Shown: positions 1 to 64,000 of the stretch, one piece after another | How the letters are laid out: every line of letters starts with the position of its first letter | Numbering within the stretch: position 1 is the stretch's first letter | Source of the DNA: Terriglobia bacterium | Lineage (GTDB): Bacteria; Acidobacteriota; Terriglobia; Bryobacterales; Bryobacteraceae | Direction: 5' to 3' | Length of the DNA stretch: 64,000 nucleotides | Assembly: GCA_020073365.1 (NCBI GenBank) | Contig: JAIQFL010000001.1 | Location: forward strand, 1-64,000 | Program-made: the position numbers and the translations under genes | Notes under the pieces: generated by a model | The model's database searches: none | The model's input: the letters and a program-made list of their open reading frames with translations, nothing else | Told to the model about the DNA's origin: nothing

Positions 1-1258
1 TCTCGATGTGGCGGACGATATTCTCCAGCATGACGATCGCGTCGTCCACCACGAACCCGATCGATAGGATCAGGGCCATCATCGACAAGTTGTCGAGGCT
101 GTAGTCCAGCAGGTACATGACGGCGAAGGTTCCGATGATGGAGAACGGCAGCGCCAGGCTGGGGATAATGGTCGCGGAGATGTTTCGCAGGAAGAGGAAG
201 ATCACCATCACCACCAGGCCCAGCGTCAGAACCATGGTGAACTCCACGTCCCTGTACGACTCGCGGATGGTGTCCGAACGATCGTACAGGATATCCATGT
301 TGACCGAGGGCGGCAGTTCCGTGCGAAACACCGGCAGCAGGTTCTTGACCCCGTCCGTTACAGCCATGGTGTTGGTGCCCGGCTGGCGTTGGATGGCGAG
401 GACGATCGACCGGCTGCTGCCCTTATGCGTATAGAACCAGGACGCGGTCTTATCGTCCTCTACGCTGTCGATGATCTCGCCGAGCTCTTCCAGCCGCACG
501 GGTGACCCGCCGCGATACGCCACCACAACCGGGCGGTAAGCCGCCGCGCTCATCAGTTGTCCGCTGGCCTGGAGGGTAAAGGCGCGTTGCGGACCAATGA
601 TCGCGCCCGTGGGCAGGTTCACGTTCCAGTTCTTCAACGCGGTTTCAATCTCATTGATGCCGATCTGCCGGGAGGCCAGGGAGTGCGGGTCCATCTGCAC
701 GTGAACGGCGTATTTCTGAGCCCCCAGCACCTGCACCTGTGCAACACCCGAGATCATGGAAATGCGTTGCGCGATGCGCGTCTCGGCGTATTCGTCGAGA
801 ACCCAGAGCGGCAGCGTGGGCGACGTGAGGGCGATATACAGAATCGGCTGGTCCGCCGGGTTGACCTTGGTAAAAGTGGGCGGCGTCGGCATGCCCTGCG
901 GAAGCAGGCGCGAGGCCTGCGTGATGGCGGCCTGCACGTCCACGGCAGCGCCATCCAATTTGCGGGCGAGGTCGAATTCCAGGGTGATCTGGGTGTTGCC
1001 GAGGGAATTCGACGAAGTCATGGAACCCAGCCCGGCGATGGTGGAGAACTGGTTTTCGAGCGGCGTCGCCACGGCAGCCGCCATGGTGTCGGGGCTCGCC
1101 CCAGGCAGGCTTGCGGTCACCAGCAGGGTCGGAAGATCCACGTTCGGCAGATCGCTCACCGCCAGCGAGCGGTAGGCCACTGCTCCGAACAGCGCGATGG
1201 CTGCCATGAGCAAACTGGTGGCGATGGGCCTCTCGATGAAGGTTTGGGAAATGTTCAC
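1..1258 (-). CDS. RND efflux permease (HAE1/MdtC-like), N-terminal part
   Basis: Inner-membrane proton-driven drug efflux pump subunit of the AcrB/MdtB/MdtC type; only the first ~419 residues are inside the window, the gene runs off the left edge. The reading starts at GTG 1258 (VNISQTFIERPIATSLLMA), the usual RND start with TM1, then the porter-domain motif with ATPLENQF. Near the left edge it reaches GFVVDDAIVMLENI, the TM4 segment with the proton-relay Asp pair. It lies 3 bp after the stop of the upstream permease, with GGGAG just before the start, so the two are co-transcribed and probably translationally coupled. The two permeases are clearly homologous but differ in sequence, as MdtB and MdtC do. 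Substrate unknown. Confidence 0.93.
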   Translation of the reverse strand, partial: MNISQTFIERPIATSLLMAAIALFGAVAYRSLAVSDLPNVDLPTLLVTASLPGASPDTMAAAVATPLENQFSTIAGLGSMTSSNSLGNTQITLEFDLARKLDGAAVDVQAAITQASRLLPQGMPTPPTFTKVNPADQPILYIALTSPTLPLWVLDEYAETRIAQRISMISGVAQVQVLGAQKYAVHVQMDPHSLASRQIGINEIETALKNWNVNLPTGAIIGPQRAFTLQASGQLMSAAAYRPVVVAYRGGSPVRLEELGEIIDSVEDDKTASWFYTHKGSSRSIVLAIQRQPGTNTMAVTDGVKNLLPVFRTELPPSVNMDILYDRSDTIRESYRDVEFTMVLTLGLVVMVIFLFLRNISATIIPSLALPFSIIGTFAVMYLLDYSLDNLSMMALILSIGFVVDDAIVMLENIVRHIE

Positions 1259-1261
1259 GCG

Positions 1262-4200
1262 TCAGTCTCCCGCCTGCATCGCCGGTTCCAGGGACCTCCG
1301 AGCCTTCTTTCCCAGTGTCCATCGCTCCTTGATTGCCGCCATGTAGGTATACACCACCGGAGTCAGATAAAGGGTCATCAACTGAGAAAACGCCAGCCCG
1401 CCCACCACAGCCAGACCCAGGGGTCTGCGCGACTCGCCGCCGGCGCCGTAGCCCAGCGCGATCGGCAGGCCGCCCAGCAACGCCGCCATGGTGGTCATCA
1501 TGATGGGACGGAAGCGGATGAGGCAGCCCTCATGGATCGCCTCCGCCGGCGTTTTGTGTTCCCTGCGCTCGGCTTCCAGGGCAAAGTCGATCTGCATGAT
1601 CGCGTTCTTCTTCACAATCCCGATCAGCATGATCAGCCCCACAAACGAATAGATGCTCAGATCCACTTTGAACAGGATCAGCGTCAGCAGTGCGCCGAAG
1701 CCCGCGGAAGGCAGCCCCGAGAGAATGGTCAGGGGGTGTACGTAGCTCTCGTACAGGACGCCGAGCACGATGTACACTACCGCGATCGCCACGATCAACA
1801 GAATCCCCATGTTCTGCATGGAGTCCTGAAAAACCTTGGCCGTGCCCTGGAACGTGCCGGTGATGGTGGCGGGAAGATTGGCCTTGGCCGCGTCTTGAAT
1901 GTCGGATGTGGCTTGGCCCAGCGAAGTGCCCGGTTTGAGGGCGAACGAGATGGTAACCGACGGTAATTGGCCCGAATGCGGGATACTCTGCGGGCCGGCA
2001 TCCATTTTGAGGCTGGCCACCGCGCTGAGCGGAACCAGTTGGCCGGTGTCGCTCTTGAGATAAATCATCTTCAATCCGTCGGTGTAGGTCTGATACTGCG
2101 GCAGCATCTCCAGCAGCACCCGGTACTGGTTGGTGGGGGCATAGATGGTAGATGCAAACTGCGGGCCGAATGCGTCGTAGAGTGCGCTCGAGGTGTTGAT
2201 CCAGTTGAGATTCAGCGCCGCTGCGCGGTCGCGGTCCAGAATGATATTCACGCGCGGATTCTTGATCTGCAGGTCGCTCGATACTTCCTGCAGTCCGGGA
2301 ATGCGCGCGATGATGCGCTCTAGCTTGGGCGCCTCGGCATAGAGCTGTTCGGTATCCGGCCCGTAGAGCGTGAAATCGTAGCTGCTCTTGGACATGCGCC
2401 CGCCTACGCGGATGGCCTGGGGTATCGACATGAAGACGCGTACGCCAGGGAAGTTGGAGACCTTGGGGCGCAACCGGTTCACGATGTCCACCACGGTGGC
2501 AAGGCGTTGACGGCGCGGTTTCAGATTTACCATGACCCGGCCGGTGTTGGAGGATCCCCCATAGCCCCCCATCCCTCCCCCAGTGCTGGAGTAGAAGGTC
2601 TCGATATCCGGGTCCTGCGCAAAGACAGCGGACACCATTTGCTGGTACTTCACCATCTGGTAATACGAAGTGCCCTGCACGGCTTCCGCCTGCACGCCGA
2701 AGTTGTCGTTATCGGTGTCGGGGATGAAACCTTTGGGAACAATCACGTAGAAATAGCCCGTGGTGGCCAGTACCGCGAGAAACATGGCCAGCATCACGGG
2801 ACGATGTCTCAGCACCCACCCAAGGCTGGAACCGTAAACGTGCAGCATGCCGTCGAACACCCACTCCAGGAAGCGGTACAGAAACCCGTGCCCCTCGCGC
2901 GTGGTCTCCCGCAGGAAACGGCTGCACAGCATGGGAGTCAGGCTGATCGAGACCATGCCCGAGATCAGGATGGCGGTGCAGATGGTGACGGCGAATTCGC
3001 GGAACAAACGTCCCAGGATTCCCGACATGAACAGAATGGGAATGAAGACCGCCGCCAGCGAAAGCGTCATCGACACGATGGTGAAGCCGATCTCCTTGGA
3101 ACCCGTAAGCGCCGCGACGTAGGGCTTCTCACCCTTTTCGATATGCCGGATGATGTTCTCCAGCATGACGATGGCGTCGTCCACCACGAAGCCGATGGAC
3201 AGAATCAGCGCCATCATCGAGATGTTGTTCATGCTGAAGTTCAGCAGGTACATCACCGAGAAGGTCCCCACTACGGCGAATGGCAGCGCCATGGCGGGGA
3301 TCATAGTGGCCGAAAAGTTGCGCAGGAAGAGGAAGATCACCAGGATGACCAGCGCCAGGGTCGCGGCCATGGTGAATTGAATGTCCTGGAAAGCTTCGCG
3401 GATATTCTTGGAACGGTCGCCGCGGATAGACATGTGCACGGAGGGCGGCATTTGAGCCTGGAATACCGGCAGCAGCCGCTTGATATTGTCGGTGACCTCA
3501 ATGGTGTTGCTGCCCGGCTGGCGCATCACCTGCAAGCTTACTCCGCGGGTGCCTTCGCTGCCGTATTCGCCGCCGTAGATCTTCGAGAAATTCTTGTCGT
3601 CCTCCACGCTGTCGATCACCCGCGCCACCTGGTCCAGCCGCACCGGAGCGCCGTTACGGTAGGTGACAATCAACGGCTTGTAATCCACCGCCCGCATGAG
3701 CTGGCCGTTGACCTGGACGTTGTAGGACGTGTGGGGACCGTACAAGGTGCCGGTCGGGATATTGACGTTCCAGTTGCGCAGCGCGGATTCGACTTCGTTC
3801 AGGCCGATCTGGCGGGAAGCCAGCACGTTGGGATCGACCTGCACCCGGACGGCGTATTTGGTCGCGCCGAAAACCTGCACCTGGGCCACGCCATCCACCA
3901 TGGAGATGCGCTGCGCCACCATGGTCTCGGCGTATTCGTCCAGGTCGGACAGCCGCATGGTGGGGGAGGTCAGAAAGATGCTGATGATGCCAAAGTCGCC
4001 CGGATTAGCCTTGCGGAACGACGGTGGGGTGGGCATTCCGGGTGGCAATAACGGCATGGCGGCGGCAATGGCCGTCTCCACATCCACGGTGGCGCCATCG
4101 ATGTCGCGGCTGAGATCGAATTGCAGCGTGATGTTGCTGGATCCCTGGCCGCTGTTGGAAATCATGGAATCCAGGCCCGCGATGCTGGTGAACTGCCGCT

Positions 4201-4402
4201 CCAGCGGAGTCGCCACGGCGGAGGCCATGGTGCTGGGGTTGGCACCGGGAAGGCCGGCCGAAACCGAAATCGTGGGGTAGTCGACCTGGGGTAGATCGCT
4301 CACCGGCAGCGCCCGATACGCAATCACGCCAAACAGTGCGATGCCTGCCATGAGCAGGCTGGTCGCAATGGGCCGCCGAATGAAAGTCTCCGAAATATTC
4401 AT
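1262..4402 (-). CDS. RND efflux permease (HAE1/MdtB-like)
   Basis: Complete 1046-residue proton-coupled efflux permease, normal length for the family. It begins MNISETFIRRPIATSLLM (TM1), has the porter motif ATPLERQFTSIAGLDSM, the TM4 Asp pair in GFVVDDAIVMLEN and the second-half equivalent GIVKKNAIMQIDFALEAE near TM10. The next gene is a second permease, and the adaptor gene lies upstream on the same strand, giving the order adaptor-permease-permease known from mdtABC, where the two permeases form a mixed trimer. No outer-membrane TolC gene is visible in the window. Function as an exporter is secure at family level; the compounds pumped cannot be read from sequence. Confidence 0.95.
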   Translation of the reverse strand: MNISETFIRRPIATSLLMAGIALFGVIAYRALPVSDLPQVDYPTISVSAGLPGANPSTMASAVATPLERQFTSIAGLDSMISNSGQGSSNITLQFDLSRDIDGATVDVETAIAAAMPLLPPGMPTPPSFRKANPGDFGIISIFLTSPTMRLSDLDEYAETMVAQRISMVDGVAQVQVFGATKYAVRVQVDPNVLASRQIGLNEVESALRNWNVNIPTGTLYGPHTSYNVQVNGQLMRAVDYKPLIVTYRNGAPVRLDQVARVIDSVEDDKNFSKIYGGEYGSEGTRGVSLQVMRQPGSNTIEVTDNIKRLLPVFQAQMPPSVHMSIRGDRSKNIREAFQDIQFTMAATLALVILVIFLFLRNFSATMIPAMALPFAVVGTFSVMYLLNFSMNNISMMALILSIGFVVDDAIVMLENIIRHIEKGEKPYVAALTGSKEIGFTIVSMTLSLAAVFIPILFMSGILGRLFREFAVTICTAILISGMVSISLTPMLCSRFLRETTREGHGFLYRFLEWVFDGMLHVYGSSLGWVLRHRPVMLAMFLAVLATTGYFYVIVPKGFIPDTDNDNFGVQAEAVQGTSYYQMVKYQQMVSAVFAQDPDIETFYSSTGGGMGGYGGSSNTGRVMVNLKPRRQRLATVVDIVNRLRPKVSNFPGVRVFMSIPQAIRVGGRMSKSSYDFTLYGPDTEQLYAEAPKLERIIARIPGLQEVSSDLQIKNPRVNIILDRDRAAALNLNWINTSSALYDAFGPQFASTIYAPTNQYRVLLEMLPQYQTYTDGLKMIYLKSDTGQLVPLSAVASLKMDAGPQSIPHSGQLPSVTISFALKPGTSLGQATSDIQDAAKANLPATITGTFQGTAKVFQDSMQNMGILLIVAIAVVYIVLGVLYESYVHPLTILSGLPSAGFGALLTLILFKVDLSIYSFVGLIMLIGIVKKNAIMQIDFALEAERREHKTPAEAIHEGCLIRFRPIMMTTMAALLGGLPIALGYGAGGESRRPLGLAVVGGLAFSQLMTLYLTPVVYTYMAAIKERWTLGKKARRSLEPAMQAGD

Positions 4403-4483
4403 GCCGAGCCCCTCCGTGCCATCTTACCTAGACCACTCCCCGAGAAGCCGTGGGCAAATGGTTCAGATCGCCGGGTTGACAGA

Positions 4484-4521
4484 CGAAAGCGTGTGTCCCA
4501 CCTGTGGGGCAGACGCTTTCG
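4484..4521. repeat. Intergenic palindromic repeat (17-bp hairpin)
   Basis: Arms CGAAAGCGT (4484-4492) and ACGCTTTCG (4513-4521) extend inward with one mismatch and one G-U pair to a four-base loop. It sits in the 171-bp gap between adaptor and permease genes, so it would be transcribed inside the efflux operon. There is no T-run, so a terminator is unlikely; an mRNA-stabilising REP-like element fits better. Sequences with the same GGCAG/CTGCC and GCGAAAGC themes recur in this window. Confidence 0.7.
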
Positions 4522-4573
4522 CCTGGCAACCGATTCTTTCACGGCTTCTGAGGTTTGCGGCCCGAACATCCTG

Positions 4574-5980
4574 CTAGCTCTTGGTCTGTCCCTTGGGTCC
4601 GCCGTCCTCGCCGCCCTGCCGTCCACCGCCATCCTTCTGCCCACCGCCCCGTGGGCCACCGCCGCCGTCCCTCGGCCCGCCGCCTCGTTGCCCTCCACCG
4701 CCACCGCCCCGGCCGTCCCGTACCACCACGCGGCTTCCGGGGGCCAGACGCAACTGGCCTTCAGTGACCACTGTCTCGCCAGGCTCCAGGCCGGACTCCA
4801 CCACCATGTCCTGATCTACGCGAGCACCGGTCGTGACCGCCCGCGATTCCACCGTACGGTCTGGCTTCACCACGTAAATGAACGATCCGTTCTGTCCCGT
4901 TTGCACAGCCTCGTTCGGCACCACCACGGCATCCCTCTGGGTGGTCAACCGCAGGATGACGCGCACAAATTCTCCGGGCCACAGCTTATGATCGCTGTTG
5001 GCAAAGGTTCCCTTCAGTTTGATGGTGCCCGTGGTCATGTCCACGGCGTTGTCCACGAAGGTCAAAACACCGGTTTCCTCGCCACCCGGGTCGTCCTGTG
5101 GACGGACCCGCACCGGGAGCTTTCCCACCGCCATGTAGGTCTTGATAGCCGTCAGTTGTGCTTCCGGCACCGCAAAGGTCACGTAAATCGGCTCCACCTG
5201 GTTGATGGTCATCAGTTCCATGCTGTTCGCCATGACCACGTTCCCCAGTTTCACGGTCAGGTTGCCGGTGCGGCCGGTGATGGGCGATTTGATGCTGGTA
5301 AAGCCAAGCTGGACGCGGGCGTTCTCCACGGTGGCCCGGCTCGCGCCGATGCTCGCCTTGGCGCTCTCGATGGCGGCCTTGTCGGCGTTTACGGCTTGAG
5401 CCACGGCATCCGCATTGGCTCGCAATTGCTCGGCTTGGTCCTTGGATATGATGCCGCTCTTGAACAACTCGGCATAGCGCGTGGCTTGGGCCTCGGCGTA
5501 CTTGGCGGACGCGGCATCACGAGCCATATTCGCTTCGACCTGTCCCAGTGCGGCCTCGTCCTTCGAGAGATTGGCTTGCGCCTGGTTCAAGGCGGCGTCG
5601 AGGGGGCGGGGGTCGATGGTGAACAGTTGGTCGCCTCTCTTGACGTAATCGCCTTCGTGGAACGCGACCGTGGTCAGTTGGCCGGTGACCTGAGCCTTCA
5701 CCGAAATTGTGGAGTAGGCCTCCACGTTGCCGATCACCTGGACTTCTACCGGGACGTTCTTTTGCGAGGCCAAGGCGACCGTCACGGGAACATCGCCGCC
5801 GGCGCCTTTCCGGCCGCCGCCCTTCCCGCCGCCGCCTCCGCCCGGCGCGCCGGAGGTACTCGCTCCGGAGTTCGCGCAACCGGACAACAGCACGAGCGCC
5901 AAGCCTGTAAATGACAGAATCCAAAACCTCTTTTGGATTCTCCAAGGGCCATCACACTCGTCGTGGGGATATCTAGGCAT
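4574..5980 (-). CDS. RND periplasmic adaptor lipoprotein (MdtA/AcrA-like)
   Basis: Membrane-fusion protein that bridges the RND permease to an outer-membrane channel. Residues ~17-35 form a lipoprotein signal ending in LLSGC (Cys35), so it should be lipid-anchored in the periplasmic leaflet. Then come the first lipoyl half (VPVEVQVIGNVEAY), an Ala/Gln/Lys-rich coiled-coil hairpin (~100-190), the second lipoyl half (LGFTSIKSPITGRTG) and beta-barrel and membrane-proximal domains. After residue ~410 it ends in an unusual tail made almost entirely of Gly, Arg, Lys, Asp and Gln, about 58 residues, not expected in this family. The start used is ATG 5980; a start nearer the signal peptide cannot be excluded. 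First gene of the efflux operon. Confidence 0.93.
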   Translation of the reverse strand: MPRYPHDECDGPWRIQKRFWILSFTGLALVLLSGCANSGASTSGAPGGGGGGKGGGRKGAGGDVPVTVALASQKNVPVEVQVIGNVEAYSTISVKAQVTGQLTTVAFHEGDYVKRGDQLFTIDPRPLDAALNQAQANLSKDEAALGQVEANMARDAASAKYAEAQATRYAELFKSGIISKDQAEQLRANADAVAQAVNADKAAIESAKASIGASRATVENARVQLGFTSIKSPITGRTGNLTVKLGNVVMANSMELMTINQVEPIYVTFAVPEAQLTAIKTYMAVGKLPVRVRPQDDPGGEETGVLTFVDNAVDMTTGTIKLKGTFANSDHKLWPGEFVRVILRLTTQRDAVVVPNEAVQTGQNGSFIYVVKPDRTVESRAVTTGARVDQDMVVESGLEPGETVVTEGQLRLAPGSRVVVRDGRGGGGGGQRGGGPRDGGGGPRGGGQKDGGGRQGGEDGGPKGQTKS

Positions 5981-6009
5981 AGGACGTACATTGTACTGGC
6001 GATACGCCC

Positions 6010-6039
6010 ATTATCAAAGTTACGCACGCCCCGGCACAA
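6010..6039 (-). promoter_or_regulatory. Candidate sigma-70 promoter of the efflux operon
   Basis: On the minus strand, TTGTGC (6034-6039) and GATAAT (6010-6015) are separated by 18 bp, with the adaptor start 30 bp downstream of the -10 box. Each hexamer departs from consensus and the call rests on spacing and position alone. Confidence 0.4.
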
Positions 6040-6078
6040 TGGCTCAAAAGAGGCACAGATTTTGGAACTTTCCTGGAG

Positions 6079-6309
6079 TTAGAGCTTGGGCTTGGGTGGC
6101 GGCAACTCCCGCGCCTCCACCGTGTGGCTGAAGCCCACCCGGTTATGGGAGCCGTCGCAGAACGGCTTGTTTTCCGAGTGGCCACACCGGCAGAGGGAGA
6201 TGACCGTCCGTCCGGCGAGTCCGAAGGCGGCGCCGCTGGGATCCACAATCTCGAATTCGCCCTCGACGCGGATGGGTCCGTTGTTGAGGGCAGTAATTTT
6301 GGCAGGCAT
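6079..6309 (-). CDS. CDGSH-type iron-sulfur protein
   Basis: Small (76 aa) iron-sulfur protein. The C-terminal half carries CRCGHSENKPFCDGSH, the CxCx(n)CDGSH signature whose three Cys and one His bind a [2Fe-2S] cluster; the N-terminal half (EGEFEIVDPSG) matches the usual prokaryotic single-domain form. Such proteins are taken to act in electron transfer or cluster transfer, but the partner is not shown here. The reading frame stays open upstream to 6537, giving a 152-residue version with a hydrophilic, Lys/Arg/Pro-rich extension. I chose ATG 6309 because the family normally starts there and the extension contains a palindromic repeat; the SD is weak in either case. Confidence 0.85.
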   Translation of the reverse strand: MPAKITALNNGPIRVEGEFEIVDPSGAAFGLAGRTVISLCRCGHSENKPFCDGSHNRVGFSHTVEARELPPPKPKL

Positions 6310-6615
6310 AGGTGAGTAGGGCAGGTCCTCTCGGCCTGCCTTAACCATGCTACAGCGTATTGGCGGCGGCGTGGGGCTGCCGGCCTCGGTCGCCCCCGCC
6401 GCTATTTCAGGTGGAGTTCTTGCTCGATCCGGCTCAGCCGCGCATCCTTGCTCTTTATCGCCGCGCTCTTTATCGCCGCGCGGCTTCTTCGTCATCGCCG
6501 CGCGCAGCCCCGCCAATGCCCAGATCAAAATTCCCACTTTGATTCTGGCGCGGATTCTGATACCTTCAATAACCGTCTGGGGAAGGGACCCATCGACGGG
6601 GTCCGGGATGCGCTC
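6310..6615. other. Divergent intergenic region with 15-bp tandem duplication
   Basis: Gap of 306 bp between the CDGSH gene (minus) and the CO-dehydrogenase-like operon (plus). It holds a GGCAGG/CCTGCC hairpin (6320-6340) and a perfect 15-bp direct duplication CTCTTTATCGCCGCG (6451-6465 and 6466-6480). Both operons must be transcribed from here, but I see no convincing -35/-10 pair. The duplication length is a multiple of three and the minus frame is open across it, so an N-terminal extension of the CDGSH protein remains possible. Confidence 0.6.
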
Positions 6616-7086
6616 ATGAAACGAAAGATCTCTCTCACGATCAACGGCAAATCATACACTGACGAAGTCGAGCCTCGGCTCCTTCTGATCCACTATTTGC
6701 GCGAGGTTGCGGGCCTTACCGGCCCGCACATCGGCTGCGAAACCTCCATTTGCGGCGCCTGTACCGTCATGCTCGACGGCAGGACCGTCAAATCCTGCAC
6801 TATGTTCGCCGTCCAGGCGGACGGGAGGCAGATCCTCACCATCGAGGGGTTGGCCACCGACGGCAAGCTGGACCCCATCCAGGAAGCCTTCTGGAACGAG
6901 CACGGCCTGCAATGCGGGTTCTGCACGCCGGGAATGATCCTCACCACAAAGCAACTGCTGGCGGACCACCCCAACCCCACCGATCGGGAGATCCGTCACG
7001 GCCTGGATGGCAATCTCTGCCGCTGCACCGGATATCAGCACATCGTGAACGCGGTGAAAGCGGCCGCGGCAAAGGCAGGTGCATAA
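6616..7086 (+). CDS. [2Fe-2S] small subunit of a CO dehydrogenase/xanthine dehydrogenase-family enzyme (CoxS-like)
   Basis: 156-residue electron-transfer subunit with two [2Fe-2S] clusters. The N-terminal plant-ferredoxin-type site is [13 protein letters not shown] with a later Cys in VKSC; the C-terminal helical site is CGFCTPGM and CRCTGY. It would pass electrons from the molybdenum site of the large subunit to FAD of the medium subunit. The start is ATG 6616 ([12 protein letters not shown]); the frame is open 168 bp further upstream, but that part does not resemble the family. It lies 3 bp before the large-subunit gene. Order S-L-M-G, with no visible cofactor-insertion genes (coxDEF). Confidence 0.93.
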
Positions 7087-7089
7087 ACC

Positions 7090-9459
7090 ATGGCGACCAC
7101 CCTCACCAAGCCCGAAACGCTCGTCGGCAAGAGCATCCGCCGCACAGAGGATCCGCGCCTCATCACCGGCACGGCCGTCTACCTGGACGACATCAAGGTG
7201 CCTGGCATGCACCACGCCGCGATCGTGCGCAGCCAGCACGGCGCGGCGCGAATCAAAAGCATCAACACCCAGGCCGCGTTGGCACGGCCCGGCGTCGTGG
7301 CGGTCTTCACGGGGGCCGACATCAAGGATCTCGGACCCGTTCCCTGCGCGTCCTCGCTGCCCGGACTCCGCGTGCCGCACCATCACCTGCTGGCCCAGGA
7401 TCGCGTGTACTACGTGGGCCACCCCATCGCCGTTGTGGTCGCCACAGACCGCTACCTGGCTGCCGACGCGGCCGACCTGGTGGAGGTGGATTACGAGCCC
7501 ACCCAGGCAGTGGCCGATCCCGAAAAGGCCCTGGCCCCGGGAGCACCCGCGGTTCACCCCCAATGGCCGGACAACGTCGCGTTCACGTTCCACCAGGAGG
7601 GCGGCGACACCGCGCAGGCGTTCCGCGACGCCGAGATCGTGATGAAACAGCGCATCACCAGCCAGCGGCTGATTCCCACTTCCATCGAGACGCGCGGCGT
7701 GGTGGCGGAGTGGCGGCCGGGCGAGAAGTCGATGACCATGTACTCCTCTACCCAGATCCCGCACCTGATGCGAACGCTGGTGGCCGGGATCCTGGGGATG
7801 CCGGAAAACCATCTGCGCGTGATCACCCCCGAGGTCGGCGGCGGCTTCGGCTCCAAACTGAACGTCTATGCCGAAGAGGCTCTGATGTGCTTCATCGCCA
7901 AGCGCATCGGGAAGCCCGTGAAGTGGGTGGAATCGCGCCGCGAGAATTTCCAATGCACCATTCATGGCCGCGGCCACGTGGACTACTACGAGCTGGCCGC
8001 CAAGCGCGATGGCACCATGCTCGGCTTGAAGCTGAAGCTGATCCAGGACCTGGGGGCGTACCATCAACTCCTCACCCCGGCCATTCCCACGTTGTCGGTG
8101 CTGATGATGCCGGGACTGTACAAGTTCAAGAGCATCACGGCGGACATCATCGGAGTCTTCACCAACTGCGTCCCGACGGATGCCTACCGTGGCGCCGGCC
8201 GGCCGGAAGCCACCCACGGGATCGAGAGGATGGTGGATATCCTCGCCGCCGAGCTGAAGATGGATCCCGTGGAGATCCGGCTGAAGAACTTCGTGGGCAA
8301 GGACGAATTTCCGTACGCCACCACCACGGGCCTCATGTACGATAGCGGCAACTATGCGGCGCCCCTCCACAAGGCGCTGGCGGAGGTGGATTACGCGGCC
8401 CAGCGCAAGGAACAGGAGCAGGCGCGCGAGGCGGGGAAACTGATGGGGATCGGCATCTCGACCTACGGTGAAATCTGCGCCATCGGTCCCTCGGCAGCGA
8501 TGCCGGCTGGCGGGTGGGAGAGCGCCACCGTGAAAATCGAGCCCACCGGCAAAGTCACCGTGCTGACGGGCTGCTCGCCGCACGGCCAAGGCGAGGAGAC
8601 CACTTTCGCCCAGGTGGTGGCCGACGAACTGGGAGTCGATCTCAACGACGTACTGGTGGTGCACGGCGACACGTCCGTGGTGCAGTACGGCATCGGCACA
8701 TTCGGCAGCCGCGGGACGGCGGTGGGCGGCGCGGCGCTCTTCTACGCGCTGCAGGAGCTCAAGGCCAAGATCAGGAAATTCGGCGTCATGCTGCTGGGAA
8801 CCGAAGACGTCTCACTGGTCGGCGGCTCCTGCGTCGATCAGCAAACCGGGAAGTCGGTTTCCTTCGGGGAGATGGCGGTGGCGGCATACCATGCCAAGAC
8901 CCTGCCGCCCAACACCCAGCCGGGCCTGGTGGCGACGCACTTCTGGGAACCGCCCAATTTCACCTTCCCGTTCGGCGCGCACATCGTGGTGACGGAGGTG
9001 GACCGCGATACCGGGCGGATTCAAATTCGCCGCTACGTGGCGGTGGACGATTGCGGCAAGATCATCAACCCGCTCCTGGTGGCCGGCCAGGTGCACGGCG
9101 GCGTGGCGCAGGGGCTCGGCCAGGCGCTGTGGGAGGAGGCCGTCTATGACGACAATGGCCAGCTCGTCACCGGCGAGCTGACGGACTACGCGCTCCCCAA
9201 GGCGGCCTTCATGCCGTTCATCGAGAGCAGCCACACGGAAACACCCTCGCCCGTGAACCCGCTCGGGGTGAAAGGCGTGGGAGAGGCGGGAACCATCGGC
9301 TGTTCGCCCGCCGTAGTCAACTCGGTGGTGGATGCGCTATCGACGTTGGGCGTGCGGCATATCGACATGCCGCTCACGCCGGAAAAGATCTGGAAGCTCA
9401 TTCAAGCAGGGCAGGCTGGGGTACCCTCCGGGTCGCCTGCCACAGGAGGCCGCGCATGA
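7090..9459 (+). CDS. Molybdopterin-binding large subunit, form II CoxL-like
   Basis: 789-residue catalytic subunit of the molybdenum hydroxylase family. It starts with the short family N-terminus (GKSIRRTEDPRLITG), has EVGGGFGSK in the molybdopterin region and the active-site loop AYRGAGR at residues 365-371. True form I CO dehydrogenases carry AYRCSFR with the Cu-ligating Cys; AYRGAGR marks form II enzymes, whose physiological substrate is mostly unsettled. GVGEAGTIG near the C-terminus contains the conserved glutamate base. The last ~20 residues (after WKLIQAGQAG) are encoded by a palindromic repeat. CO oxidation should therefore not be assumed; an aldehyde or purine/heterocycle oxidase is equally possible. 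Confidence 0.93.
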   Translation: MATTLTKPETLVGKSIRRTEDPRLITGTAVYLDDIKVPGMHHAAIVRSQHGAARIKSINTQAALARPGVVAVFTGADIKDLGPVPCASSLPGLRVPHHHLLAQDRVYYVGHPIAVVVATDRYLAADAADLVEVDYEPTQAVADPEKALAPGAPAVHPQWPDNVAFTFHQEGGDTAQAFRDAEIVMKQRITSQRLIPTSIETRGVVAEWRPGEKSMTMYSSTQIPHLMRTLVAGILGMPENHLRVITPEVGGGFGSKLNVYAEEALMCFIAKRIGKPVKWVESRRENFQCTIHGRGHVDYYELAAKRDGTMLGLKLKLIQDLGAYHQLLTPAIPTLSVLMMPGLYKFKSITADIIGVFTNCVPTDAYRGAGRPEATHGIERMVDILAAELKMDPVEIRLKNFVGKDEFPYATTTGLMYDSGNYAAPLHKALAEVDYAAQRKEQEQAREAGKLMGIGISTYGEICAIGPSAAMPAGGWESATVKIEPTGKVTVLTGCSPHGQGEETTFAQVVADELGVDLNDVLVVHGDTSVVQYGIGTFGSRGTAVGGAALFYALQELKAKIRKFGVMLLGTEDVSLVGGSCVDQQTGKSVSFGEMAVAAYHAKTLPPNTQPGLVATHFWEPPNFTFPFGAHIVVTEVDRDTGRIQIRRYVAVDDCGKIINPLLVAGQVHGGVAQGLGQALWEEAVYDDNGQLVTGELTDYALPKAAFMPFIESSHTETPSPVNPLGVKGVGEAGTIGCSPAVVNSVVDALSTLGVRHIDMPLTPEKIWKLIQAGQAGVPSGSPATGGRA
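9410..9441. repeat. Palindromic repeat inside the 3' end of the large-subunit gene
   Basis: GGCAGGC (9410-9416) and GCCTGCC (9435-9441) form a 7-bp inverted repeat around GGGTACCC. It is read in frame as part of the Gly/Ala/Ser/Pro-rich C-terminal tail and resembles the GGCAGGC...GCCTGCC elements at 13948 and 55980. Confidence 0.6.
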
Positions 9460-10301
9460 TTCCCCAATCCTTCGATTACACCGCTCCCCAAACACTTCAG
9501 GAGGCGCTCGCGCTGCTCGAAGGCGGCGAGCGCAAGATCCTGGCCGGCGGCATGAGCCTGATCCCGCTGATGAAGCTGCGGCTGGCCTCGCCGGCCGAGG
9601 TGGTAGATCTCGGCCGCGTGCCGAATCTTAACGGCATCACCGAAAGCGATGGCGTGGTGCGTATCGGCGCCATGGCCACACACCACGCGGTGGAAACCTC
9701 GCCGGTGATTCGCGCCCGTTGCCCGCTGCTGGCGGAGACGGCCAGCCACATCGGCGACGTCCAGGTGCGCAACGTGGGAACCATGGGAGGCAGCATCGCG
9801 CACGCCGATCCCGCTGCGGACTATCCCGCGGCGTTGGTGGCGATGGAAGCGCAGATTCGGCTGGTATCGGCGCATTCCGACCGGACCGTAGCGGCTGCGG
9901 ACTTCTTCCAGGATGCGTTTACCACCTCGATTGAGCCGGGCGAGATGGTGGTCGATGTCGCGGTGCCCGTGGAGGAATCGAGCGAAGGCTCCTGCTATGA
10001 GAAGGTCGCCCATCCGGCGTCCGGCTTCGCCGTGGTGGGCATCGCTGCGCGCATCAAGAAGAGCGGGGACCGGATCGCGATGGCGCGGATCGGCGTGACT
10101 GGCCTTGGTGCGCACGCATTTCGCGATCGGGGGGCGGAACAACTGCTCGAAAGCGGAGCTTCGATTGCCGATGCAGCCGCCGTGGTGGGAGAAGCCGAGC
10201 AGCCGAATTCGGACCTCTACGCCTCCGGCGACTATCGGCGCCACCTCGCCCGCGTGCATGCGGCGCGCGCGTTGGTGGTGGCCCTGTCGAGGGCCTCGTG
10301 A
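9456..10301 (+). CDS. FAD-binding medium subunit (CoxM-like)
   Basis: 281-residue flavoprotein subunit that collects electrons from the small subunit. The two FAD-contacting signatures are visible: AGGMSLIPLMKLRL (residues ~29-42) and NVGTMGGSIAHADPAAD (~105-121). The C-terminal CO-dehydrogenase flavoprotein domain follows. The start ATG overlaps the stop of the large-subunit gene by 4 bp (ATGA), a sign of translational coupling and fixed stoichiometry. Length is normal for the family. Confidence 0.93.
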   Translation: MIPQSFDYTAPQTLQEALALLEGGERKILAGGMSLIPLMKLRLASPAEVVDLGRVPNLNGITESDGVVRIGAMATHHAVETSPVIRARCPLLAETASHIGDVQVRNVGTMGGSIAHADPAADYPAALVAMEAQIRLVSAHSDRTVAAADFFQDAFTTSIEPGEMVVDVAVPVEESSEGSCYEKVAHPASGFAVVGIAARIKKSGDRIAMARIGVTGLGAHAFRDRGAEQLLESGASIADAAAVVGEAEQPNSDLYASGDYRRHLARVHAARALVVALSRAS

Positions 10302-10762
10302 AGGTTTCCGGGGCTTACTCCGTCGCACTCCCGCAGGAGCGCGCCTATGCGCTCCTGCAGGACCCCGCGATCCTCGCGAAGTGTATGCCGGGCTGCGAAG
10401 CGCTGGACTGGGTGGCCGAGAATGAATACGCCATGCGCATGAAGATGGTGCTGGCGAGCGTTTCCGGCCAGTTTGCGGGAAAGGTGAGAATCACCGAGGC
10501 GAATCCCCCAACAAGTTTCCGCCTGCTGGTGGAAGGCTCTGGCAAGATCGGGTTCATGAAGGGCGAGGGACTGCTGAACCTGTCGGCCGGCGACGGCTGC
10601 ACCAGCGTGCAGTATGATGGCGACGTGCAGGTAGGCGGCACCATCGCCGGCGTCGGCCAGCGATTGCTGGACACCACGGCTCGCATGCTGATCAAGCGCT
10701 TCTTCGACAAGCTGGCCGGTGAGGCGGCGCAGGTTGAGGTCAATAGACTCGCCGCCGACTGA
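10298..10762 (+). CDS. CoxG-like SRPBCC protein
   Basis: 154-residue START/SRPBCC-fold protein. The opening (MKVSGAYSVALPQERAYALL, then PGCEALDWV) and central GEGLLNLS and GGTIAGVGQRLLDTTARMLI match the CO dehydrogenase subunit G family. In Oligotropha CoxG is linked to membrane attachment of the enzyme; other homologues occur with form II enzymes without a known role. Start GTG 10298 overlaps the medium-subunit stop by 4 bp (GTGA), placing it in the same operon as the last gene. No membrane segment is seen. Confidence 0.88.
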   Translation: MKVSGAYSVALPQERAYALLQDPAILAKCMPGCEALDWVAENEYAMRMKMVLASVSGQFAGKVRITEANPPTSFRLLVEGSGKIGFMKGEGLLNLSAGDGCTSVQYDGDVQVGGTIAGVGQRLLDTTARMLIKRFFDKLAGEAAQVEVNRLAAD

Positions 10763-10797
10763 ATCCCGGTAGCGGATAATGGGGAAGGGAATTGGAT

Positions 10798-11364
10798 ATG
10801 GCAACCACGACGACCATGAGCGGCGCGGCTTTCGATCAACTGCCGTACGAGGAAGGCCGCAGTTTGGAATTGCTCCGGGGAGAGGTTATCGAAGTGCCCA
10901 GTCCGACACCACGACACCAGCGCATCGCCGGCACCCTCTTTTCGAGTCTAGACGGCTATCTTGACCGCGAACCCATAGGGGAGGTGCTTCTGGAGAGCGA
11001 GTTCGCGCTCGGAGAGGACGACCGTCTTCGTCCCGACATCGCCATTCTGCTAGGCAAGCACTGGGATTCCATCGATCTGGATAAGTCGCCGATCCCCATG
11101 GCGCCGGACATCGCTGTGGAGGTGATCTCTCCTAGTGAGCGCGCCGACAACAGCCAGCGCAAGGTCGACACGTATCTCGCCGCGGGTACGAAGGAAGTGT
11201 GGCAATTCTGGCCATCCAGGCAGAAGCTTTTGGTTTACCGGGGCCTCAAGACCATTACGCCGCTGGATATTGAGGATACTTTAGAGACGCCCTTGCTGCC
11301 GGGCTGGGAGATCTCAGTCCGCAGGGCCTTCAGCGTCCGCCGGGAACGTCGCGGGAGATCTTGA
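10798..11364 (+). CDS. Uma2 family (DUF820) putative endonuclease, copy A
   Basis: 188-residue member of the Uma2/DUF820 family, a PD-(D/E)XK-like nuclease fold of unproven function. The catalytic-type residues are visible: Asp in LRPDIAIL, Glu in [13 protein letters not shown] and Lys in KVDTYLAAGTKEVW. Start ATG 10798 is preceded by GGGGAAGGGA at good spacing; TTG 10792 is an alternative. It lies 35 bp after the CoxG gene and 1 bp before a close paralogue that shares the opening [15 protein letters not shown], so a recent tandem duplication is clear. Not expected to be part of the oxidoreductase. Confidence 0.88.
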   Translation: MATTTTMSGAAFDQLPYEEGRSLELLRGEVIEVPSPTPRHQRIAGTLFSSLDGYLDREPIGEVLLESEFALGEDDRLRPDIAILLGKHWDSIDLDKSPIPMAPDIAVEVISPSERADNSQRKVDTYLAAGTKEVWQFWPSRQKLLVYRGLKTITPLDIEDTLETPLLPGWEISVRRAFSVRRERRGRS

Positions 11365-11365
11365 G

Positions 11366-11926
11366 ATGGGAACCACCACCGCCATGAGCGGCGCGGCATT
11401 CGATCAATTGCCGTACGAGGAAGGGAGCAGTTTGGAATTGCTCCAGGGAGAACTGATCGAAGTGTCCAGCCCAACACCCAGACATCAGCGTATCGTCAAT
11501 AAGCTCATTGTGAGTTTAGGCGAGTACTTTCGTGGCGAAACTCGCGGGGAGACGCTTCAGGACAGCGAGTTTGCACTAGGAGAGGCGGACCGTCTCCGTC
11601 CCGACTTAGCCATCCTGCTGGCCGAACATTCGGCGTCTGTCGATGAGAATGAGAATAAGACTCCGATCCCCTTTGCGCCGGACATCGCCGTGGAAGTGAT
11701 CTCTCCCAGCGAGCGGGCGACCGATACCATGGGCAAGGTTTGGATATATCTCGATGCAGGTACGCAGGAAGTGTGGCAATTCCAACCCGCTAGTGAAAAG
11801 GTTCTGGTTTACCGGGGCTTGAAGTCGATCATCGCCCTGGGTGTCGGCGAAAGCCTCAGCACCCCGTTGCTCCCAGGTCTGGAGATCCCAGTAAGAGACA
11901 TCTTCCGCACGAAACGACAGCGGTGA
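11366..11926 (+). CDS. Uma2 family (DUF820) putative endonuclease, copy B
   Basis: 186-residue paralogue of the preceding gene, with the same fold and the same candidate active-site positions ([21 protein letters not shown], and Lys in [15 protein letters not shown]). Start ATG 11366 comes one base after the previous stop, with GGGAG 8 bp upstream. The N-terminal ~40 residues are nearly identical between copies while the middle has diverged. A third, more distant Uma2 gene lies at 31.1 kb. The end overlaps the dehydratase gene by 4 bp if GTG 11923 is used. Confidence 0.88.
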
Positions 11927-13860
11927 TCATGCCCCTCTCCCGGATTTTGGACTCCGAAGACCCCTCCCTCTACGATGTCTACTCCAAAGCCCCCGGTCCC
12001 CAGGGCTCCCTGCCCATCACCCCCGAGATGCTCCTCGAGCGGCCTTCCGGCGATCTTTTCGGCTGGAGCCAGAATGCCGGCATGGGTTGGGATTCCGCGA
12101 CGCTTGGCGGCAAGGAGTTTCTGATCCTCAGCACGCACGGCGGGATTCGCGCTGCGGATGGAACACCGGTCGCGCTGGGCTTTCACACCGGCCATTGGGA
12201 GGTCGGCCTGCTCATGGATGCCGCAGCCAAGGAACTGAAGTCGCTCGGGGCTGTCCCCTTCGCTGCCTACTGCACGGATCCGTGCGACGGCCGCACCCAA
12301 GGGACCGCCGGCATGTTCGATTCACTGCCCTATCGCAACGACGCGGCCTCCGTGTTCGGGCGCCTGATCCGGTCGCTGCCCACACGCAGCGGCGTGATCG
12401 GCATCGCCACTTGCGACAAGGGACTGCCGGCCATGATGATGGCGCTCGCGGGAACCCGCGGGCTGCCCTGCGTGCTGGTCCCCGGCGGCGTCTCCCTGCT
12501 GGCTGAGGAGGGCGAGGACGCCGGCAAGATCCAATCCGCGGGTGCGCGCTTCGCACACGGGCAGATGACGCTGGAGGCCGCAGCCGAAGGGCTCTGCCGC
12601 GCCTGCGCCACGCCCGGCGGAGGCTGCCAGTTCCTGGGCACCGCGGCGACCGCCCAGGTGGTCGGGGAAGCGCTTGGCATGGCCCTGCCCCACTCCGCCC
12701 TGGCGCCCTCCGGGCATCCCATCTGGCTTGACATGGCGCGCCGATCTGCGCGCGCCGCGCTGGCACTCGAGGCGCGCGGCATCACCATGAAAGACATCCT
12801 CACCGCGGGTGCGCTGCGCAACGCCATGGTGTTGCATGCGGCCTTCGGAGGCTCCACCAATCTCATTTTGCACCTGCCGGCGATCGCGCATGCCGCCGGG
12901 CTGGTCCGTCCCACGGTGGATGACTGGACTCGTGTGAACCGCCAGACACCGCGCCTGGTGGACGCCCTGCCGAATGGGCCGCGCATGCACCCTACCGTGC
13001 AGGTGTTCCTTGCGGGCGGCGTTCCCGAGGTGATGCTGCATCTGCGGCGCGCGGGCTTGCTGGAGACGGACCTGCTCACGGTGAGCGGCGAAACGCTCGG
13101 CGCGGTCCTCGATTGGTGGGAGCAGTCGGAACGGCGCGTAGCGTTGCGGCGCGTCCTGCGCGAGCGCGATGGCGTCGATCCCGATGACGTCATCATGGAC
13201 GCGGACAGCGCCCGGCAGCGGGGCCTCACGTCTACCGTCACGTTCCCCAAGGGCAATCTGGCGCCGGGGGGTTCGGTCATCAAAAGCACGGCCATCGATC
13301 CGAGCGTGGTGGATGCCGGCGGCGTCTACCGCAAGACCGGGCCGGCGCGCGTGTTCCGCACCGAGAAGGAGGCGGTGGCAGCCATCAAGAACCACGCCAT
13401 CCAGCCCGGCGACGTGCTGGTGTTGATGTGCCGCGGACCGATGGGCTCCGGGATGGAGGAGATCTTCAGCATCACGTCGGCGCTGCGCTACATCGACTTC
13501 GGCAAACACGTTGCCGTCATCACGGATGCGCGTTTCAGCGGCGTCTCCACGGGAGCCTGCATCGGCCATGTGACACCCGAGGCGCTGGCGGGCGGGCCGA
13601 TCGGTAAGCTTCGAGAGGGAGATCTCATCGAGATCGTGATCGACCGCGGGAAGCTCGAGGGCTCGGTGAACCTGGTAGTCGGGGGGAGCATCGAGGAAGG
13701 CACGCGACTGTTGGCTTCCCGGCCGCTGCGCGAGGACCTTGCACCCGACCCGGAATTGCCGGCGGCAACCCGCCTGTGGGCCGCTCTCCAGGATGTGAGC
13801 GGGGGTACCTGGGGAGGCTGCGTGTTCGATCCGGACGCAATTGTCAAGAAGCTGCAATAG
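11923..13860 (+). CDS. yjhG: YjhG/YagF-type sugar-acid (D-xylonate) dehydratase, IlvD/Edd family
   Basis: 645-residue Fe-S dehydratase of the IlvD/Edd superfamily. It resembles E. coli YjhG/YagF along its length: PSGDLFG, NAGMGW, SDPCDG-equivalent [30 protein letters not shown] and GGTWGGC near the end. The Cys residues in CDG, CDK and GGGC are the expected cluster ligands. YjhG and YagF dehydrate D-xylonate to 2-keto-3-deoxy-xylonate; this substrate is transferred by similarity. GTG 11923 overlaps the Uma2 stop; ATG 11929 two codons on is equally plausible and neither has a clear SD. No other pentose-acid pathway gene is nearby. Confidence 0.9.
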
Positions 13861-13930
13861 GCGTGCCGGCCGGCCCGGCGAAGACGCGCTCCATCGGAGC
13901 CGCAACCGCAGAGAAAGCTGTGAAAGGAAT

Positions 13931-13967
13931 CGCCCGCAAGCGGGCGAGGCAGGCGAAAGCGCCTGCC
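13931..13967. repeat. Two adjacent palindromes after the dehydratase gene
   Basis: CGCCCGC/GCGGGCG (13931-13946, two-base loop) is followed by GGCAGGCG/CGCCTGCC (13948-13967, loop AAAG). Both stems are perfect. No T-run follows, so they look like dispersed REP-type elements rather than a standard terminator. The CCCCACCGTGGGAGC continuation resembles text at 55997. Confidence 0.7.
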
Positions 13968-13995
13968 CCACCGTGGGAGCTCCCTGGAGAGCGAA

Positions 13996-14220
13996 ATGAA
14001 CCAGAAGTTCGGCGACTTGCATGGCGAGATGCGCCAGGAATTCTCGGACATTCGTGGAACGCTCGACCGCATGGCAACGCGCCTGGACAAAATCGCCGCG
14101 GGCGCCCACTACGTGACGCGCCTGGTCGAGTGGTCGGAAAAGCAAGATCAGTTCCAAATAGACACCCAGCGGCGGTTGACGGAACTGGAAACGCGGATTA
14201 GAAAACTGGAACAACACTGA
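13996..14220 (+). CDS. Small coiled-coil protein, function unknown
   Basis: 74-residue hydrophilic protein (MNQKFGDLHGEMRQEFSDIR...). Heptad-like spacing of Leu, Ile, Met and Phe runs through most of it, and the C-terminus (QRRLTELETRIRKLEQH) is a strong coiled-coil candidate. There is no signal peptide or membrane segment. GGAGAG lies about 5 bp before ATG 13996. I do not recognise a family. Being short and in a repeat-rich gap, it could be a chance frame, but the amphipathic pattern and SD favour a real gene. Confidence 0.55.
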   Translation: MNQKFGDLHGEMRQEFSDIRGTLDRMATRLDKIAAGAHYVTRLVEWSEKQDQFQIDTQRRLTELETRIRKLEQH

Positions 14221-14475
14221 CCTCGACGGACAGATTTAACCCGCCTAAGAATCCCACCGTTCTTTGATTGTTACCCGAAGGTCCTGGGAAACGTAGACAC
14301 AAAACCCTGTACCTGATGGCACGAAGGTCCCGGTTGGTGTATGATGCTTTGGTGAGTTTGCGGACACTTCTTGCGTTCGTGAAATGTTTCCACACCTCGA
14401 TGCACCATAGTTTCGGCGTCGATTCGTACGTTTCGACGCCCTGTTTTCCACCACAATTTGTCAAGGAGAGCACCA

Positions 14476-16200
14476 ATGCGCCTTTGTTACAGACTGCTGC
14501 CGCTCAGCCTGGTAGCCAGTCTGGGTTTCGCTCAGTTAACGATGGACCAGAAGGTCTCCGATTTTCAGGCCCTCTCAGCGTTGTACGCGAAGCGCTATGG
14601 CCCCTATGAATGGAAGCGGGATGCGATCGGTTTCGATCTTTTCAAAATTGCGCCCTGGCTGGCCCAGGTTCAGGCGACCACGAACGATCTGGACTTTTAC
14701 GAAGTCATGTCCAGCTACGTCTCCAGCCTCAACGATGCCCATGACGTGTACGAACTACCGACGAATTTTGCGGCCAACCTGAACTTCGGGGTAGACATCT
14801 ACGACGGGAAGCTGCTGGTCGATTTTATCAACCGCAGTCGGCTCCCCGCATCCGAGTTTCAGTTCGTGATCGGCTACGAGCTGGTGTCGATTGACGGGCA
14901 GGATGCCAACAAACTGCTGGATGGACTGCTGAAGTACGAGATCGCCGCCAACCCACGAAGCACACGGCGGCTGGCGGCGCAACTCCTGACCTACCGGCCG
15001 GAGGTGTTGATGCCGCATGCCGCCAACGTACCGGAGATCTCGACGGTAGTGTTCCGCCGTCCCGACGGAGGTCAGGAAACTTATCGAATCCCGTGGACGA
15101 AATCGGGATTGTCGCTGACCACGGTGGGCACCTACACCACGCCCACGTCGTTTGTCGGCCACGGGACGCGCGGCATCTCGCCAGCGGACAACCCGGTCGC
15201 CCCAGTGCCCACCGACGATCCACCCGACTACATGAAGGTGCTGGCCCGGCTACAGAATTGCCTGCTCCCAGATAAAGCCGTAAACGGATTTGGCGGTTTG
15301 ACGCCGATTTTCGTCGCGTCCCTGCCATCGACTTTCGTTCAGCGGCTGGGAAAAACCTTCACCGATCCCTTCTATTCCGGGGTGTTCACGGCGGGCGGAT
15401 TCAAGATCGGTTTCATCCGTATCCCGAGCTACGCGCCGCTGAACCAGACCACCGCCTTGACCGCTTTTCAAACCGAGATCGCTTACTTTCAAGCCAATAC
15501 CGATGGACTGGTGGTGGACGAGATGCGCAATCCTGGCGGGAGTGTGAGCTACCTGAACCTTATTGTGAGCCTGCTGATGCCGAACACGTGGCGCAGCATC
15601 CCCTTCGCCTTGCGGGCGACATCCGAGTTGGTTGTTGCGATATCGAGCGCGTATGAATCGGCGAAGGCGCAAGGCGCCCCGCAAAGCATTCTCGATCTTT
15701 TGGCCGCGCTCAAAACCGCGATCCTGACGGCCAACGACCAGATGCGCGGCGATACCGTTCCCATTCCTCTCGACGATGTTACCATCGACCGCAGTCCGGC
15801 CTTGGATTCGAAAGGAAACGTGATTGCATACACCAAGCCGCTCATGGTCCTGATCGACGAGATGAGCGCGTCTGGCGGCGACGCTTTTGCGGCCACCATT
15901 CAGGACAACGCACGCGGACCGCTTTTCGGGTGGCGCACCATGGGGGCCGGCGGGAATGTGGAAGACTGGGAGGCTGGCACTTACTCGCTCGGCATCGCGT
16001 CGGTGACCGAATCGCTCATGATCCGGAAGAATCCGGTCGTGACCACGGACTATCCCACGGCGCCTTACGTGGAGAACATCGGCGTCCGCCCGGACATCCA
16101 GGTGGACTACATGACACGCGACAATCTGACGCAAAACGGCAAGCCCTTCGTGGACGCCTTCGTTGCGGCGATGGTCGCTCAGCTCCAGAAAGGAAATTAG
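14476..16200 (+). CDS. Secreted S41-family peptidase-like protein, copy 1
   Basis: 574-residue exported protein with signal peptide (MRLCYRLLPLSLVASLGFAQ). A PDZ-like segment (~120-160, GYELVSIDGQDANKLL) is followed by a C-terminal protease-like domain: LVVDEMRNPGGS, then LIDEMSASGGDAF with candidate nucleophile Ser466, then FGWRTMGAGGN. In C-terminal processing proteases a Lys follows in GKG; here that position is Ala, as in tricorn-type members. SLNDAHD (~94-100) could supply the tricorn-like His. Start ATG 14476 has AAGGAG at good spacing. A tandem paralogue follows at once. Activity and substrate are inferred only. Confidence 0.8.
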   Translation: MRLCYRLLPLSLVASLGFAQLTMDQKVSDFQALSALYAKRYGPYEWKRDAIGFDLFKIAPWLAQVQATTNDLDFYEVMSSYVSSLNDAHDVYELPTNFAANLNFGVDIYDGKLLVDFINRSRLPASEFQFVIGYELVSIDGQDANKLLDGLLKYEIAANPRSTRRLAAQLLTYRPEVLMPHAANVPEISTVVFRRPDGGQETYRIPWTKSGLSLTTVGTYTTPTSFVGHGTRGISPADNPVAPVPTDDPPDYMKVLARLQNCLLPDKAVNGFGGLTPIFVASLPSTFVQRLGKTFTDPFYSGVFTAGGFKIGFIRIPSYAPLNQTTALTAFQTEIAYFQANTDGLVVDEMRNPGGSVSYLNLIVSLLMPNTWRSIPFALRATSELVVAISSAYESAKAQGAPQSILDLLAALKTAILTANDQMRGDTVPIPLDDVTIDRSPALDSKGNVIAYTKPLMVLIDEMSASGGDAFAATIQDNARGPLFGWRTMGAGGNVEDWEAGTYSLGIASVTESLMIRKNPVVTTDYPTAPYVENIGVRPDIQVDYMTRDNLTQNGKPFVDAFVAAMVAQLQKGN

Positions 16201-16213
16201 GAGGCCAGCACCC

Positions 16214-17935
16214 ATGAGAAAACTAATCTTCACCCTGGTTCTTATCTCGGCTTCGTCCGTTGTCGACGCGCAGAACCTGACGCCGGCCCAGAAGGATGCC
16301 GACTTCCGGTACCTGGCGAGTCTGTATTCGACCTATTACGCTCCCATCGCCTGGAAGAAACAACTCTTCAACTTCGATGCGCTAAACATCAAGACATGGC
16401 TGGCTCAGGTGGCCCAGACCAAGACGGACCTGGACTTCTACGAGCTGGAGGTGGCGTATGTCGCAAGCCTGAATGACACCCACGACCAGTTCTCGCTGTT
16501 TTCCGATTTCGTGGCGAGACTCGGGTTCACGACCGACGTGTACGACGGCGTGTTGCTCATCGATTCCCTGAACCGCACACAACTGCCGGCGGCCACCTAT
16601 CCGTTCACCACCGGGGACCAGCTTATTTCGGTGGACGGCGTGGATGTCCAAAAGCTGCTTCAGGATTACGCCAAGTACGCCCCCTGGGAGAATCCCATTT
16701 CGATCAAGCGCCTGGCGGCGGCGCGGATCACGATCCGCCCGCAATCTGTCATGCCGCATGCCACGGACGTGCTCATCAGCAAGACCGCCTCAGTGGTCAT
16801 CAAGCGGCAAAATGGGAACACCGAGACCTATACGATTCCATGGGTAACTTCGGGCACACCCATCGAAGTCGGCCCGGTGCCATCACCGAAGTCCGTAGCC
16901 GCGCGGGCCCAAGCGTCGCCTGCGACTGATTCGGATGAGCCCGACTATATGACCGAGTTGCGGAACGCCCAGTGGTCGGGCGTCCTGGACCCGGACAATG
17001 TGGGGCTCAACGGACTCGGAAGCCGAAGTCCGATTTTTGTGGGCGTCCTTACCCCAACGGCAACCAATTTCACGCGCCGCCTGGGTGGAGCCACCGCCGA
17101 TTTCTACTATTCGGGCACGTTCAAATACGATGAGCTCACCATCGGGTACATCCGGATTCCCAACTATGGACCACCCTCCACCTCGGTAGCCTTGACGCAG
17201 TTCGAGCAGGAGCTGGCGTTCATGAGCGCCAATACCGACGGCCTGATTGTCGACGAAATGCGGAACAACGGCGGGAACCTGTGCTTCGGCGAGAACATCG
17301 CAGCCAGGTTGATTCCCTACCAGTTCCGCGCGACCGGTTTTCAGTTGCGTCCCTTCTTCAGCAGAATCATCAGCTTCTACAACTCGATGATCAATGCGAT
17401 CAATGCCGGCGCTCCTCAACAGATCATCGATCAGTACCGCTCGCTGTTCCAGGCGATGCTGACGGCCAACCAGCAGGGCAAGACGCTAACCGATTCGCTA
17501 CCGCTCTGCACCTCCAGTTTGACGCGGGATCCCCTGCTGGACAGCAAAGGAAACCTGATCGCCTATCAGAAGCCGGTGATGATGCTGGTCGACGAATTCT
17601 CCCTTTCCACCGCGGATTCCGTGCCGTCCATGTTCCAGGACGCGGGACGCGGCCCACTGTTCGGAATGAGGACCAACGGCGCCGGCGGGAACAACACCAC
17701 CTTCGATGCCGGGTCATACGCGGAAGGTACTGCCGGGATGACGCTGGCATTGCAGACCCGCAAGAACCCCGTCGCCGTCACGGGCTATCCACGTACCATT
17801 TACATTGAAAACGTGGGAATCCAGCCGGACATTCCTTCGGACTACATGACGAAGGACAATCTGCTCCAGAACGGCGCGCCCTTTGTCAGCAGTTTCCTGC
17901 AGCACATGGCGGCCGAGATTCGCGCGAGGAAGTGA
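16214..17935 (+). CDS. Secreted S41-family peptidase-like protein, copy 2
   Basis: 573-residue paralogue of the preceding gene, 13 bp downstream, with TAGGAGG before ATG 16214. Signal peptide MRKLIFTLVLISASSVVDAQ. The same landmarks recur: SLNDTHDQF, TGDQLISVDGVD, LIVDEMRNNGGN, LVDEFSLSTADSVPS and FGMRTNGAGGN. The nucleophile-type Ser is kept (Ser before TAD), but its surroundings differ from copy 1 (STAD versus SGGD), so the two may cut different substrates or one may be inactive. Both stay near 574 residues, so the duplication looks maintained. Confidence 0.8.
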   Translation: MRKLIFTLVLISASSVVDAQNLTPAQKDADFRYLASLYSTYYAPIAWKKQLFNFDALNIKTWLAQVAQTKTDLDFYELEVAYVASLNDTHDQFSLFSDFVARLGFTTDVYDGVLLIDSLNRTQLPAATYPFTTGDQLISVDGVDVQKLLQDYAKYAPWENPISIKRLAAARITIRPQSVMPHATDVLISKTASVVIKRQNGNTETYTIPWVTSGTPIEVGPVPSPKSVAARAQASPATDSDEPDYMTELRNAQWSGVLDPDNVGLNGLGSRSPIFVGVLTPTATNFTRRLGGATADFYYSGTFKYDELTIGYIRIPNYGPPSTSVALTQFEQELAFMSANTDGLIVDEMRNNGGNLCFGENIAARLIPYQFRATGFQLRPFFSRIISFYNSMINAINAGAPQQIIDQYRSLFQAMLTANQQGKTLTDSLPLCTSSLTRDPLLDSKGNLIAYQKPVMMLVDEFSLSTADSVPSMFQDAGRGPLFGMRTNGAGGNNTTFDAGSYAEGTAGMTLALQTRKNPVAVTGYPRTIYIENVGIQPDIPSDYMTKDNLLQNGAPFVSSFLQHMAAEIRARK

Positions 17936-18457
17936 CGAAGTGACACGGGCATTCTTGCCTGTGTGCCTTGTTTGGGCAGTCTAGGGCTGCCCCAGGCTCG
18001 TCGAGAAAATCGCGCGTCCCACACAAACACAGGCAAGGATGCCCGTGTCACAGGGTTGCGGCGTGACACGCGCGAAGCTCGCAGCGGGGAAACCACGCAG
18101 CCAGCGGGGCGATGCACATCAACATCGGCGCCGCCATGGCAGGCATCGCCCGATCGGATTCGCGTCACCCATGTTGGAATTCGGAGAGTACCGGCCCGTT
18201 TTGCGATGAGCATCCTGGCATACGGAACGGCGCGCCCGTTGCCGGCGGTTTCCCTCGACATTGCGAATCCAGATCACGCGTCGCGTTGTCGGCCACAACC
18301 GGACAGGTTCGGCCGCTCCTTGGGTGCTGTGGGCTAATCCGGCAGTTCCGGGTATGAAAGTCGAATAGCGATTGTCACAGGAAGTCAAAGGGCGCACACT
18401 TAAATCAGGAGCCCAAAATGGAGGGCTTGGTCTATAGTTGGACGTTGGAGTAGCGCT
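17936..18457. other. Gene-poor interval
   Basis: About 520 bp without a convincing gene. The first 115 bp hold a long inverted repeat (listed separately). Frames in the rest have Arg/Pro/Ala-rich shadow composition and no family resemblance. A weak TATAGT (18432) precedes the next gene, but I see no matching -35 box. Confidence 0.6.
17941..18050. repeat. Inverted repeat with 25-bp arms
   Basis: The left arm (17941-17965) and the reverse complement of the right arm (18026-18050) agree at 23 of 25 positions; the shared core is GACACGGGCAT and TTGCCTGTGT. The arms flank ~60 bp that contain a further GGGCTGCCC palindrome. It follows the protease pair and could end their transcript by structure. 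The theme (cggGCAT-cTTGCCTG) looks like a dispersed element, but only one copy is present here. Confidence 0.7.
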
Positions 18458-18838
18458 ATGAAAATCTGGACAGTTTACGGGGCTCGCGCCCTGGTGTTGT
18501 TGTGGGCCGGATTCTGGATCTTCTTCTTCGTAGGATCGGCGGTCGTCGAGGGCGCATCCGGCCTTGTAATGGTGATCGGGGCAGCAGTGCTCCTGCTATT
18601 CGCGATCCTGGCGCTGGTCCCTTGGCGTTGGGAAGGGACCGGAGGCCTTCTGCTCGTGGTCACGGGTTTGTTAGCTGGAGTGACATATGCGATCGCCTCG
18701 GCTGCGATCGTCAGGAGCGACGGGTCGCCACTCCCTCTTGCTGTCCGCGCGATCACGACTGTCGTTTTCACTGTACCGCCGCTGGTGGCCGGGATTCTCT
18801 TCCTGGTACATCATCGGTCTTTGACCGCCCGGGCCTGA
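18458..18838 (+). CDS. Small integral membrane protein, four predicted helices
   Basis: 126-residue protein with four hydrophobic segments (roughly 10-30, 35-53, 60-82 and 95-118), separated by short loops, and a His/Arg-containing C-terminus. No charged active-site motif or known family signature stands out. It starts at ATG 18458 and ends 3 bp before the convergent Sua5 gene. The long membrane-compatible frame and the weak opposite strand make a real gene likely; function unknown. Confidence 0.75.
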   Translation: MKIWTVYGARALVLLWAGFWIFFFVGSAVVEGASGLVMVIGAAVLLLFAILALVPWRWEGTGGLLLVVTGLLAGVTYAIASAAIVRSDGSPLPLAVRAITTVVFTVPPLVAGILFLVHHRSLTARA

Positions 18839-18841
18839 GGT

Positions 18842-19738
18842 CTATCCCGCTGCGCGGCGTAACCGGTCCAGCACCCCGGCCCATTCGGCCGTTTCGGGCG
18901 GTTGCTCCACGGCAATCCAATCCAGCCGCTCGACATCCAGCCGGTGCAGTGTTTCATATAGAACTGCGGCGTACTCCAGCGGGTCTGCCGGCATTTCCTC
19001 CCCGATCCGCAGCCACGCGCCGTGGCCTTCGGGCGGACCCTGTCCGGGTCGCAGCAAGTAGAGCGGTGTGGCCGGCCGGTAATGACGCGCATGCATCCCG
19101 GGCGACGCGTGCGGCCCCGCCTCAGGCGCCGTCGCCACTTCCACCGCGCCGATGAGCGCCTCGATCTCCGGCAGCGGAATCACACCCGGACGCAGCAGCA
19201 ACGGGCGATCTACCAGCGACAGCACGGTCGATTCGATGCCCACGCGCGCCGGTCCTCCGTCGAGCACATAGTCGGCGAGCCCCTCCGGCACGTGCGCCGC
19301 GCAGGTGGGAGAGAGTTCCGTAAACCGGTTGGCGCTGGGCGCCGCGATCGGCACGCCCGCCGTACGAATCAGCTCCAGCGCCAACGGGTGCGCCGGCATG
19401 CGCAACGCGACCGTTGGCAAACCGGCAGTCACCACATCGGGAATCTCCGCGCGCTTGAGAACCACCAGGGTCAGCGGACCCGGCCAGTAACGCCGCGCCA
19501 GCACCTCGGCGGCATCCGGCCAGATCGACGCCAGCCCGCGGGCCATCTCGATGGAATCCACGTGTACGATCAGCGGGCTGGTCCGTGGCCGTCCTTTGGC
19601 TGCGAAAATCCGTTCCACCGCCGCCCGATCCAGCGCGTTCGCACCCAGCCCGTACACTGTCTCGGTGGGAAACGCCACCAGCCGGCCGGCGCGGATCAAG
19701 CGGGCGGCGTGGGCTATGTTCCCCTCCCCGCGGCTCAC
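18842..19738 (-). CDS. L-threonylcarbamoyladenylate synthase (Sua5/YrdC family)
   Basis: Makes threonylcarbamoyl-AMP from threonine, bicarbonate and ATP, the first step of t6A37 tRNA modification. The YrdC domain shows AFPTETVYGLGANAL, AAKGRPRTSPLIVHV (conserved Lys and Arg), RYWPGPLTLV and AAPSANRFTELSPT; a C-terminal Sua5-type extension includes SPGMHARHYRP. At 298 residues it is the long Sua5 form, slightly short. The frame is open far upstream over prfB, but homology begins around residue 108 of that frame, so GTG 19738 is chosen. It overlaps the prfB stop by 4 bp (GTGA), coupling two translation-related genes. Confidence 0.9.
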   Translation of the reverse strand: MSRGEGNIAHAARLIRAGRLVAFPTETVYGLGANALDRAAVERIFAAKGRPRTSPLIVHVDSIEMARGLASIWPDAAEVLARRYWPGPLTLVVLKRAEIPDVVTAGLPTVALRMPAHPLALELIRTAGVPIAAPSANRFTELSPTCAAHVPEGLADYVLDGGPARVGIESTVLSLVDRPLLLRPGVIPLPEIEALIGAVEVATAPEAGPHASPGMHARHYRPATPLYLLRPGQGPPEGHGAWLRIGEEMPADPLEYAAVLYETLHRLDVERLDWIAVEQPPETAEWAGVLDRLRRAAG

Positions 19739-20869
19739 TCCGGACTCTCGTCCTTGTCGTCGCCCGCTGTCTTTCCGGTCTTGCGCCAAACCAGCCAGGC
19801 GTGGATCAGGGGCTCCAGGTCGCCTTCCAGCACGCGGTCCACGTCGCCCAGCGACAGCTTGCTGCGCAGATCCTTCACCAGCCGGTACGGCGCCAACACG
19901 TAGTTGCGGATCTGGCTGCCGAAGTTGATTTCGAGCTTGGCATCCTCGGTCTTGCGCGTTTCCACGCGCTTCTTCTCCAGTTCGTGCTCGTAGAGCCGCG
20001 CGCGGAGCTGCTTCATGGCGGTGTCGCGGTTCTTGTGCTGCGACCGCTCGTTCTGGCACTGCACCACGATGTTGGTGGGGAAGTGCGTGATCCGCACCGC
20101 CGAGTCCGTCATGTTGACGTGCTGGCCGCCGGCGCCCGACGCGCGGAAAGTATCGATGCGCAGGTCTTCCAGCTTGATATCGATTTTGATCTCGTCATCC
20201 ACTTGCGGATAGACGAACACCGAGGCGAACGACGTATGCCGCCGCGCGTTGGCATCGAACGGCGAAATGCGCACCAGGCGATGCACTCCGATTTCAGATT
20301 GCAGCAGGCCGTACACGTTCTCACCGTTGACCTCGAAAGTCGCCGACTTGATGCCCGCGCCTTCGCCTTCCAGGCGGTCCGTCACCACGGTTTGGAATTT
20401 CTCGCGCTCGGCCCAACGCAAATACATGCGCAGCAGCATCTCGGCCCAGTCCTGGCTCTCGGTACCGCCCGCGCCGGGGTGTATGGTCACGATGGCGCTG
20501 CGCGCGGCGTTTTCCCCGGAAAGCAGCATGGCCGTCTCCAGCCGCTCGAGCAACTCGGCGTACGTCTTCATGTCGCGCTCGATGTCGCTCTGGACCGGTT
20601 CGCCCTCACGCGCCAGCTCGAACAGCGTATCGAGGTCGTCGGTCATCCCGCGGATGCGCTCATCGTTGCCGATGGACTCTTCCAGGCGCTTGCGGTCCTG
20701 CATCACCTTCTGGCTTTTTTCAGGCTGGTTCCAGAAGTCCGGCGCGGAGATCTGTTCTTCGGTTTTGCTTAGTTTCTGTTTCTGCGCAGGGGCGTCAAAG
20801 ATACCTCCGGACGGCCAGGGCCTGCTCGCGGAGGGGCTGATATGCGCGTTCTAACTCTTCTAAGGTCAT
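19735..20869 (-). CDS. prfB: Peptide chain release factor 2 (with programmed +1 frameshift)
   Basis: RF2 recognises UAA and UGA. Translation begins at ATG 20869 (MTLEELERAYQPLREQALAVRRYL, 24 codons), meets an in-frame TGA at 20795-20797 and must shift +1 to continue as DAPAQKQKLSKTEEQ to the stop at 19735, giving 377 residues. The shifted part contains the GGQ loop (RASGAGGQHVN), where peptidyl-tRNA hydrolysis is triggered, and an SPF-like anticodon tripeptide in RISPFDANARRH. Reading only the second frame from an internal Met would lose the N-terminus. Sua5/TsaC follows with a 4-bp overlap. Autoregulation by RF2 level is expected from the family. Confidence 0.95.
20794..20809 (-). promoter_or_regulatory. 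prfB +1 programmed frameshift site
   Basis: On the minus strand the order is CGG AGG TAT CTT TGA C. The Shine-Dalgarno-like CGGAGG lies 3 bases before the slippery CTT TGA, as in the classic RF2 site. Slow UGA decoding when RF2 is scarce lets the ribosome slip from CTT to TTT and read GAC next. Confidence 0.93.
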
Positions 20870-20912
20870 GGGGGTTCAGTTCAATTCTAACAAATAGCCG
20901 CGGGCGTACCAA

Positions 20913-21428
20913 TCAGGCCGGCAAGCGCTCCCCAGTGCGTGCCAGCTTCCGGCTCGCGGCCAGATCTCGCAGGCCTGAGGTGAACACTCCCACGGCGTAG
21001 AGCGTCAAAATCCACGAGATGGCGCCGTAGTCTGTCGCGCCGAATGCCGAATGAAGCTTCGCCCAGCGCGCCGCGTGGGGGTACAAGTTCGCCAAGAACA
21101 CACCGTAGACTATTCCCATGATGGCATGCATTACTCTTTCGCCGGCCGGGAGCCCTCGCGTGCGGTCCTCTTCCAGGAAATCGGCGAGTGTCGCCCACAC
21201 CTCAAAGAGCAGGATAGCGGCCAGCGGCCAGACCCACAGACCGTTCCACGTAGTCCAGGCCAGCGTCGCGAACACGATGGTGTAGGCGAAGTCCCGCACA
21301 GCATGCAGGCGCAATTCGCTCGCGGCGGTCGGCTTGCTCGGCAGGCGGAGCCGCCACTCGTGGTAGTAGAGGGTATCGAACGCGCCCAGCGCGCCCAGCA
21401 GCACCAGAAAGTACAGCGTAGTCTTCAT
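20913..21428 (-). CDS. Multi-pass membrane protein, unknown function
   Basis: 171-residue protein with hydrophobic segments near 4-18, 46-63, 66-82, 100-116 and 133-150, interspersed with Trp/Tyr-rich loops. The start ATG 21428 overlaps the DUF4166 stop by 4 bp (ATGA), so it is the last gene of a three-gene minus-strand operon with a DUF4166 protein and another small membrane protein. LFEVWATLADFLEEDRTR is a distinctive helix, but I cannot tie it to a characterised family. Confidence 0.75.
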   Translation of the reverse strand: MKTTLYFLVLLGALGAFDTLYYHEWRLRLPSKPTAASELRLHAVRDFAYTIVFATLAWTTWNGLWVWPLAAILLFEVWATLADFLEEDRTRGLPAGERVMHAIMGIVYGVFLANLYPHAARWAKLHSAFGATDYGAISWILTLYAVGVFTSGLRDLAASRKLARTGERLPA

Positions 21429-21907
21429 GACTTCAGGGTCATCACTCCGCGATACCAGCCGACATGCGCAATCTTGACCTCGACCTCCCACGATGTCTCC
21501 CCGCCGTGCGCCAATGCCTCAACTCGCAGGGGGACGGGTATCCCCCAGACTTCCGCCCGCCGCGAATCGAACCTCAAACCGTCTTCGCACGCGCGAATCC
21601 GGAAAGCGATGCGCAACGGTCCTGCCTTCTCCACGAGAAGGCCTCCCGCTGCCCATTGCGTGGAACTGCGCACGATGCCGCCGAACGAGCGCGTCCACGT
21701 TTCTTCGTCCTCGGTAGCGAGGACGTCCAGTCTCACCGGCACATGCTCGCCTTCCGGCGGGAATCCCACCAGCCATGCCAGGAAGGCGCTATGCCGGCGG
21801 ATCGACAGCGTGCCGGCAGCGCGACGTTGGCCCGGCGCGGAGTGAAACACGCGCAGAACGGCCGGCAGTTTTTCGAAGTCCTCTTCAAGCAGCGCGCGAT
21901 AAATCAT
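21425..21907 (-). CDS. DUF4166 domain protein
   Basis: 160-residue soluble protein matching the DUF4166 pattern: LEEDFEKLPAVLRVFH at the start, then GTLSIRRHSAFLAWLVGFP, VPVRLDVLATEDEETWTRSFGG, an SSTQW segment, and GIPVPLRVEALAHG toward the end. The biochemical role of this domain is not established. ATG 21907 has AAGGA upstream and is preferred over the upstream Met at 21943. Its start lies 23 bp inside the preceding gene, and its end is coupled to the next gene by a 4-bp overlap, so all three products are probably made together at the membrane. Confidence 0.8.
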   Translation of the reverse strand: MIYRALLEEDFEKLPAVLRVFHSAPGQRRAAGTLSIRRHSAFLAWLVGFPPEGEHVPVRLDVLATEDEETWTRSFGGIVRSSTQWAAGGLLVEKAGPLRIAFRIRACEDGLRFDSRRAEVWGIPVPLRVEALAHGGETSWEVEVKIAHVGWYRGVMTLKS

Positions 21908-22301
21908 GCGAGGTCCTTCGCAGCCACACGAAATAAGCCACAAAAAAAGGCAGCCACACGAAATCGTTGAACACGTTGGTCCACATGGTTCGGAGGGGAA
22001 GCCCGGTGGTAATCACCGTCCAGAACCAGCCGATCGGCCCCAGCACCTTGCCTAGGAAGCCGATGACCACGATTTGTGGATATCGGCGCGGCTCGAATGA
22101 CACTACCCAGTAGCCGTATCCGTACAAGCCGATACACATGCCCAGGCCGCTCATCACGAAAGGGTAGTTGATGCGCGGCAGGTGAAACAGGTCGAACCAG
22201 AGGTTCGGAAAGAGAACGACCGCCGATCCCCAGCAGATGTTATAGACCGCCGCCACGCGGAAGACTCGCACAAGCAGTGTTTCCAGCGACTGGTTGGTCA
22301 T
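21885..22301 (-). CDS. Small membrane protein, four predicted helices
   Basis: 138-residue membrane protein, first gene of the DUF4166 operon. It has hydrophobic stretches around 10-30, 45-65, 75-95 and 108-128, with many aromatic residues (WFDLFHLPRINYPF, YGYGYWVVSF). No signal sequence beyond the first helix and no enzyme motif. I do not recognise a characterised family. Confidence 0.75.
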   Translation of the reverse strand: MTNQSLETLLVRVFRVAAVYNICWGSAVVLFPNLWFDLFHLPRINYPFVMSGLGMCIGLYGYGYWVVSFEPRRYPQIVVIGFLGKVLGPIGWFWTVITTGLPLRTMWTNVFNDFVWLPFFVAYFVWLRRTSHDLSRAA

Positions 22302-22377
22302 GACCTGAAATCAATTGTCGCGCAATATCAGACGACGATCCGATGTGCGGGTTCTGTTTCTTCATGCCGTTACCTCG

Positions 22378-22983
22378 TCACGTCAACTCCAGCAGGTACC
22401 CCGTCTTTCCGACATTCCATGCCTGCGTCCTGCCCATCCGGACAGCAACGCCCTCGGCTTCATGGATGTGCCCGCAGAAAAAGTAGGTGGGCTGGTATTT
22501 CTGAATGAAATCGCGGACGGCCGTGGAGCCGGCGTGCAGCCCGTCGCGGACCCGGTCGAGCGCGGTGCCATAGGGCGGCGCGTGACAGACCAGCACCAGC
22601 GGATCCAGTTCGGCGAAGCGCTGCAAGCGGTCGGCCAGTTGCGGCTCGCTGTATTCGCCGGGGGTGTTGAAGGGGGTGGGGCTGGAATAACCCAGCCCGG
22701 CAACGTGCCACTCACCCACCTGGAAGTGGCGTTCGTGGAGATTGTGCAATCCGTAGCGCGCGCACATGCCCGCCACCTGGTCGGCCGATTCGTGGTTGCC
22801 GGGGAGCACGTAGACCTTGTCGCCGCGGGCCTGCAGAATCTCCCCGCACCGTTCGATGCCTTTCGACCACGTAACCTGGTCGCCGGCGGCAATATAGTAA
22901 TCAGCCTCCACGCCGAGCAGGTGTTCGAGCGTCTTCCAATTGTTATGGATATCCGAAAAGATCAATAGCCTCAATGTCTGCAT
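22378..22983 (-). CDS. Metallophosphoesterase (YfcE/MJ0936-like)
   Basis: 201-residue calcineurin-like phosphoesterase. The metal-binding series is complete: SDIHNN (Asp, His), AAGDQ (Asp), GNHES (Asn, His), CHAPPYG (His) and GHIHEAEG (two His). Compact enzymes of this size often hydrolyse phosphodiesters or small nucleotides with Mn or Ni; the substrate here is unknown. Homology begins MQTLRLLIFSDIH at ATG 22983, although the frame is open upstream to 23460. It is divergent from the PilT-like gene across a 127-bp repeat-containing gap. Confidence 0.88.
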   Translation of the reverse strand: MQTLRLLIFSDIHNNWKTLEHLLGVEADYYIAAGDQVTWSKGIERCGEILQARGDKVYVLPGNHESADQVAGMCARYGLHNLHERHFQVGEWHVAGLGYSSPTPFNTPGEYSEPQLADRLQRFAELDPLVLVCHAPPYGTALDRVRDGLHAGSTAVRDFIQKYQPTYFFCGHIHEAEGVAVRMGRTQAWNVGKTGYLLELT

Positions 22984-23024
22984 AGTAACGCATGACCGGT
23001 ATACTACGTAGGCAGGTAGTGAGG

Positions 23025-23070
23025 CCGGTCCTCGACCGGTGGGACAGACGATCGCCTTTTGTCGTCTGTC
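23025..23070. repeat. Paired hairpins between phosphoesterase and PilT-like genes
   Basis: CCGGTC/GACCGG (23025-23039, three-base loop) is followed by GACAGACGA/TCGTCTGTC (23043-23070, ten-base loop). Both stems are perfect. They occupy most of the divergent promoter region, so they may affect expression of either neighbour, but no hexamer pair can be assigned. Confidence 0.6.
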
Positions 23071-23110
23071 GGCAGCTTTAGCCGGTTCGGGCAGGTCAAC
23101 ACCTACAGGT

Positions 23111-24265
23111 ATGAGCGAGTACGATAGCGAACTTTCCAAAATCGTCGCGGAGCTGAACCGCGCGGCGCCCAGCCAGAAATCCGCCGGGGCGCGAATCCCG
23201 CAATCCACCGCGTCGCTGGACCAATTGCTGCAAGCGGCGGCGAACCGCAACGCCTCCGATGTGCTCCTGATCGTGGGCGCGCCGGCCATGCTGCGGATCA
23301 ACGGCGTGCTGGCCACCGGCGGCGCAGCCGCGCTCGATCCGGACGATGTGCGCAGCCTGGTCCTGCCCCTGCTCGAGCCGGCCCAACTGGAAGAATTGCA
23401 GAAGAAGAAGTCGGTGGACCTGAGCTTCATGCGCGAGAACCTCGGCCGCTTCCGCATCAACCTCCACCATCAGCGCGGCACGCTGGCGGCCAGCATCCGG
23501 CTGCTGCCCTCGCGCATTCCATCTCTCGAATCGCTGCACCTGCCCGCTTCGCTTGCCAAGCTGGCCGAACGGCGGCAGGGGCTGGTCCTGGTGACCGGGC
23601 CCACGGGATGCGGCAAGACATCCACCCTGGCGGCGCTCATCGATATCGTCAATACCCGGCGGGCGGCGCACGTGGTCACCATCGAAGATCCCATCGAATA
23701 TCAGCACTCCAACCGCAGCGCCATCATCGAGCAGATTGAGGTGGGACGCGATACGCCCGATTTCGCGGTCACGCTGCGCAGCATCATGCGCCAGACGCCG
23801 GACGTAATCCTGGTGGGCGAAATGCGTGACGCCGAGACCATGGCGACCGCCCTTACCGCCGCGGAGACCGGGCACCTGGTGCTCTCCACGCTCCACACCA
23901 ACGACGCCGTCCAGGCCGTGAGCCGCATCCTGGATTCTTTCCCCAGCGCCAATCAGCCGCAGATCCGCCAACAGATGTCGCTGGCGCTGGCGGCCGTTCT
24001 CGCGCAGCAACTGGTGCCGGGGCTCGATGGCGTATCGCGCTGGCCCGCCACCGAAATCATGATCGCCACCGATGCCGTACGCGCGCTGGTCCGCAAAGGC
24101 GAGGATCACCAGCTTCGTTCGCAGATTTCCGTCGGCCGTACGGAAGGGATGATGACGATGGAGCAGTCGCTGGCCGAACTGGTGCGGGTGGGCCGCATCA
24201 CACGCGATACGGCCCACGCCCACTGCTTCAGAAGCGACGATCTGCAGCGATACATGAGCGGCTGA
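23111..24265 (+). CDS. PilT/PilU-type type IV pilus retraction ATPase
   Basis: 384-residue hexameric secretion ATPase. Residues ~40-140 are the N-terminal PAS-like domain (ASDVLLIVGAPAMLRINGVL). The core has Walker A GPTGCGKT at 163-170, Asp box VVTIEDPIEYQHSN, Walker B region DVILVGEMRDAET and His box TAAETGHLVLSTLHTNDA. These are PilT-family features, which power pilus retraction and twitching. The AIRNLIRE motif of canonical PilT is not evident, so a PilU-like or divergent paralogue is possible. No other pilus gene lies nearby. ATG 23111 is chosen over an upstream in-frame start inside a hairpin repeat. Confidence 0.9.
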   Translation: MSEYDSELSKIVAELNRAAPSQKSAGARIPQSTASLDQLLQAAANRNASDVLLIVGAPAMLRINGVLATGGAAALDPDDVRSLVLPLLEPAQLEELQKKKSVDLSFMRENLGRFRINLHHQRGTLAASIRLLPSRIPSLESLHLPASLAKLAERRQGLVLVTGPTGCGKTSTLAALIDIVNTRRAAHVVTIEDPIEYQHSNRSAIIEQIEVGRDTPDFAVTLRSIMRQTPDVILVGEMRDAETMATALTAAETGHLVLSTLHTNDAVQAVSRILDSFPSANQPQIRQQMSLALAAVLAQQLVPGLDGVSRWPATEIMIATDAVRALVRKGEDHQLRSQISVGRTEGMMTMEQSLAELVRVGRITRDTAHAHCFRSDDLQRYMSG

Positions 24266-24274
24266 TGGTGGGCA

Positions 24275-25165
24275 TCACCGGCCGGACGCCTCGAAGCCCA
24301 GGTGCCAGCCGAGCTTTTGGGGATCGAACCAGGAGACAGCGGCGCCGAACCAGCGCGTCTTGGAGGCCGCGTGGTAACGGGTGGACCGGCTCGCGCCCAG
24401 AACAAACGCGCAAGGAGCCTCGCCAAACCGATCGAGGCGCTCGCTGAGCCAGGAATCCTGCGTCAACGGTTGCGCCAGCACCACGGGGAGTCCGCCTATC
24501 AGGGCGAGATAGGCCCCGAAGGTCTTGTCCACCTGCCTGATGGGCTCCGGCAGACCGTAAGCCTGGCGGTATCGCTTGATGCCCTCGTCGAGGTCGCGTA
24601 CCGCAATCACCACTTTGGCGATGCCCGTGAAATCCCGGACCGCCGGCTTGCCTTGCGGAAAGGCCCGCTGGTCCCGTGGCGTGAAATCGTGAATGAGGAA
24701 TGGAAAAAAGGCGCCGCGCGTCCCCGTGCCGATGTCGGAGGTTTCCCACTCCAGGCGCACGCCGTCCGGCCGCTGCCGGCCGCTACGCACGGGCGGCGCG
24801 ACTGGGACGCCGGCCGCCCGCAGGCGCTGCACCTCCGCCGCGATGTCCTTTTCGCCCACCGCCCAGGCGCACGGACCGCCATTTCCTTTGAGGAATTTGG
24901 TCCATTCGTGCTGATCCGCCTTCTGGGGATCGGCATCCGGCTGGAGGCCCATCAGCTCCAGATACGACCCGTCAGGGAGACTAACCAGCGCCATCTCGGT
25001 AGTCCGGTTCGTGTGTGGGCCGCCATAGACGCTGGGAATCCCCACGGCGGAGAGATCGGCCTGCATTTTCTTGATGTCGCTCCCCGCGACGGTGACGTGG
25101 TCGATCTTGAGGTCCACGGCGAAGAGCAGCGCCGGAAGCAGCGGGAACAGCCAGGCACAACGCAT
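24275..25165 (-). CDS. Exported VOC/glyoxalase-like domain protein
   Basis: 296-residue protein with a short signal peptide (MRCAWLFPLLPALLFA) followed at once by a VOC-type beta-alpha-beta unit (LKIDHVTVAGSDIKKMQADL, with the metal-type His). A second weaker repeat begins near 178 (TGIAKVVIAVRDLDEGIKRYRQAYG). It looks like the glyoxalase-like (PF13468-type) arrangement rather than a small lactoylglutathione lyase. An exported location is unusual for glyoxalases. Metal ligands are only partly recognisable, so enzymatic activity is open. Convergent with the PilT-like gene. Confidence 0.75.
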   Translation of the reverse strand: MRCAWLFPLLPALLFAVDLKIDHVTVAGSDIKKMQADLSAVGIPSVYGGPHTNRTTEMALVSLPDGSYLELMGLQPDADPQKADQHEWTKFLKGNGGPCAWAVGEKDIAAEVQRLRAAGVPVAPPVRSGRQRPDGVRLEWETSDIGTGTRGAFFPFLIHDFTPRDQRAFPQGKPAVRDFTGIAKVVIAVRDLDEGIKRYRQAYGLPEPIRQVDKTFGAYLALIGGLPVVLAQPLTQDSWLSERLDRFGEAPCAFVLGASRSTRYHAASKTRWFGAAVSWFDPQKLGWHLGFEASGR

Positions 25166-25350
25166 AGTCAGATTTTGACGCAGTACCGGCTCCCATGGCC
25201 AGCCCGCTTTGCTGGCGATGCTACGGTAGGATCGTTGTAATGGTCCGCTTCGGCACCTGCCCCACCGGGATCCTGGCCACTTCCGGGCGGAATGCGCGGC
25301 CAGAAAAAGGAACTAAGTCCCGGTGGCGGAGAAACATAGATAGCCTTGTG

Positions 25351-28300
25351 ATGCGTCTACTCATAGCCCTACTTCTGCTGGGTCCGGGTCTCCTCTCCGC
25401 GGCCCAGCATAACGGTTCGGTACGGGCCGCCGATCAGTTCATCCCCGGAGCTACTGTGACGGCCCGAAACGGGGCCGCCAAGGTGGTCGCCTACACGGAT
25501 GAGACTGGCCGCTACGTGCTGGACCTGGCGCCTGGCGTGTGGGATCTTCAGATCGACATGTTCGGGTTTTCGCCCCTGCGTGCCCAGATCACCATGGGAG
25601 CGGAGGCGAACAGCAGGGACTGGACGCTGGAAATGCCGCGTCCCGGTGCGCCGCCTGCTATAGCTGAGGGTAAGGGAGAAGCCGCCACGGCGGTGAAGAC
25701 TCCGGCTGATGGCAAAGATTCAGGAAAGCCGGCCGCGGGGCCGTCCCCAGGGGGGACCCCGGACCAGGGGGTCCGCCCCACAATGAGAGCAGCAACAACG
25801 ACGCCCCCGAGGAATCCCAACAGAGGTACAGGTCAGGGTGGCAATCGACCGTACGGCCAGCCGGGACGATTCGGGCAGGGGCGGGACGCGAATACCGCGC
25901 AGGGCGCGAGGGGTGGACGAAATCCCCAGCAGGCGCAATCAGGGCCCGGTTTCCAGAACATGTCCGTCACCGCGACCGAAGAGGGTGCACAGGCGCTGAC
26001 AACCGCTGTTGCCGAACCGCCTCCGGATCTGGGCGGCGATGCCACAGATTCGTACCTGGTCAGTGGAAGCATGAGCGGCGGCCTGGCGGCGGCTACCGAC
26101 GAGCAGGCCCGTCGCGACCGGTTGAATGGCGGCCGTGGTCCCGGAGGCCCTGGAGGTCCCGGGGGTCCCGGGGGAAACCTGGGTTTGATGGGCTTGGGTG
26201 ACGGCATGGTGCAGAACGGGGGCTTTGGCGCCGACCCCCTGGGAATGAGCGGATTCGGCGCGGCCGGCGCCAATAGCGGGTTTGGCGCAGACAATGGCGG
26301 CGGCTTCGGCGCCCCCGGCGGTGGTGGACGTGGCGGCCCGGGCGGCGGTGGTCCTGGCGGACGAGGTGGTGGCGGTGGGGGTGGCGGTGGCGGCGGACGC
26401 GGCGGCGGTGGTCCACGCGGCGGCGCCAACGCCGGCGCGCGCGGTCGTGGCCCCTTCAACGGCCAGTTTGCGTCCTTCGGCAACCGGCGGCGCACGCAGC
26501 CTGCCTATCAGGGTTCCATCGCGGTGACCGCCACGAACTCCGCCCTGAACGCGGCGCCATTCTCGCTCAACGGCCAGAGCCAACCCAAACCTTCTTCGGC
26601 GCGGGAATCGGTTGCCGGCAACATCGGCGGGCCGTTGCGCATCCCCAAGTTGACCACCAACGACAAGTGGCAGGTTTACCTGAACGTCTCGGTGGCGCAA
26701 AACCGGAACGCGAGAAACCAGGTCTCGACGGTTCCCACGTTGGCCGAGCGGAATGGCGATTTCTCGGCCGCCGTGGTCAGGAACGCACCCGTCACCATCT
26801 ACGATCCGCTCAACAATGCGCCCTTCCCCGGCAACATCATTCCGTCCACCCGGTTCAATTCCGCGTCGGTCGGGCTGCTGCAGTATTTTCCGGCGCCGCT
26901 GTTTGACGGGATCGTGCAGAACTATTCCATTGCGCCCTCCACTCCCAGCGACAGTCACTCGGTGGGCTTCCGGTTGAGCGGGGCGGTCACCACCAAAGAT
27001 CGTCTCAATTTCAACCAGCAATTCAGCGGGAGCGGTTCGACCAACGAGCAACTGTTCGGGTTCCAGGACACCTCCAACGGGTACGGTTTGAGTTCCACGG
27101 CGGGCTGGAGCCACAGCTTCAAGCCGCGCTTCAATAACAGCGCCAACTTCTCTTTCAGCCGGAATGTCAACAAGGCAGCGCCGTTCTTTGCGTACGGGGA
27201 AAACGTGGCGGCCGACCTGGGGATCCTCGGCCCCGATCAGACCCCCATCAATTACGGCCCACCGAACCTTTCTTTCACGAATTTCGGGAGCCTCACCGAC
27301 GGTTCGGCTTCGGTGAACCGCAGCCAGACGGTGAATTTCGCGGACAACGTGACCTACGTGGTGCACCGCAACCACAACATCACCTTCGGGCTGGGATACC
27401 GCCGCATGCAGCAGAATGCGTTGTCGTACGCCAACTCGCGCGGATCGTTCAGCTTCGGCGGGTTGCTGACGAGCGGAATAGACTCCAGCGGGAAGACGCT
27501 TCCCAATACGGGCTTCGATTTCGCCGATTTTCTGCTGGGGTACCCCCAGACCAGTTCTTTGCGCATCGGCAATTCCAATAACTATTTCCGGGGCTGGGCC
27601 GCGAGCGGGTACGTGCAGGACGATTGGCGCATCAACCGCGGACTGACACTCAACCTGGGCCTTCGCTACGAGTATTTTTCGCCTTACACGGAGCTCTTCG
27701 GGCACTTGGCCAACCTCGACCTCAATTCCGCTTTGACCGCCGTCTCGGTAGTGACCGCGGGGGGTAGCGGCCCCTACTCCGGGCAATTCCCCAACAGCCT
27801 GGTCCACGGCGACCCGAACAATTTCTCCCCGCGGATCGGTTTTGCGTGGCGGCCTACCCAAAAGCACAGCCGCATCATTCGCGGCGGCTACAGCATTTTC
27901 TACAGTGGCTCTTCCTATCCGCAAATGGCCGCACGAATGGCCGCACAGCCGCCGTTCGCCAGGACCGGATCGCTCGCCACCAGCCTTACCGATCCCCTGA
28001 CCCTACAAGATGGCTTCCCCGCCCAGCCTTCCTCCACCATCACCAACACCTACGCGGTAGACAAGAACTACAAGCTCGCTTACGCGCAGACCTGGACCAT
28101 CGCAGTCCAGCAGACCTTGCCGCACAACGTGCTCATGGAGCTCGAATACGTAGGGACCAAGGGCACCGGTCTGGACATCGTCGAGAATCCCAATCAGACC
28201 CCTCCAGGCGCTCCGGCGGCGACTGCCCAACAAGTGGCCAACGCCAACGCTTTCACCTACGAGACCGATCACGCCAATTCGATCTTCCACGCCGGCCAGG

Positions 28301-29001
28301 TTCGCATGACACGCCGCTTCACGCGCGGGATGTCGGCCGTGGCGCTGTACACATTCTCGAAATCCATCGATAACGCCTCCAGTTTTACAGGAGGCGGTGG
28401 GGGAACGCTGGTACAGAACCCTCTCAATCTGGCGGCGGAGCGGGGCCTTTCGTCCAGCGACCAGCGGCACCGTCTGACGCTGACGTACCTGCTTTCGTCG
28501 CCCGTGGGGATTCATGGCTTTTGGCGAAACGGAGGCTGGAAGACTCGGCTGCTTACCGGATGGACGTTGAATGGCACCTTCACCGCCAACTCCGGACAGC
28601 CTCTCACCGCCTACATCTCGGGAAATCTTGCGGGGACCACCAAAGGCAACGCCATCTCCGGCAATTTTCGCGCGGAAGCCACCGGAGAGAGCGTGGATTC
28701 CGGCGCGTTTTCCTTCTTCAATGAGAACGCCTTCGTTGCACCGTCGCCGGGAGAGTATGGAAATGCGGGGCGGAATACCATTCCCGGCCCGGCGCTGATC
28801 AGCGTCTCGGGCGCCTTGAACCGCGCATGGCGTTTCGGCGACACGCGGCGCCAGCTTCAATTGCGGCTTTCCGCGAACAATGTCTTGAACCACGTGCAGA
28901 TCACGGGTTTCGGCACCACCGTCAACTCCGCGACCTACGGATTGCCGACGGCGGCTTCCGCGACGCGGAGCGTGACGCTCAACCTTCGATTCGGTTTCTA
29001 A
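25351..29001 (+). CDS. Oar-like TonB-dependent outer-membrane protein with carboxypeptidase-regulatory domain
   Basis: 1216-residue outer-membrane protein of the kind expanded in Acidobacteriota. Signal peptide MRLLIALLLLGPGLLSAAQ, then a carboxypeptidase-regulatory-like Ig fold (HNGSVRAADQFIPGATVTAR...). A long low-complexity zone (~residues 240-420) has collagen-like Gly-Gly-Pro runs and a (GGGR)-rich block. The C-terminal two-thirds is a plug/beta-barrel region ending TLNLRFGF with the terminal Phe typical of barrels. Ligand unknown. The N-terminal zone contains an in-frame palindromic repeat (25754). Start ATG 25351 is chosen because the signal peptide begins there. The VWA gene follows 2 bp later. 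Confidence 0.9.
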   Translation: MRLLIALLLLGPGLLSAAQHNGSVRAADQFIPGATVTARNGAAKVVAYTDETGRYVLDLAPGVWDLQIDMFGFSPLRAQITMGAEANSRDWTLEMPRPGAPPAIAEGKGEAATAVKTPADGKDSGKPAAGPSPGGTPDQGVRPTMRAATTTPPRNPNRGTGQGGNRPYGQPGRFGQGRDANTAQGARGGRNPQQAQSGPGFQNMSVTATEEGAQALTTAVAEPPPDLGGDATDSYLVSGSMSGGLAAATDEQARRDRLNGGRGPGGPGGPGGPGGNLGLMGLGDGMVQNGGFGADPLGMSGFGAAGANSGFGADNGGGFGAPGGGGRGGPGGGGPGGRGGGGGGGGGGGRGGGGPRGGANAGARGRGPFNGQFASFGNRRRTQPAYQGSIAVTATNSALNAAPFSLNGQSQPKPSSARESVAGNIGGPLRIPKLTTNDKWQVYLNVSVAQNRNARNQVSTVPTLAERNGDFSAAVVRNAPVTIYDPLNNAPFPGNIIPSTRFNSASVGLLQYFPAPLFDGIVQNYSIAPSTPSDSHSVGFRLSGAVTTKDRLNFNQQFSGSGSTNEQLFGFQDTSNGYGLSSTAGWSHSFKPRFNNSANFSFSRNVNKAAPFFAYGENVAADLGILGPDQTPINYGPPNLSFTNFGSLTDGSASVNRSQTVNFADNVTYVVHRNHNITFGLGYRRMQQNALSYANSRGSFSFGGLLTSGIDSSGKTLPNTGFDFADFLLGYPQTSSLRIGNSNNYFRGWAASGYVQDDWRINRGLTLNLGLRYEYFSPYTELFGHLANLDLNSALTAVSVVTAGGSGPYSGQFPNSLVHGDPNNFSPRIGFAWRPTQKHSRIIRGGYSIFYSGSSYPQMAARMAAQPPFARTGSLATSLTDPLTLQDGFPAQPSSTITNTYAVDKNYKLAYAQTWTIAVQQTLPHNVLMELEYVGTKGTGLDIVENPNQTPPGAPAATAQQVANANAFTYETDHANSIFHAGQVRMTRRFTRGMSAVALYTFSKSIDNASSFTGGGGGTLVQNPLNLAAERGLSSSDQRHRLTLTYLLSSPVGIHGFWRNGGWKTRLLTGWTLNGTFTANSGQPLTAYISGNLAGTTKGNAISGNFRAEATGESVDSGAFSFFNENAFVAPSPGEYGNAGRNTIPGPALISVSGALNRAWRFGDTRRQLQLRLSANNVLNHVQITGFGTTVNSATYGLPTAASATRSVTLNLRFGF
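25754..25774. repeat. Palindromic repeat translated inside the Oar-like gene
   Basis: GGACCCC (25754-25760) and GGGGTCC (25768-25774) form a perfect stem with a seven-base loop, in a wider G/C-rich block (about 25735-25785). It is read in frame as PSPGGTPDQGVRP, a proline/glycine-rich patch unlike the surrounding domain. Confidence 0.6.
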
Positions 29002-29003
29002 TT

Positions 29004-31127
29004 ATGCGGACCTTGTGGATTGTAGCGCTGGTGGCGCTGAGCGCGGCGGGACAGCAGCAGCAGCGGGTTCCGATCCAACCTCCGTCGCCGCCCCAGACGG
29101 TGAAACCCACGTTTACTTCGAACTCCAACCTGGTTATTGTCGACGTCACCGTGAAGGATAAGTCCGGCAAAGCCATCGATGGCCTCAAGCTGGAGGATTT
29201 CACCGTGTTCGAGGACGGCAAGCCTCAGAAGATCCAGGTCTTCGAACACCAGCAACTCTCCACCGAACCCGAACCACCGGAGCCGCCGCCCTCCCTCGGC
29301 GACCAGAATGCCCTGCCGGAGGCCCCCAAGACCACCATCACCGCGGAGACCCCCGGCAAGATTCAGTACCACGACAAGCGTCTGATGGTGGTGTTCTTCG
29401 ACTTCTCCAACATGGGCGTGCCGGAGCAGCTTCGCGCGCAGGAAGCCTCTCTGAGGTTTCTCGACACACAGATTACGTCATCGGACATGGTGGCGATCCT
29501 GCTGTTCACCACCGCCATTCAGGTGAAGACCGACTTCACCGCCGACCGCACCCTTCTGACCAATATCATCAAGTCACTGCCGATCGGCGAAGCCAGTGAC
29601 ATGGCCGCCGATGCGGACACGGGCGACGACAACGGCGAAGACACCGGGGCGGCCTTCGTAGCCGATGAGACCGAGTTCAACATCTTCAACACCGACCGGA
29701 AGCTGGCCGCCATCGAGGAGGCCGTGCGGAAACTGGCGGCCCTGCCGGAGAAGAAGGCGCTGGTCTACATAACCGGCGGTATCAGCAAAACCGGCATGGA
29801 AAACCAGGCGCAATTGGAAGCCTCCATCAACGCCGCCGTCAAGGCGAATGTGGCTATCTACCCGATCGATGCCCGCGGTCTCATGGGAGACCCTCCGGGC
29901 GGTGGCGCAAGCAAGGGCGCTTCCCGCGGAGCCGGCATTTTCAACGGCAGCCTGCTGAACGCGCAACGCGCTTCGATCAACAGCTCGCAGGAAACGCTGG
30001 CGACCCTGGCGGCCGACACCGGCGGCAAGGTCTTCCTGGATAGCAACGATCTCTCGCTCGGCCTGCAACAGGTGCAGACGGAGTTTCGCAGCTATTACAT
30101 TTTGGGCTACTACACCACCAACACCAGGGAGGACGGCAAGTACCGCAAGATTTCGGTAAAGCTGAGCAACAGCCTGTCGTCCAAGCTGGAGTTTCGCGAT
30201 GGATACTACGCCCAGAAAGTGTGGGGCAAATTCAACGGCGTGGAAAAGGAGCAGCAGTTGAAGGAGGCGCTGGCGGCCGCCGACCCGCTGACCGACCTGC
30301 CCCTGGCCCTGGAAGTGGATTATTTTCGCGTTTCACCCAGCGCGTACTTCGTTCCGGTATCGGTGAGGGTGCCGGGTTCGGTGCTGGCGCTGGCGGCGAA
30401 GAAAGCCGGCAACGAGACCGAATTCGACTTCGTCGGCCAGATTCAGGACGAGCGCAAAACCGTCGTGGGAAATGTGCAGGACTACATCAAGGTCAAGTTG
30501 GGTGCCGGAGAGGCGCAGAAACTGTCGCGCCGCAATATCCATTACGACGCGGGATTCACGCTGGCCCCCGGCCGGTATCGCATGAAGTTCCTGGTGCGCG
30601 AGGCCCAGTCCGGCCACATGGGCACGTTTGACGCGCGCTTCGTGGTGCCGGATCTGGCCGCCGATTCCAAGACCCTGAAGACCAGCTCGGTCATCTGGAG
30701 CAGCCAGCGCGAGCCTCTGAAGGCCGTGGTCGGAGAAGCCGACAAGGGTCTGCGGAAGGTGGCTCGGTCGAACCCGCTGATTGTGGGCCAGGAGAAGGTA
30801 GTCCCCAACATCACCAAGGTGTTCCGGCGCGATCAGAACATGTACATCTCGTTCGATGTCTATGACGCCGCGCCCGACCCGGACGATTTCCGCCTGCGCC
30901 GCATCGCCGTGAGCATGAGCCTGTTCAATCAGAAGGGCGCCAAGGCGTTTGAAGCCGGCCCTCTGAAGGCCACCGAACTGGCGGTCACGCGGCCCAACGC
31001 CGTGCCGGTGCAGTTGCAGGTCCCGCTGAAAGGCCTGGCGCCGGGTCGCTACACGTGCCAGATCAACGTCATCGACGAGATCGGCCGCAAGTTCGCCTTC
31101 CCGCGGACCGCGATGGTGGTGCAGTAG
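29004..31127 (+). CDS. VWFA-related protein of the acidobacterial type, exported
   Basis: 707-residue secreted protein with signal peptide MRTLWIVALVALSAAGQ. The first domain (SNLVIVDVTVKDKSGKAIDGLKLEDFTVFEDGKPQKI) is the hallmark leader of the acidobacterial VWFA-related family (TIGR03436-like). It is followed by a von Willebrand A fold: MVVFFDFSNMG as a degenerate MIDAS strand, KALVYITGGISKTG and the DTGGKVFLDSNDL/YYILGYYTTN stretch. The C-terminal ~280 residues are beta-rich and unassigned. It is probably an adhesion or protein-interaction surface protein. Two bases separate it from the Oar-like gene, so the two are very likely co-expressed. Confidence 0.88.
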   Translation: MRTLWIVALVALSAAGQQQQRVPIQPPSPPQTVKPTFTSNSNLVIVDVTVKDKSGKAIDGLKLEDFTVFEDGKPQKIQVFEHQQLSTEPEPPEPPPSLGDQNALPEAPKTTITAETPGKIQYHDKRLMVVFFDFSNMGVPEQLRAQEASLRFLDTQITSSDMVAILLFTTAIQVKTDFTADRTLLTNIIKSLPIGEASDMAADADTGDDNGEDTGAAFVADETEFNIFNTDRKLAAIEEAVRKLAALPEKKALVYITGGISKTGMENQAQLEASINAAVKANVAIYPIDARGLMGDPPGGGASKGASRGAGIFNGSLLNAQRASINSSQETLATLAADTGGKVFLDSNDLSLGLQQVQTEFRSYYILGYYTTNTREDGKYRKISVKLSNSLSSKLEFRDGYYAQKVWGKFNGVEKEQQLKEALAAADPLTDLPLALEVDYFRVSPSAYFVPVSVRVPGSVLALAAKKAGNETEFDFVGQIQDERKTVVGNVQDYIKVKLGAGEAQKLSRRNIHYDAGFTLAPGRYRMKFLVREAQSGHMGTFDARFVVPDLAADSKTLKTSSVIWSSQREPLKAVVGEADKGLRKVARSNPLIVGQEKVVPNITKVFRRDQNMYISFDVYDAAPDPDDFRLRRIAVSMSLFNQKGAKAFEAGPLKATELAVTRPNAVPVQLQVPLKGLAPGRYTCQINVIDEIGRKFAFPRTAMVVQ

Positions 31128-31128
31128 G

Positions 31129-31647
31129 CTACTCCTCCATCACGTCCAACAGGGGGATGACGATGGAGGTATCGGGAATTCGCAGCGTCTTCTCCGGCAC
31201 CTCGTTTGGACCGCCGGCAGGTGTCAGGAGTTGGCTGTCCAGCGTCTGGGGATTGATGATCCAGACGTAGGGTGCGCCGCAGGCGACCAGCTCTTTCGCT
31301 TTGTTCCAGACTTCGATCATCCGGTCGTCTTCCGACAGGATCTCGACCCAAAGGAGTGGCATGCGCGTTGGGGACCGCTCTGTGGGGGCCGGTAGCGCGT
31401 AGATGCAGACATCCGGGATGGGATACCAGCGTTCGCGGGCACGGATGCGAAACTCGGTATAGACCTGAACGCCCCAGGCTTTTCGGCGGCGGCGCACGTA
31501 CGAACCCAAGGCGATCTGTAGCAGCGAGTGCGCGTTGTCTCCCACGTTACGCTCCACGACTACGCCGTCGCGGTATTCGCGGTCCGGAGAATAGGAGGTG
31601 TGCAGGTATTCTTCTACCGGGATCAGCGTCTCGACAGCCATGTTCAT
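31129..31647 (-). CDS. Uma2 family (DUF820) putative endonuclease
   Basis: 172-residue Uma2-type protein, only distantly similar to the pair at 10.8-11.9 kb. Candidate nuclease-core residues are Asp in YPIPDVCIYAL, Glu in LLWVEILSEDDR and Lys in EVWNKAKELVACGAPYVWIIN. The frame has Met at 31647 and 31641; neither has a good SD. It converges on the VWA gene with a one-base gap and has no functional link to it that I can see. Confidence 0.82.
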   Translation of the reverse strand: MNMAVETLIPVEEYLHTSYSPDREYRDGVVVERNVGDNAHSLLQIALGSYVRRRRKAWGVQVYTEFRIRARERWYPIPDVCIYALPAPTERSPTRMPLLWVEILSEDDRMIEVWNKAKELVACGAPYVWIINPQTLDSQLLTPAGGPNEVPEKTLRIPDTSIVIPLLDVMEE

Positions 31648-31759
31648 AAGATAGCACTCGGGTTTCTGAGACGCGCACGTTCCGGCTTGGGGCGTCCCGG
31701 CAAACGGGTTGGCCCTGGCTGAAAAAGCGCATCGGCGCGAACTCCCCCGGGATGCCCGC

Positions 31760-34234
31760 CTAGTTCGATCCCGCTAACCCCACCCGTCTCACCAGATCCG
31801 CAAACCGCGCGTCGCCGCGCACCGGGTCGAACAGCGGGTCCACCTTCAGGTACACCAGCCACGCCGACCGGTCGTCGTACGCTTTCTGCATCCAGTCGAA
31901 GGCCGGGTCCCTTTCTCCCAGGCCGAGATGGATCACCGCGATCCACATCGGCTGCACGTAGGTCTGCTGCGAGCGCTCCTTCAACTGATTGAGGATCGTG
32001 CGAGCCTCGCCATCCTGGTGCGACACGGCGTAAGCCTGCCCCAGCGCAGCCAGCTCGTTGGTGTCCCCCTCCGAGATCTCGAGCGCTTTGCGAAACTCCG
32101 CAATCGCTGCAGGAAATGCCGGCTTCTGCTGATACGCGCGCCCCAGATACGTGTGCGCCGGCGCGAAGTTCGGGTCCATGGCCAGCACTTTTTGGCACTG
32201 CTCGATGGCCTGGGTGTACTGGCGGGCGTAGTAGAAACGGTATCCTAACGCGAGGTTCAGCACCGGCGAGAGGGTATCCAATTGGTACGCGCGCGTCATC
32301 TCTTCCTGCGCCGGGTCGCTCCGCCCCAGTGCCATCAGGTATTCGCCATACCAGGAATGCGCGGTGGGGTAACTCGGGTTCAGTTCAATGGCCCGTTTGA
32401 ATTCTTTCTCCGCGCCGGCCCAGTCCAGATCGTGAAACCTGGCCCACCCCAGTGACGTGTGGGCTTCCGCCAGTGTGTCGTCGAGCTCCAGTGCTTTCTC
32501 CGCCGCGCCCTTCACTTTCGGCAGCACTTCGCGCGCCGGCAGCACGTTGAAATCGGCCAGCAGGGCGTACGCGTCGGCCTGCCCCGCGAATGCCAGCGCG
32601 TACCGCGAATCTTTCTGGATCGCCTGCTGAAAATAGTCGATGCTTTGCTGCAGCCCATCGAGCGTCCGCTTGTTCCATTGGTAGCGGCCCTGCAAATACA
32701 ACTGGAACGCGGCCGGATCTACGGTCTGGCGGCGATTCAGCCGCTGCTGGTCCGCGCCGGTCATCTGCAGCCGCAGTCTCTCCGAGATCTCGCGTGAGAT
32801 CTCCCCCTCGATCGCCAGCATGTCGTTCACCTTTCGCGTGTACTGGCTGCCCCAGATCTGCCGGTTTCCCCGGACGTCCACCAGTTCCGCGCTGATGGCG
32901 AACTCGTCGCCGCGACGCACCAGCCGCCCGGTCAACACCGCCCTCACCTTCAATTCGTTGCCCGACGCTTGGGGATTGACCTCTTTATTCTTGAAATGCG
33001 CCACCGCGCTGAACGACCGTACGGAGAGCTGCGGCAATTGCGACAGGTTGTTGATGATGCTTTCAGTGATGCCGTCGCTCAGGTATTCGGTGCTTTGATC
33101 CCCGCCCACATTCACGAACGGCAGCACGGCCAGAGAATCGAGCGGCTTCTCCCACAGAAATAAATACCAGGCGCCCACCGCCACCAGGAGAGCCGCCAGC
33201 ACCGCTAACGCAATAATCCGCCGGCTTCCCGGAGCCGCGGTAGCCTGGCTCGGCGAACTCGCATCATCAACCGGCGCAGCCACCGATTGGCTGCCGGAGG
33301 AAGGCCGCTCGGTTACGCTGGGAGCAGTGGCCGGCACACCCTTCGCGGTCTGCGACGAGATCCGGTTCGAACCCGTGTCGCGCTGCAGCCGCTTCAAGTC
33401 GGCCCGCAGGTCGGAAGCGTTTTGATACCGCAGGTCGCGGTTCTTCTCCAAGGCCTTGTCGATTATGCGCTCCAGCTCCGCGGACACTTCCGGACGCATA
33501 CGCGACGGCGGAACCGGCGTGCTCTGCAGGATCGCCACAAACGTCATCGCCACGCTCTTGGCTGGGAACGGCAGCACGCCCGTCACCATCTCGTACAACA
33601 CCACGCCAAAGCTGAACAGGTCGGTGCGCGCGTCCAGTTCTTCGCCACGCGCCTGCTCTGGCGACATGTATGCCACCGTCCCAATCGTCGACCCAGGACT
33701 CGTGACCAGTTCGTTCACGGCCACCGTCGCCATCTGGGAGTCCTGCGAAACATTTCCGCTGCCCCCTCCCAGCATCTTAGCCAGGCCGAAATCCAGCATC
33801 TTCACCTGGCCGCGGTTCGTCACGAAGATGTTCGCCGGCTTGATGTCCCGATGCACGATCCCGCGGCTGTGAGCTGTGTCCAGCGCATCCACCACCTGGA
33901 TGGCGATGTCCACCACCTCGTCCACTGACAGGTTCTTCTCGATGCGCGCCTTGAGCGTCTGCCCTTCCAGGCACTCCATCACCAGAAACGGACGTCCATC
34001 CGACTCGTCGATATCGTGCAGCGTGCAGATGCCGGGATGGTTCAGCGCCGAAACTGCCCGCGCTTCACGCTGGAATCGCTCCAGCGCCGAGCGGTCGCTC
34101 GCCAGTGCTTCCGGCACGAACTTCAGCGCCACGGTGCGCCCCAGGCGCAGATCTTCGGCGCGATACACCACGCCCATGCCGCCTTTGCCGAGTGTGCTAA
34201 GAATCTTGTAGTGAGAAACCGTCTTGCCGATCAC
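31760..34234 (-). CDS. Membrane Ser/Thr protein kinase with TolB-like domain and TPR repeats
   Basis: 824-residue Hanks-type receptor kinase. The kinase domain (1-~275) has [10 protein letters not shown], Lys38 in [18 protein letters not shown] and LDFGLAKML, all catalytically intact. A transmembrane helix lies at about 341-362. The extracytoplasmic part starts with a TolB/FlgO-like domain ([21 protein letters not shown]...) and ends in several TPR units (e.g. [33 protein letters not shown]). This layout is common in Acidobacteriota, where ligands and targets are mostly unknown. The gene upstream on the same strand encodes a phosphate-binding-like protein, 12 bp away. Confidence 0.93.
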
Positions 34235-34246
34235 AGGAGTGTTTTC

Positions 34247-34738
34247 TCAGTGTAGCGGATAATCCTTCGCGCCCGGGAGCAGTCCATTGATCTTGAGCAC
34301 CTTCAGGCCCTTGGGCACCTGGTCCGCATCCACAAACGCCACAGCTCCCGGCATGCCGGACACCAACTCCACCGCCATCTCATTAGAGTAGACGATTCTG
34401 GGGCCGCTCGCCGCCTCGGCGCGAAAAACCTTGGCGATCCAATACTGCCGGAACTGTGCTTCCGACATCTGGTAGATGGTTTTCAGCACTACGTCGCGCT
34501 CGCGCGCTCCCGGCGCGCGCACCAACAGTGTCACCCGCACGTTCGACGTCCAGAACTGCCGGTCGCCGAGAAACAGATGTCGAAGTTCGGCAAACGTCAG
34601 GTTGTCCACTGGCACATCCGGCCGCACCACGATGGCGATATCGGAGCCTTGTGCCGTCCCACTCGCGGCGATGCTTGCCAGGCCCATCGCCGTGAGCAGC
34701 ATCGCGCGTCTCGAAAAGAAGCCTCCCCTGTTTCTCAT
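34247..34738 (-). CDS. Exported PstS-like (phosphate-binding type) small protein
   Basis: 163-residue exported protein with Arg-containing leader (FFSRRAMLLTAMGLASIAASG). The body matches the short phosphate-ABC-substrate-binding-like family: NLTFAELRHLFLGDRQFW near the start, then RDVVLKTIYQMSEAQFRQYW and GAVAFVDADQVPKGLKVLKING. It is about half the size of a true PstS and no ABC transporter genes accompany it. It lies 8 bp after a porin gene on the same strand; similar pairs of short PstS-like protein and beta-barrel suggest a periplasm/outer-membrane function. The ligand is unproven. Confidence 0.8.
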   Translation of the reverse strand: MRNRGGFFSRRAMLLTAMGLASIAASGTAQGSDIAIVVRPDVPVDNLTFAELRHLFLGDRQFWTSNVRVTLLVRAPGARERDVVLKTIYQMSEAQFRQYWIAKVFRAEAASGPRIVYSNEMAVELVSGMPGAVAFVDADQVPKGLKVLKINGLLPGAKDYPLH

Positions 34739-34746
34739 GTGACGTC

Positions 34747-36072
34747 CTAGAAGGTAAAACTCGTCTGCCCGAAAAATCCGTAGAACGATGGACCATCGCG
34801 GCGAAAGTAGTTCCGGTACTCAAACTTGAAAGCGGCAAAGCTGGTGATGTCGTACCGCACCCCCAACGTCGACGCGTGGAAGGTCGGCACCACCGAACGA
34901 AAGATCGCGTCGGACTTGGGCACGTGAATGTACTCGAAACGGTAGTATGGCTTCCACAGTTTCTGCAGCCACGGCAGCCGGTACGCCGTCTGCACATAAA
35001 ACGCCTGGCTGTTGGATCCTGTCGCGCCGCTGATCGGTTGGTGGGTGATGTTGGCAAATTCCGCGATGAACTCGGGTGTCTCCTTCTGCCAGACCAGGTG
35101 CGCCGATTCGATCCACTCGCGCGCCGCCGGCGCCGTTAGCGGGTTCAACTCATCGCGGTAGATGGACCCACCCACCTGCAAGCCGTACAGCGCGTCGGGC
35201 TTGACGAAGGCATTCGCCAGCCACGCCCGGTTGTTGTTGATGTCGCTGAAATCTCCGCCACGGCTGATCACCTGCCCGCGCCCGTTCCCCAGCCCCACCG
35301 CGTAGTTCAGGTTCAGACCGCCCGCCGGCGCCACCCCCTCAACCAGGCTGCCCACGAAGTGCACCGGAATGAAACTGCCGCCGAACTGGGTCATTTCCGG
35401 CCGGCTGATGGTGGTCTGCAGCCACTGCCCGTGATGGAACGCCGTATTCCAGTAGTTGATGGGTGTGTGGTACCGGCCGAATGACACTTTGAAATAATCG
35501 TTGGCGTCGTAGCGGATCATAATGCGCTCCACCTCGGCGTTGAAGCCGGCCGCCGGTGGCAACCCGGTGCCCGCGTCGGAGCGCGCCGTGAGCGTGACTT
35601 CGCCGAACATCGTCACCTTGGGTGAAAGTGCGGAGCTCAAGTGCAGCGTGAACTGCCCTTCCTCGAAACCGCTGTGCGGCGACAGCAGCGTCTGCGCGCC
35701 AAAACCGGTGGCCGTGCTGTGGAGGTCGGTGGCCGAAAAATTCAGGTCGCTGAAACCAGCGATCTTTAACGAGGGATACACTGGCGCCGTTTCCGGACCC
35801 GCCGTCTGCGGCGCTGGCGCCTGGTCGTGCGATTGATGCATCGCCTGGGTAGCCGAACCGGCCGTCGCGGGTACCGGAGCGGCGCCTGCCCCCGGAGCCG
35901 CCGCATTGGCCGTGGGGTTCCCTTTCTCCAACTCCAACACGCGCTTTTCCAGCCCATCGATGCGAGCCAGCAGCTTTTCGATCAGTTCTTTCGTCGCTGG
36001 GTCGTTTGTCTGCGCGCCGGCCCACGGCGCCCCCATCGCAAGCATCACGAAAAGCAGTGAAATACGACTCAT
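34747..36072 (-). CDS. Outer-membrane porin-like beta-barrel protein
   Basis: 441-residue outer-membrane protein. Signal peptide MSRISLLFVMLAMGAPWAGAQ, then a short coiled coil (KELIEKLLARIDGLEKRVLELE), an Ala/Pro-rich linker containing MHQSHDQ and a beta-rich barrel (~130-441) ending QTSFTF with terminal Phe. FGRYHTPINYWN and ITRPEMT-like segments recall porins annotated as phosphate-selective, but specificity cannot be judged. ATG 36072 has GGGGAG upstream, and the signal peptide starts there, so the longer frame to 36315 is rejected. First gene of a minus-strand unit with the PstS-like gene. Confidence 0.85.
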   Translation of the reverse strand: MSRISLLFVMLAMGAPWAGAQTNDPATKELIEKLLARIDGLEKRVLELEKGNPTANAAAPGAGAAPVPATAGSATQAMHQSHDQAPAPQTAGPETAPVYPSLKIAGFSDLNFSATDLHSTATGFGAQTLLSPHSGFEEGQFTLHLSSALSPKVTMFGEVTLTARSDAGTGLPPAAGFNAEVERIMIRYDANDYFKVSFGRYHTPINYWNTAFHHGQWLQTTISRPEMTQFGGSFIPVHFVGSLVEGVAPAGGLNLNYAVGLGNGRGQVISRGGDFSDINNNRAWLANAFVKPDALYGLQVGGSIYRDELNPLTAPAAREWIESAHLVWQKETPEFIAEFANITHQPISGATGSNSQAFYVQTAYRLPWLQKLWKPYYRFEYIHVPKSDAIFRSVVPTFHASTLGVRYDITSFAAFKFEYRNYFRRDGPSFYGFFGQTSFTF

Positions 36073-36309
36073 TGCACTCCCCTCGGTAGTCCAGTACTCA
36101 CAGTTCGCAAGGCCGCGATTTGCATGATCGGCAGCGAATGTTCCAAAGCAGATTAGCACACAAAGGCGAACGGATTCCGCACTTCGTCGCGCAAACAACA
36201 ACGGGACCCAGCGCCTCCGCGTCGTCCAGGGTTGGCACGGTCCAGGAATGACCCCGATCATGACGTCTGATCCGGCCCCTAAAATGCTCCAGACCGACTT
36301 GGCTACAAT
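36073..36309. other. Divergent intergenic region, porin versus acylation operon
   Basis: 237 bp that must carry promoters for both strands. On the plus strand TACAAT (36302-36307) ends two bases before ATG 36310, with no SD and no clear -35; this would fit either a chance match or a leaderless start at the in-frame GTG 36316. Nothing else stands out. Confidence 0.4.
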
Positions 36310-37704
36310 ATGCAAGTGCAGTCCGGCAGTGGGGTCTATTATGCATTCATCGCGACAGTCTTCTTTATTTACTGGGCGTCGGCGGGTTCACGCCTCCTTC
36401 GATTAGCCGTCATCCTTTTCGCCAACTATCTCTTCTGCGCGCGCTACGGCTTGTTCTACGTCCTGCTGCTACCGGCCTGTTCCACGCTGGATTTCCTCAT
36501 TGGCCTGGGCCTCATGCGCTTCCAGCACGCGCCCGTCCGCAGGCTGTTGGTGGGATTCAGCATCGGCCTCAATCTCGCCCTACTGGCCGCCTCCCGTCAC
36601 ATGGGACTGTGGTTGAACCGCCACGCCACAGCCGCTTCCGGCTGGGACTGGGTTTTCCCCCTGGGCCTCTCGTTCTACATTTTTCAATCCCTCACGTACA
36701 CCATTGACCTGTATCGGCGCGACGGCGAGGGGACTTCGAGCCTCTTGAGTTATCTCTCGGCGGTTACTTTTTTCCCGACCGTTCAGGCCGGGCCCATCAC
36801 GCGCGTAACCGAGCTCATCAAGCAATTCTCCGCCCGCCCAGCGCTGAGCCGGGTGGATGGCGGCCGGGCCTTTTTTCTGATCGGCATGGGCCTTTTGAAG
36901 AAAGCCCTGATTGCCGATTATCTGGCCGAGAGCCTCGTGAACCGGGTCTTCGATACTCCGAAACTGTACAGCGGCGCCGAGGCCCTGCTCGCTGTTTATG
37001 CCTATTCGCTGCAGTTGTACTACGACTTTTCCGGCTACACCGACATCGCCCGCGGCACGGCGATGCTGCTGGGGATCAGGCTGCCGATCAATTTCGACCG
37101 GCCGTACCTGTCCGCCAACCTCACGGAGTTCTGGCGGCGGTGGCACATCACGTTTTCCAACTGGCTGCGGGACTACCTGTTTTTCTCGCTTCCCGGCGCC
37201 CGCTCGAAGGTCATGCCGTATATCAACCTGGTCATCACGATGGTGTTGGGAGGCCTCTGGCACGGCGTCGCCTGGACCTTCGCGATCTGGGGTCTTCTCC
37301 ACGGCATGGCGCTGGCCGGTACACGCGCGTGGTTCGCCTGGCATGGCCGTCCGAAGCAGCCCGTCAGCCCCGTGCGACATGCCGTGGCGGTCTTCTGCAC
37401 GTACCAGTTCGTCTGTCTCACCTGGGTCTTCTTCCGCGCGGGCAGCCTGGCGGATGCTCTGGCTATGCTGGGCCGTATTGCCTCCCTGACCATCGGCTTC
37501 GAAAACATCCCGGCCCTGCTCGCGGTCGTCCTGCTGCTCGCGGCCGCCGCCTTGTTCGTCAAAAAGACCTGGTACACGCGCGCTATGGAAACCTTCGCGG
37601 CCTGCCCGTTCTACGTCCATGCGGCGACGCTGCTGGCGGTAGCGGTGGCCATCCAACTTCTGGGAGGGCGCGGCGGTACCCCGTTCGTCTACTCCCGGTT
37701 TTAG
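36310..37704 (+). CDS. MBOAT-family O-acyltransferase (AlgI/DltB-like)
   Basis: 464-residue multi-pass membrane acyltransferase that would carry acyl groups from a cytoplasmic donor across the membrane. It has about ten hydrophobic segments and the family core: PLGLSFYIFQSLTYTIDLYRR, FFPTVQAGPITR, YDFSGYTDIARG, NLTEFWRRWHITFSNWLRDY (His279) and GGLWHGVAWTFAIWG with the catalytic-type His318. AlgI passes acetyl for alginate; DltB passes D-alanine from a carrier protein. Here the next genes are two SGNH proteins, an acyl carrier protein and a KAS III homologue at 3, 4, -26 and 2 bp spacing, so an acyl-ACP donor is the natural inference. Confidence 0.93.
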   Translation: MQVQSGSGVYYAFIATVFFIYWASAGSRLLRLAVILFANYLFCARYGLFYVLLLPACSTLDFLIGLGLMRFQHAPVRRLLVGFSIGLNLALLAASRHMGLWLNRHATAASGWDWVFPLGLSFYIFQSLTYTIDLYRRDGEGTSSLLSYLSAVTFFPTVQAGPITRVTELIKQFSARPALSRVDGGRAFFLIGMGLLKKALIADYLAESLVNRVFDTPKLYSGAEALLAVYAYSLQLYYDFSGYTDIARGTAMLLGIRLPINFDRPYLSANLTEFWRRWHITFSNWLRDYLFFSLPGARSKVMPYINLVITMVLGGLWHGVAWTFAIWGLLHGMALAGTRAWFAWHGRPKQPVSPVRHAVAVFCTYQFVCLTWVFFRAGSLADALAMLGRIASLTIGFENIPALLAVVLLLAAAALFVKKTWYTRAMETFAACPFYVHAATLLAVAVAIQLLGGRGGTPFVYSRF

Positions 37705-37707
37705 ACC

Positions 37708-39096
37708 ATGCAAGGCTTCCCCCTCCAAACCGGTCTGACCATTGCGACGCTTGGCCTGCTCCTGGCGGGAACGCGATTGGTGGCGCCTGCGATCAAGGGT
37801 CCCGAGCCCGCGCAGTTCACCGCCATCGTGGATTTTGCGCCGGAGCGGGTCCCCCTCAGTCCCTTGAGCCGCCGCAGCGAGCCAGAGCCGCCGCCCGTTT
37901 CGAGAATCAAGCTCCGGGCGACTGCCACTCTGCTCGACGATTCCGCCGGCGCGTTGGACCATTTCTACCAGGCGCTCTGGCGGACTGAGAAGCGGGAGCA
38001 AGACGCGGCGAGCCAGAGCCCCGCAGTCACCCATATCGTCCACTACGGCGACTCGCCTACCACCGCGGACCTGATTACCGGAGACATACGCAGCCAGTTG
38101 CAGAAGCGCTTCGGCGACGCCGGCCACGGCTTTGTCCTGGTGGCCAAGCCGTGGGCCTGGTATCAACACACGGGCGTGCAGCTTTCGGCGTCGGGCTGGC
38201 AGATGTCGCCGGCCAGCCACTTCGAGGCGCATGACGGCATGTTCGGCCTGGGCGGCGTGAGCTTCGTCGGCTCCGGATCGGCTCACAGCAACATCGTCTT
38301 TCAGAATAAAGGCCACTCCGCATTCGAAGTATGGTTCCTCCATCAACCCGGGGGTGGAGTGTTCACGCTCACGGCGGACGGGCGAACTCTGGGGCGTATC
38401 GACACGGCCGGAGATTCGAAGTCGCCAGGTTTCGCCGCCTTCCGCGCCGAGCTCCCCGCGGACGAGTTGGAAATCCGCGTGGAGCAAGGAAGCGTCCGTC
38501 TGTTTGGGCTCTCGGCGGAGAAGACCGGGCCAGGCGTGGTCTACGACAGCCTGGGGCTCAATGGCGCATCCATCACCGTTCTGTCGCGCATGTTCAACCA
38601 GGCTCACTGGGCCGAGGAGCTGAGCCACCGCCATCCCGACCTGGTGATCGTCAACTACGGAACCAACGAGGCGGACTTTGCGGCCTTCGTCGACCGTCAA
38701 TACGAGAAGGAACTGCGGGAAGCCATCCGGCGCATTCACGCCGCTGTGCCGGGTGCTTCGGTCCTGGTGATGGGCCCTATGGACCGCGGTCAGCGGGTTG
38801 GCGGTGGCGACGTTGAAACCATGCCGACCATTCCGCGCATCGTCGAGGTCCAGAAGCGTGTCGCGAAGGAGACGGGCTGCGGCTTCTTTGACACGTTCAC
38901 GGCCATGGGCGGCGAAGGCACTATGGCGCGCTGGTACGCCGCTCAGCCGCGCCTGGTGTCGGCGGACTTCATCCACCCCTATCCGGCGGGCGGTAAAATG
39001 ATCGCGACCATTTTCACGAAGGAGGTCGCCGCCGGGCTCAACCGCTTCAAATTGCGACAGACGGTCCAAAATCGGATCACAGGCGCGGTACGCTAG
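37708..39096 (+). CDS. SGNH/GDSL-type esterase/acyltransferase, copy 1
   Basis: 462-residue protein with an N-terminal hydrophobic anchor (~8-27), placing the rest in the periplasm. SGNH landmarks: GDSPTTAD (nucleophile Ser116), FGLGGVSFVG (Gly block), IVNYGTNEADF (Asn block) and DFIHPYPAGG (Asp420, His423 as the DxxH dyad). A beta-rich insert between blocks I and III resembles a carbohydrate-binding-like fold and is also seen in the next gene. Such enzymes finish O-acylation of polymers (AlgJ/AlgX, DltD-like roles) or remove acyl groups. Only 3 bp follow the MBOAT stop. Confidence 0.88.
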   Translation: MQGFPLQTGLTIATLGLLLAGTRLVAPAIKGPEPAQFTAIVDFAPERVPLSPLSRRSEPEPPPVSRIKLRATATLLDDSAGALDHFYQALWRTEKREQDAASQSPAVTHIVHYGDSPTTADLITGDIRSQLQKRFGDAGHGFVLVAKPWAWYQHTGVQLSASGWQMSPASHFEAHDGMFGLGGVSFVGSGSAHSNIVFQNKGHSAFEVWFLHQPGGGVFTLTADGRTLGRIDTAGDSKSPGFAAFRAELPADELEIRVEQGSVRLFGLSAEKTGPGVVYDSLGLNGASITVLSRMFNQAHWAEELSHRHPDLVIVNYGTNEADFAAFVDRQYEKELREAIRRIHAAVPGASVLVMGPMDRGQRVGGGDVETMPTIPRIVEVQKRVAKETGCGFFDTFTAMGGEGTMARWYAAQPRLVSADFIHPYPAGGKMIATIFTKEVAAGLNRFKLRQTVQNRITGAVR

Positions 39097-39100
39097 AAGA

Positions 39101-40432
39101 ATGCGACTGTGGCCCGGAGTGGTAACCGGAATGGTCGCGGCTGGTACGCTGCTTCTATTGGTTACCCCTTTCGAAGGCGCCACCAAGAAAAAGACGACAC
39201 GCCGCGCCGCCCCGCCGTCTCCCAAGATCAGTCCCGCCGTCCGCGCGGCCTCCCTGCGGAAGGTGGAGGACTATCTCGAAGAGTCGACGCGGACGTTCGC
39301 CCAGCCCGGCGCTCTGGTGCCGGTGTTTGAGCAACTCCTCCGGCTCGGCTCGGAACCCAACAAGACCCCGGTCCACATTCTGCATTTCGGCGACTCCCAC
39401 ACCGCGGCCGACGATTGGACGGGCGGATTGCGCGACCTGTTCAAGGAGCGGTTCGGAGACGGCGGATCCGGCTTCTCGCTTGCCGGGCACCCCTTTCTGG
39501 GCTACCGGCGCTTCGATGCACGCGGTGGTGGAACCAGCGGCTGGCAAAGCCAGGGCTTTCGCTCCGCTGCGGGCGACGGATATTTCGGACTCGGCGGGGT
39601 CAGCATTTCGACCGAGCGCGCCGGCGAGTCGGTCTATATCGACTCCGAATGCGATTTCCTCGAAATAGAATACCTGCAGCAACCCGGCGGCGGCGAACTG
39701 GCGCTTTACGATTCCGATCAGCGTCTGGAAGACTTTTCCACGGACGGAGAGCTCGCCCCCGGCTTCGTCCGTTACCAGACTCCTCCCGGACCGCACCGCT
39801 TCACGCTGCGCACGCTGAGCTCGCGTCCTGTCCGGCTTTTTGGCTGGGTGGCCGACAAGAGCGCGGGAGTCACTTACGAGGCCCTGGGCATCAATGGCGC
39901 GGAAGCCTCCGTGATGCTTCGCTGGGACGAGAATATGTTGGCCACTTACTTGCAACGTCGTAGTCCAGGACTGATTGTGCTGGCATACGGTACCAACGAA
40001 GCGAGCGATCCGAACTGGAATTCCGAGAGCTACCAGGCGATGTTTTCGGCTCTGCTCCAGCGGCTCCGCCGCGAGGCCCCGGCTGCGTCGATCCTGGTGC
40101 TCGGTCCCACCGACCGATGGTACAGGTATCGGGGCGTCCTGCGCCCGTTGCCCGGTATCGACTACATCATTGCGGCCCAGCAGGACGCCTGCCGCGAGAA
40201 TGCGTGCGCTTATTGGAATACCCGCGAGCGCATGGGCGGCAAGGGTTCCATGCGCGCGTGGGTATCCGCCGGTCTCGGCCAAATCGACTATGTTCACTTC
40301 ACGTCGGCCGGATACCGCCGCCTGGCCGCCGTGTTATTTGGGGATATCCTGCAGCAGTATCAGACATACAAGAAGACGCGCCTGGAGATAGCGGATCCGG
40401 TTTCCCATGGACAAGCGCACCAAGATCGTTAG
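39101..40432 (+). CDS. SGNH/GDSL-type esterase/acyltransferase, copy 2
   Basis: 443-residue paralogue of the preceding gene. An N-terminal membrane anchor (VTGMVAAGTLLLLVT) is followed by a basic stretch KKKTTRR. SGNH blocks: HFGDSHTAAD (Ser99), GYFGLGGVSIST, LAYGTNEASD and DYVHFTSAGYRRLA (Asp396, His399). The catalytic triad is intact, so both copies could be active; one may transfer and the other edit or hydrolyse. The first 24 bp of the carrier-protein gene overlap the end of this one, a sign of tight coupling. Confidence 0.88.
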   Translation: MRLWPGVVTGMVAAGTLLLLVTPFEGATKKKTTRRAAPPSPKISPAVRAASLRKVEDYLEESTRTFAQPGALVPVFEQLLRLGSEPNKTPVHILHFGDSHTAADDWTGGLRDLFKERFGDGGSGFSLAGHPFLGYRRFDARGGGTSGWQSQGFRSAAGDGYFGLGGVSISTERAGESVYIDSECDFLEIEYLQQPGGGELALYDSDQRLEDFSTDGELAPGFVRYQTPPGPHRFTLRTLSSRPVRLFGWVADKSAGVTYEALGINGAEASVMLRWDENMLATYLQRRSPGLIVLAYGTNEASDPNWNSESYQAMFSALLQRLRREAPAASILVLGPTDRWYRYRGVLRPLPGIDYIIAAQQDACRENACAYWNTRERMGGKGSMRAWVSAGLGQIDYVHFTSAGYRRLAAVLFGDILQQYQTYKKTRLEIADPVSHGQAHQDR

Positions 40433-40640
40433 CATCCTCCAGCGCCTCGCCGAAAAGCCCATCGACCCCGCGCCCGACGAATCGCTCTTCGAGTCCGGCC
40501 TCCTGGATTCATTCACTCTCACTGACTTGGTGACTGCCTTGGAATCGGAGTTTGGGATTCAAATCCCCGACTCCGACCTCACGCCGCGGAAATTCGATTC
40601 CATCGCGCGCATCGAGGCTTACGTCCAAAGCCGGTCCTGA
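40407..40640 (+). CDS. Acyl carrier protein
   Basis: 77-residue stand-alone carrier protein. GLLDSFTLTDLV contains the phosphopantetheine site Ser35 in the DSF form (DSL in fatty-acid ACP). The C-terminus IEAYVQSRS is helix 4. The protein is less acidic than housekeeping ACPs and is closer in feel to DltC-type carriers. It starts inside the end of the SGNH gene (26-bp overlap), and the KAS III gene follows 2 bp later. Likely role: shuttle for the acyl group moved by the MBOAT protein. A phosphopantetheinyl transferase must be encoded elsewhere. Confidence 0.93.
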   Translation: MDKRTKIVSILQRLAEKPIDPAPDESLFESGLLDSFTLTDLVTALESEFGIQIPDSDLTPRKFDSIARIEAYVQSRS

Positions 40641-40642
40641 CC

Positions 40643-41596
40643 ATGGCGTACCTGTGCGCGCTCGGCTGTTACCTGCCCCCACGGGTAGTGGACAACTCCG
40701 AGATCGCTGCGCTGGTGGGAGCCGATCCGGCCTGGATCTTGCAGGCGACCGGCATCGTCGAGCGGCGGTTCGCCGCGCCGGAGGAATCCGTCGCGACTCT
40801 CGGCACACGAGCGGCCAAGGACTGTCTGGAATCGGCGGGGGTCAGCGCGGCCGAAGTCGGCCTGATCCTCGTGTCCTGCGGGTCGAGCGAGCGCCGCTTT
40901 CCCGGACCCGCCACGGAGATCGCCGCAGCCTTAGGGGCTCAGGGTATGCCGGCAGGCACGCCGGCGATCGACCTGCCGCTGGCCAGTGTCGGCTCGCTGT
41001 TCGGTCTCGCCCTGGCAGCCAGTCTCTGCCACGATTACCGCAACGTGCTGATCATTGGGACGGAGATCATGTCGCGCGTGGTCCGCCTGGACCCAACCGG
41101 ACGCGACACCGCAATCCTCTTTGGCGACGGCGCAGGCGCTTGCCTGGTCAGCGCAGAGACGGGTTTCGCCCGCATCGTCGATTCGGTGATGCATAGCGAC
41201 GGGGAATTCGCGGGCGCCCTCCGCCTGGATCTCGATTCACCGCTCCACATGGAAGGCCGGACGATCATCCTGCAGGCGTCGCGAAAGCTGCCGCGCGCGA
41301 TTACCGAAGTGCTGGACCGCAATCACACCAAGGCCGGCGAGGTGGGCACGTTCGTAATGCACCAGGCGAATCTGAACCTGATTACGCGCGTGGCGAAGGC
41401 TCTGGGCGTCCCGGAGTCGAAATTCTTCTGCAACGTCGAGCGATACGGCAACACGTCGTCAGCGTCGTTGTTGATTGCCGCTGCCGAGTGGTGGCGGGAA
41501 TCGGGGCAGCGAATAGAAGCCCCGATCGTCTTCGCGGCTTTCGGCGCGGGGTTGAATTGGGGCGCGCTGCTGGCGGTGCCGGTGGCGCCCGAGTAG
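40643..41596 (+). CDS. KAS III/FabH-like protein with Ser in place of catalytic Cys
   Basis: 317-residue thiolase-fold protein of FabH type and length. Alignment by eye to FabH puts Ser115 (DLPLASVG) exactly where the nucleophilic Cys lies in DVAAACAG. The other two residues are kept: His240 in MHQAN and Asn270 in YGNTSSAS. FGDGAGACLV is the usual conserved loop. A few KAS III-like enzymes, such as DpsC of daunorubicin synthesis, use Ser and act as acyltransferases, so this protein more likely loads or transfers an acyl group on the neighbouring carrier protein than starts fatty-acid synthesis. An inactive scaffold role is the alternative. Confidence 0.88.
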   Translation: MAYLCALGCYLPPRVVDNSEIAALVGADPAWILQATGIVERRFAAPEESVATLGTRAAKDCLESAGVSAAEVGLILVSCGSSERRFPGPATEIAAALGAQGMPAGTPAIDLPLASVGSLFGLALAASLCHDYRNVLIIGTEIMSRVVRLDPTGRDTAILFGDGAGACLVSAETGFARIVDSVMHSDGEFAGALRLDLDSPLHMEGRTIILQASRKLPRAITEVLDRNHTKAGEVGTFVMHQANLNLITRVAKALGVPESKFFCNVERYGNTSSASLLIAAAEWWRESGQRIEAPIVFAAFGAGLNWGALLAVPVAPE

Positions 41597-41652
41597 TGGG
41601 TCCATTTCCGAAAAAGGGAAGGCGATTCGCGATATGCTCGTTGGAGCGCGAA

Positions 41653-43506
41653 ATGCAAAACGCCGAACTCTTCGCCAAAAGGATGCTTCCGATGACACCC
41701 ATCTCGAACAACGTGGTGTGCCGGCGGCTGGCCGCTGCCGGCTTACTCTTCTTCACCCTCGACTGGACCGCCGCCGCGCAAGGTATCAATGTAACGCAAA
41801 GGCTTGAGGGGTTCGATGCCTACATGGCCAAGACCCTGAAGGACTGGAATGCGCCGGGCGTCGGCGTGGGCATCGTCGTCAATGACAAGCTGGTTTTCGC
41901 CAAGGGCTACGGCTTCCGGGACTATGAGAAGAAACTCCCATTCACCCCCGCCACCATGAGCCCCATCGCGTCGAACACGAAACTGTTCACCGCGGTTGCC
42001 GCGGGCATGCTGGTGGAGGAAGGGAAGCTGTCATGGGACAAGCCGGTGCGCCAATCCGTCCCGGCCATTCGCTTTTACAACGACCAGCTCAACGACACCG
42101 TGACCCTGCGCGACATGCTATCGCACCGCACCGGCATCACGCGGCACGACACCATCTGGTACAAATCCGATTTCACCCGCAAAGAACTGTTCGAGAAGGT
42201 AGTTTACCTGGAGCCGCAGGAGCCCATGCGGGAGACCTTCCTGTACAACAACCTGATGTTCGCGGCGGTCGGGTATCTGATTGAACTGCAGTCCGGGAAA
42301 ACCTGGGAGCAGTTTGTCAAAGAGAGGATCTTTGACCCGCTCCACATGAACTCCACCAGTTACACCGTTTCAGACATGTTGAAGCGTCTGGAATTCGGCG
42401 TCGGGTTTACCGAGAGGCGCGATTCTTTTGAGCTTTACAGAATTCCATACTATGAGGACATAACGGGCGTGGCACCTTGCGGAGCCATAGTTTCCAACAT
42501 TGAAGATATGTCCCATTGGCTGATTGCGCTGATGAACCAGGGGAAATATGACGGCAAACAGGTGCTGCCGGCGGCAGTGTTGAAGGCCACCCTGCAGCCG
42601 GCCATCGCCCTGCCTAACACGGGTCTCGAAACCCGGGGTTGGTCCGAGATCCTCAATGCGGCTTACGGCATGGGGCGGCAGACCGCATCCTACCGGGGCC
42701 ACCTCATCACTTTTCACGGCGGTGATTTACCTGGCTTCCACACGCAGGTTTCGTTCATGCCGCAGGACCACATCGGCGTCATGGTCTTTGAAATTGGGAA
42801 TCACAGCCAGCCACTTTACAACATCGTCAGCTATAACGTGTATGAACGATTGCTGGGCATGGATCAGACGCCCTGGAGTGAACGTCAGCTCGATATTCGG
42901 TTGAAGAATAAGAAGGCGGGGACCGAAGCGCGAACGAAAGCCAACGAGGGCCGTGTTCCGGATACGAAGCCGTCCCACGCCCTCTCGGCTTACGCCGGCG
43001 CCTACGAGAACCCCGCTTACGGCGTGATGACCATCGGCCTGAAGGACAACCAGCTTCAGTTCGACTTTCATAAGATGCGATTCCCCATGACTCACTTCCA
43101 CTATGATCGCTTCGACACACCCGATGACGAGCAGGATGGCAAGCGGTCGGTGAACTTCCGAACGGATCCGCAAGGCGATATCGACCAGGCCGTGATGTCC
43201 CTGGATGAAGCGGAAGCCGTATTCGTCCGTAAGCCAGACACCATTGACCCGAAGTTGATGTCTCAGCTCGCGGGTGACTACGAAACGCCCGGCGGCGTGA
43301 AGATTCAGGTCGCGCTGGCGCCGGGCGGGCGCTTGTCGCTCGTTCTGCCCGGCCAGCCCGTGATTGCGTTGAACCAGGTGAAGGGCCTGACATTCCGGAC
43401 GCCGCAGTTCTCCGATGAGACCCTCGAGTTTGTGGTGCAGGACGGCCAGGTGAAGGGACTTAAACAAAAGAGCCCGTCGGGCGAGTTCACGTTCCCGAAG
43501 AAGTAG
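41653..43506 (+). CDS. Exported serine hydrolase, class C beta-lactamase/DD-peptidase family
   Basis: 617-residue protein, cleaved or anchored by the leader RRLAAAGLLFFTLDWTAAAQ. The beta-lactamase-fold domain (~50-410) shows SNTK (Ser107, Lys110), YNN (Tyr198, Asn200) and HGG (355-357), the three class C elements. A C-terminal ~170-residue beta-rich domain (SAYAGAYENPAYGVM...) is frequent in these carbohydrate- or peptide-acting hydrolases. Substrate unknown; true beta-lactamase activity is unlikely. ATG 41653 has GGAG six bases upstream. It follows the acylation operon by 56 bp on the same strand and could act on the same envelope material. Confidence 0.87.
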   Translation: MQNAELFAKRMLPMTPISNNVVCRRLAAAGLLFFTLDWTAAAQGINVTQRLEGFDAYMAKTLKDWNAPGVGVGIVVNDKLVFAKGYGFRDYEKKLPFTPATMSPIASNTKLFTAVAAGMLVEEGKLSWDKPVRQSVPAIRFYNDQLNDTVTLRDMLSHRTGITRHDTIWYKSDFTRKELFEKVVYLEPQEPMRETFLYNNLMFAAVGYLIELQSGKTWEQFVKERIFDPLHMNSTSYTVSDMLKRLEFGVGFTERRDSFELYRIPYYEDITGVAPCGAIVSNIEDMSHWLIALMNQGKYDGKQVLPAAVLKATLQPAIALPNTGLETRGWSEILNAAYGMGRQTASYRGHLITFHGGDLPGFHTQVSFMPQDHIGVMVFEIGNHSQPLYNIVSYNVYERLLGMDQTPWSERQLDIRLKNKKAGTEARTKANEGRVPDTKPSHALSAYAGAYENPAYGVMTIGLKDNQLQFDFHKMRFPMTHFHYDRFDTPDDEQDGKRSVNFRTDPQGDIDQAVMSLDEAEAVFVRKPDTIDPKLMSQLAGDYETPGGVKIQVALAPGGRLSLVLPGQPVIALNQVKGLTFRTPQFSDETLEFVVQDGQVKGLKQKSPSGEFTFPKK

Positions 43507-43600
43507 CGAGCGACTTCAGAAGATGGCCGGTCCCGCCGGGGCGTCCCTCAACGTGCACGCCTGCGCGTTTGAGCCGGCGCACGAACTCCTTGCCTTTCAC
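43487..43600 (-). pseudogene. HicA-like toxin remnant
   Basis: Minus-strand frame GTG 43600 to a stop at 43487, 37 residues. It opens VKGKEFVRRLKRAGVHVE and continues GRPGGTGHLLKS, which resembles the first half of HicA mRNA-interferase toxins (KGKEf.r.L.raG...GsH). HicA is about 60-80 residues and ends with a PvH segment that is missing here. The frame runs into the tail of the serine hydrolase gene (20-bp overlap). No HicB-like antitoxin is seen upstream on the minus strand. Best read as a decayed toxin-antitoxin fragment; at this length chance similarity is possible. Confidence 0.45.
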
Positions 43601-43784
43601 TGATCCAATGTTAGATCAATACACGACTTGAAGCCACACCTGCCGCAGGGACGGGCGGGAAGCGCCGGGAGCGCAGGAGCGGCAGCGCGGGGAGCGGGAC
43701 ACGGTCCGGCGCCTTCCGTCGTTCAGGCGGTAAGGGGGCCCGTGGGGAGCGGCAGCGGAGTGCTAGTCTGGGGTTCTCAGGGTC

Positions 43785-46763
43785 ATGGATCGATACGATG
43801 AGTTGCGCCGCCGTGCGGCTGAGTTTGTCGCGGAGTTCACCGGGAGCGGTCCGGTGCTGGTGCTGGCGCAGATCCGAGTTGCGGCGGAAGAAGTGGCCCT
43901 GGAGGCCTGCGGCGAGGCACTGGTGGGAGTGCATTGCGCGACGCTGCGGGATCTGGTATCCGAACTTGCCAGCACCGAATTGAACCTCCGGGAACTCGTG
44001 CCGGTGGGACGGTTCGTGCGGGAGGCGCTGGCGGCACGCGTGACAGCCGATGCGCGGCAGGGAAGGGAATTGACGTACCTGGAACCTGTCGCGACCTTCC
44101 CGGGGTTTCCCAGGGCGCTGACGGAAACGTTTGAAGAGCTGCGATTGAACGCGGTGGATTTGAAGCGGCTGAGCGAGTGCGGAGAATCGGGGCCGGACCT
44201 GGCGCGATTGCTCGCGGCGTATCAGTGGGAACTCGCGGAGCGGCGCCTGGCGGATCACGCGACACGAGTCCGGCTGGCGCGGGAGGCGCTGACCTCGGGA
44301 CATCACGGCCTGGGCCGGATGGCGGTCGTCGCGGTGGATGTTGCCCCGCGGACGCAGTCGGAGCGGGAACTGCTCCAGTCAGTGATGCGCGCGGCGCGAG
44401 TGCAGGTGGAATTGCACTTGGGCGATGGCCGGCAGGAGGTGGGATCTTCGCTGGAGTCGCTCGAACGGTATCTGTTTTCCAGCAGCCCCGTGCCGGTGCG
44501 CGAAGAGGATGGCAGCGTCGAGATCTTCTCCACTTCGGGCGAGGCGCTAGAGTGTGTGGAGATTTCACGTCACATCAGCGCGGCGGCTGCGCGCGGCGTG
44601 CCGTTCGATGAGATCGCGATTCTCTTGCGATCGCCGGAGCGCCATCAGCCGCTGGTGGTCGAGGCGCTGAGGCGGGCGGGGATTCCGGCCCATTGTACGC
44701 AAGGATTGCGGCGGCCCGATGTGGCCGGGAGGAGTTTTCTCGCGCTTCTGTATTGTGCGGAGGAGGGCCTCTCGGCCTCGCGCTTTGCCGAGTACCTGTC
44801 GTTGGGTCAGATGCCCGAAGACGAAGAGCCGCATACGCCCGCGCTGTGGGAGCGGATGCTGGTCGATGCAGCCGTGATCGGCGGGCCGGAGCGTTGGGAG
44901 GCGCGGCTCGGCGGCCTGCGCGAAGAGTTTCACCGGCGATATCGGGAACAGCAGGACGAGGAGGAGCGATCGGGACTGGAGCGGAAGATTGTGGCTGTGG
45001 ACAATCTGGCGCGCCTGGCCCTGCCGGTGATCGGGAAGCTGGCGGCGCTGCCCACGCGGGCGATGTGGGGAGACTGGATCACGGCTCTTGTGGAACTGGC
45101 GGAGTTCACTCTGCGCGAGCCGGAACACGTGGTGGAACTGATCGAGGAGCTCGAACCGATGGCGGACATCGGTCCTGTAGGGTTGGACGAGGTGCTGCTG
45201 ATTCTGGGTCCGCGGCTGAATTCGTTGCGTTCGGCGGTGAAGGAGTCGCGGTACGGGAAAGTGTGGGTCGGCGGGATCGAGGAGACCCGCGGCCTGGCGT
45301 TCCGGCAGGTGTTCGTGCCGGGGGTGAACGAAGGACTGTTTCCTCGGCCGCCGGCGGAAGATCCGCTGCTGTTGAAGGCGCAGCGCGAAGCGCTGGGGAT
45401 CGAGTTGCGGCCCGATGATACAGAACTGCTGCGCGTCGCCGTGGCGTGTGCGTCTGAGCGGTTGGCGATTTCCTTTTCACGCCTGGATTTGCTAACGGGG
45501 CGGGAACGCGTGCCCTCGTTCTACGCCTTCGCGGCGCATCGCGCGGCCGGCGGGCGCGATATGGATGTGCGCGAATTCGAGGAGCGCGCACGGTCGGCGA
45601 CGCGCACGCGGATCGGGTGGCCGGCGCCGCCGGATGCGGCCGACGCGATCGACGACGCGGAGTTCGATCTGGCCACACTGGCGCCGCTCGCCAAAGGCTC
45701 CGGGCAGTACTTGAAAAGCCTGCCGGGGCGCTCGGTGGCCGCGTTGCGGGCGCGGTGGGCACGCTGGCACAAACCGTGGAAAGCGGACGGCCTCTTCATC
45801 GAGGAGATCGGCAGCCATGCGCTGGATCCCTATCGCCTGTCGGCGCGGGCGTGGTCTCCCTCCGTGTTGCAGCAGTATGCGCGGTGTCCCTATCGGTTTG
45901 CGCTGCGCGGGATTCACGGCTTGCGTCCAGTTGAGCGGCCGGGCTGGTTGCAGCGGATGGATCCCGCGATACGCGGGCAGATTTATCACAAAGTCCAGTT
46001 CGAATTGCTGCGCGACCTGGCGGGGCGCGGATATCTTCCGGTGACCGCGGAGAACCTGCCGGCGGCGCTCGAACGTCTGGACGCGGCGGTCCAGGAGGTT
46101 GCGCAGCGGGCGGAGGCAGAACTGGCGCCCGCCATCCCGCAGATCTGGCGTTCGGAAGTGCAGGCCATCCGCGCGGATCTCCGGGGATGGCTTCAGCAGA
46201 AGGCGGCGACCGAACCGGACTGGATGCCGGAGTTCTTCGAGCTGAGCTTCGGGTTGCAGGACCAGGCAGGACGTGATCCGCGCAGCCGCAAGGAGCCGGT
46301 GGAGGTCTGCGGCGGATTCCAGTTGCAGGGGTCGATCGACCTGGTGGAGAGGCATCCGAGCGGCGCGCTGCGGGTGGTGGATCACAAGACCGGAAAGATC
46401 CCGGACCCGCAGCCGGAGATGGTGGGCGGCGGCGAGGTGCTGCAACCCGCGTTGTACGCGATGGCGGCGGAGAAGATCCTGGGCGAACCCGTTACCTTCG
46501 GGCGCCTCTACTACTCTACGATCGCGCAGAACTATACGGCGGTTCCCGTCCCCCTGAACGACTGGACACGCCGGCGCGCCGAGCAGGTGCTGCGCACGAT
46601 CGACGATGCCATACGCGACGGATTCCTGCCGGCGGCGCCGCGAAAAGACGGATGCAAGCGATGCGAGTATCTGCCGGTGTGCGGCCCTTATGAGGAGGAA
46701 CGGGTGCGGGAGAAATCGCAGGCGGAGCTCAAGGGTCTGAAAGAGCTACGGGGGTGGCGGTGA
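43785..46763 (+). CDS. AddB-like subunit of ATP-dependent helicase-nuclease
   Basis: 992-residue protein for double-strand-break end processing with the AddA-like partner downstream. The C-terminal RecB-family nuclease has GSIDLVE (Asp852) and VVDHKTGK (Asp866, Lys868). Four Cys (701 in YARCPYRF, then 957, 960 and 966 in CKRC...VC) form the iron-sulfur pattern of AddB. The N-terminal helicase-like part lacks the Walker A motif of typical AddB (opening FTGSGPVLVLAQIRVAAEE), so ATPase activity probably resides only in AddA, as in RexB-type partners. The downstream gene overlaps by 4 bp. A helicase/nuclease role is well supported; Chi recognition is not testable here. Confidence 0.88.
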   Translation: MDRYDELRRRAAEFVAEFTGSGPVLVLAQIRVAAEEVALEACGEALVGVHCATLRDLVSELASTELNLRELVPVGRFVREALAARVTADARQGRELTYLEPVATFPGFPRALTETFEELRLNAVDLKRLSECGESGPDLARLLAAYQWELAERRLADHATRVRLAREALTSGHHGLGRMAVVAVDVAPRTQSERELLQSVMRAARVQVELHLGDGRQEVGSSLESLERYLFSSSPVPVREEDGSVEIFSTSGEALECVEISRHISAAAARGVPFDEIAILLRSPERHQPLVVEALRRAGIPAHCTQGLRRPDVAGRSFLALLYCAEEGLSASRFAEYLSLGQMPEDEEPHTPALWERMLVDAAVIGGPERWEARLGGLREEFHRRYREQQDEEERSGLERKIVAVDNLARLALPVIGKLAALPTRAMWGDWITALVELAEFTLREPEHVVELIEELEPMADIGPVGLDEVLLILGPRLNSLRSAVKESRYGKVWVGGIEETRGLAFRQVFVPGVNEGLFPRPPAEDPLLLKAQREALGIELRPDDTELLRVAVACASERLAISFSRLDLLTGRERVPSFYAFAAHRAAGGRDMDVREFEERARSATRTRIGWPAPPDAADAIDDAEFDLATLAPLAKGSGQYLKSLPGRSVAALRARWARWHKPWKADGLFIEEIGSHALDPYRLSARAWSPSVLQQYARCPYRFALRGIHGLRPVERPGWLQRMDPAIRGQIYHKVQFELLRDLAGRGYLPVTAENLPAALERLDAAVQEVAQRAEAELAPAIPQIWRSEVQAIRADLRGWLQQKAATEPDWMPEFFELSFGLQDQAGRDPRSRKEPVEVCGGFQLQGSIDLVERHPSGALRVVDHKTGKIPDPQPEMVGGGEVLQPALYAMAAEKILGEPVTFGRLYYSTIAQNYTAVPVPLNDWTRRRAEQVLRTIDDAIRDGFLPAAPRKDGCKRCEYLPVCGPYEEERVREKSQAELKGLKELRGWR

Positions 46764-49700
46764 GCACCACGGCGTTTGGATCCGGACTCGACCAGAGTTG
46801 GGTGGTGGAAGCCTCGGCGGGAACCGGCAAGACGACGGCCCTGGTGGACCGGATGGTGGAGGTGATCGCGGGCGGAACGCCAGTGGAAGCCATCGTGGCG
46901 GTGACGTTCACGCATGCGGCCGCGGGCAACATGAAGCTGCGCGTCCGGCAAAAGTTGGAGCAGCGCCGGGCGAGCGAGCTGGAACCAGCGGTGCGGGCAC
47001 GGCTGGCGGAGGCGGCACGCGGCCTGGACCGAGCGTTCATCGGGACCATCCACGCCTTCTGCGCGCAACTGCTGCGGCGGCGGCCGGTGGAGGCGCGAGT
47101 GGATCCTGTGTTTCGGGAGCTGGATCAGCCGGAAGCAATGCGGATCTTCGGGCGAGTGTTCCGGCGATGGATGGAGCAGAGGCTGGCCGCGCCTTCGCCG
47201 GCTTTGGAGCGCGCGCTGGCGCGCCTGGCGTGGCGTGAGGAGCGCGACAGCGCGGACCCCATCGAGGGGCTGCGCGAGGCGGCGTGGGCGCTCGCGGAGT
47301 GGCGCGATTTCGACGCACCGTGGGACCGGCGCGGCTTCGATCGCGACGCGCAGCTCGGAGAGCTGATCGAAAGGGCGGAGGGCACGCTCGAACTACGCAA
47401 TCGCTGCGCGAGATCGCGCGACAGTTTGTACGACGGCTTGCGGCCCCTGGCGGAGTTGTTGGAGCGGGTGAGGCTAGCGCGCGAGGCGGGCCGCTTTGAC
47501 GCGAACCTGGTGGAGAGCGAGATTCTGCATCTGCCGCGCGACATGCGCTGGCTGAAGCAGGGCGGCGGGAGGTATGCGGATGGCGTAACGCGCGAAGCGG
47601 TGATGGCTTCGTGGGAGGAACTGAGGGCGGCGATCGAAGAGTTCGGCCAGTGCGCGGGTGCCGACTTGGCCGCGCGGCTGCGGGATGAGCTGTGGGAGGT
47701 AGTGGGGCTCTATCAGCAGGCCAAGAAGCGTGCCGGCCCACTGGACTTCATGGACCTGCTGTTGTACGCGCGCGATCTCCTGCGGCACGACGGCGCGCGC
47801 GCCGATCTGCAAAAGGTCTACCAGCGCGTGTTTGTGGACGAGTTTCAGGACACCGACCCCCTTCAAGCCGAAATCCTGCTGTTGCTTGCGGCCGCCGACC
47901 CGGCGGAACGCGACTGGCGCAAGGCGACGCCGGCCGCGGGAAAGCTGTACGTGGTGGGGGATCCAAAGCAATCCATCTACCGGTTTCGCCGGGCGGATGC
48001 ACGCCTGTTCCGGCGCGTCTGCCAGGACTTGCGGGAGGCCGGCGTCGGATCGAGGGAACTGAGAAGCAGCACGCGGTCGACCAAGGCGATCCAGGCTTTC
48101 GTCAATGCGGCGTTCAACCACGCGATTCCGGACTACCTGCCGCTGGAGGGTGGGGTGGAAGGGCTGGATGCGCAGCCGGGTATCGTGGCGCTGCCGATGC
48201 CGGAGCCCTACGGCTCACGGAACCTTTCGAACGTCAAAATCGATGAGTGCTCGCCGAATGCGGTAGCGGCCTTCATCGAGTGGCTCTGGAAAGAGAGCGG
48301 ATGGAAGGTGCGGGAACGCTCCGGGGCGTGGACGCCGATCCAGCCGGAACACGTGTGCATTTTGTTCCGCCGGTTCACCAATTTCGGAACGGACCTCACG
48401 CAGGAGTACGTGCGCTGCCTGGAGGCCCGCGGGATCGCGCACCTGCTGGTGGGGTCGAAGTCTTTTCACCGCAGGGAAGAGGTGGGGACGCTGCGCACTG
48501 CGCTCCGCGCCATCGAGTGGCCGGACGATGAATTGAGCGTGTTCGCGGTGTTGCGCGGGAGTCTGTATGCGGTGCTCGACGACACGCTCCTGAAGTTTCG
48601 CAATGCGCACGGGCGCTTCCATCCGATGCGCGCATTGCCGGAGGATCTCGATCCCGAGTTCGCGCCCATTCGGGAGGCTTTCGGCGTGCTGCGCGAGCTG
48701 CACGGGAAGAGGAACTATCGGCCGATTGCGGACACCATCCACGAGTTACTGGAAGCCACGCGGGCGCACGCGGGATTTGCCTTCCGCAAGGGCGGAGAGC
48801 GCGTTCTGGCCAACGTTTTCCGGCTGACGGACCTGGCGCGCAGTTTCGAAGTGAGCGGGGCGGCGACCTCGTTCCGCGCCTTAGTCGAGTACCTGGAGAG
48901 CGAGTACGAAGGCAGCGACACGGGCGAAGCGCCGGTACTGGAGCAGGAAGGCGGCGGTGTGAAACTGATGACCGTGCACAAAGCCAAGGGGCTGGAATTC
49001 CCGGTGGTGATCCTGGCGGACCTGACGGCGAATCTGACAGGTCGGCAGGGCGGCGACCGCTACAGCGAACCGGACAGGCGCCTGTGCGCGCAGCGGCTGC
49101 TGGGGTGCGCTCCGTGGGAACTGCTGGATCAGGCGGTGGCCGAAGCGAAGGCGGATGAAGAAGAGGCGTTGCGCGTGGCGTACGTGGCGGCGACGCGGGC
49201 GCGCGATCTGCTCGTAGTGGCCGCGGTTGGCGAAGCCGAGAGGCCGGGTTGGTTGAGCCCGCTGTACGATGCGCTGTATCCGCCGAAGGAGCGGTGGCGC
49301 GTCGCGGGGACTGCGCCGGGTTGTCCCAAGTTTGGAGATTCGACGGTCTTGAACCGGCCGCACGATCAGCCGGAGGAGGGGTCGGTGAAGCCGGGTCTGC
49401 ATTATCCCAAGGCCGGCACTCACGAGGTGGTGTGGTTCGACCCCAGGGTGCTGACCCTGCGGGTAGCCAAAGCCGAGGGCGTGGAGAACGAGCAGGTACT
49501 GAGCGGAACGACGGAGCAGTCGGTGGAAGGGCTGCGTCGCTATGGGGAGTGGAAGGATCGGCGGGCGAGACGCATCGCGATCGGGAGCGTGCCGCGGTTT
49601 CGGACCGCGACCGCGGAGACGTGCGGACATGCGCAGGAAGCCGAGCGGATCGCGGTAGAGACGATCACGCTGCCGGCGGCAGCGGGACGCCCTTCGGGGA

Positions 49701-50098
49701 AGAAATTCGGGCGCGTGGTGCACGACATCCTGCAACATGCCGAATGCGCGAACGATGCCGAGGATCTGGCGGCAATCTGGGGACGGAAGCATGGGGCGGG
49801 CGAGGAAGAATGCGCGGCTGCTGCTGCCGCGGCGCGGGCGGTGTTGGACCACCCGGCGGTAGCGGTTCCGGCCGGAGCCGAGCGCTATCGCGAGCTCCCG
49901 GTGATGGTGCGATTGGAAGACGGCACGCTCGTCGAAGGGCGCATCGATTTGGCGTGGTCGGATGGGCAGTCGTGGACGGTCGTCGACTACAAGACGGATC
50001 GGCGCGAAAAGCGCAACGTCGCGCAGGTGCAGTTGTACGGCCTGGCATTACAGCGCGCGACGGGCCTGTTGGTGCGCGGGATCGTGCTGGAGGTGTAG
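46760..50098 (+). CDS. AddA-like helicase-nuclease (UvrD/RecB family)
   Basis: 1112-residue SF1A helicase fused to a RecB-type nuclease. Motifs in order: Walker A EASAGTGKTT (Lys24), AVTFTHAAA, TIHAFCAQLLRR, VDEFQDTDPLQ, GDPKQSIYRFRRAD, LMTVHKAKGLEFPVVIL and VAYVAATRARDLL. The C-terminus carries GRIDLAW and VVDYKTDRR, the nuclease Asp-Asp-Lys set. It works with the AddB-like protein to resect DNA ends for RecA. GTG 46760 overlaps the upstream stop (GTGA); GTG 46754 is an alternative. A hairpin plus TTTT just after the stop is a likely terminator. Confidence 0.93.
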   Translation: MSTTAFGSGLDQSWVVEASAGTGKTTALVDRMVEVIAGGTPVEAIVAVTFTHAAAGNMKLRVRQKLEQRRASELEPAVRARLAEAARGLDRAFIGTIHAFCAQLLRRRPVEARVDPVFRELDQPEAMRIFGRVFRRWMEQRLAAPSPALERALARLAWREERDSADPIEGLREAAWALAEWRDFDAPWDRRGFDRDAQLGELIERAEGTLELRNRCARSRDSLYDGLRPLAELLERVRLAREAGRFDANLVESEILHLPRDMRWLKQGGGRYADGVTREAVMASWEELRAAIEEFGQCAGADLAARLRDELWEVVGLYQQAKKRAGPLDFMDLLLYARDLLRHDGARADLQKVYQRVFVDEFQDTDPLQAEILLLLAAADPAERDWRKATPAAGKLYVVGDPKQSIYRFRRADARLFRRVCQDLREAGVGSRELRSSTRSTKAIQAFVNAAFNHAIPDYLPLEGGVEGLDAQPGIVALPMPEPYGSRNLSNVKIDECSPNAVAAFIEWLWKESGWKVRERSGAWTPIQPEHVCILFRRFTNFGTDLTQEYVRCLEARGIAHLLVGSKSFHRREEVGTLRTALRAIEWPDDELSVFAVLRGSLYAVLDDTLLKFRNAHGRFHPMRALPEDLDPEFAPIREAFGVLRELHGKRNYRPIADTIHELLEATRAHAGFAFRKGGERVLANVFRLTDLARSFEVSGAATSFRALVEYLESEYEGSDTGEAPVLEQEGGGVKLMTVHKAKGLEFPVVILADLTANLTGRQGGDRYSEPDRRLCAQRLLGCAPWELLDQAVAEAKADEEEALRVAYVAATRARDLLVVAAVGEAERPGWLSPLYDALYPPKERWRVAGTAPGCPKFGDSTVLNRPHDQPEEGSVKPGLHYPKAGTHEVVWFDPRVLTLRVAKAEGVENEQVLSGTTEQSVEGLRRYGEWKDRRARRIAIGSVPRFRTATAETCGHAQEAERIAVETITLPAAAGRPSGKKFGRVVHDILQHAECANDAEDLAAIWGRKHGAGEEECAAAAAAARAVLDHPAVAVPAGAERYRELPVMVRLEDGTLVEGRIDLAWSDGQSWTVVDYKTDRREKRNVAQVQLYGLALQRATGLLVRGIVLEV

Positions 50099-50120
50099 GG
50101 TCCACGATGAACCCAAGGTG

Positions 50121-50144
50121 GGACAGGCCCTTGGCCTGTCTTTT
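50121..50144 (+). terminator. Rho-independent terminator after the AddA-like gene
   Basis: GACAGGCC (50122-50129) and GGCCTGTC (50133-50140) form a perfect 8-bp stem with a three-base loop, followed by TTTT (50141-50144). It lies 24 bp after the stop, between two convergent genes. The stem resembles the dispersed repeats, so a repeat may have been recruited as terminator. Confidence 0.7.
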
Positions 50145-50147
50145 CCC

Positions 50148-51608
50148 CTACCTCTGTGCGGGGGGCTTGGCTTCGGTAATGCCGAGGTCGGTCAGCACTT
50201 TCGGCTCCTTCTCATCCATCGCCAGCAGGTTGTGGCAGGCGTTGCAGTCCTGCGTGATGGACTTGCCGTCCTTCGTGTTGTGGCTGCCGTCGTGGCACCG
50301 GAAGCAACCCGGGAAGTCCGTGTGCCCGATGTTCAACGGGTACCTGCCCCAGGTGACGTTCATGTCCGGGAAAATGTTTCGGTCATAGATCGCCAGAACT
50401 TCTTTCGCCGATGTGGCCACTTCGGATTGGCGCTGACCCCAGACGGCCGGATAGCTCTCCTGGTAATACTTGGCAAACGCCGCGGGAATCTTCTGCGCCG
50501 CGTCCTCGCGCGTGGCGTAGGTGACCTTCAGGATCTCTACCGCCTTCTTCTTGGCATACGGCAGAGAGGCGGAAATCAGGCCCGCATTCATGGCCTTGTC
50601 CACGGCGCGTTCCGGCAGGTCGTAGCTGTGAGACGGCCGGTTATGGCAGTCCATGCAGTCCATTTCCCGCGGGGTCAATCCGGCGCCATCGGGCTTGGCG
50701 TCGGCGGCAGCGTAAACCGTGGATTGACCGTTGACCGAGTACTCCACCCAGGGAATCGTCTGCCGGGCCTCGTCGGAGTGGCCGTAGCGAATCGTCACGC
50801 CGGGGCCCAGGTGCGTCCCATGGATCCCGATGCCGCCGTTGCCCCCGCCGATCTTCATGAGGAGCACGGTCTTGGTCAGGCTGTTGGTTTCGTCGTCGGC
50901 GTACTTGGAAACCACTCGAATGCGGTCCTCGCCGTACTTCTGCGGCCAGTGGCAGGCTTCGCAGGTCTCGCGCGCGGGACGCAGGTTATGGACGGGCGTC
51001 GGGATGGGGCGCGGGTACGTGTTGAAGGCGACCGCGAATACCTGGCCGACCCCCGAGAGCTTACTCCTCACGAACCATCCCGCGCCGGGACCAATGTGGC
51101 ACTTCACGCACTCCACGTTGGAATGCGGAGAGTTCTGGTAGGCGGTGTACTCGGGTTGCATCACGGTGTGGCAGGTCTGCCCGCAAAACGTGACCGAATC
51201 CATGTAGTTCACCGCGCCGTAACTCAGTTGGCTGGCGATCGCCATGTTGAGGAACGTCGTGGCGCCGACAAAATAGACCAGCCTGCGCAACTCGGTGTTG
51301 CGCCAGGTAAGCGGAGGGAACTCCGGTGGGTAGATGCCCGTCCGTCCCTCGCGCTTGCGCTTGATCCAAATTCCCAGAGGAACCAGCAACAGGCCGACGA
51401 AGAACGGCGCGGGGAGCACCAGAAATGCCAGAATACCGAAGTATGGGCTTTGTGTCCCTCCCCGCAAGGTGGTCGGCAGCAAAAAAAGCCAAAAGATTGT
51501 GGCCGTGGTGACGATCACCACACCAGCCAGGCTGATCCAGTTGTTCGACAGGTGGATGATCGGGGACAGCCAGCCCCGGCCCCTGCGTTCGGAATTGTCA
51601 GGCGTCAT
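50148..51608 (-). CDS. NapC/NirT-type inner-membrane multiheme cytochrome c (ImcH-like)
   Basis: 486-residue membrane cytochrome. Three hydrophobic segments (about 22-45, 57-82 and 108-128) precede the heme region. Five CXXCH motifs are present (CVKCH, CEACH, CMDCH, CFRCH, CNACH). The first site is FCGQTCH at 141-147, a CX3CH spacing. NapC/NirT proteins take electrons from quinol; the added N-terminal helices and extra hemes recall ImcH of Geobacter, an inner-membrane quinol dehydrogenase for high-potential extracellular acceptors. This comparison is by architecture only. ATG 51608 is preferred to GTG 51650, though no SD is clear. Divergent from the 19-heme gene. Confidence 0.87.
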   Translation of the reverse strand: MTPDNSERRGRGWLSPIIHLSNNWISLAGVVIVTTATIFWLFLLPTTLRGGTQSPYFGILAFLVLPAPFFVGLLLVPLGIWIKRKREGRTGIYPPEFPPLTWRNTELRRLVYFVGATTFLNMAIASQLSYGAVNYMDSVTFCGQTCHTVMQPEYTAYQNSPHSNVECVKCHIGPGAGWFVRSKLSGVGQVFAVAFNTYPRPIPTPVHNLRPARETCEACHWPQKYGEDRIRVVSKYADDETNSLTKTVLLMKIGGGNGGIGIHGTHLGPGVTIRYGHSDEARQTIPWVEYSVNGQSTVYAAADAKPDGAGLTPREMDCMDCHNRPSHSYDLPERAVDKAMNAGLISASLPYAKKKAVEILKVTYATREDAAQKIPAAFAKYYQESYPAVWGQRQSEVATSAKEVLAIYDRNIFPDMNVTWGRYPLNIGHTDFPGCFRCHDGSHNTKDGKSITQDCNACHNLLAMDEKEPKVLTDLGITEAKPPAQR

Positions 51609-51684
51609 TAGCGTTTTACGTAACCGTCTATTGTAAGTCCTTTGGTCCACCGGATCAGCTCAGAAGCGCGCCATGACAGCCTTC

Positions 51685-51772
51685 GTGGGGCAGGTTGGAA
51701 ACCTGCGGGCCGGATGCCAACCGGCCCGTGCGGCGGTTGGCAACCGCCGCGCAGCTTGCCAAGCTGCCCCAC
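51685..51772. repeat. Array of four consecutive perfect hairpins
   Basis: Stems: GCAGGTT/AACCTGC (51690-51706), GGGCCGG/CCGGCCC (51707-51727), GCGGCGGTT/AACCGCCGC (51730-51750) and GCAGCTT/AAGCTGC (51751-51767). Loops are 3, 7, 3 and 3 bases. The outer edges GTGGGG (51685-51690) and CCCCAC (51767-51772) can pair and close the set into a cloverleaf-like form. It lies between the divergent cytochrome genes, just upstream of a good promoter. Confidence 0.8.
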
Positions 51773-51785
51773 AAGTTTCCACAAC

Positions 51786-51814
51786 TTGACGAAAAATTCG
51801 ACAGGTATTAAGAT
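51786..51814 (+). promoter_or_regulatory. Sigma-70-type promoter of the 19-heme cytochrome gene
   Basis: TTGACG (51786-51791), 17-bp spacer, TAAGAT (51809-51814). The predicted start near 51821 leaves a ~30-base leader with GAGGAG (51839-51844) before ATG 51852. Both boxes are close to consensus and the local sequence is unusually AT-rich. Confidence 0.65.
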
Positions 51815-51851
51815 TATAGTGTCTTTTATTCCCGGTTAGAGGAGTCTCTTC

Positions 51852-54662
51852 ATGCCGTTCCGCGGGGGTGCTCTGGGCGCTCGCCGACTGCTCGTTCTCG
51901 CGGTCTTGGCCGCCGCGGTTTGCATCCTGCCGTCCCTCGGGCAGCAGCCCAAAGCGCTTCCGGGCTCCGAAGAGTGTGCCGGATGCCACGAGATCGGGGT
52001 CCGCACCGGCAAGCGCGTACCAGGCGTGCCTCCGCCTTTCGATGCGGTGGGCCTCAAAGCTTCGCCCCATGCGACGCTCGAATGCGCGAGCTGTCATAGC
52101 GAACTGGCGAAGAAGGAATTTCCCCATCCCGAAAAACTGGCCCCGGTGGAGTGCGGCTCGTGCCATACCGAGGAGAAGACCCAATACACGGCCAGCCTGC
52201 ACGGACAGGCCGCGGCACGAGGCGACAAGCTCGCGCCGGGCTGCAAGAGCTGCCATGGGACCCACAGCATTCTGCGGCCGTCGAACCCCCGCTCGCCCAC
52301 CGCGACGATGGAAATTCCGAAACTCTGCGGCGGTTGCCATCGCGAAGGCACGCCGGTCAGCCTGACGCACAACATACCCCAAACCAACATCCTGGAGAAC
52401 TACAAGGATAGCCTCCATGGCAAGGCGCTTTTCGAGAAGGGTCTGACCATCGCCGCGGTTTGCACGAGCTGCCACACGGCGCACTTCGTTCTGCCGCACA
52501 CCGATTCGCGCTCGTCCATCGCCAAAGCCAACATCGCCACTACCTGCACGAAGTGTCACGGACAGATCGAAACCGTGCACCGCAAGGTGATCCGGGGCGA
52601 GCTATGGGAAAAGGCGCCGAACCTGATTCCCGCCTGCGTGGACTGCCACGAGCCGCACAAGGTACGGAAGGTCTATTACACGGAGGGGATGTCGGACCGC
52701 GACTGCCAGCGCTGCCATGGCGACCCCAAGCTCAAGATCACACGTGGCGCCCAGACTGTATCCCTCTTTGTGAACCAGGCCGAATTGGGTGGATCGCGGC
52801 ACTCCCAAAAGGCTTGTGTCCAGTGCCACACGGGCGGCACGCCCTCGCACGTGCGGCCCTGCGACACCATGCCCCCGAAGGTGGACTGCTCCATCTGCCA
52901 CGCCGACCAGGTGAACCTGTATCGGGAAAGCACCCACGGCAAGCTGGCGGCCGAGGGCAGCCCGGATGCGCCGGCCTGCCAGGCCTGCCACAGTCCGCAC
53001 CACACCCTCGGGAAGACCGATTCGGCCTCGCCCACGTTCTCCCGCAACGTTCCGGCGCTGTGCGCCAAATGCCACCAGACGGGACAGAAAGCGGCCCTGC
53101 GGTACACCGGCACCCAGGATCAGATCGTGGAGCACTACAAGGAGAGCATCCACGGCAAAGGCCTGCTGCAAAGCGGCCTGACCGTGACCGCGAATTGTGC
53201 CGACTGCCACACCGCGCATAGCGAACTGCCCGCCAGCGACCCGCGCTCCAGCGTCAACCGCGCCAACATCGCCACGACGTGCGCCAAGTGCCACCGCGGG
53301 ATCTACGAGATGTTCACCGCGAGTGTCCACAGCCCGAATGTGACCAAATCCGGAAAGGAGCTGCCCGTGTGCGCCGATTGCCATTCGGCCCACAGCATCC
53401 AGCGCACCGACCTTTCGAATTTCCGGCTGCACATCATGGACCAGTGCGGACGCTGCCACAAGCAGATCACCGACGCCTACTTCGAGACGTTCCACGGAAA
53501 GGTCTCCAAGCTGGGCTATCTGAAGACGGCGAAGTGCTACGACTGTCACGGCGCGCACGATATCCTGCCGGTGGACAACCCGCGCTCGCGCCTGAGCCGG
53601 AACAACATCGTCAACACCTGCGGCCAGTGTCACATGGGATCACACCGGCAGTTCGCCGGATACCTCACGCACGCGACGCACCACGACCCGAAGAAGTATC
53701 CTTTCCTGTTCTATACGTTTTGGGGAATGACCACGCTGCTGGTGGGCACGTTGGTCATCTCCGGCACTCACACCCTGGCCTGGCTGCCCCGGTCGCTGGA
53801 ATACCGCAAGGAGGCCAAGAACGGCCGGCCGGAGACCGGGATGTACGTGCGCCGGTTCCAACCCTTCCAGCGCAACCTCCACCTGATGGTAGTCTCCAGT
53901 TTTCTGGGGTTGGCCTTGACGGGTATGACTCTGAAATTCTCCTACGCGGGCTGGGCCAGGTTTCTGTCCCACTTGCTGGGGGGCTTCGAAGGGGCCGGGC
54001 TGATCCATCGTTTCTGTGCCGCCGTGACCTTCACGTACTTCGGCCTGCATCTGTACGACCTGTGGAGGAAGCGCCGTCAGAGCGGCAAGACCTGGCGGCA
54101 GTTCATTACCGGCCCGGAGAGCATGCTGCTGAACGGGCGCGACTGGCGCGAGTTTATCGGCTCGCTCAAATGGTTCTCGGGTAAGGGTCCACGGCCGGAA
54201 TACGGCCGCTGGACCTACTGGGAAAAGTTCGATTACTTCGCGGTCTTCTGGGGCGTTGCGATCATCGGCGGCACCGGGCTCCTGTTGTGGTTCCCCGAGA
54301 TCTTCACGCGCGTGTTTCCCGGCTGGATGGTCAACGTCGCCACCACGATTCACAGCGACGAAGCCCTGCTGGCGGTGAGCTTCATCTTCGTGGTGCATTT
54401 CTTCAACACGCACTTTCGCCCGGAGAAGTTCCCCATCGACACGGTGATTTTCACAACCGGCATGCCGCTGGAGGAGTTCAAGCGCGACCGCCCCAGGGAA
54501 TATCAGCAACTCGTGGAATCCGGAAAATTGGAGCAGAGCCTGATGCCCGAGCCGGCGGCCCGCTCGATCAAATTCTGGCGGCGCCTGGGCTTCACCGCGC
54601 TCGGCCTGGGCCTGGCAATGATTGGCCTGATCCTCTACGCCATGATCTTCGCTTACCGCTAG
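51852..54662 (+). CDS. Multiheme cytochrome c (19 CXXCH) fused to a cytochrome b561-like membrane domain
   Basis: 936-residue electron-transfer protein. After a signal/anchor (RRLLVLAVLAAAVCILPSLG) there are 19 CXXCH motifs between Cys42 and about residue 594, spaced as in tetraheme/NrfB-like repeats with recurrent units such as ENYKDSLHGKAL, EHYKESIHGKGL and ANIATTCxKCH. From ~615 on follow membrane helices of a cytochrome b561/HydC-like domain with candidate heme His in QRNLHLMVV, LIHRFCAAV, TIHSDEALL and VVHFFNTHF. This would oxidise quinol in the membrane and pass electrons along a periplasmic heme wire. The internal repetition suggests growth by module duplication. Terminal acceptor unknown. 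Confidence 0.92.
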   Translation: MPFRGGALGARRLLVLAVLAAAVCILPSLGQQPKALPGSEECAGCHEIGVRTGKRVPGVPPPFDAVGLKASPHATLECASCHSELAKKEFPHPEKLAPVECGSCHTEEKTQYTASLHGQAAARGDKLAPGCKSCHGTHSILRPSNPRSPTATMEIPKLCGGCHREGTPVSLTHNIPQTNILENYKDSLHGKALFEKGLTIAAVCTSCHTAHFVLPHTDSRSSIAKANIATTCTKCHGQIETVHRKVIRGELWEKAPNLIPACVDCHEPHKVRKVYYTEGMSDRDCQRCHGDPKLKITRGAQTVSLFVNQAELGGSRHSQKACVQCHTGGTPSHVRPCDTMPPKVDCSICHADQVNLYRESTHGKLAAEGSPDAPACQACHSPHHTLGKTDSASPTFSRNVPALCAKCHQTGQKAALRYTGTQDQIVEHYKESIHGKGLLQSGLTVTANCADCHTAHSELPASDPRSSVNRANIATTCAKCHRGIYEMFTASVHSPNVTKSGKELPVCADCHSAHSIQRTDLSNFRLHIMDQCGRCHKQITDAYFETFHGKVSKLGYLKTAKCYDCHGAHDILPVDNPRSRLSRNNIVNTCGQCHMGSHRQFAGYLTHATHHDPKKYPFLFYTFWGMTTLLVGTLVISGTHTLAWLPRSLEYRKEAKNGRPETGMYVRRFQPFQRNLHLMVVSSFLGLALTGMTLKFSYAGWARFLSHLLGGFEGAGLIHRFCAAVTFTYFGLHLYDLWRKRRQSGKTWRQFITGPESMLLNGRDWREFIGSLKWFSGKGPRPEYGRWTYWEKFDYFAVFWGVAIIGGTGLLLWFPEIFTRVFPGWMVNVATTIHSDEALLAVSFIFVVHFFNTHFRPEKFPIDTVIFTTGMPLEEFKRDRPREYQQLVESGKLEQSLMPEPAARSIKFWRRLGFTALGLGLAMIGLILYAMIFAYR

Positions 54663-54684
54663 AAACGGCCGCGCCGATCGTGAG

Positions 54685-54903
54685 CTACTTGGAGCCCCTC
54701 GCTCCCGCCGGGGGTGGCGAGCCCCGCTCGAACACGGTCCGGAACGGAATCGCCTCGCCGGTGAAGAGCTTGCCTTTGATCAGGGGATCGCCGGCAAGGA
54801 TGGCCTTCGCGCTCTCGGAATCCGGAGCATTCACGACATAGATGCCGAAGTCACGAACCGCAATAAGCTGCCGGGTGGCTCGCCGGGACCAGACGATTTT
54901 CAC
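54685..54903 (-). pseudogene. Chimeric ORF: ParE-like toxin start fused to YciI-like C-terminus
   Basis: 72 residues. The first ~19 (MKIVWSRRATRQLIAVRDF) look like a RelE/ParE toxin N-terminus. The rest (FGIYVVNAPDSESAKAILA, then GDPLIKGKLFTGEAIPF) matches the C-terminal half of YciI-like proteins, which lack any link to toxins. ParE is normally ~95 residues and YciI ~90-100, so neither part is complete. It overlaps the upstream RHH antitoxin gene by 4 bp (ATGA), the normal ParDE arrangement. A deletion joining two genes is the simplest explanation. It may still be translated, but toxin activity is unlikely. Confidence 0.65.
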
Positions 54904-55157
54904 CGCGGCGCTTTGCCTTCAGGGGACTTCCCCCAAGATCGGAGCCATTTTGAGACCTTCTCGTGGCTCACGGTACGGCCCTCGTCGAGATCCGCGAGTC
55001 CTCTACGGATCTCCCCGAGCTGCCACTCTTCAACCTCGACGTACTGGGCGATAGCCTCGGCGGCAAGAAAGGATTTGGAACGCTTTGAGCGCTGTGCAAG
55101 GGCATCCAGGCGCTTCTTCGTTTCAGTGTCCAGTCGAATGGAGAGGGTTTCTGTCAT
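54900..55157 (-). CDS. Ribbon-helix-helix (CopG/ParD-like) antitoxin
   Basis: 85-residue DNA-binding antitoxin. The N-terminal RHH unit is clear: ETLSIRLDTETKKRLDALAQRSKRSKSFLAAEAIAQYV, with the beta strand (LSIRLD) and two helices. The charged C-terminal tail (EEWQLGEIRRGLADLDEGRTVSHE) is the part that normally wraps the toxin. It appears intact while the toxin gene is truncated, so it may persist as an orphan antitoxin or autoregulator. A TATACA (minus strand, near 55175) could be its -10 box, without a convincing -35. Confidence 0.85.
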   Translation of the reverse strand: MTETLSIRLDTETKKRLDALAQRSKRSKSFLAAEAIAQYVEVEEWQLGEIRRGLADLDEGRTVSHEKVSKWLRSWGKSPEGKAPR

Positions 55158-55292
55158 GGCCTGTGGTCAGTTGTATACCAATTCCCGCACTACTGGAAAT
55201 CTGAGGAATTGCCAAGGTGCATTTGACGGGAATCGAGGGAGCCGGCGCGAGGGGGGCAAGAAACGTCCCGTTTTTGAGCGTCCTTCTTCCGG

Positions 55293-57023
55293 TCAGTCCC
55301 CCGCAACCTTGGCTTCTTCAGTGGCGTGCCGGTCCCCGGCGTGTTCGCTCTTCTTCACGCTCACCCCGGTCAGGAAGGCTGTGTTCAACGGGTAAACGTC
55401 GGGGTCGAAGATGATCGGGTAGAAGTGCCACACCACGATCGCCAGCGTGGCCAGCACGGCTTCGTAGAAGTGGACCGAAGTGGCCACATCCAGCCACGCC
55501 TTGGGCAACAATTTCAGCACCAGGCTGTTGGCCCAGAGCATCAGGCCGGAGGCGATCATGACCCCCGCGCCCCAGACCACGGCCCAATACTCGGCCTTCT
55601 CCACGTAGCTGTGCGCCGAACGCCCCGGCGGCTGGTCGCCCAAGCCGAGGTTGTACGCGAAGTTGGATAGCGCCTCGCGCGGGTCGTCGATGTTGGGCAG
55701 CATCTCCTTCCAGTGCGCGCGCAGCTTGCGGTTCACTATCAGCGAGACCAGGTGGGTTACGGTGACCGCCATGAAGATGGCGGCGGCCACGCGATGGATC
55801 AGGCTCCGCAGCCAATGGGCGCCTTCCAGGAGCAGCAGCGGGCGGGCCCACCAGGTATCCGGATACTTGAGGGCGAAGCCGGTCCAGACCAGCGTCATAA
55901 ATGAAATGGCCAGGACCGCGTGCTGCAGCCGCTCGAAGGGCAGCATGCGGATTTCGCCGTGGCCCGGCACGTGAAGATTGGCAGGCTGAATGCCTGCCCC
56001 ACCGTGAAGCCTGCCAGGCGGAGTGCCTGCCCCACTGCGGAACCGCAGGCGGATGAGCTTCCTGAGCCAATCGCCGCCGTTGTGCAACAGCATCAGCCCG
56101 ATGGTTACAGGGATCACCAGGAGGTAAAACTGCCGCACCAGGCGCAATGCGGCGGGTTCGCTGCGGCCCTCGGCCACATGTACCTGGCTGATGGCGAACC
56201 GCGAGCCGGCGCCGGCGTGGCACTGCCCGCAGGTCTTGGGAAGGTTCTTGGGGTTAATCGTCGACTTCGGGTCGGATGACGCCAGAATGTTATGCACGCC
56301 GTGGCAACTCGAGCAGTTGGCTACGGTCTGCGAACCCTCCTTGGATGCCAGTCCGTGGAACGAGGCATCGAAGCTCACTATGCGGTCGGAGGGCAACCCG
56401 AATTTGCGGGTCAGGCGGACATCCCCGTGGCAGCTCCCGCAAGTGTCGCGGATGTTTGCGCCGTTCACCGAAGACGCTTCGTTGCCATGCTTGATGATTT
56501 TGTGCTCGCCGTGGCAATCGGTGCAGAGCGGCGCCTGGGTGACGCCTCGCGCCATGGCCTGGCCATGCACACTCGCCCGGTACTGCTCGACAACCTCGTT
56601 GTGACACATGCCGCAGGTGTCCGGGACGGCGGCGCGGAACACCTGCGACTTGGGCGGAAGCAGTTCGTGGGCGCTCCCGTGGCACAGGGCGCAATCGGGC
56701 GCGCCCTCGTTTCCGTTCTTGCGGGCCTGGCCGTGCACGCCGCTGGCGTAATCGCCGGCCTGGTCCTCATGGCAGGTGGTACAGACTGGCTTGGGAATAC
56801 CGGCGGGGTGGGGATATTTGTCGTGGGACTCGTGACAAGTGTCGCAGGGCAGCCCCGTGTGAGCGCTCTTCTCCAGCTTCTGTCCCTGGTCGTGACAGGA
56901 AGAGCAGGCCGCCGCGGGCGGCGTATCGGCTGCCTGGAGATTCGCGCCGGCTGCCCCGGCGAGCAGGCCAAAGAGGGCAGAACCGAGCCGTAAACCTAGG
57001 GAGGAAAATGCCCGGTTCCTCAT
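55293..57023 (-). CDS. Nine-heme cytochrome c fused to cytochrome b561-like domain (CbcL-like)
   Basis: 576-residue inner-membrane electron-transfer protein. Signal segment (SSLGLRLGSALFGLLAGAAG), nine CXXCH motifs between Cys40 and Cys265, then about five to six membrane helices of a HydC/FdnI-type cytochrome b with His in HLVSLIVNR, SLIHRVAAA, SVHFYEAVL and WHFYPIIF. Nine c-hemes plus a diheme b domain is the architecture of CbcL in Geobacter, which oxidises menaquinol for low-potential acceptors; homology is inferred by layout. Residues ~329-351, between two membrane segments, are encoded by a palindromic repeat. ATG 57023 is chosen because the leader starts there. Last gene of a five-gene minus-strand operon. 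Confidence 0.9.
   Translation of the reverse strand: MRNRAFSSLGLRLGSALFGLLAGAAGANLQAADTPPAAACSSCHDQGQKLEKSAHTGLPCDTCHESHDKYPHPAGIPKPVCTTCHEDQAGDYASGVHGQARKNGNEGAPDCALCHGSAHELLPPKSQVFRAAVPDTCGMCHNEVVEQYRASVHGQAMARGVTQAPLCTDCHGEHKIIKHGNEASSVNGANIRDTCGSCHGDVRLTRKFGLPSDRIVSFDASFHGLASKEGSQTVANCSSCHGVHNILASSDPKSTINPKNLPKTCGQCHAGAGSRFAISQVHVAEGRSEPAALRLVRQFYLLVIPVTIGLMLLHNGGDWLRKLIRLRFRSGAGTPPGRLHGGAGIQPANLHVPGHGEIRMLPFERLQHAVLAISFMTLVWTGFALKYPDTWWARPLLLLEGAHWLRSLIHRVAAAIFMAVTVTHLVSLIVNRKLRAHWKEMLPNIDDPREALSNFAYNLGLGDQPPGRSAHSYVEKAEYWAVVWGAGVMIASGLMLWANSLVLKLLPKAWLDVATSVHFYEAVLATLAIVVWHFYPIIFDPDVYPLNTAFLTGVSVKKSEHAGDRHATEEAKVAGD
55980..56036. repeat. Palindromic repeat pair inserted in frame in the nine-heme cytochrome gene
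   Basis: GGCAGGC/GCCTGCC (55980-55998, five-base loop) is followed by a second, similar copy (CAGGC/GCCTG, 56015-56029). Both continue with TGCCCCAC. The pair is translated as a Gly/Pro/Ala-rich loop between two transmembrane helices without breaking the frame. Confidence 0.75.
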
Positions 57024-57028
57024 GATTG

Positions 57029-57316
57029 TTACGCTCCAGTGGGGAGTTGGGTGGATTGCACCCACGTCTGATACAGATAGGCTGCTCCGAGGAGCAGGCC
57101 GAAGACGACGACGATCACCGTGAAGATTTTTCCCCACTTGTCGATCTGATCCAGCTTGTTGGCAAGCACCGCTTGATGAGCTACGGGCGCGCCTTGCAGC
57201 ACGTGCAACGTGTCGTCTTCGTGGCTGGACACCATCCTGCGCCGCACAATCAGCGCGATCACGATGGTGGCCAGGACGATCCAGAGAACAATAAACGGCA
57301 TTAAATTGATATTCAT
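57029..57316 (-). CDS. Small two-helix membrane protein of the cytochrome operon
   Basis: 95-residue protein with membrane segments at about 5-24 and 64-85, joined by a polar stretch (RRRMVSSHEDDTLHV...). No heme motif. GGAGG lies six bases before ATG 57316; a GTG one codon upstream is possible. It lies 5 bp before the nine-heme cytochrome gene, so it could be a small accessory subunit of that complex. I do not recognise a family. Confidence 0.8.
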   Translation of the reverse strand: MNINLMPFIVLWIVLATIVIALIVRRRMVSSHEDDTLHVLQGAPVAHQAVLANKLDQIDKWGKIFTVIVVVFGLLLGAAYLYQTWVQSTQLPTGA

Positions 57317-57335
57317 CACTCACCTCCAGGTACGT

Positions 57336-57737
57336 TCACAGTCGAATCTGTGGCCCCAAACTCACGGTGGACCCTCCCACCGGGGGGCCGATACTTTTCT
57401 TGTCGAATGTCTTTCCGGTGACCTCTTCGATGGCATCCACCACTAAAAGAAGGTAGGCATCGAGCGCGCATTCGACCCGCTGGCGCGTTTCGCAGGAGCC
57501 GTCGCGCGCCTGATCGATGCACACCGAACAGACGTTGCGGCGGATGGCCTGCAGGTACTGGTTGATATCGTCACTCTCCACCGATTGGACGGCTTCTGCT
57601 ACTTGAGGAAAGAGCCGGAACAGCGCGCAACTGGAGGGTTCTTCCAGACCGCACTCGCCGTCCACTGTCCGTGCCGTGCAAACGTGGCAAATCCTGTTTC
57701 GGATAATCGCTTCTAATTCTGCTAAAGACTGTTGCAC
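57336..57737 (-). CDS. Cys-rich protein with two CxxC...C...C modules
   Basis: 133-residue soluble protein with an internal duplication. Module 1: CHVCTARTVDGECGLEE with a further Cys in SSCALF. Module 2: CSVCIDQARDGSCETR with a further Cys in VECALD. Each gives four Cys in the order CxxC-x8/9-C-x7/8-C, followed by a hydrophobic helix. This fits zinc or iron-sulfur binding, possibly redox. GTG 57737 has AAGGAGG seven bases upstream, an excellent SD. It lies in the middle of the cytochrome operon. I know no characterised homologue, so the metal and role are open. Confidence 0.8.
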   Translation of the reverse strand: MQQSLAELEAIIRNRICHVCTARTVDGECGLEEPSSCALFRLFPQVAEAVQSVESDDINQYLQAIRRNVCSVCIDQARDGSCETRQRVECALDAYLLLVVDAIEEVTGKTFDKKSIGPPVGGSTVSLGPQIRL

Positions 57738-57803
57738 GTGAAACCTCCTTCTTCCCGGAGTGAACGATAGTGCACGCAGAAGTCCACACCTGCACCTGCC
57801 AAA

Positions 57804-58241
57804 CTATTGGATTTTGCAACGCTTTGATCCGGAAGCCCGGTGATGTGGGGGTATTGGCGCAGAAACAGAACTGGTATTGGGGGATATTCCGCTCAAAACG
57901 GGAGTGCCGTGAGATGTCGAAACACGCAGCGCAGCGGCCATAATGGCGAGCAGAACGGTACTGATGGGGTCCTCCGCGGAGACTACCGAGACGATTCCGG
58001 CTTCCCACGCCTGGGCAAGCAACTGAGGGTCCTTGCGGGTGATCAATACCACCCGCTCCGGATTGGACAGGGGGAGCGACAGCCCCTCGAACGCCAGTTC
58101 GTCGAGCACCAACGCGCAATGCTGCGAAGGGTCCGGGCGATCGAGGGATTCGACATGCCATGCGCAACAACGGGACAGGGCTTCCCGGACCGTAGCCGCG
58201 TAGACGCTGTCGGCAATGGAAAACTGAACCGTTTGCATCAT
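57804..58241 (-). CDS. Receiver-like protein of the cytochrome operon, function uncertain
   Basis: 145-residue protein with alternating hydrophobic strands and helices. The stretch ERVVLITRKDPQLLAQAWEAGIVSVVSAEDPISTVLLAI recalls the second half of a response-regulator receiver domain (strand 4, helix 4, strand 5), and ALVLDEL could be strand 3 with Asp. The usual acidic pair and the conserved Lys are not clear, so it may be a degenerate receiver. The C-terminal 25 residues are Ser/Pro-rich. ATG 58241 has GGAG upstream. Position between the monoheme cytochrome and the Cys-rich gene suggests a role in sensing or assembly. Confidence 0.6.
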   Translation of the reverse strand: MMQTVQFSIADSVYAATVREALSRCCAWHVESLDRPDPSQHCALVLDELAFEGLSLPLSNPERVVLITRKDPQLLAQAWEAGIVSVVSAEDPISTVLLAIMAAALRVSTSHGTPVLSGISPNTSSVSAPIPPHHRASGSKRCKIQ

Positions 58242-58273
58242 AGACGACTCCACTCCTCCACCCTCCACTGCTA

Positions 58274-58504
58274 CTACTTCTTGTCGGCTGCCTTATAACC
58301 GTCCAGGGATTTATGCTCGTGGTAGTACTTGCCGGCATCGGTCAACGTCTTGAGATCTTTGGCGTTTTTCACATCGGTATGGCAGTAAACGCACTTCTGC
58401 GTAGTCTTCTTCGCGATATCGGCCGTACCGTACGACGCCGTCGTACACACGAGGATTCCGCCCAGCACGATAGCTGCTGGCAAAATGACTTTCAAATGGG
58501 ACAT
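58274..58504 (-). CDS. Small monoheme c-type cytochrome
   Basis: 76-residue exported protein. Leader MSHLKVILPAAIVLGGILVC, then a single CVYCH heme site and a Lys-rich tail (YYHEHKSLDGYKAADKK). No Met or second His can be assigned as axial ligand with certainty; His in YHEHK is a candidate. Excellent SD: GGAGG four bases before ATG 58504. First gene of the operon that ends with the nine-heme cytochrome, divergent from the sigma-54-type regulator. It could be the periplasmic electron carrier of the system. Confidence 0.87.
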   Translation of the reverse strand: MSHLKVILPAAIVLGGILVCTTASYGTADIAKKTTQKCVYCHTDVKNAKDLKTLTDAGKYYHEHKSLDGYKAADKK

Positions 58505-58591
58505 GAAACCTCCGAAACCGTTAGGGAGCAATTGCATCTCCACCCCCGATCTGTTGTCTTCCTGTGGTTTTGCGGGCCCCCTCCGCAACCG

Positions 58592-58612
58592 TTGGGGGCA
58601 ATTCTCCCCCAA
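58592..58612. promoter_or_regulatory. Palindrome in the divergent regulator/cytochrome region
   Basis: TTGGGGG (58592-58598) and CCCCCAA (58606-58612) form perfect 7-bp arms around CAATTCT. It lies ~88 bp upstream of the cytochrome operon start and ~43 bp upstream of the regulator -10 box. Size and position suit a binding site for the dimeric regulator, or an RNA hairpin; unproven. Confidence 0.45.
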
Positions 58613-58634
58613 AAATGCCCGCGCATTGGGCCAA

Positions 58635-58662
58635 TTGGCGCAGAAGCCGGACTTGGTATAAT
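58635..58662 (+). promoter_or_regulatory. Sigma-70 promoter of the regulator gene
   Basis: TTGGCG (58635-58640), 16-bp spacer, perfect TATAAT (58657-58662). Predicted start near 58669, ATG at 58683. Confidence 0.6.
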
Positions 58663-58682
58663 CAGGACAAGCAGCTACCATA

Positions 58683-60012
<1,330 letters not shown>

Positions 60013-60026
<14 letters not shown>

Positions 60027-60978
60027 GCGCGGGCAGGGCAGGCACGAACACAATTCGCGGCTGGCCGGCCGCGGTATCCAGCAGCCACAGCGGCTCCGAA
60101 CCAAGTTCGTTCAGACGAAACGTGTTGCCCATCGGGACGAAGCCGGCGGGCGCGCATGGGCAGGGAATGGCGGCGCGGTTGCCGGTTGCGAGATCGAAGG
60201 TCGATACGGATCGGGCCGTGGAACTGGCGACGAACAGCGTGCGTCCGTCGGCCGAGAAGGCCAATCCAACCGGCGAGGCGACCTCGGCATCCCCAGAGGC
60301 CAGGACGCTCTGTCGAGACGAGCCGGTGAGATCGCGAAACCAGACCAGGCCAGCGCCTCCGGAATCGGAAACCGCAGCGTCATGGCCGCCGGGGGCGAAG
60401 GCGATCAGGGCGCCATCCGAGGCATCCATCACCTTGATGTTCTCGCCAGCGGTGCCAAGCAGCCGGATGGAGCCGACTGCCGCCGACAGCACATACGCGC
60501 CGTCATCACTGATGGCCAACGCCGAGGGGACGCCCAAGTCGAGCGTGCTCGTCAGTGTGGGGGAATCCGGCAGCCCATTGACGATCTGGAGGTGGCCCGA
60601 GGCATAGAGCGCGGCGGCGGTTCCGGAGGGGCTGAAGGCAACCCGCTCGGGTACACCGGAAAGTCCGTCAATGGGGCGTTCGACCACCGTTCCGGGTGTG
60701 ATTCGGAAGAGGTGGAGCGAAGCATCGGTGGCCACCACCACGGCCCAATCCTGACGCGGAGCAACCAGGACTGAGGCTACATCAAAACCGAAGTCCAGGG
60801 GATCGCCGACGGTCGCCGCGCCTGGAATTCCCCGGATCGGCCGTAGGGTGTGCCCAACGGTATCGAACACAAACCCCGAATTGGGGCCCACAACGCGGCC
60901 TTCCTGCCCCGGCAGGAAAGGCGCCGCGACCAGTACGATGCTGAGAATTCGCCAGTTGCGAGTTGCCATGTTAGTCAT
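60013..60978 (-). CDS. Exported beta-propeller-like protein
   Basis: 321-residue secreted protein, leader WRILSIVLVAAPFLPGQ. Six or so WD40/NHL-like blades are suggested by recurring SGxxxxxxVAFSPSGTAAALYAS, AISDDGAYVLSAA, IAFAPGGHDAAVS and LAFSADGRTLFVASS. There is no catalytic motif; such propellers serve as binding scaffolds. The 3' end overlaps the convergent regulator gene by 14 bp. A second exported gene lies 10 bp upstream on the same strand, so the two form an operon. Confidence 0.8.
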
Positions 60979-60988
60979 TTCGGAGGTC

Positions 60989-61582
60989 CTAATGAGCCGG
61001 TGCTCCTACTGAACCGGTACCCGCACTCACGGTGGTGGGGGTGTTATTTCCGTTATTGTTTCCGCCGCCACGTGTGGCATACACGGCGCCGCCCGCCGCT
61101 GCCGCACCGGCGACTACCAGGATGGCGATCAGCTTGGCGGAAATACCGGCAGCTCCGGCCGCCGCCGCGCCCGCCACCAGTGCATTGGTCTGACTGATGG
61201 TGGCGTTGGCGGTTTGCCCGTTTTTGGAGGCCGTCACGCGGATTTCGAACTTGCCCTGGATGCTGTTGGGACGAAAACCGCGCGCCACGGCCCGTCCCTG
61301 GGCATCCGTAAGTACAGTCAGGTTCTGGCCGGCGCCGGCAAACGTCCCGCCGGCACCCTGGGAGGGCAGCGTGAACACCACGGCCGCACCCGCGACGGGC
61401 TTGTGGTTCTCGTCCTCGACCTGGACGATCGATTCGCGCGACGTACGCTGCTTAATATTGTTAATCGCGCCCTCGCCTTCCACGATGACAATGTTCAACC
61501 GCGGTGGGGTGGCTTGTGCGGCCACCCGAAGCGGGGCCGGCAGCGAAATCAGTAAGACCAATAGAATCGAAAGGAAACGCAT
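60989..61582 (-). CDS. Exported Ig-like domain protein with C-terminal membrane helix
   Basis: 197-residue protein: leader MRFLSILLVLLISLPAPLRV, an Ig-like/Big_1-type beta domain (~25-125; VQVEDENHKPVAGAAVVFTL, TDAQGRAVARGF), an Ala/Gly-rich hydrophobic helix (AKLIAILVVAGAAAAGGAVY) and an Asn/Gly/Thr-rich end. The arrangement suggests an envelope protein anchored by its C-terminus. ATG 61582 has GGAG eight bases upstream. Co-transcribed with the propeller protein downstream. No specific function can be assigned. Confidence 0.8.
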   Translation of the reverse strand: MRFLSILLVLLISLPAPLRVAAQATPPRLNIVIVEGEGAINNIKQRTSRESIVQVEDENHKPVAGAAVVFTLPSQGAGGTFAGAGQNLTVLTDAQGRAVARGFRPNSIQGKFEIRVTASKNGQTANATISQTNALVAGAAAAGAAGISAKLIAILVVAGAAAAGGAVYATRGGGNNNGNNTPTTVSAGTGSVGAPAH

Positions 61583-61757
61583 TTCCAAGGCTCCGAGTCA
61601 CCATTATGTCTGTTGCTTCGCGGAAACACAAACGGTTATTGCGCTCGACGCGTCCACCTCATGCCCACGCGCCACGCCGGCGGCACGCGCCATTTACCGC
61701 GTTCATCGCGCCGCCGCGATGGAGGCGCGTAACGCACCCACCGCCACCACTGGGCAA
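61583..61757. other. Short intergenic stretch
   Basis: 175 bp between the Ig-like protein gene and the stop of the HemQ-like gene. I see no gene, strong hairpin or clear promoter in it. Confidence 0.5.
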
Positions 61758-62597
61758 TCAGCCATTGAGAATCCCGCCCAAGTCGCTGGCCTCCAGGCGC
61801 AGTCCGACGTAGAAAGTCCCAAAAAGGGCATAGACGGCGCTTACGTGGTCGAAACGCATTTCGTAGATCAGCTTCTTGAAGACTAGCGGGTCATCGGCGA
61901 AAAGGTCGACCCCCCATTCCCAATCGTCGAAGCCGATCGAGCCCGTGATGATCTGCCGCACCTCGCCAGCGTACCGCCGCCCCACCAGTCCATGCTCGTG
62001 CATCATGCGCTGGCGGTCGGCCATTGGTTCGGTATACCAATTGACGGACTCGCCGCGGCGCCGGTCCATGGGATAGAAACAAATGTACTTAGCCGGCGGG
62101 ATCTCGGGCCAGAGGCGGGGCGCCATGGCCTGCCGTTGGCGATCGAGCACGGCTTGAATCTCCCGCTTCCATTCCTCGGAATGCGGCTCGATACCCTTGG
62201 CGGCCAAACCGCCGTAAACCTTGGACGTGGATTCGTAAAGGCCCAGCTCGATCACCGAAAGATAGGAGGTGGCCGGCTCCAGGTAGTCGTTGAGCCGCAG
62301 GCGCGCCAATTCCGATTGCGCCTGGTGGAGCTCTTCGAAACTGCGCCGGAAGTGCACAAACAGCAAGTCGCCTTTGTGCCCGAGCAGCGAGTAGAGTCCG
62401 GTCTGCCGGCCCTCCACCGGGCGGCCCATGGCCGACAGGGAGCGCACGGCCTCCTCCAGGACTTCCGCGCGGGACTCCGCAGAGAGGACGCGCCACGCGG
62501 GCCAGCGGAAGCGCATCATCTGGTGCAGCACGCTGGCGCCTTCGACGGTTAGAGGGACGGCGGGCAAGGCCACATCGGCAAGGGTCTCAGGCGTCAT
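61758..62597 (-). CDS. HemQ-like coproheme decarboxylase (chlorite dismutase family)
   Basis: 279-residue chlorite-dismutase-fold protein. The C-terminal half is typical of HemQ: CFYPMDRRRGESVNWYTEP (with the coproheme-reactive Tyr of NWY), MMHEHGLVGRRYAG (heme-ligand His), ITGSIGFDDWEWGVDLFAD and YEMRFDHVSAVYALFG. HemQ converts iron-coproporphyrin III to heme b in the coproporphyrin-dependent route. True chlorite dismutases have a distal Arg in another setting that is not seen here. A heavy heme demand fits the cytochrome island. ATG 62597 is chosen; ATG 62606 overlaps a TATAAT sequence. The frame continues over an inverted repeat up to 62696, which I treat as non-coding. Confidence 0.9.
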   Translation of the reverse strand: MTPETLADVALPAVPLTVEGASVLHQMMRFRWPAWRVLSAESRAEVLEEAVRSLSAMGRPVEGRQTGLYSLLGHKGDLLFVHFRRSFEELHQAQSELARLRLNDYLEPATSYLSVIELGLYESTSKVYGGLAAKGIEPHSEEWKREIQAVLDRQRQAMAPRLWPEIPPAKYICFYPMDRRRGESVNWYTEPMADRQRMMHEHGLVGRRYAGEVRQIITGSIGFDDWEWGVDLFADDPLVFKKLIYEMRFDHVSAVYALFGTFYVGLRLEASDLGGILNG

Positions 62598-62604
62598 GAA
62601 TTCC

Positions 62605-62610
62605 ATTATA
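62605..62610 (-). promoter_or_regulatory. Perfect TATAAT just upstream of the HemQ-like gene
   Basis: On the minus strand TATAAT ends 7 bases before ATG 62597, so transcription starting 6-8 bases on would give an almost leaderless mRNA. No convincing -35 box; the region upstream is the inverted repeat. Confidence 0.35.
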
Positions 62611-62618
62611 GGGGACCC

Positions 62619-62712
62619 GGCCCGTGGCCACACTGTGGCCACGGATTCGATCCCCGACCCAGTATTTTCAAGTACTTCCACTTTTTCCATGGCCACAGTG
62701 TGGCCACGGGCC
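62619..62712. repeat. Perfect 23-bp inverted repeat with self-palindromic arms
   Basis: The arms at 62619-62641 and 62690-62712 are exact reverse complements and flank 48 bp. Each arm contains TGGCCACA-N-TGTGGCCA, itself a palindrome with a single central base. Located between fliJ and the HemQ-like gene, directly upstream of the latter. Confidence 0.85.
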
Positions 62713-62767
62713 GTATCTGTCTGCGGTCATGGGGAGCCTTAAGACCGGACGCTGGCGCTGGCGGCTC

Positions 62768-63208
62768 TTACTCCTGCCGCTGGTTCCACTTCGCCAGATA
62801 CGCCTCCGCAGCCAACTCTTCCAGTTCCTTGTCCCGCGCCGCGCGCCACTCCGCCAGACGCCGCTCCCGGAGGCGCTCCAGCAAGCGCAAACGCCGCCTG
62901 GCTTCGAGCATGGCGTCCTGCCGCCGGCCCAGCTCTTTCCGGCATTCGGCCCGCGGCAGTACCAGTTCGGTCTCCTTCAATTTCACGTGCAGCCGGTAAC
63001 TGCCCAGGGCAGCCAGTTCGCCGCCTGCTACCGGGTTCCAGTCGCGCACCCGCCGTTCCGCGGTGTTTCCGGCAGCATTCCATTGGGCACTGGCACGGTC
63101 CAGCCCGGCCAAGGCCTCGGCCTGCTGGCGGAACCGGGTCTCTTCCAACTCAAGCTGGGTTCGCCGCCAATCGAGAACTTTCTGGAGAGGGAATCGGAAA
63201 GGGGTCAT
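62768..63208 (-). CDS. fliJ: Flagellar export protein FliJ
   Basis: 146-residue, almost entirely helical protein rich in Arg, Glu, Leu and Ala, starting MTPFRFPLQKVLDWRRTQLE, the usual FliJ opening (FPLQKVLxxR). It forms the coiled-coil stalk of the flagellar type III export ATPase and brings chaperones to the gate. Its start overlaps the end of fliI by 4 bp. Sequence is poorly conserved in this family, so the call rests on the N-terminus, length and position. Confidence 0.9.
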   Translation of the reverse strand: MTPFRFPLQKVLDWRRTQLELEETRFRQQAEALAGLDRASAQWNAAGNTAERRVRDWNPVAGGELAALGSYRLHVKLKETELVLPRAECRKELGRRQDAMLEARRRLRLLERLRERRLAEWRAARDKELEELAAEAYLAKWNQRQE

Positions 63209-64000
63209 TTCTTCGCGCCGGGCGCAGTGACCGGAACCATGCCGGCGCCCGTCTCCAGGTTTGCCGCCAGGCTCTCCATACGCGACAGCGTCTCGTCCAG
63301 AGGGGTGGTGGAAGCGTGGTCTTGCTGAAGGAAGTCCAACAGCTCGGGACGAACCCGGATACTGGTGTCCAGGAGCGAGTTCGAGCCTGCCACGTAGGCA
63401 CCCAGTTGGATCAGGTCTTCGGCGTCGCGATAGGCGGCCAGCGCCTGCCGAATCCGGGTTGCCGCTGCCTGCTGCCGGGGCGTGGCGATGGCCGACGTGA
63501 GCCGGCTCACCGAGTGCAGAATGTCGATCGCCGGGTAATGGCCCTGGGCGGCCAATTGGCGCGAAAGGATGAAATGACCATCCAGGATGGCGCGCACGGC
63601 GTCGCAGATCGGCTCGTTGAAGTCATCCCCTTCCACCAAAACCGTGAAGAAGCCGGTGATGGATCCGCGGCGGAAGTTGCCGGCGCGCTCCAGGACCTTC
63701 GGCAGCAGGTTAAAGACGGATGGCGTATACCCTTTTTGGCTGGGTGGCTCACCCGCGGCCAAACCGATCTCGCGTTGCGCCATGGCCAGGCGCGTTACCG
63801 AATCCATGACCAGCAGCACGCTGGCTCCCTGGTCGCGGAAGTATTCGGCCACCGCCAGCGCCACGAAGCAGGCGCGCACGCGCAAAGGCGCCGGCCGTTC
63901 CGAAGTGGCACAAACCACCACCGAGCGTCTGCGCCCTTCCGGGCCCATTTCATTCTCGAGAAAGCCACGCACTTCCCGGTTGCGTTCGCCGATCATCCCG
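63205..64000 (-). CDS. fliI: Flagellum-specific ATPase FliI, C-terminal part
   Basis: The last ~264 residues of the flagellar type III export ATPase; the N-terminal part with Walker A lies beyond the right edge. Visible: GERNREVRGFLENEM, VVVCATSERPAPLRVRAC, VLLVMDSVTRLAMAQREIGLAAGEPP (Walker B region), GSITGFFTVLVEGDDFNEPI and HYPAIDILHSVSRL. These are diagnostic of FliI/YscN rather than F1 ATPase. The final residues (TGAGMVPVTAPGAKK) extend slightly past the usual end. Implies that the organism carries flagellar genes outside the window. Confidence 0.95.
   Translation of the reverse strand, partial: GMIGERNREVRGFLENEMGPEGRRRSVVVCATSERPAPLRVRACFVALAVAEYFRDQGASVLLVMDSVTRLAMAQREIGLAAGEPPSQKGYTPSVFNLLPKVLERAGNFRRGSITGFFTVLVEGDDFNEPICDAVRAILDGHFILSRQLAAQGHYPAIDILHSVSRLTSAIATPRQQAAATRIRQALAAYRDAEDLIQLGAYVAGSNSLLDTSIRVRPELLDFLQQDHASTTPLDETLSRMESLAANLETGAGMVPVTAPGAKK

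Follow-up and report, generated by a model that had tools for sequence, protein, structure and literature searches.

Lysozyme resistance, autolysis and the properties of biofilms are governed by the acyl groups that wall and surface polymers carry. The supply of the activated acyl group across the membrane is understood in few systems only. Transmembrane acylation of the envelope by MBOAT and SGNH proteins is fed either directly by acyl-CoA, as in the case of PatA, or by adenylation onto a carrier, as in the Dlt system. DltC is the one carrier protein known to feed an MBOAT, and the MBOAT/SGNH pathways other than Dlt were said in a 2025 paper to lack a carrier protein (PMC12148441). The Pat/Ape (OAP) systems O-acetylate peptidoglycan at the C6-OH of MurNAc. 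In these systems, PatA acetylates the Tyr of its FXYXXF motif (PMC12148441), and clusters comprising pat and two Ape1-type genes have been described (PMC1199599).

The window analysed, i.e., the whole stretch of 64,000 nucleotides at the start of contig JAIQFL010000001.1 of a Terriglobia bacterium, contains five co-directional open reading frames, all on the + strand, with spacings of 3, 4, −26 and 2 bp:

36310..37704, + strand: putative MBOAT acyltransferase/channel, 464 aa, with His279, His318 and C-terminal FVYSRF (F459-x-Y461-x-x-F464); PF03062 (MBOAT), E=1.7e-25
37708..39096, + strand: SGNH1, predicted exported/anchored Ape1-like SGNH protein, 462 aa, with Ser116, Asn320, Asp420 and His423; PF13472 (Lipase_GDSL_2), E=1.1e-18
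39101..40432, + strand: SGNH2, second predicted exported Ape1-like SGNH protein, 443 aa, with Ser99, Asn299, Asp396 and His399; PF13472 (Lipase_GDSL_2), E=4.5e-12
40407..40640, + strand: ACP, DltC-like carrier protein, 77 aa, with the predicted phosphopantetheine Ser35 in a DSF motif; PF00550 (PP-binding), E=2.4e-11
40643..41596, + strand: KAS III homologue with Ser115 for Cys, His240 and Asn270 kept, and Asn245 for FabH Arg249; PF08545/PF08541 (ACP_syn_III_C, E=2.3e-23)

The start of the ACP gene overlaps the end of the SGNH2 gene by 26 bp. Coordinates and Pfam domains agree with the layout given by an earlier sequence-only reading of this DNA, which had also pointed to the lack of an adenylating DltA. 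Indeed, the operon comprises no adenylation gene, and the genome contains no DltA above the TIGR01734 cut-off; the best match reached 258 of 560 bits, and all matches are located on other contigs. A DltA elsewhere in the genome was therefore discarded as the enzyme charging the ACP, though a generic ligase could still serve. The gene neighbourhoods of related loci likewise revealed no adenylating enzyme as operon member or recurrent neighbour, and no recurrent sixth gene, hence no pointer to the polymer. A reading as defence system was rejected, as PADLOC gave no match. Searching open-access journal papers for an MBOAT combined with FabH or a ketosynthase, or with Acidobacteria, we found no description of this gene set.

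We propose, with a probability slightly above one half, that the five genes specify a machine which O-acylates an envelope polymer across the membrane, and in which the KAS III homologue acylates the dedicated ACP and the ACP feeds the MBOAT. Its supply would come from its own acyl carrier protein and not from free acyl-CoA. The KAS III homologue, working in the cytoplasm, would load Ser115 with a short acyl group (in the simplest case acetyl) and pass it on to the phosphopantetheine of the operon ACP; it would be an acyltransferase and would not catalyse a condensation. The acyl-ACP would dock on the MBOAT, which would move the acyl group to Tyr461 of the FXYXXF shuttle at its C-terminus, facing the periplasm. 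From there, the Ser of one Ape1-like SGNH protein would accept it for transfer to the polymer, by analogy either peptidoglycan or some other glycan, and the second SGNH protein would transfer or remove acyl groups. Observed directly were the gene set, its conservation and co-occurrence, the catalytic residues and the shuttle motif, whereas the chemistry of every step, the nature of the acyl group and the identity of the polymer are inferred.

With the Dlt system (DltA, B, C, D, X), the operon shares the combination of an MBOAT, a DltC-like carrier and SGNH proteins, and the nearest solved structures to its carrier and MBOAT are DltC and DltB, respectively. The best PDB matches of the ACP are DltC proteins (E about 2e-7), and the ACP is nearer to DltC than to fatty-acid ACP; it scores below the NCBIfam DltC cut-offs, just as the TIGR04091 (DltB) profile yields 178 bits on the MBOAT at a cut-off of 375. 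D34-S35-F36 is invariant in the ACP alignment. In contrast to Dlt, however, the adenylating DltA is missing and a KAS III homologue is found in its place, and the SGNH proteins are Ape1-like. Moreover, the FXYXXF shuttle, which in Dlt resides on the separate microprotein DltX and is lacking in DltB, is fused to the MBOAT of the operon. There is no separate DltX gene in the operon, nor was any sign of D-alanine as acyl group observed.

With the OAP systems, the operon has in common an MBOAT that possesses a catalytic His and carries FXYXXF at its C-terminus, as well as linked exported SGNH proteins. FXYXXF occurred in all 32 MBOAT sequences inspected; F459, Y461 and F464 (in an alignment of 15 rows), H279 and H318 are invariant. 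The top PDB match of both SGNH1 (E=2.8e-21) and SGNH2 (E=3.8e-28) is 4k3u (Neisseria Ape1), while no solved PatB structure was among the PDB matches of either protein. At what appears to be block II (NGA), both SGNH proteins, which are 32% identical to each other, carry a Gly that PatB does not have, and their catalytic residues are invariant in 30 orthologues of SGNH1 and 34 orthologues of SGNH2. The MBOAT, SGNH and carrier proteins proposed from the sequence alone are confirmed, but outside the carrier the kinship is more to Pat/Ape than to dlt, because the MBOAT has a built-in FXYXXF motif and the SGNH proteins resemble Ape1. Judged by these comparisons, the operon looks like a PatA/Ape1-type apparatus supplied via a DltC-like carrier, with the KAS III homologue in the place of DltA. 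Described OAP clusters, on the other hand, comprise neither a carrier protein nor a ketosynthase, and since PatA draws on acetyl-CoA directly (PMC12148441), an MBOAT of the PatA type need not use a carrier, a point against the proposal. The dedicated and conserved carrier of the operon argues against direct, carrier-free donation by acetyl-CoA.

The KAS III homologue resembles FabH in fold (AlphaFold model, pLDDT 92), catalytic His and Asn residues and overall length. Its sequence matches FabH at E about 1e-47 but DpsC at E=8e-5 only, so that FabH is by far the nearer of the two. It differs from FabH in that Ser115 (...PLASVGS...) occupies the position of the KAS III Cys, so that the Cys-His-Asn triad is not preserved. 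As the sequence-only reading had noted, the enzyme is of the Ser type; Ser was found at this position in 39 of 39 family members, as compared to Cys in 57 of 57 members of the FabH-like outgroup. His240 and Asn270, whose counterparts in FabH serve decarboxylation, do not vary, and the position five after the His is Asn245 in 38 of 39 sequences and not Asp. The FabH residues Thr28, Arg36 and Phe213, presumably CoA contacts, and Lys214, Arg249 and Lys257, presumably ACP-docking contacts, are lost in the whole clade, which is separate from FabH with support of 100/97; for the clade of the KAS III homologue, support of 100/99 was obtained. A role as mere back-up of FabH was rejected as the main function in view of the separate clade, the altered binding residues and the presence of further KAS III genes in the same genome.

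Since neither an adenylating enzyme nor a recurrent sixth gene accompanies the set, the candidate that suggests itself for loading the ACP is the KAS III homologue; this part of the sequence-only reading stands, the loading reaction itself being predicted. A precedent is provided by DpsC, a Ser-type KAS III relative which acylates itself and then transfers the group to its ACP, whereas FabH-type priming enzymes were not observed to do so (PMC12664062). DpsC-type priming ketosynthases of the daunorubicin polyketide synthase and its relatives share the KAS III fold and the Ser nucleophile, but have a Ser-His-Asp triad and serve polyketide synthesis. The MBOAT-associated enzyme of the operon is Ser-His-Asn, with Asn also at the position of the DpsC Asp; as it keeps the FabH Asn, the analogy is imperfect, which counts against the proposal. 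The earlier suggestion of acyl-CoA as donor is less certain than claimed: because the presumed CoA and ACP contacts of FabH are lost, neither CoA as donor nor the operon ACP as partner is assured.

The system does not hinge on the Ser. In sister lineages, whose gene set is the same, the KAS III is of the Cys type and has an ordinary KAS triad, the Cys being kept in this sister clade only; hence, contrary to the initial emphasis on the Ser, this residue is a switch inside the system and no requirement. The alternation fits transacylation, because both nucleophiles support this reaction.

KSQ domains generate acetyl-ACP via decarboxylation of malonyl-ACP, and the KAS III homologue might do the same rather than use CoA as acyl donor, which would leave the remaining pathway unchanged. 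We consider this unlikely. The invariance of His240 and Asn270 in spite of the replaced Cys and the loss of the presumed CoA contacts would fit a decarboxylase, but the nucleophile is seemingly kept, the position being always Ser or Cys and never Gln or Ala, and Cys-type sister enzymes serve the same gene set. In its favour, acetyl-ACP formed by malonyl-ACP decarboxylases feeds the synthesis of envelope precursors in Proteobacteria (PMC8666670).

A little less probable still is that the enzyme continues to condense, the dedicated ACP then carrying a 3-oxoacyl group that is perhaps reduced by a housekeeping FabG, in which case the polymer would receive an acyl group of C4 or longer and not acetate. 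The FabH fold with both His and Asn, as well as the ordinary triad of the Cys-type members, would permit condensation, and a dedicated ACP would separate such an acyl group from fatty-acid synthesis. However, Ser is a poor stand-in for Cys in Claisen condensation, neither a reductase nor a dehydratase is recurrent in the operon, and the residues presumed to dock generic ACP are lost, though malonyl-ACP would be the co-substrate.

The claim that the five genes form a single system was supported by a survey of gene neighbourhoods across Acidobacteriota. The same five-gene order occurs in at least 18 other loci, many of them distant, and complete but rearranged gene sets were found in two further families; the overlap of −26 between SGNH2 and ACP is repeated in 7 of 16 relatives. 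The operon is widely conserved and common to many soil Acidobacteriota, among them the cultivable Granulicella rosea DSM 18704. In several lineages, the KAS III and ACP genes are located away from the MBOAT and SGNH genes, a situation which the sequence-only reading had regarded as evidence against its proposal; yet an operon-type MBOAT and SGNH1 were present elsewhere in the same genome in all eight genomes checked, and this retention of both halves strengthens the link between them. Among 396 Acidobacteriota genomes, 11 contained both the KAS and the MBOAT, two only the KAS, five only the MBOAT, and 378 neither (Fisher p=4e-16, uncorrected for relatedness); in four of the five genomes with the MBOAT only, a related Cys-type KAS III was found within the operon or unlinked. 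The conserved order and the retention of the operon-type MBOAT wherever ACP-KAS III is unlinked in the genomes checked support the view that all five genes function as a single module; chance neighbourhood is ruled out by the order in distant loci and the co-occurrence after unlinking.

These data also bear on the least probable of the alternatives weighed, in which the MBOAT and both SGNH proteins would O-acetylate from acetyl-CoA as an ordinary Pat/Ape-type set does, and ACP-KAS III would be a separate lipid or metabolite module that is merely co-resident. PatA, with the same motif, accepts acetyl-CoA directly (PMC12148441), and the ACP-KAS III pair can be separated from the other genes; however, gene order and overlaps are conserved, co-occurrence outlasts unlinking, the ACP is nearest to DltC, and the operon-type MBOATs form a branch distinct from the ordinary MBOATs which these genomes also contain.

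The proposed machine suggests an undescribed way to charge a surface-decorating apparatus. Somewhat tentatively, it may represent a third feeding route for transmembrane MBOAT/SGNH envelope acylation, in which an acyl-loader of ketosynthase fold charges a dedicated carrier, possibly from acyl-ACP of fatty-acid synthesis. If so, the surface group may differ from acetate, and the decoration of the surface would be coupled to the metabolism of fatty acids; a core fatty-acid enzyme would have been turned into an acyltransferase, and a single system would contain a switch between Cys and Ser. The operon provides a clear and widely conserved exception to the carrier-free MBOAT/SGNH pathways other than Dlt (PMC12148441), and a specific candidate for the loading enzyme.

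In two genomes (G100 and G136), the ACP-KAS pair is accompanied by a different MBOAT type, an observation that counts against the proposal. In G100 only, ACP-KAS III is located inside an apparent sugar/nonulosonate cluster.

Five open reading frames on the plus strand of the window encode an MBOAT protein, two SGNH proteins, a carrier protein and a KAS III homologue, all detected by Pfam; their coordinates agree with the spacings of 3, 4, -26 and 2 bp claimed in the sequence-only reading:

36310-37704, plus strand, MBOAT (Pfam)
37708-39096, plus strand, SGNH1 (Pfam SGNH/GDSL)
39101-40432, plus strand, SGNH2 (Pfam SGNH/GDSL)
40407-40640, plus strand, ACP, phosphopantetheine carrier (Pfam)
40643-41596, plus strand, KAS III (Pfam)

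The window comprises bases 1-64000 of a 97-kb contig in a 12.1-Mb assembly whose relatives belong to the Acidobacteriota, the nearest being Bryobacterales. Downstream of the KAS III gene, on the same strand, an ORF at 41488-43506 codes for a β-lactamase-fold serine hydrolase (PF00144 plus DUF3471); as listed it overlaps KAS III, and its true start is probably later. This gene is not kept beside the operon in relatives. The minus-strand gene at 31760-34234, which encodes a protein kinase (PF00069) joined to TPR repeats, shows no relation to the operon.

The nearest solved relatives of the MBOAT and of the ACP are DltB and DltC proteins, respectively, and the DSF motif of the ACP is invariant. 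The C-terminus of the MBOAT, FVYSRF, matches FXYXXF, as does that of every MBOAT inspected; the last 11 residues of the model, motif included, have low confidence. In a tree, operon-type MBOATs split from the ordinary MBOATs that these genomes also carry, the ordinary group (support 100/99) also including two Holophagae-type MBOATs located near ACP-KAS genes. The sole other MBOAT in the genome of the window (G000:C649:28258-29118) is weakly related to that of the operon. SGNH1 and SGNH2 both contain the Ser, Asp and His residues, and the best match of both is 4k3u, annotated as a GDSL-like lipase, which we take to be Neisseria Ape1. PatB is characterized by an atypical block II residue (PMC12148441); since the apparent block II residue is Gly in SGNH1 and SGNH2 (NGA motif), neither protein looks like PatB.

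The operon indeed lacks the adenylating DltA, as claimed from the sequence. Besides its carrier protein, the Dlt (D-alanylation) system employs a separate DltX (PMC12148441). With neither DltA nor a separate DltX, the operon does not qualify as a Dlt system. In peptidoglycan O-acetylation, the FXYXXF Tyr of PatA is acetylated from acetyl-CoA and then donates to PatB, and MBOAT/SGNH pathways other than Dlt are stated to operate without a carrier protein (PMC12148441); membership in the Pat/Ape set is incomplete, as the operon adds a carrier and a ketosynthase. In our assessment, the operon would acylate the envelope in the manner of MBOAT/SGNH systems, and its loading step would be new. No published description of the five-gene set was found in a literature search that excluded preprints and most subscription journals.

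The assignment of the KAS III homologue as Ser-type was borne out: Ser115 occurs in 39/39 family members, versus Cys in 57/57 outgroup sequences; neither set varies at His240 or Asn270. Numbered as in E. coli FabH, Thr28 and Lys257 are missing from the Ser family; Arg36 is replaced by hydrophobic residues, Phe213 by Ile and Arg249 by Asn (38 of 39 members each), and Lys214 mostly by Leu. At 213, 214 and 249, the Cys-type enzymes of a sister operon likewise have Ile, Leu and Asn, respectively. In FabH, several of the lost positions serve as CoA contacts or belong to the ACP-docking patch. AlphaFold models the KAS III homologue with confidence (pLDDT 92), and the model has the FabH fold (TM about 0.92).

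We consider it probable (about 0.8) that ACP and KAS III supply the operon MBOAT, whatever the chemistry. The KAS III homologue would charge the ACP, which would feed the MBOAT; the acyl group would cross on Tyr461 and be placed or removed by the SGNH proteins. That loading proceeds by transacylation is roughly an even bet; DpsC is a precedent for a Ser-type KAS III loading an ACP (PMC12664062). Alternatively, the homologue may decarboxylate malonyl-ACP, or it may carry out a true condensation. Given the kinship to Ape1 and the lack of neighbouring polymer genes, peptidoglycan is a first guess for the target polymer, with about equal chances of being right or wrong.

When 396 Acidobacteriota genomes were searched with the KAS III protein, 13 besides that of the window had matches at E<=1e-50. 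One of the 13, G111, was rejected as a family member, having an ordinary Cys-type FabH and no partner genes. Scanning a genome-contig collection yielded at least 27 clear family members (45-84% identity), below which, among the matches listed, identity falls to the 36-38% of ordinary FabH. With duplicate records on identical contigs counted once (L053 = G187, L058 = G202, L052 = G103), the window shares the collinear order MBOAT, SGNH1, SGNH2, ACP, KAS III with at least 18 other loci. Two further families (L030, L031) have all five genes clustered, but KAS III-ACP is encoded on the strand opposite to the others. Intergenic spacing is mostly tight among related loci, and 7 of 16 have the same overlap of 26 bp between SGNH2 and ACP. 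No neighbour besides the five genes recurs so as to suggest a sixth member. The ACP to KAS III distance is about 450-480 bp in the Granulicella-like genomes of L023, L024 and L052, the gap in L024/L052 containing a run of masked (N) bases. L053, titled Bordetella parapertussis, and L057, titled Verrucomicrobia, carry Acidobacteriota-type operon genes and look like mislabelled or misbinned assemblies.

Three of five MBOAT-only genomes (G063, G075, G339) contain an operon ordered SGNH2-MBOAT-SGNH1-ACP-KAS III, whose diverged KAS III (32-36% identity) has Cys at the nucleophile position. G291 has the ACP within the operon and the same kind of Cys-type KAS III elsewhere; for G193, whose MBOAT contig is truncated, the KAS III search gave only an ordinary FabH. 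In a midpoint-rooted tree whose outgroup was picked by similarity to the query, leaving further KAS III branches unsampled, the Ser family (39 sequences, support 100/99) groups with the three Cys-type operon enzymes (100/97) versus 57 FabH-like sequences. The simplest reading would be one operon-type KAS III family with an internal Cys/Ser switch.

Several genomes carry ACP-KAS III apart from the MBOAT; all eight that were checked (G187, G289 and the genomes of L049, L050, L051, L061, L064 and L065) have an operon-type MBOAT with adjoining SGNH1 elsewhere. The L050 pair lies near a contig end, so that its separation rests on the halves occupying different contigs. SGNH2 remained beside ACP-KAS III in L061 and L064. 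For the contig-truncated loci, MBOAT and SGNH1 were both located in the genome of L059, and a search for the MBOAT in that of L040 found none. Among the 396 genomes, 11 have both KAS III and operon-type MBOAT, 2 KAS III alone, 5 the MBOAT alone and 378 neither (Fisher p=4e-16, uncorrected for relatedness). The KAS-only genomes, G100 and G136, each have a more distant MBOAT near the ACP-KAS III pair or elsewhere.

On G100:C294 (L032/L166), the family ACP-KAS III lies a few kb from an MBOAT of different type, amid NeuB-like, UDP-GlcNAc-2-epimerase-like, nucleotidyltransferase and aminotransferase-like genes; the setting looks like a glycan cluster and may give a clue to which polymer is the substrate in this lineage. 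In G187, the unlinked ACP-KAS III (L025, 8050-9730) begins beside two genes, one FliW-like and the other flagellin-like and very long, a neighbourhood that may be due to chance.
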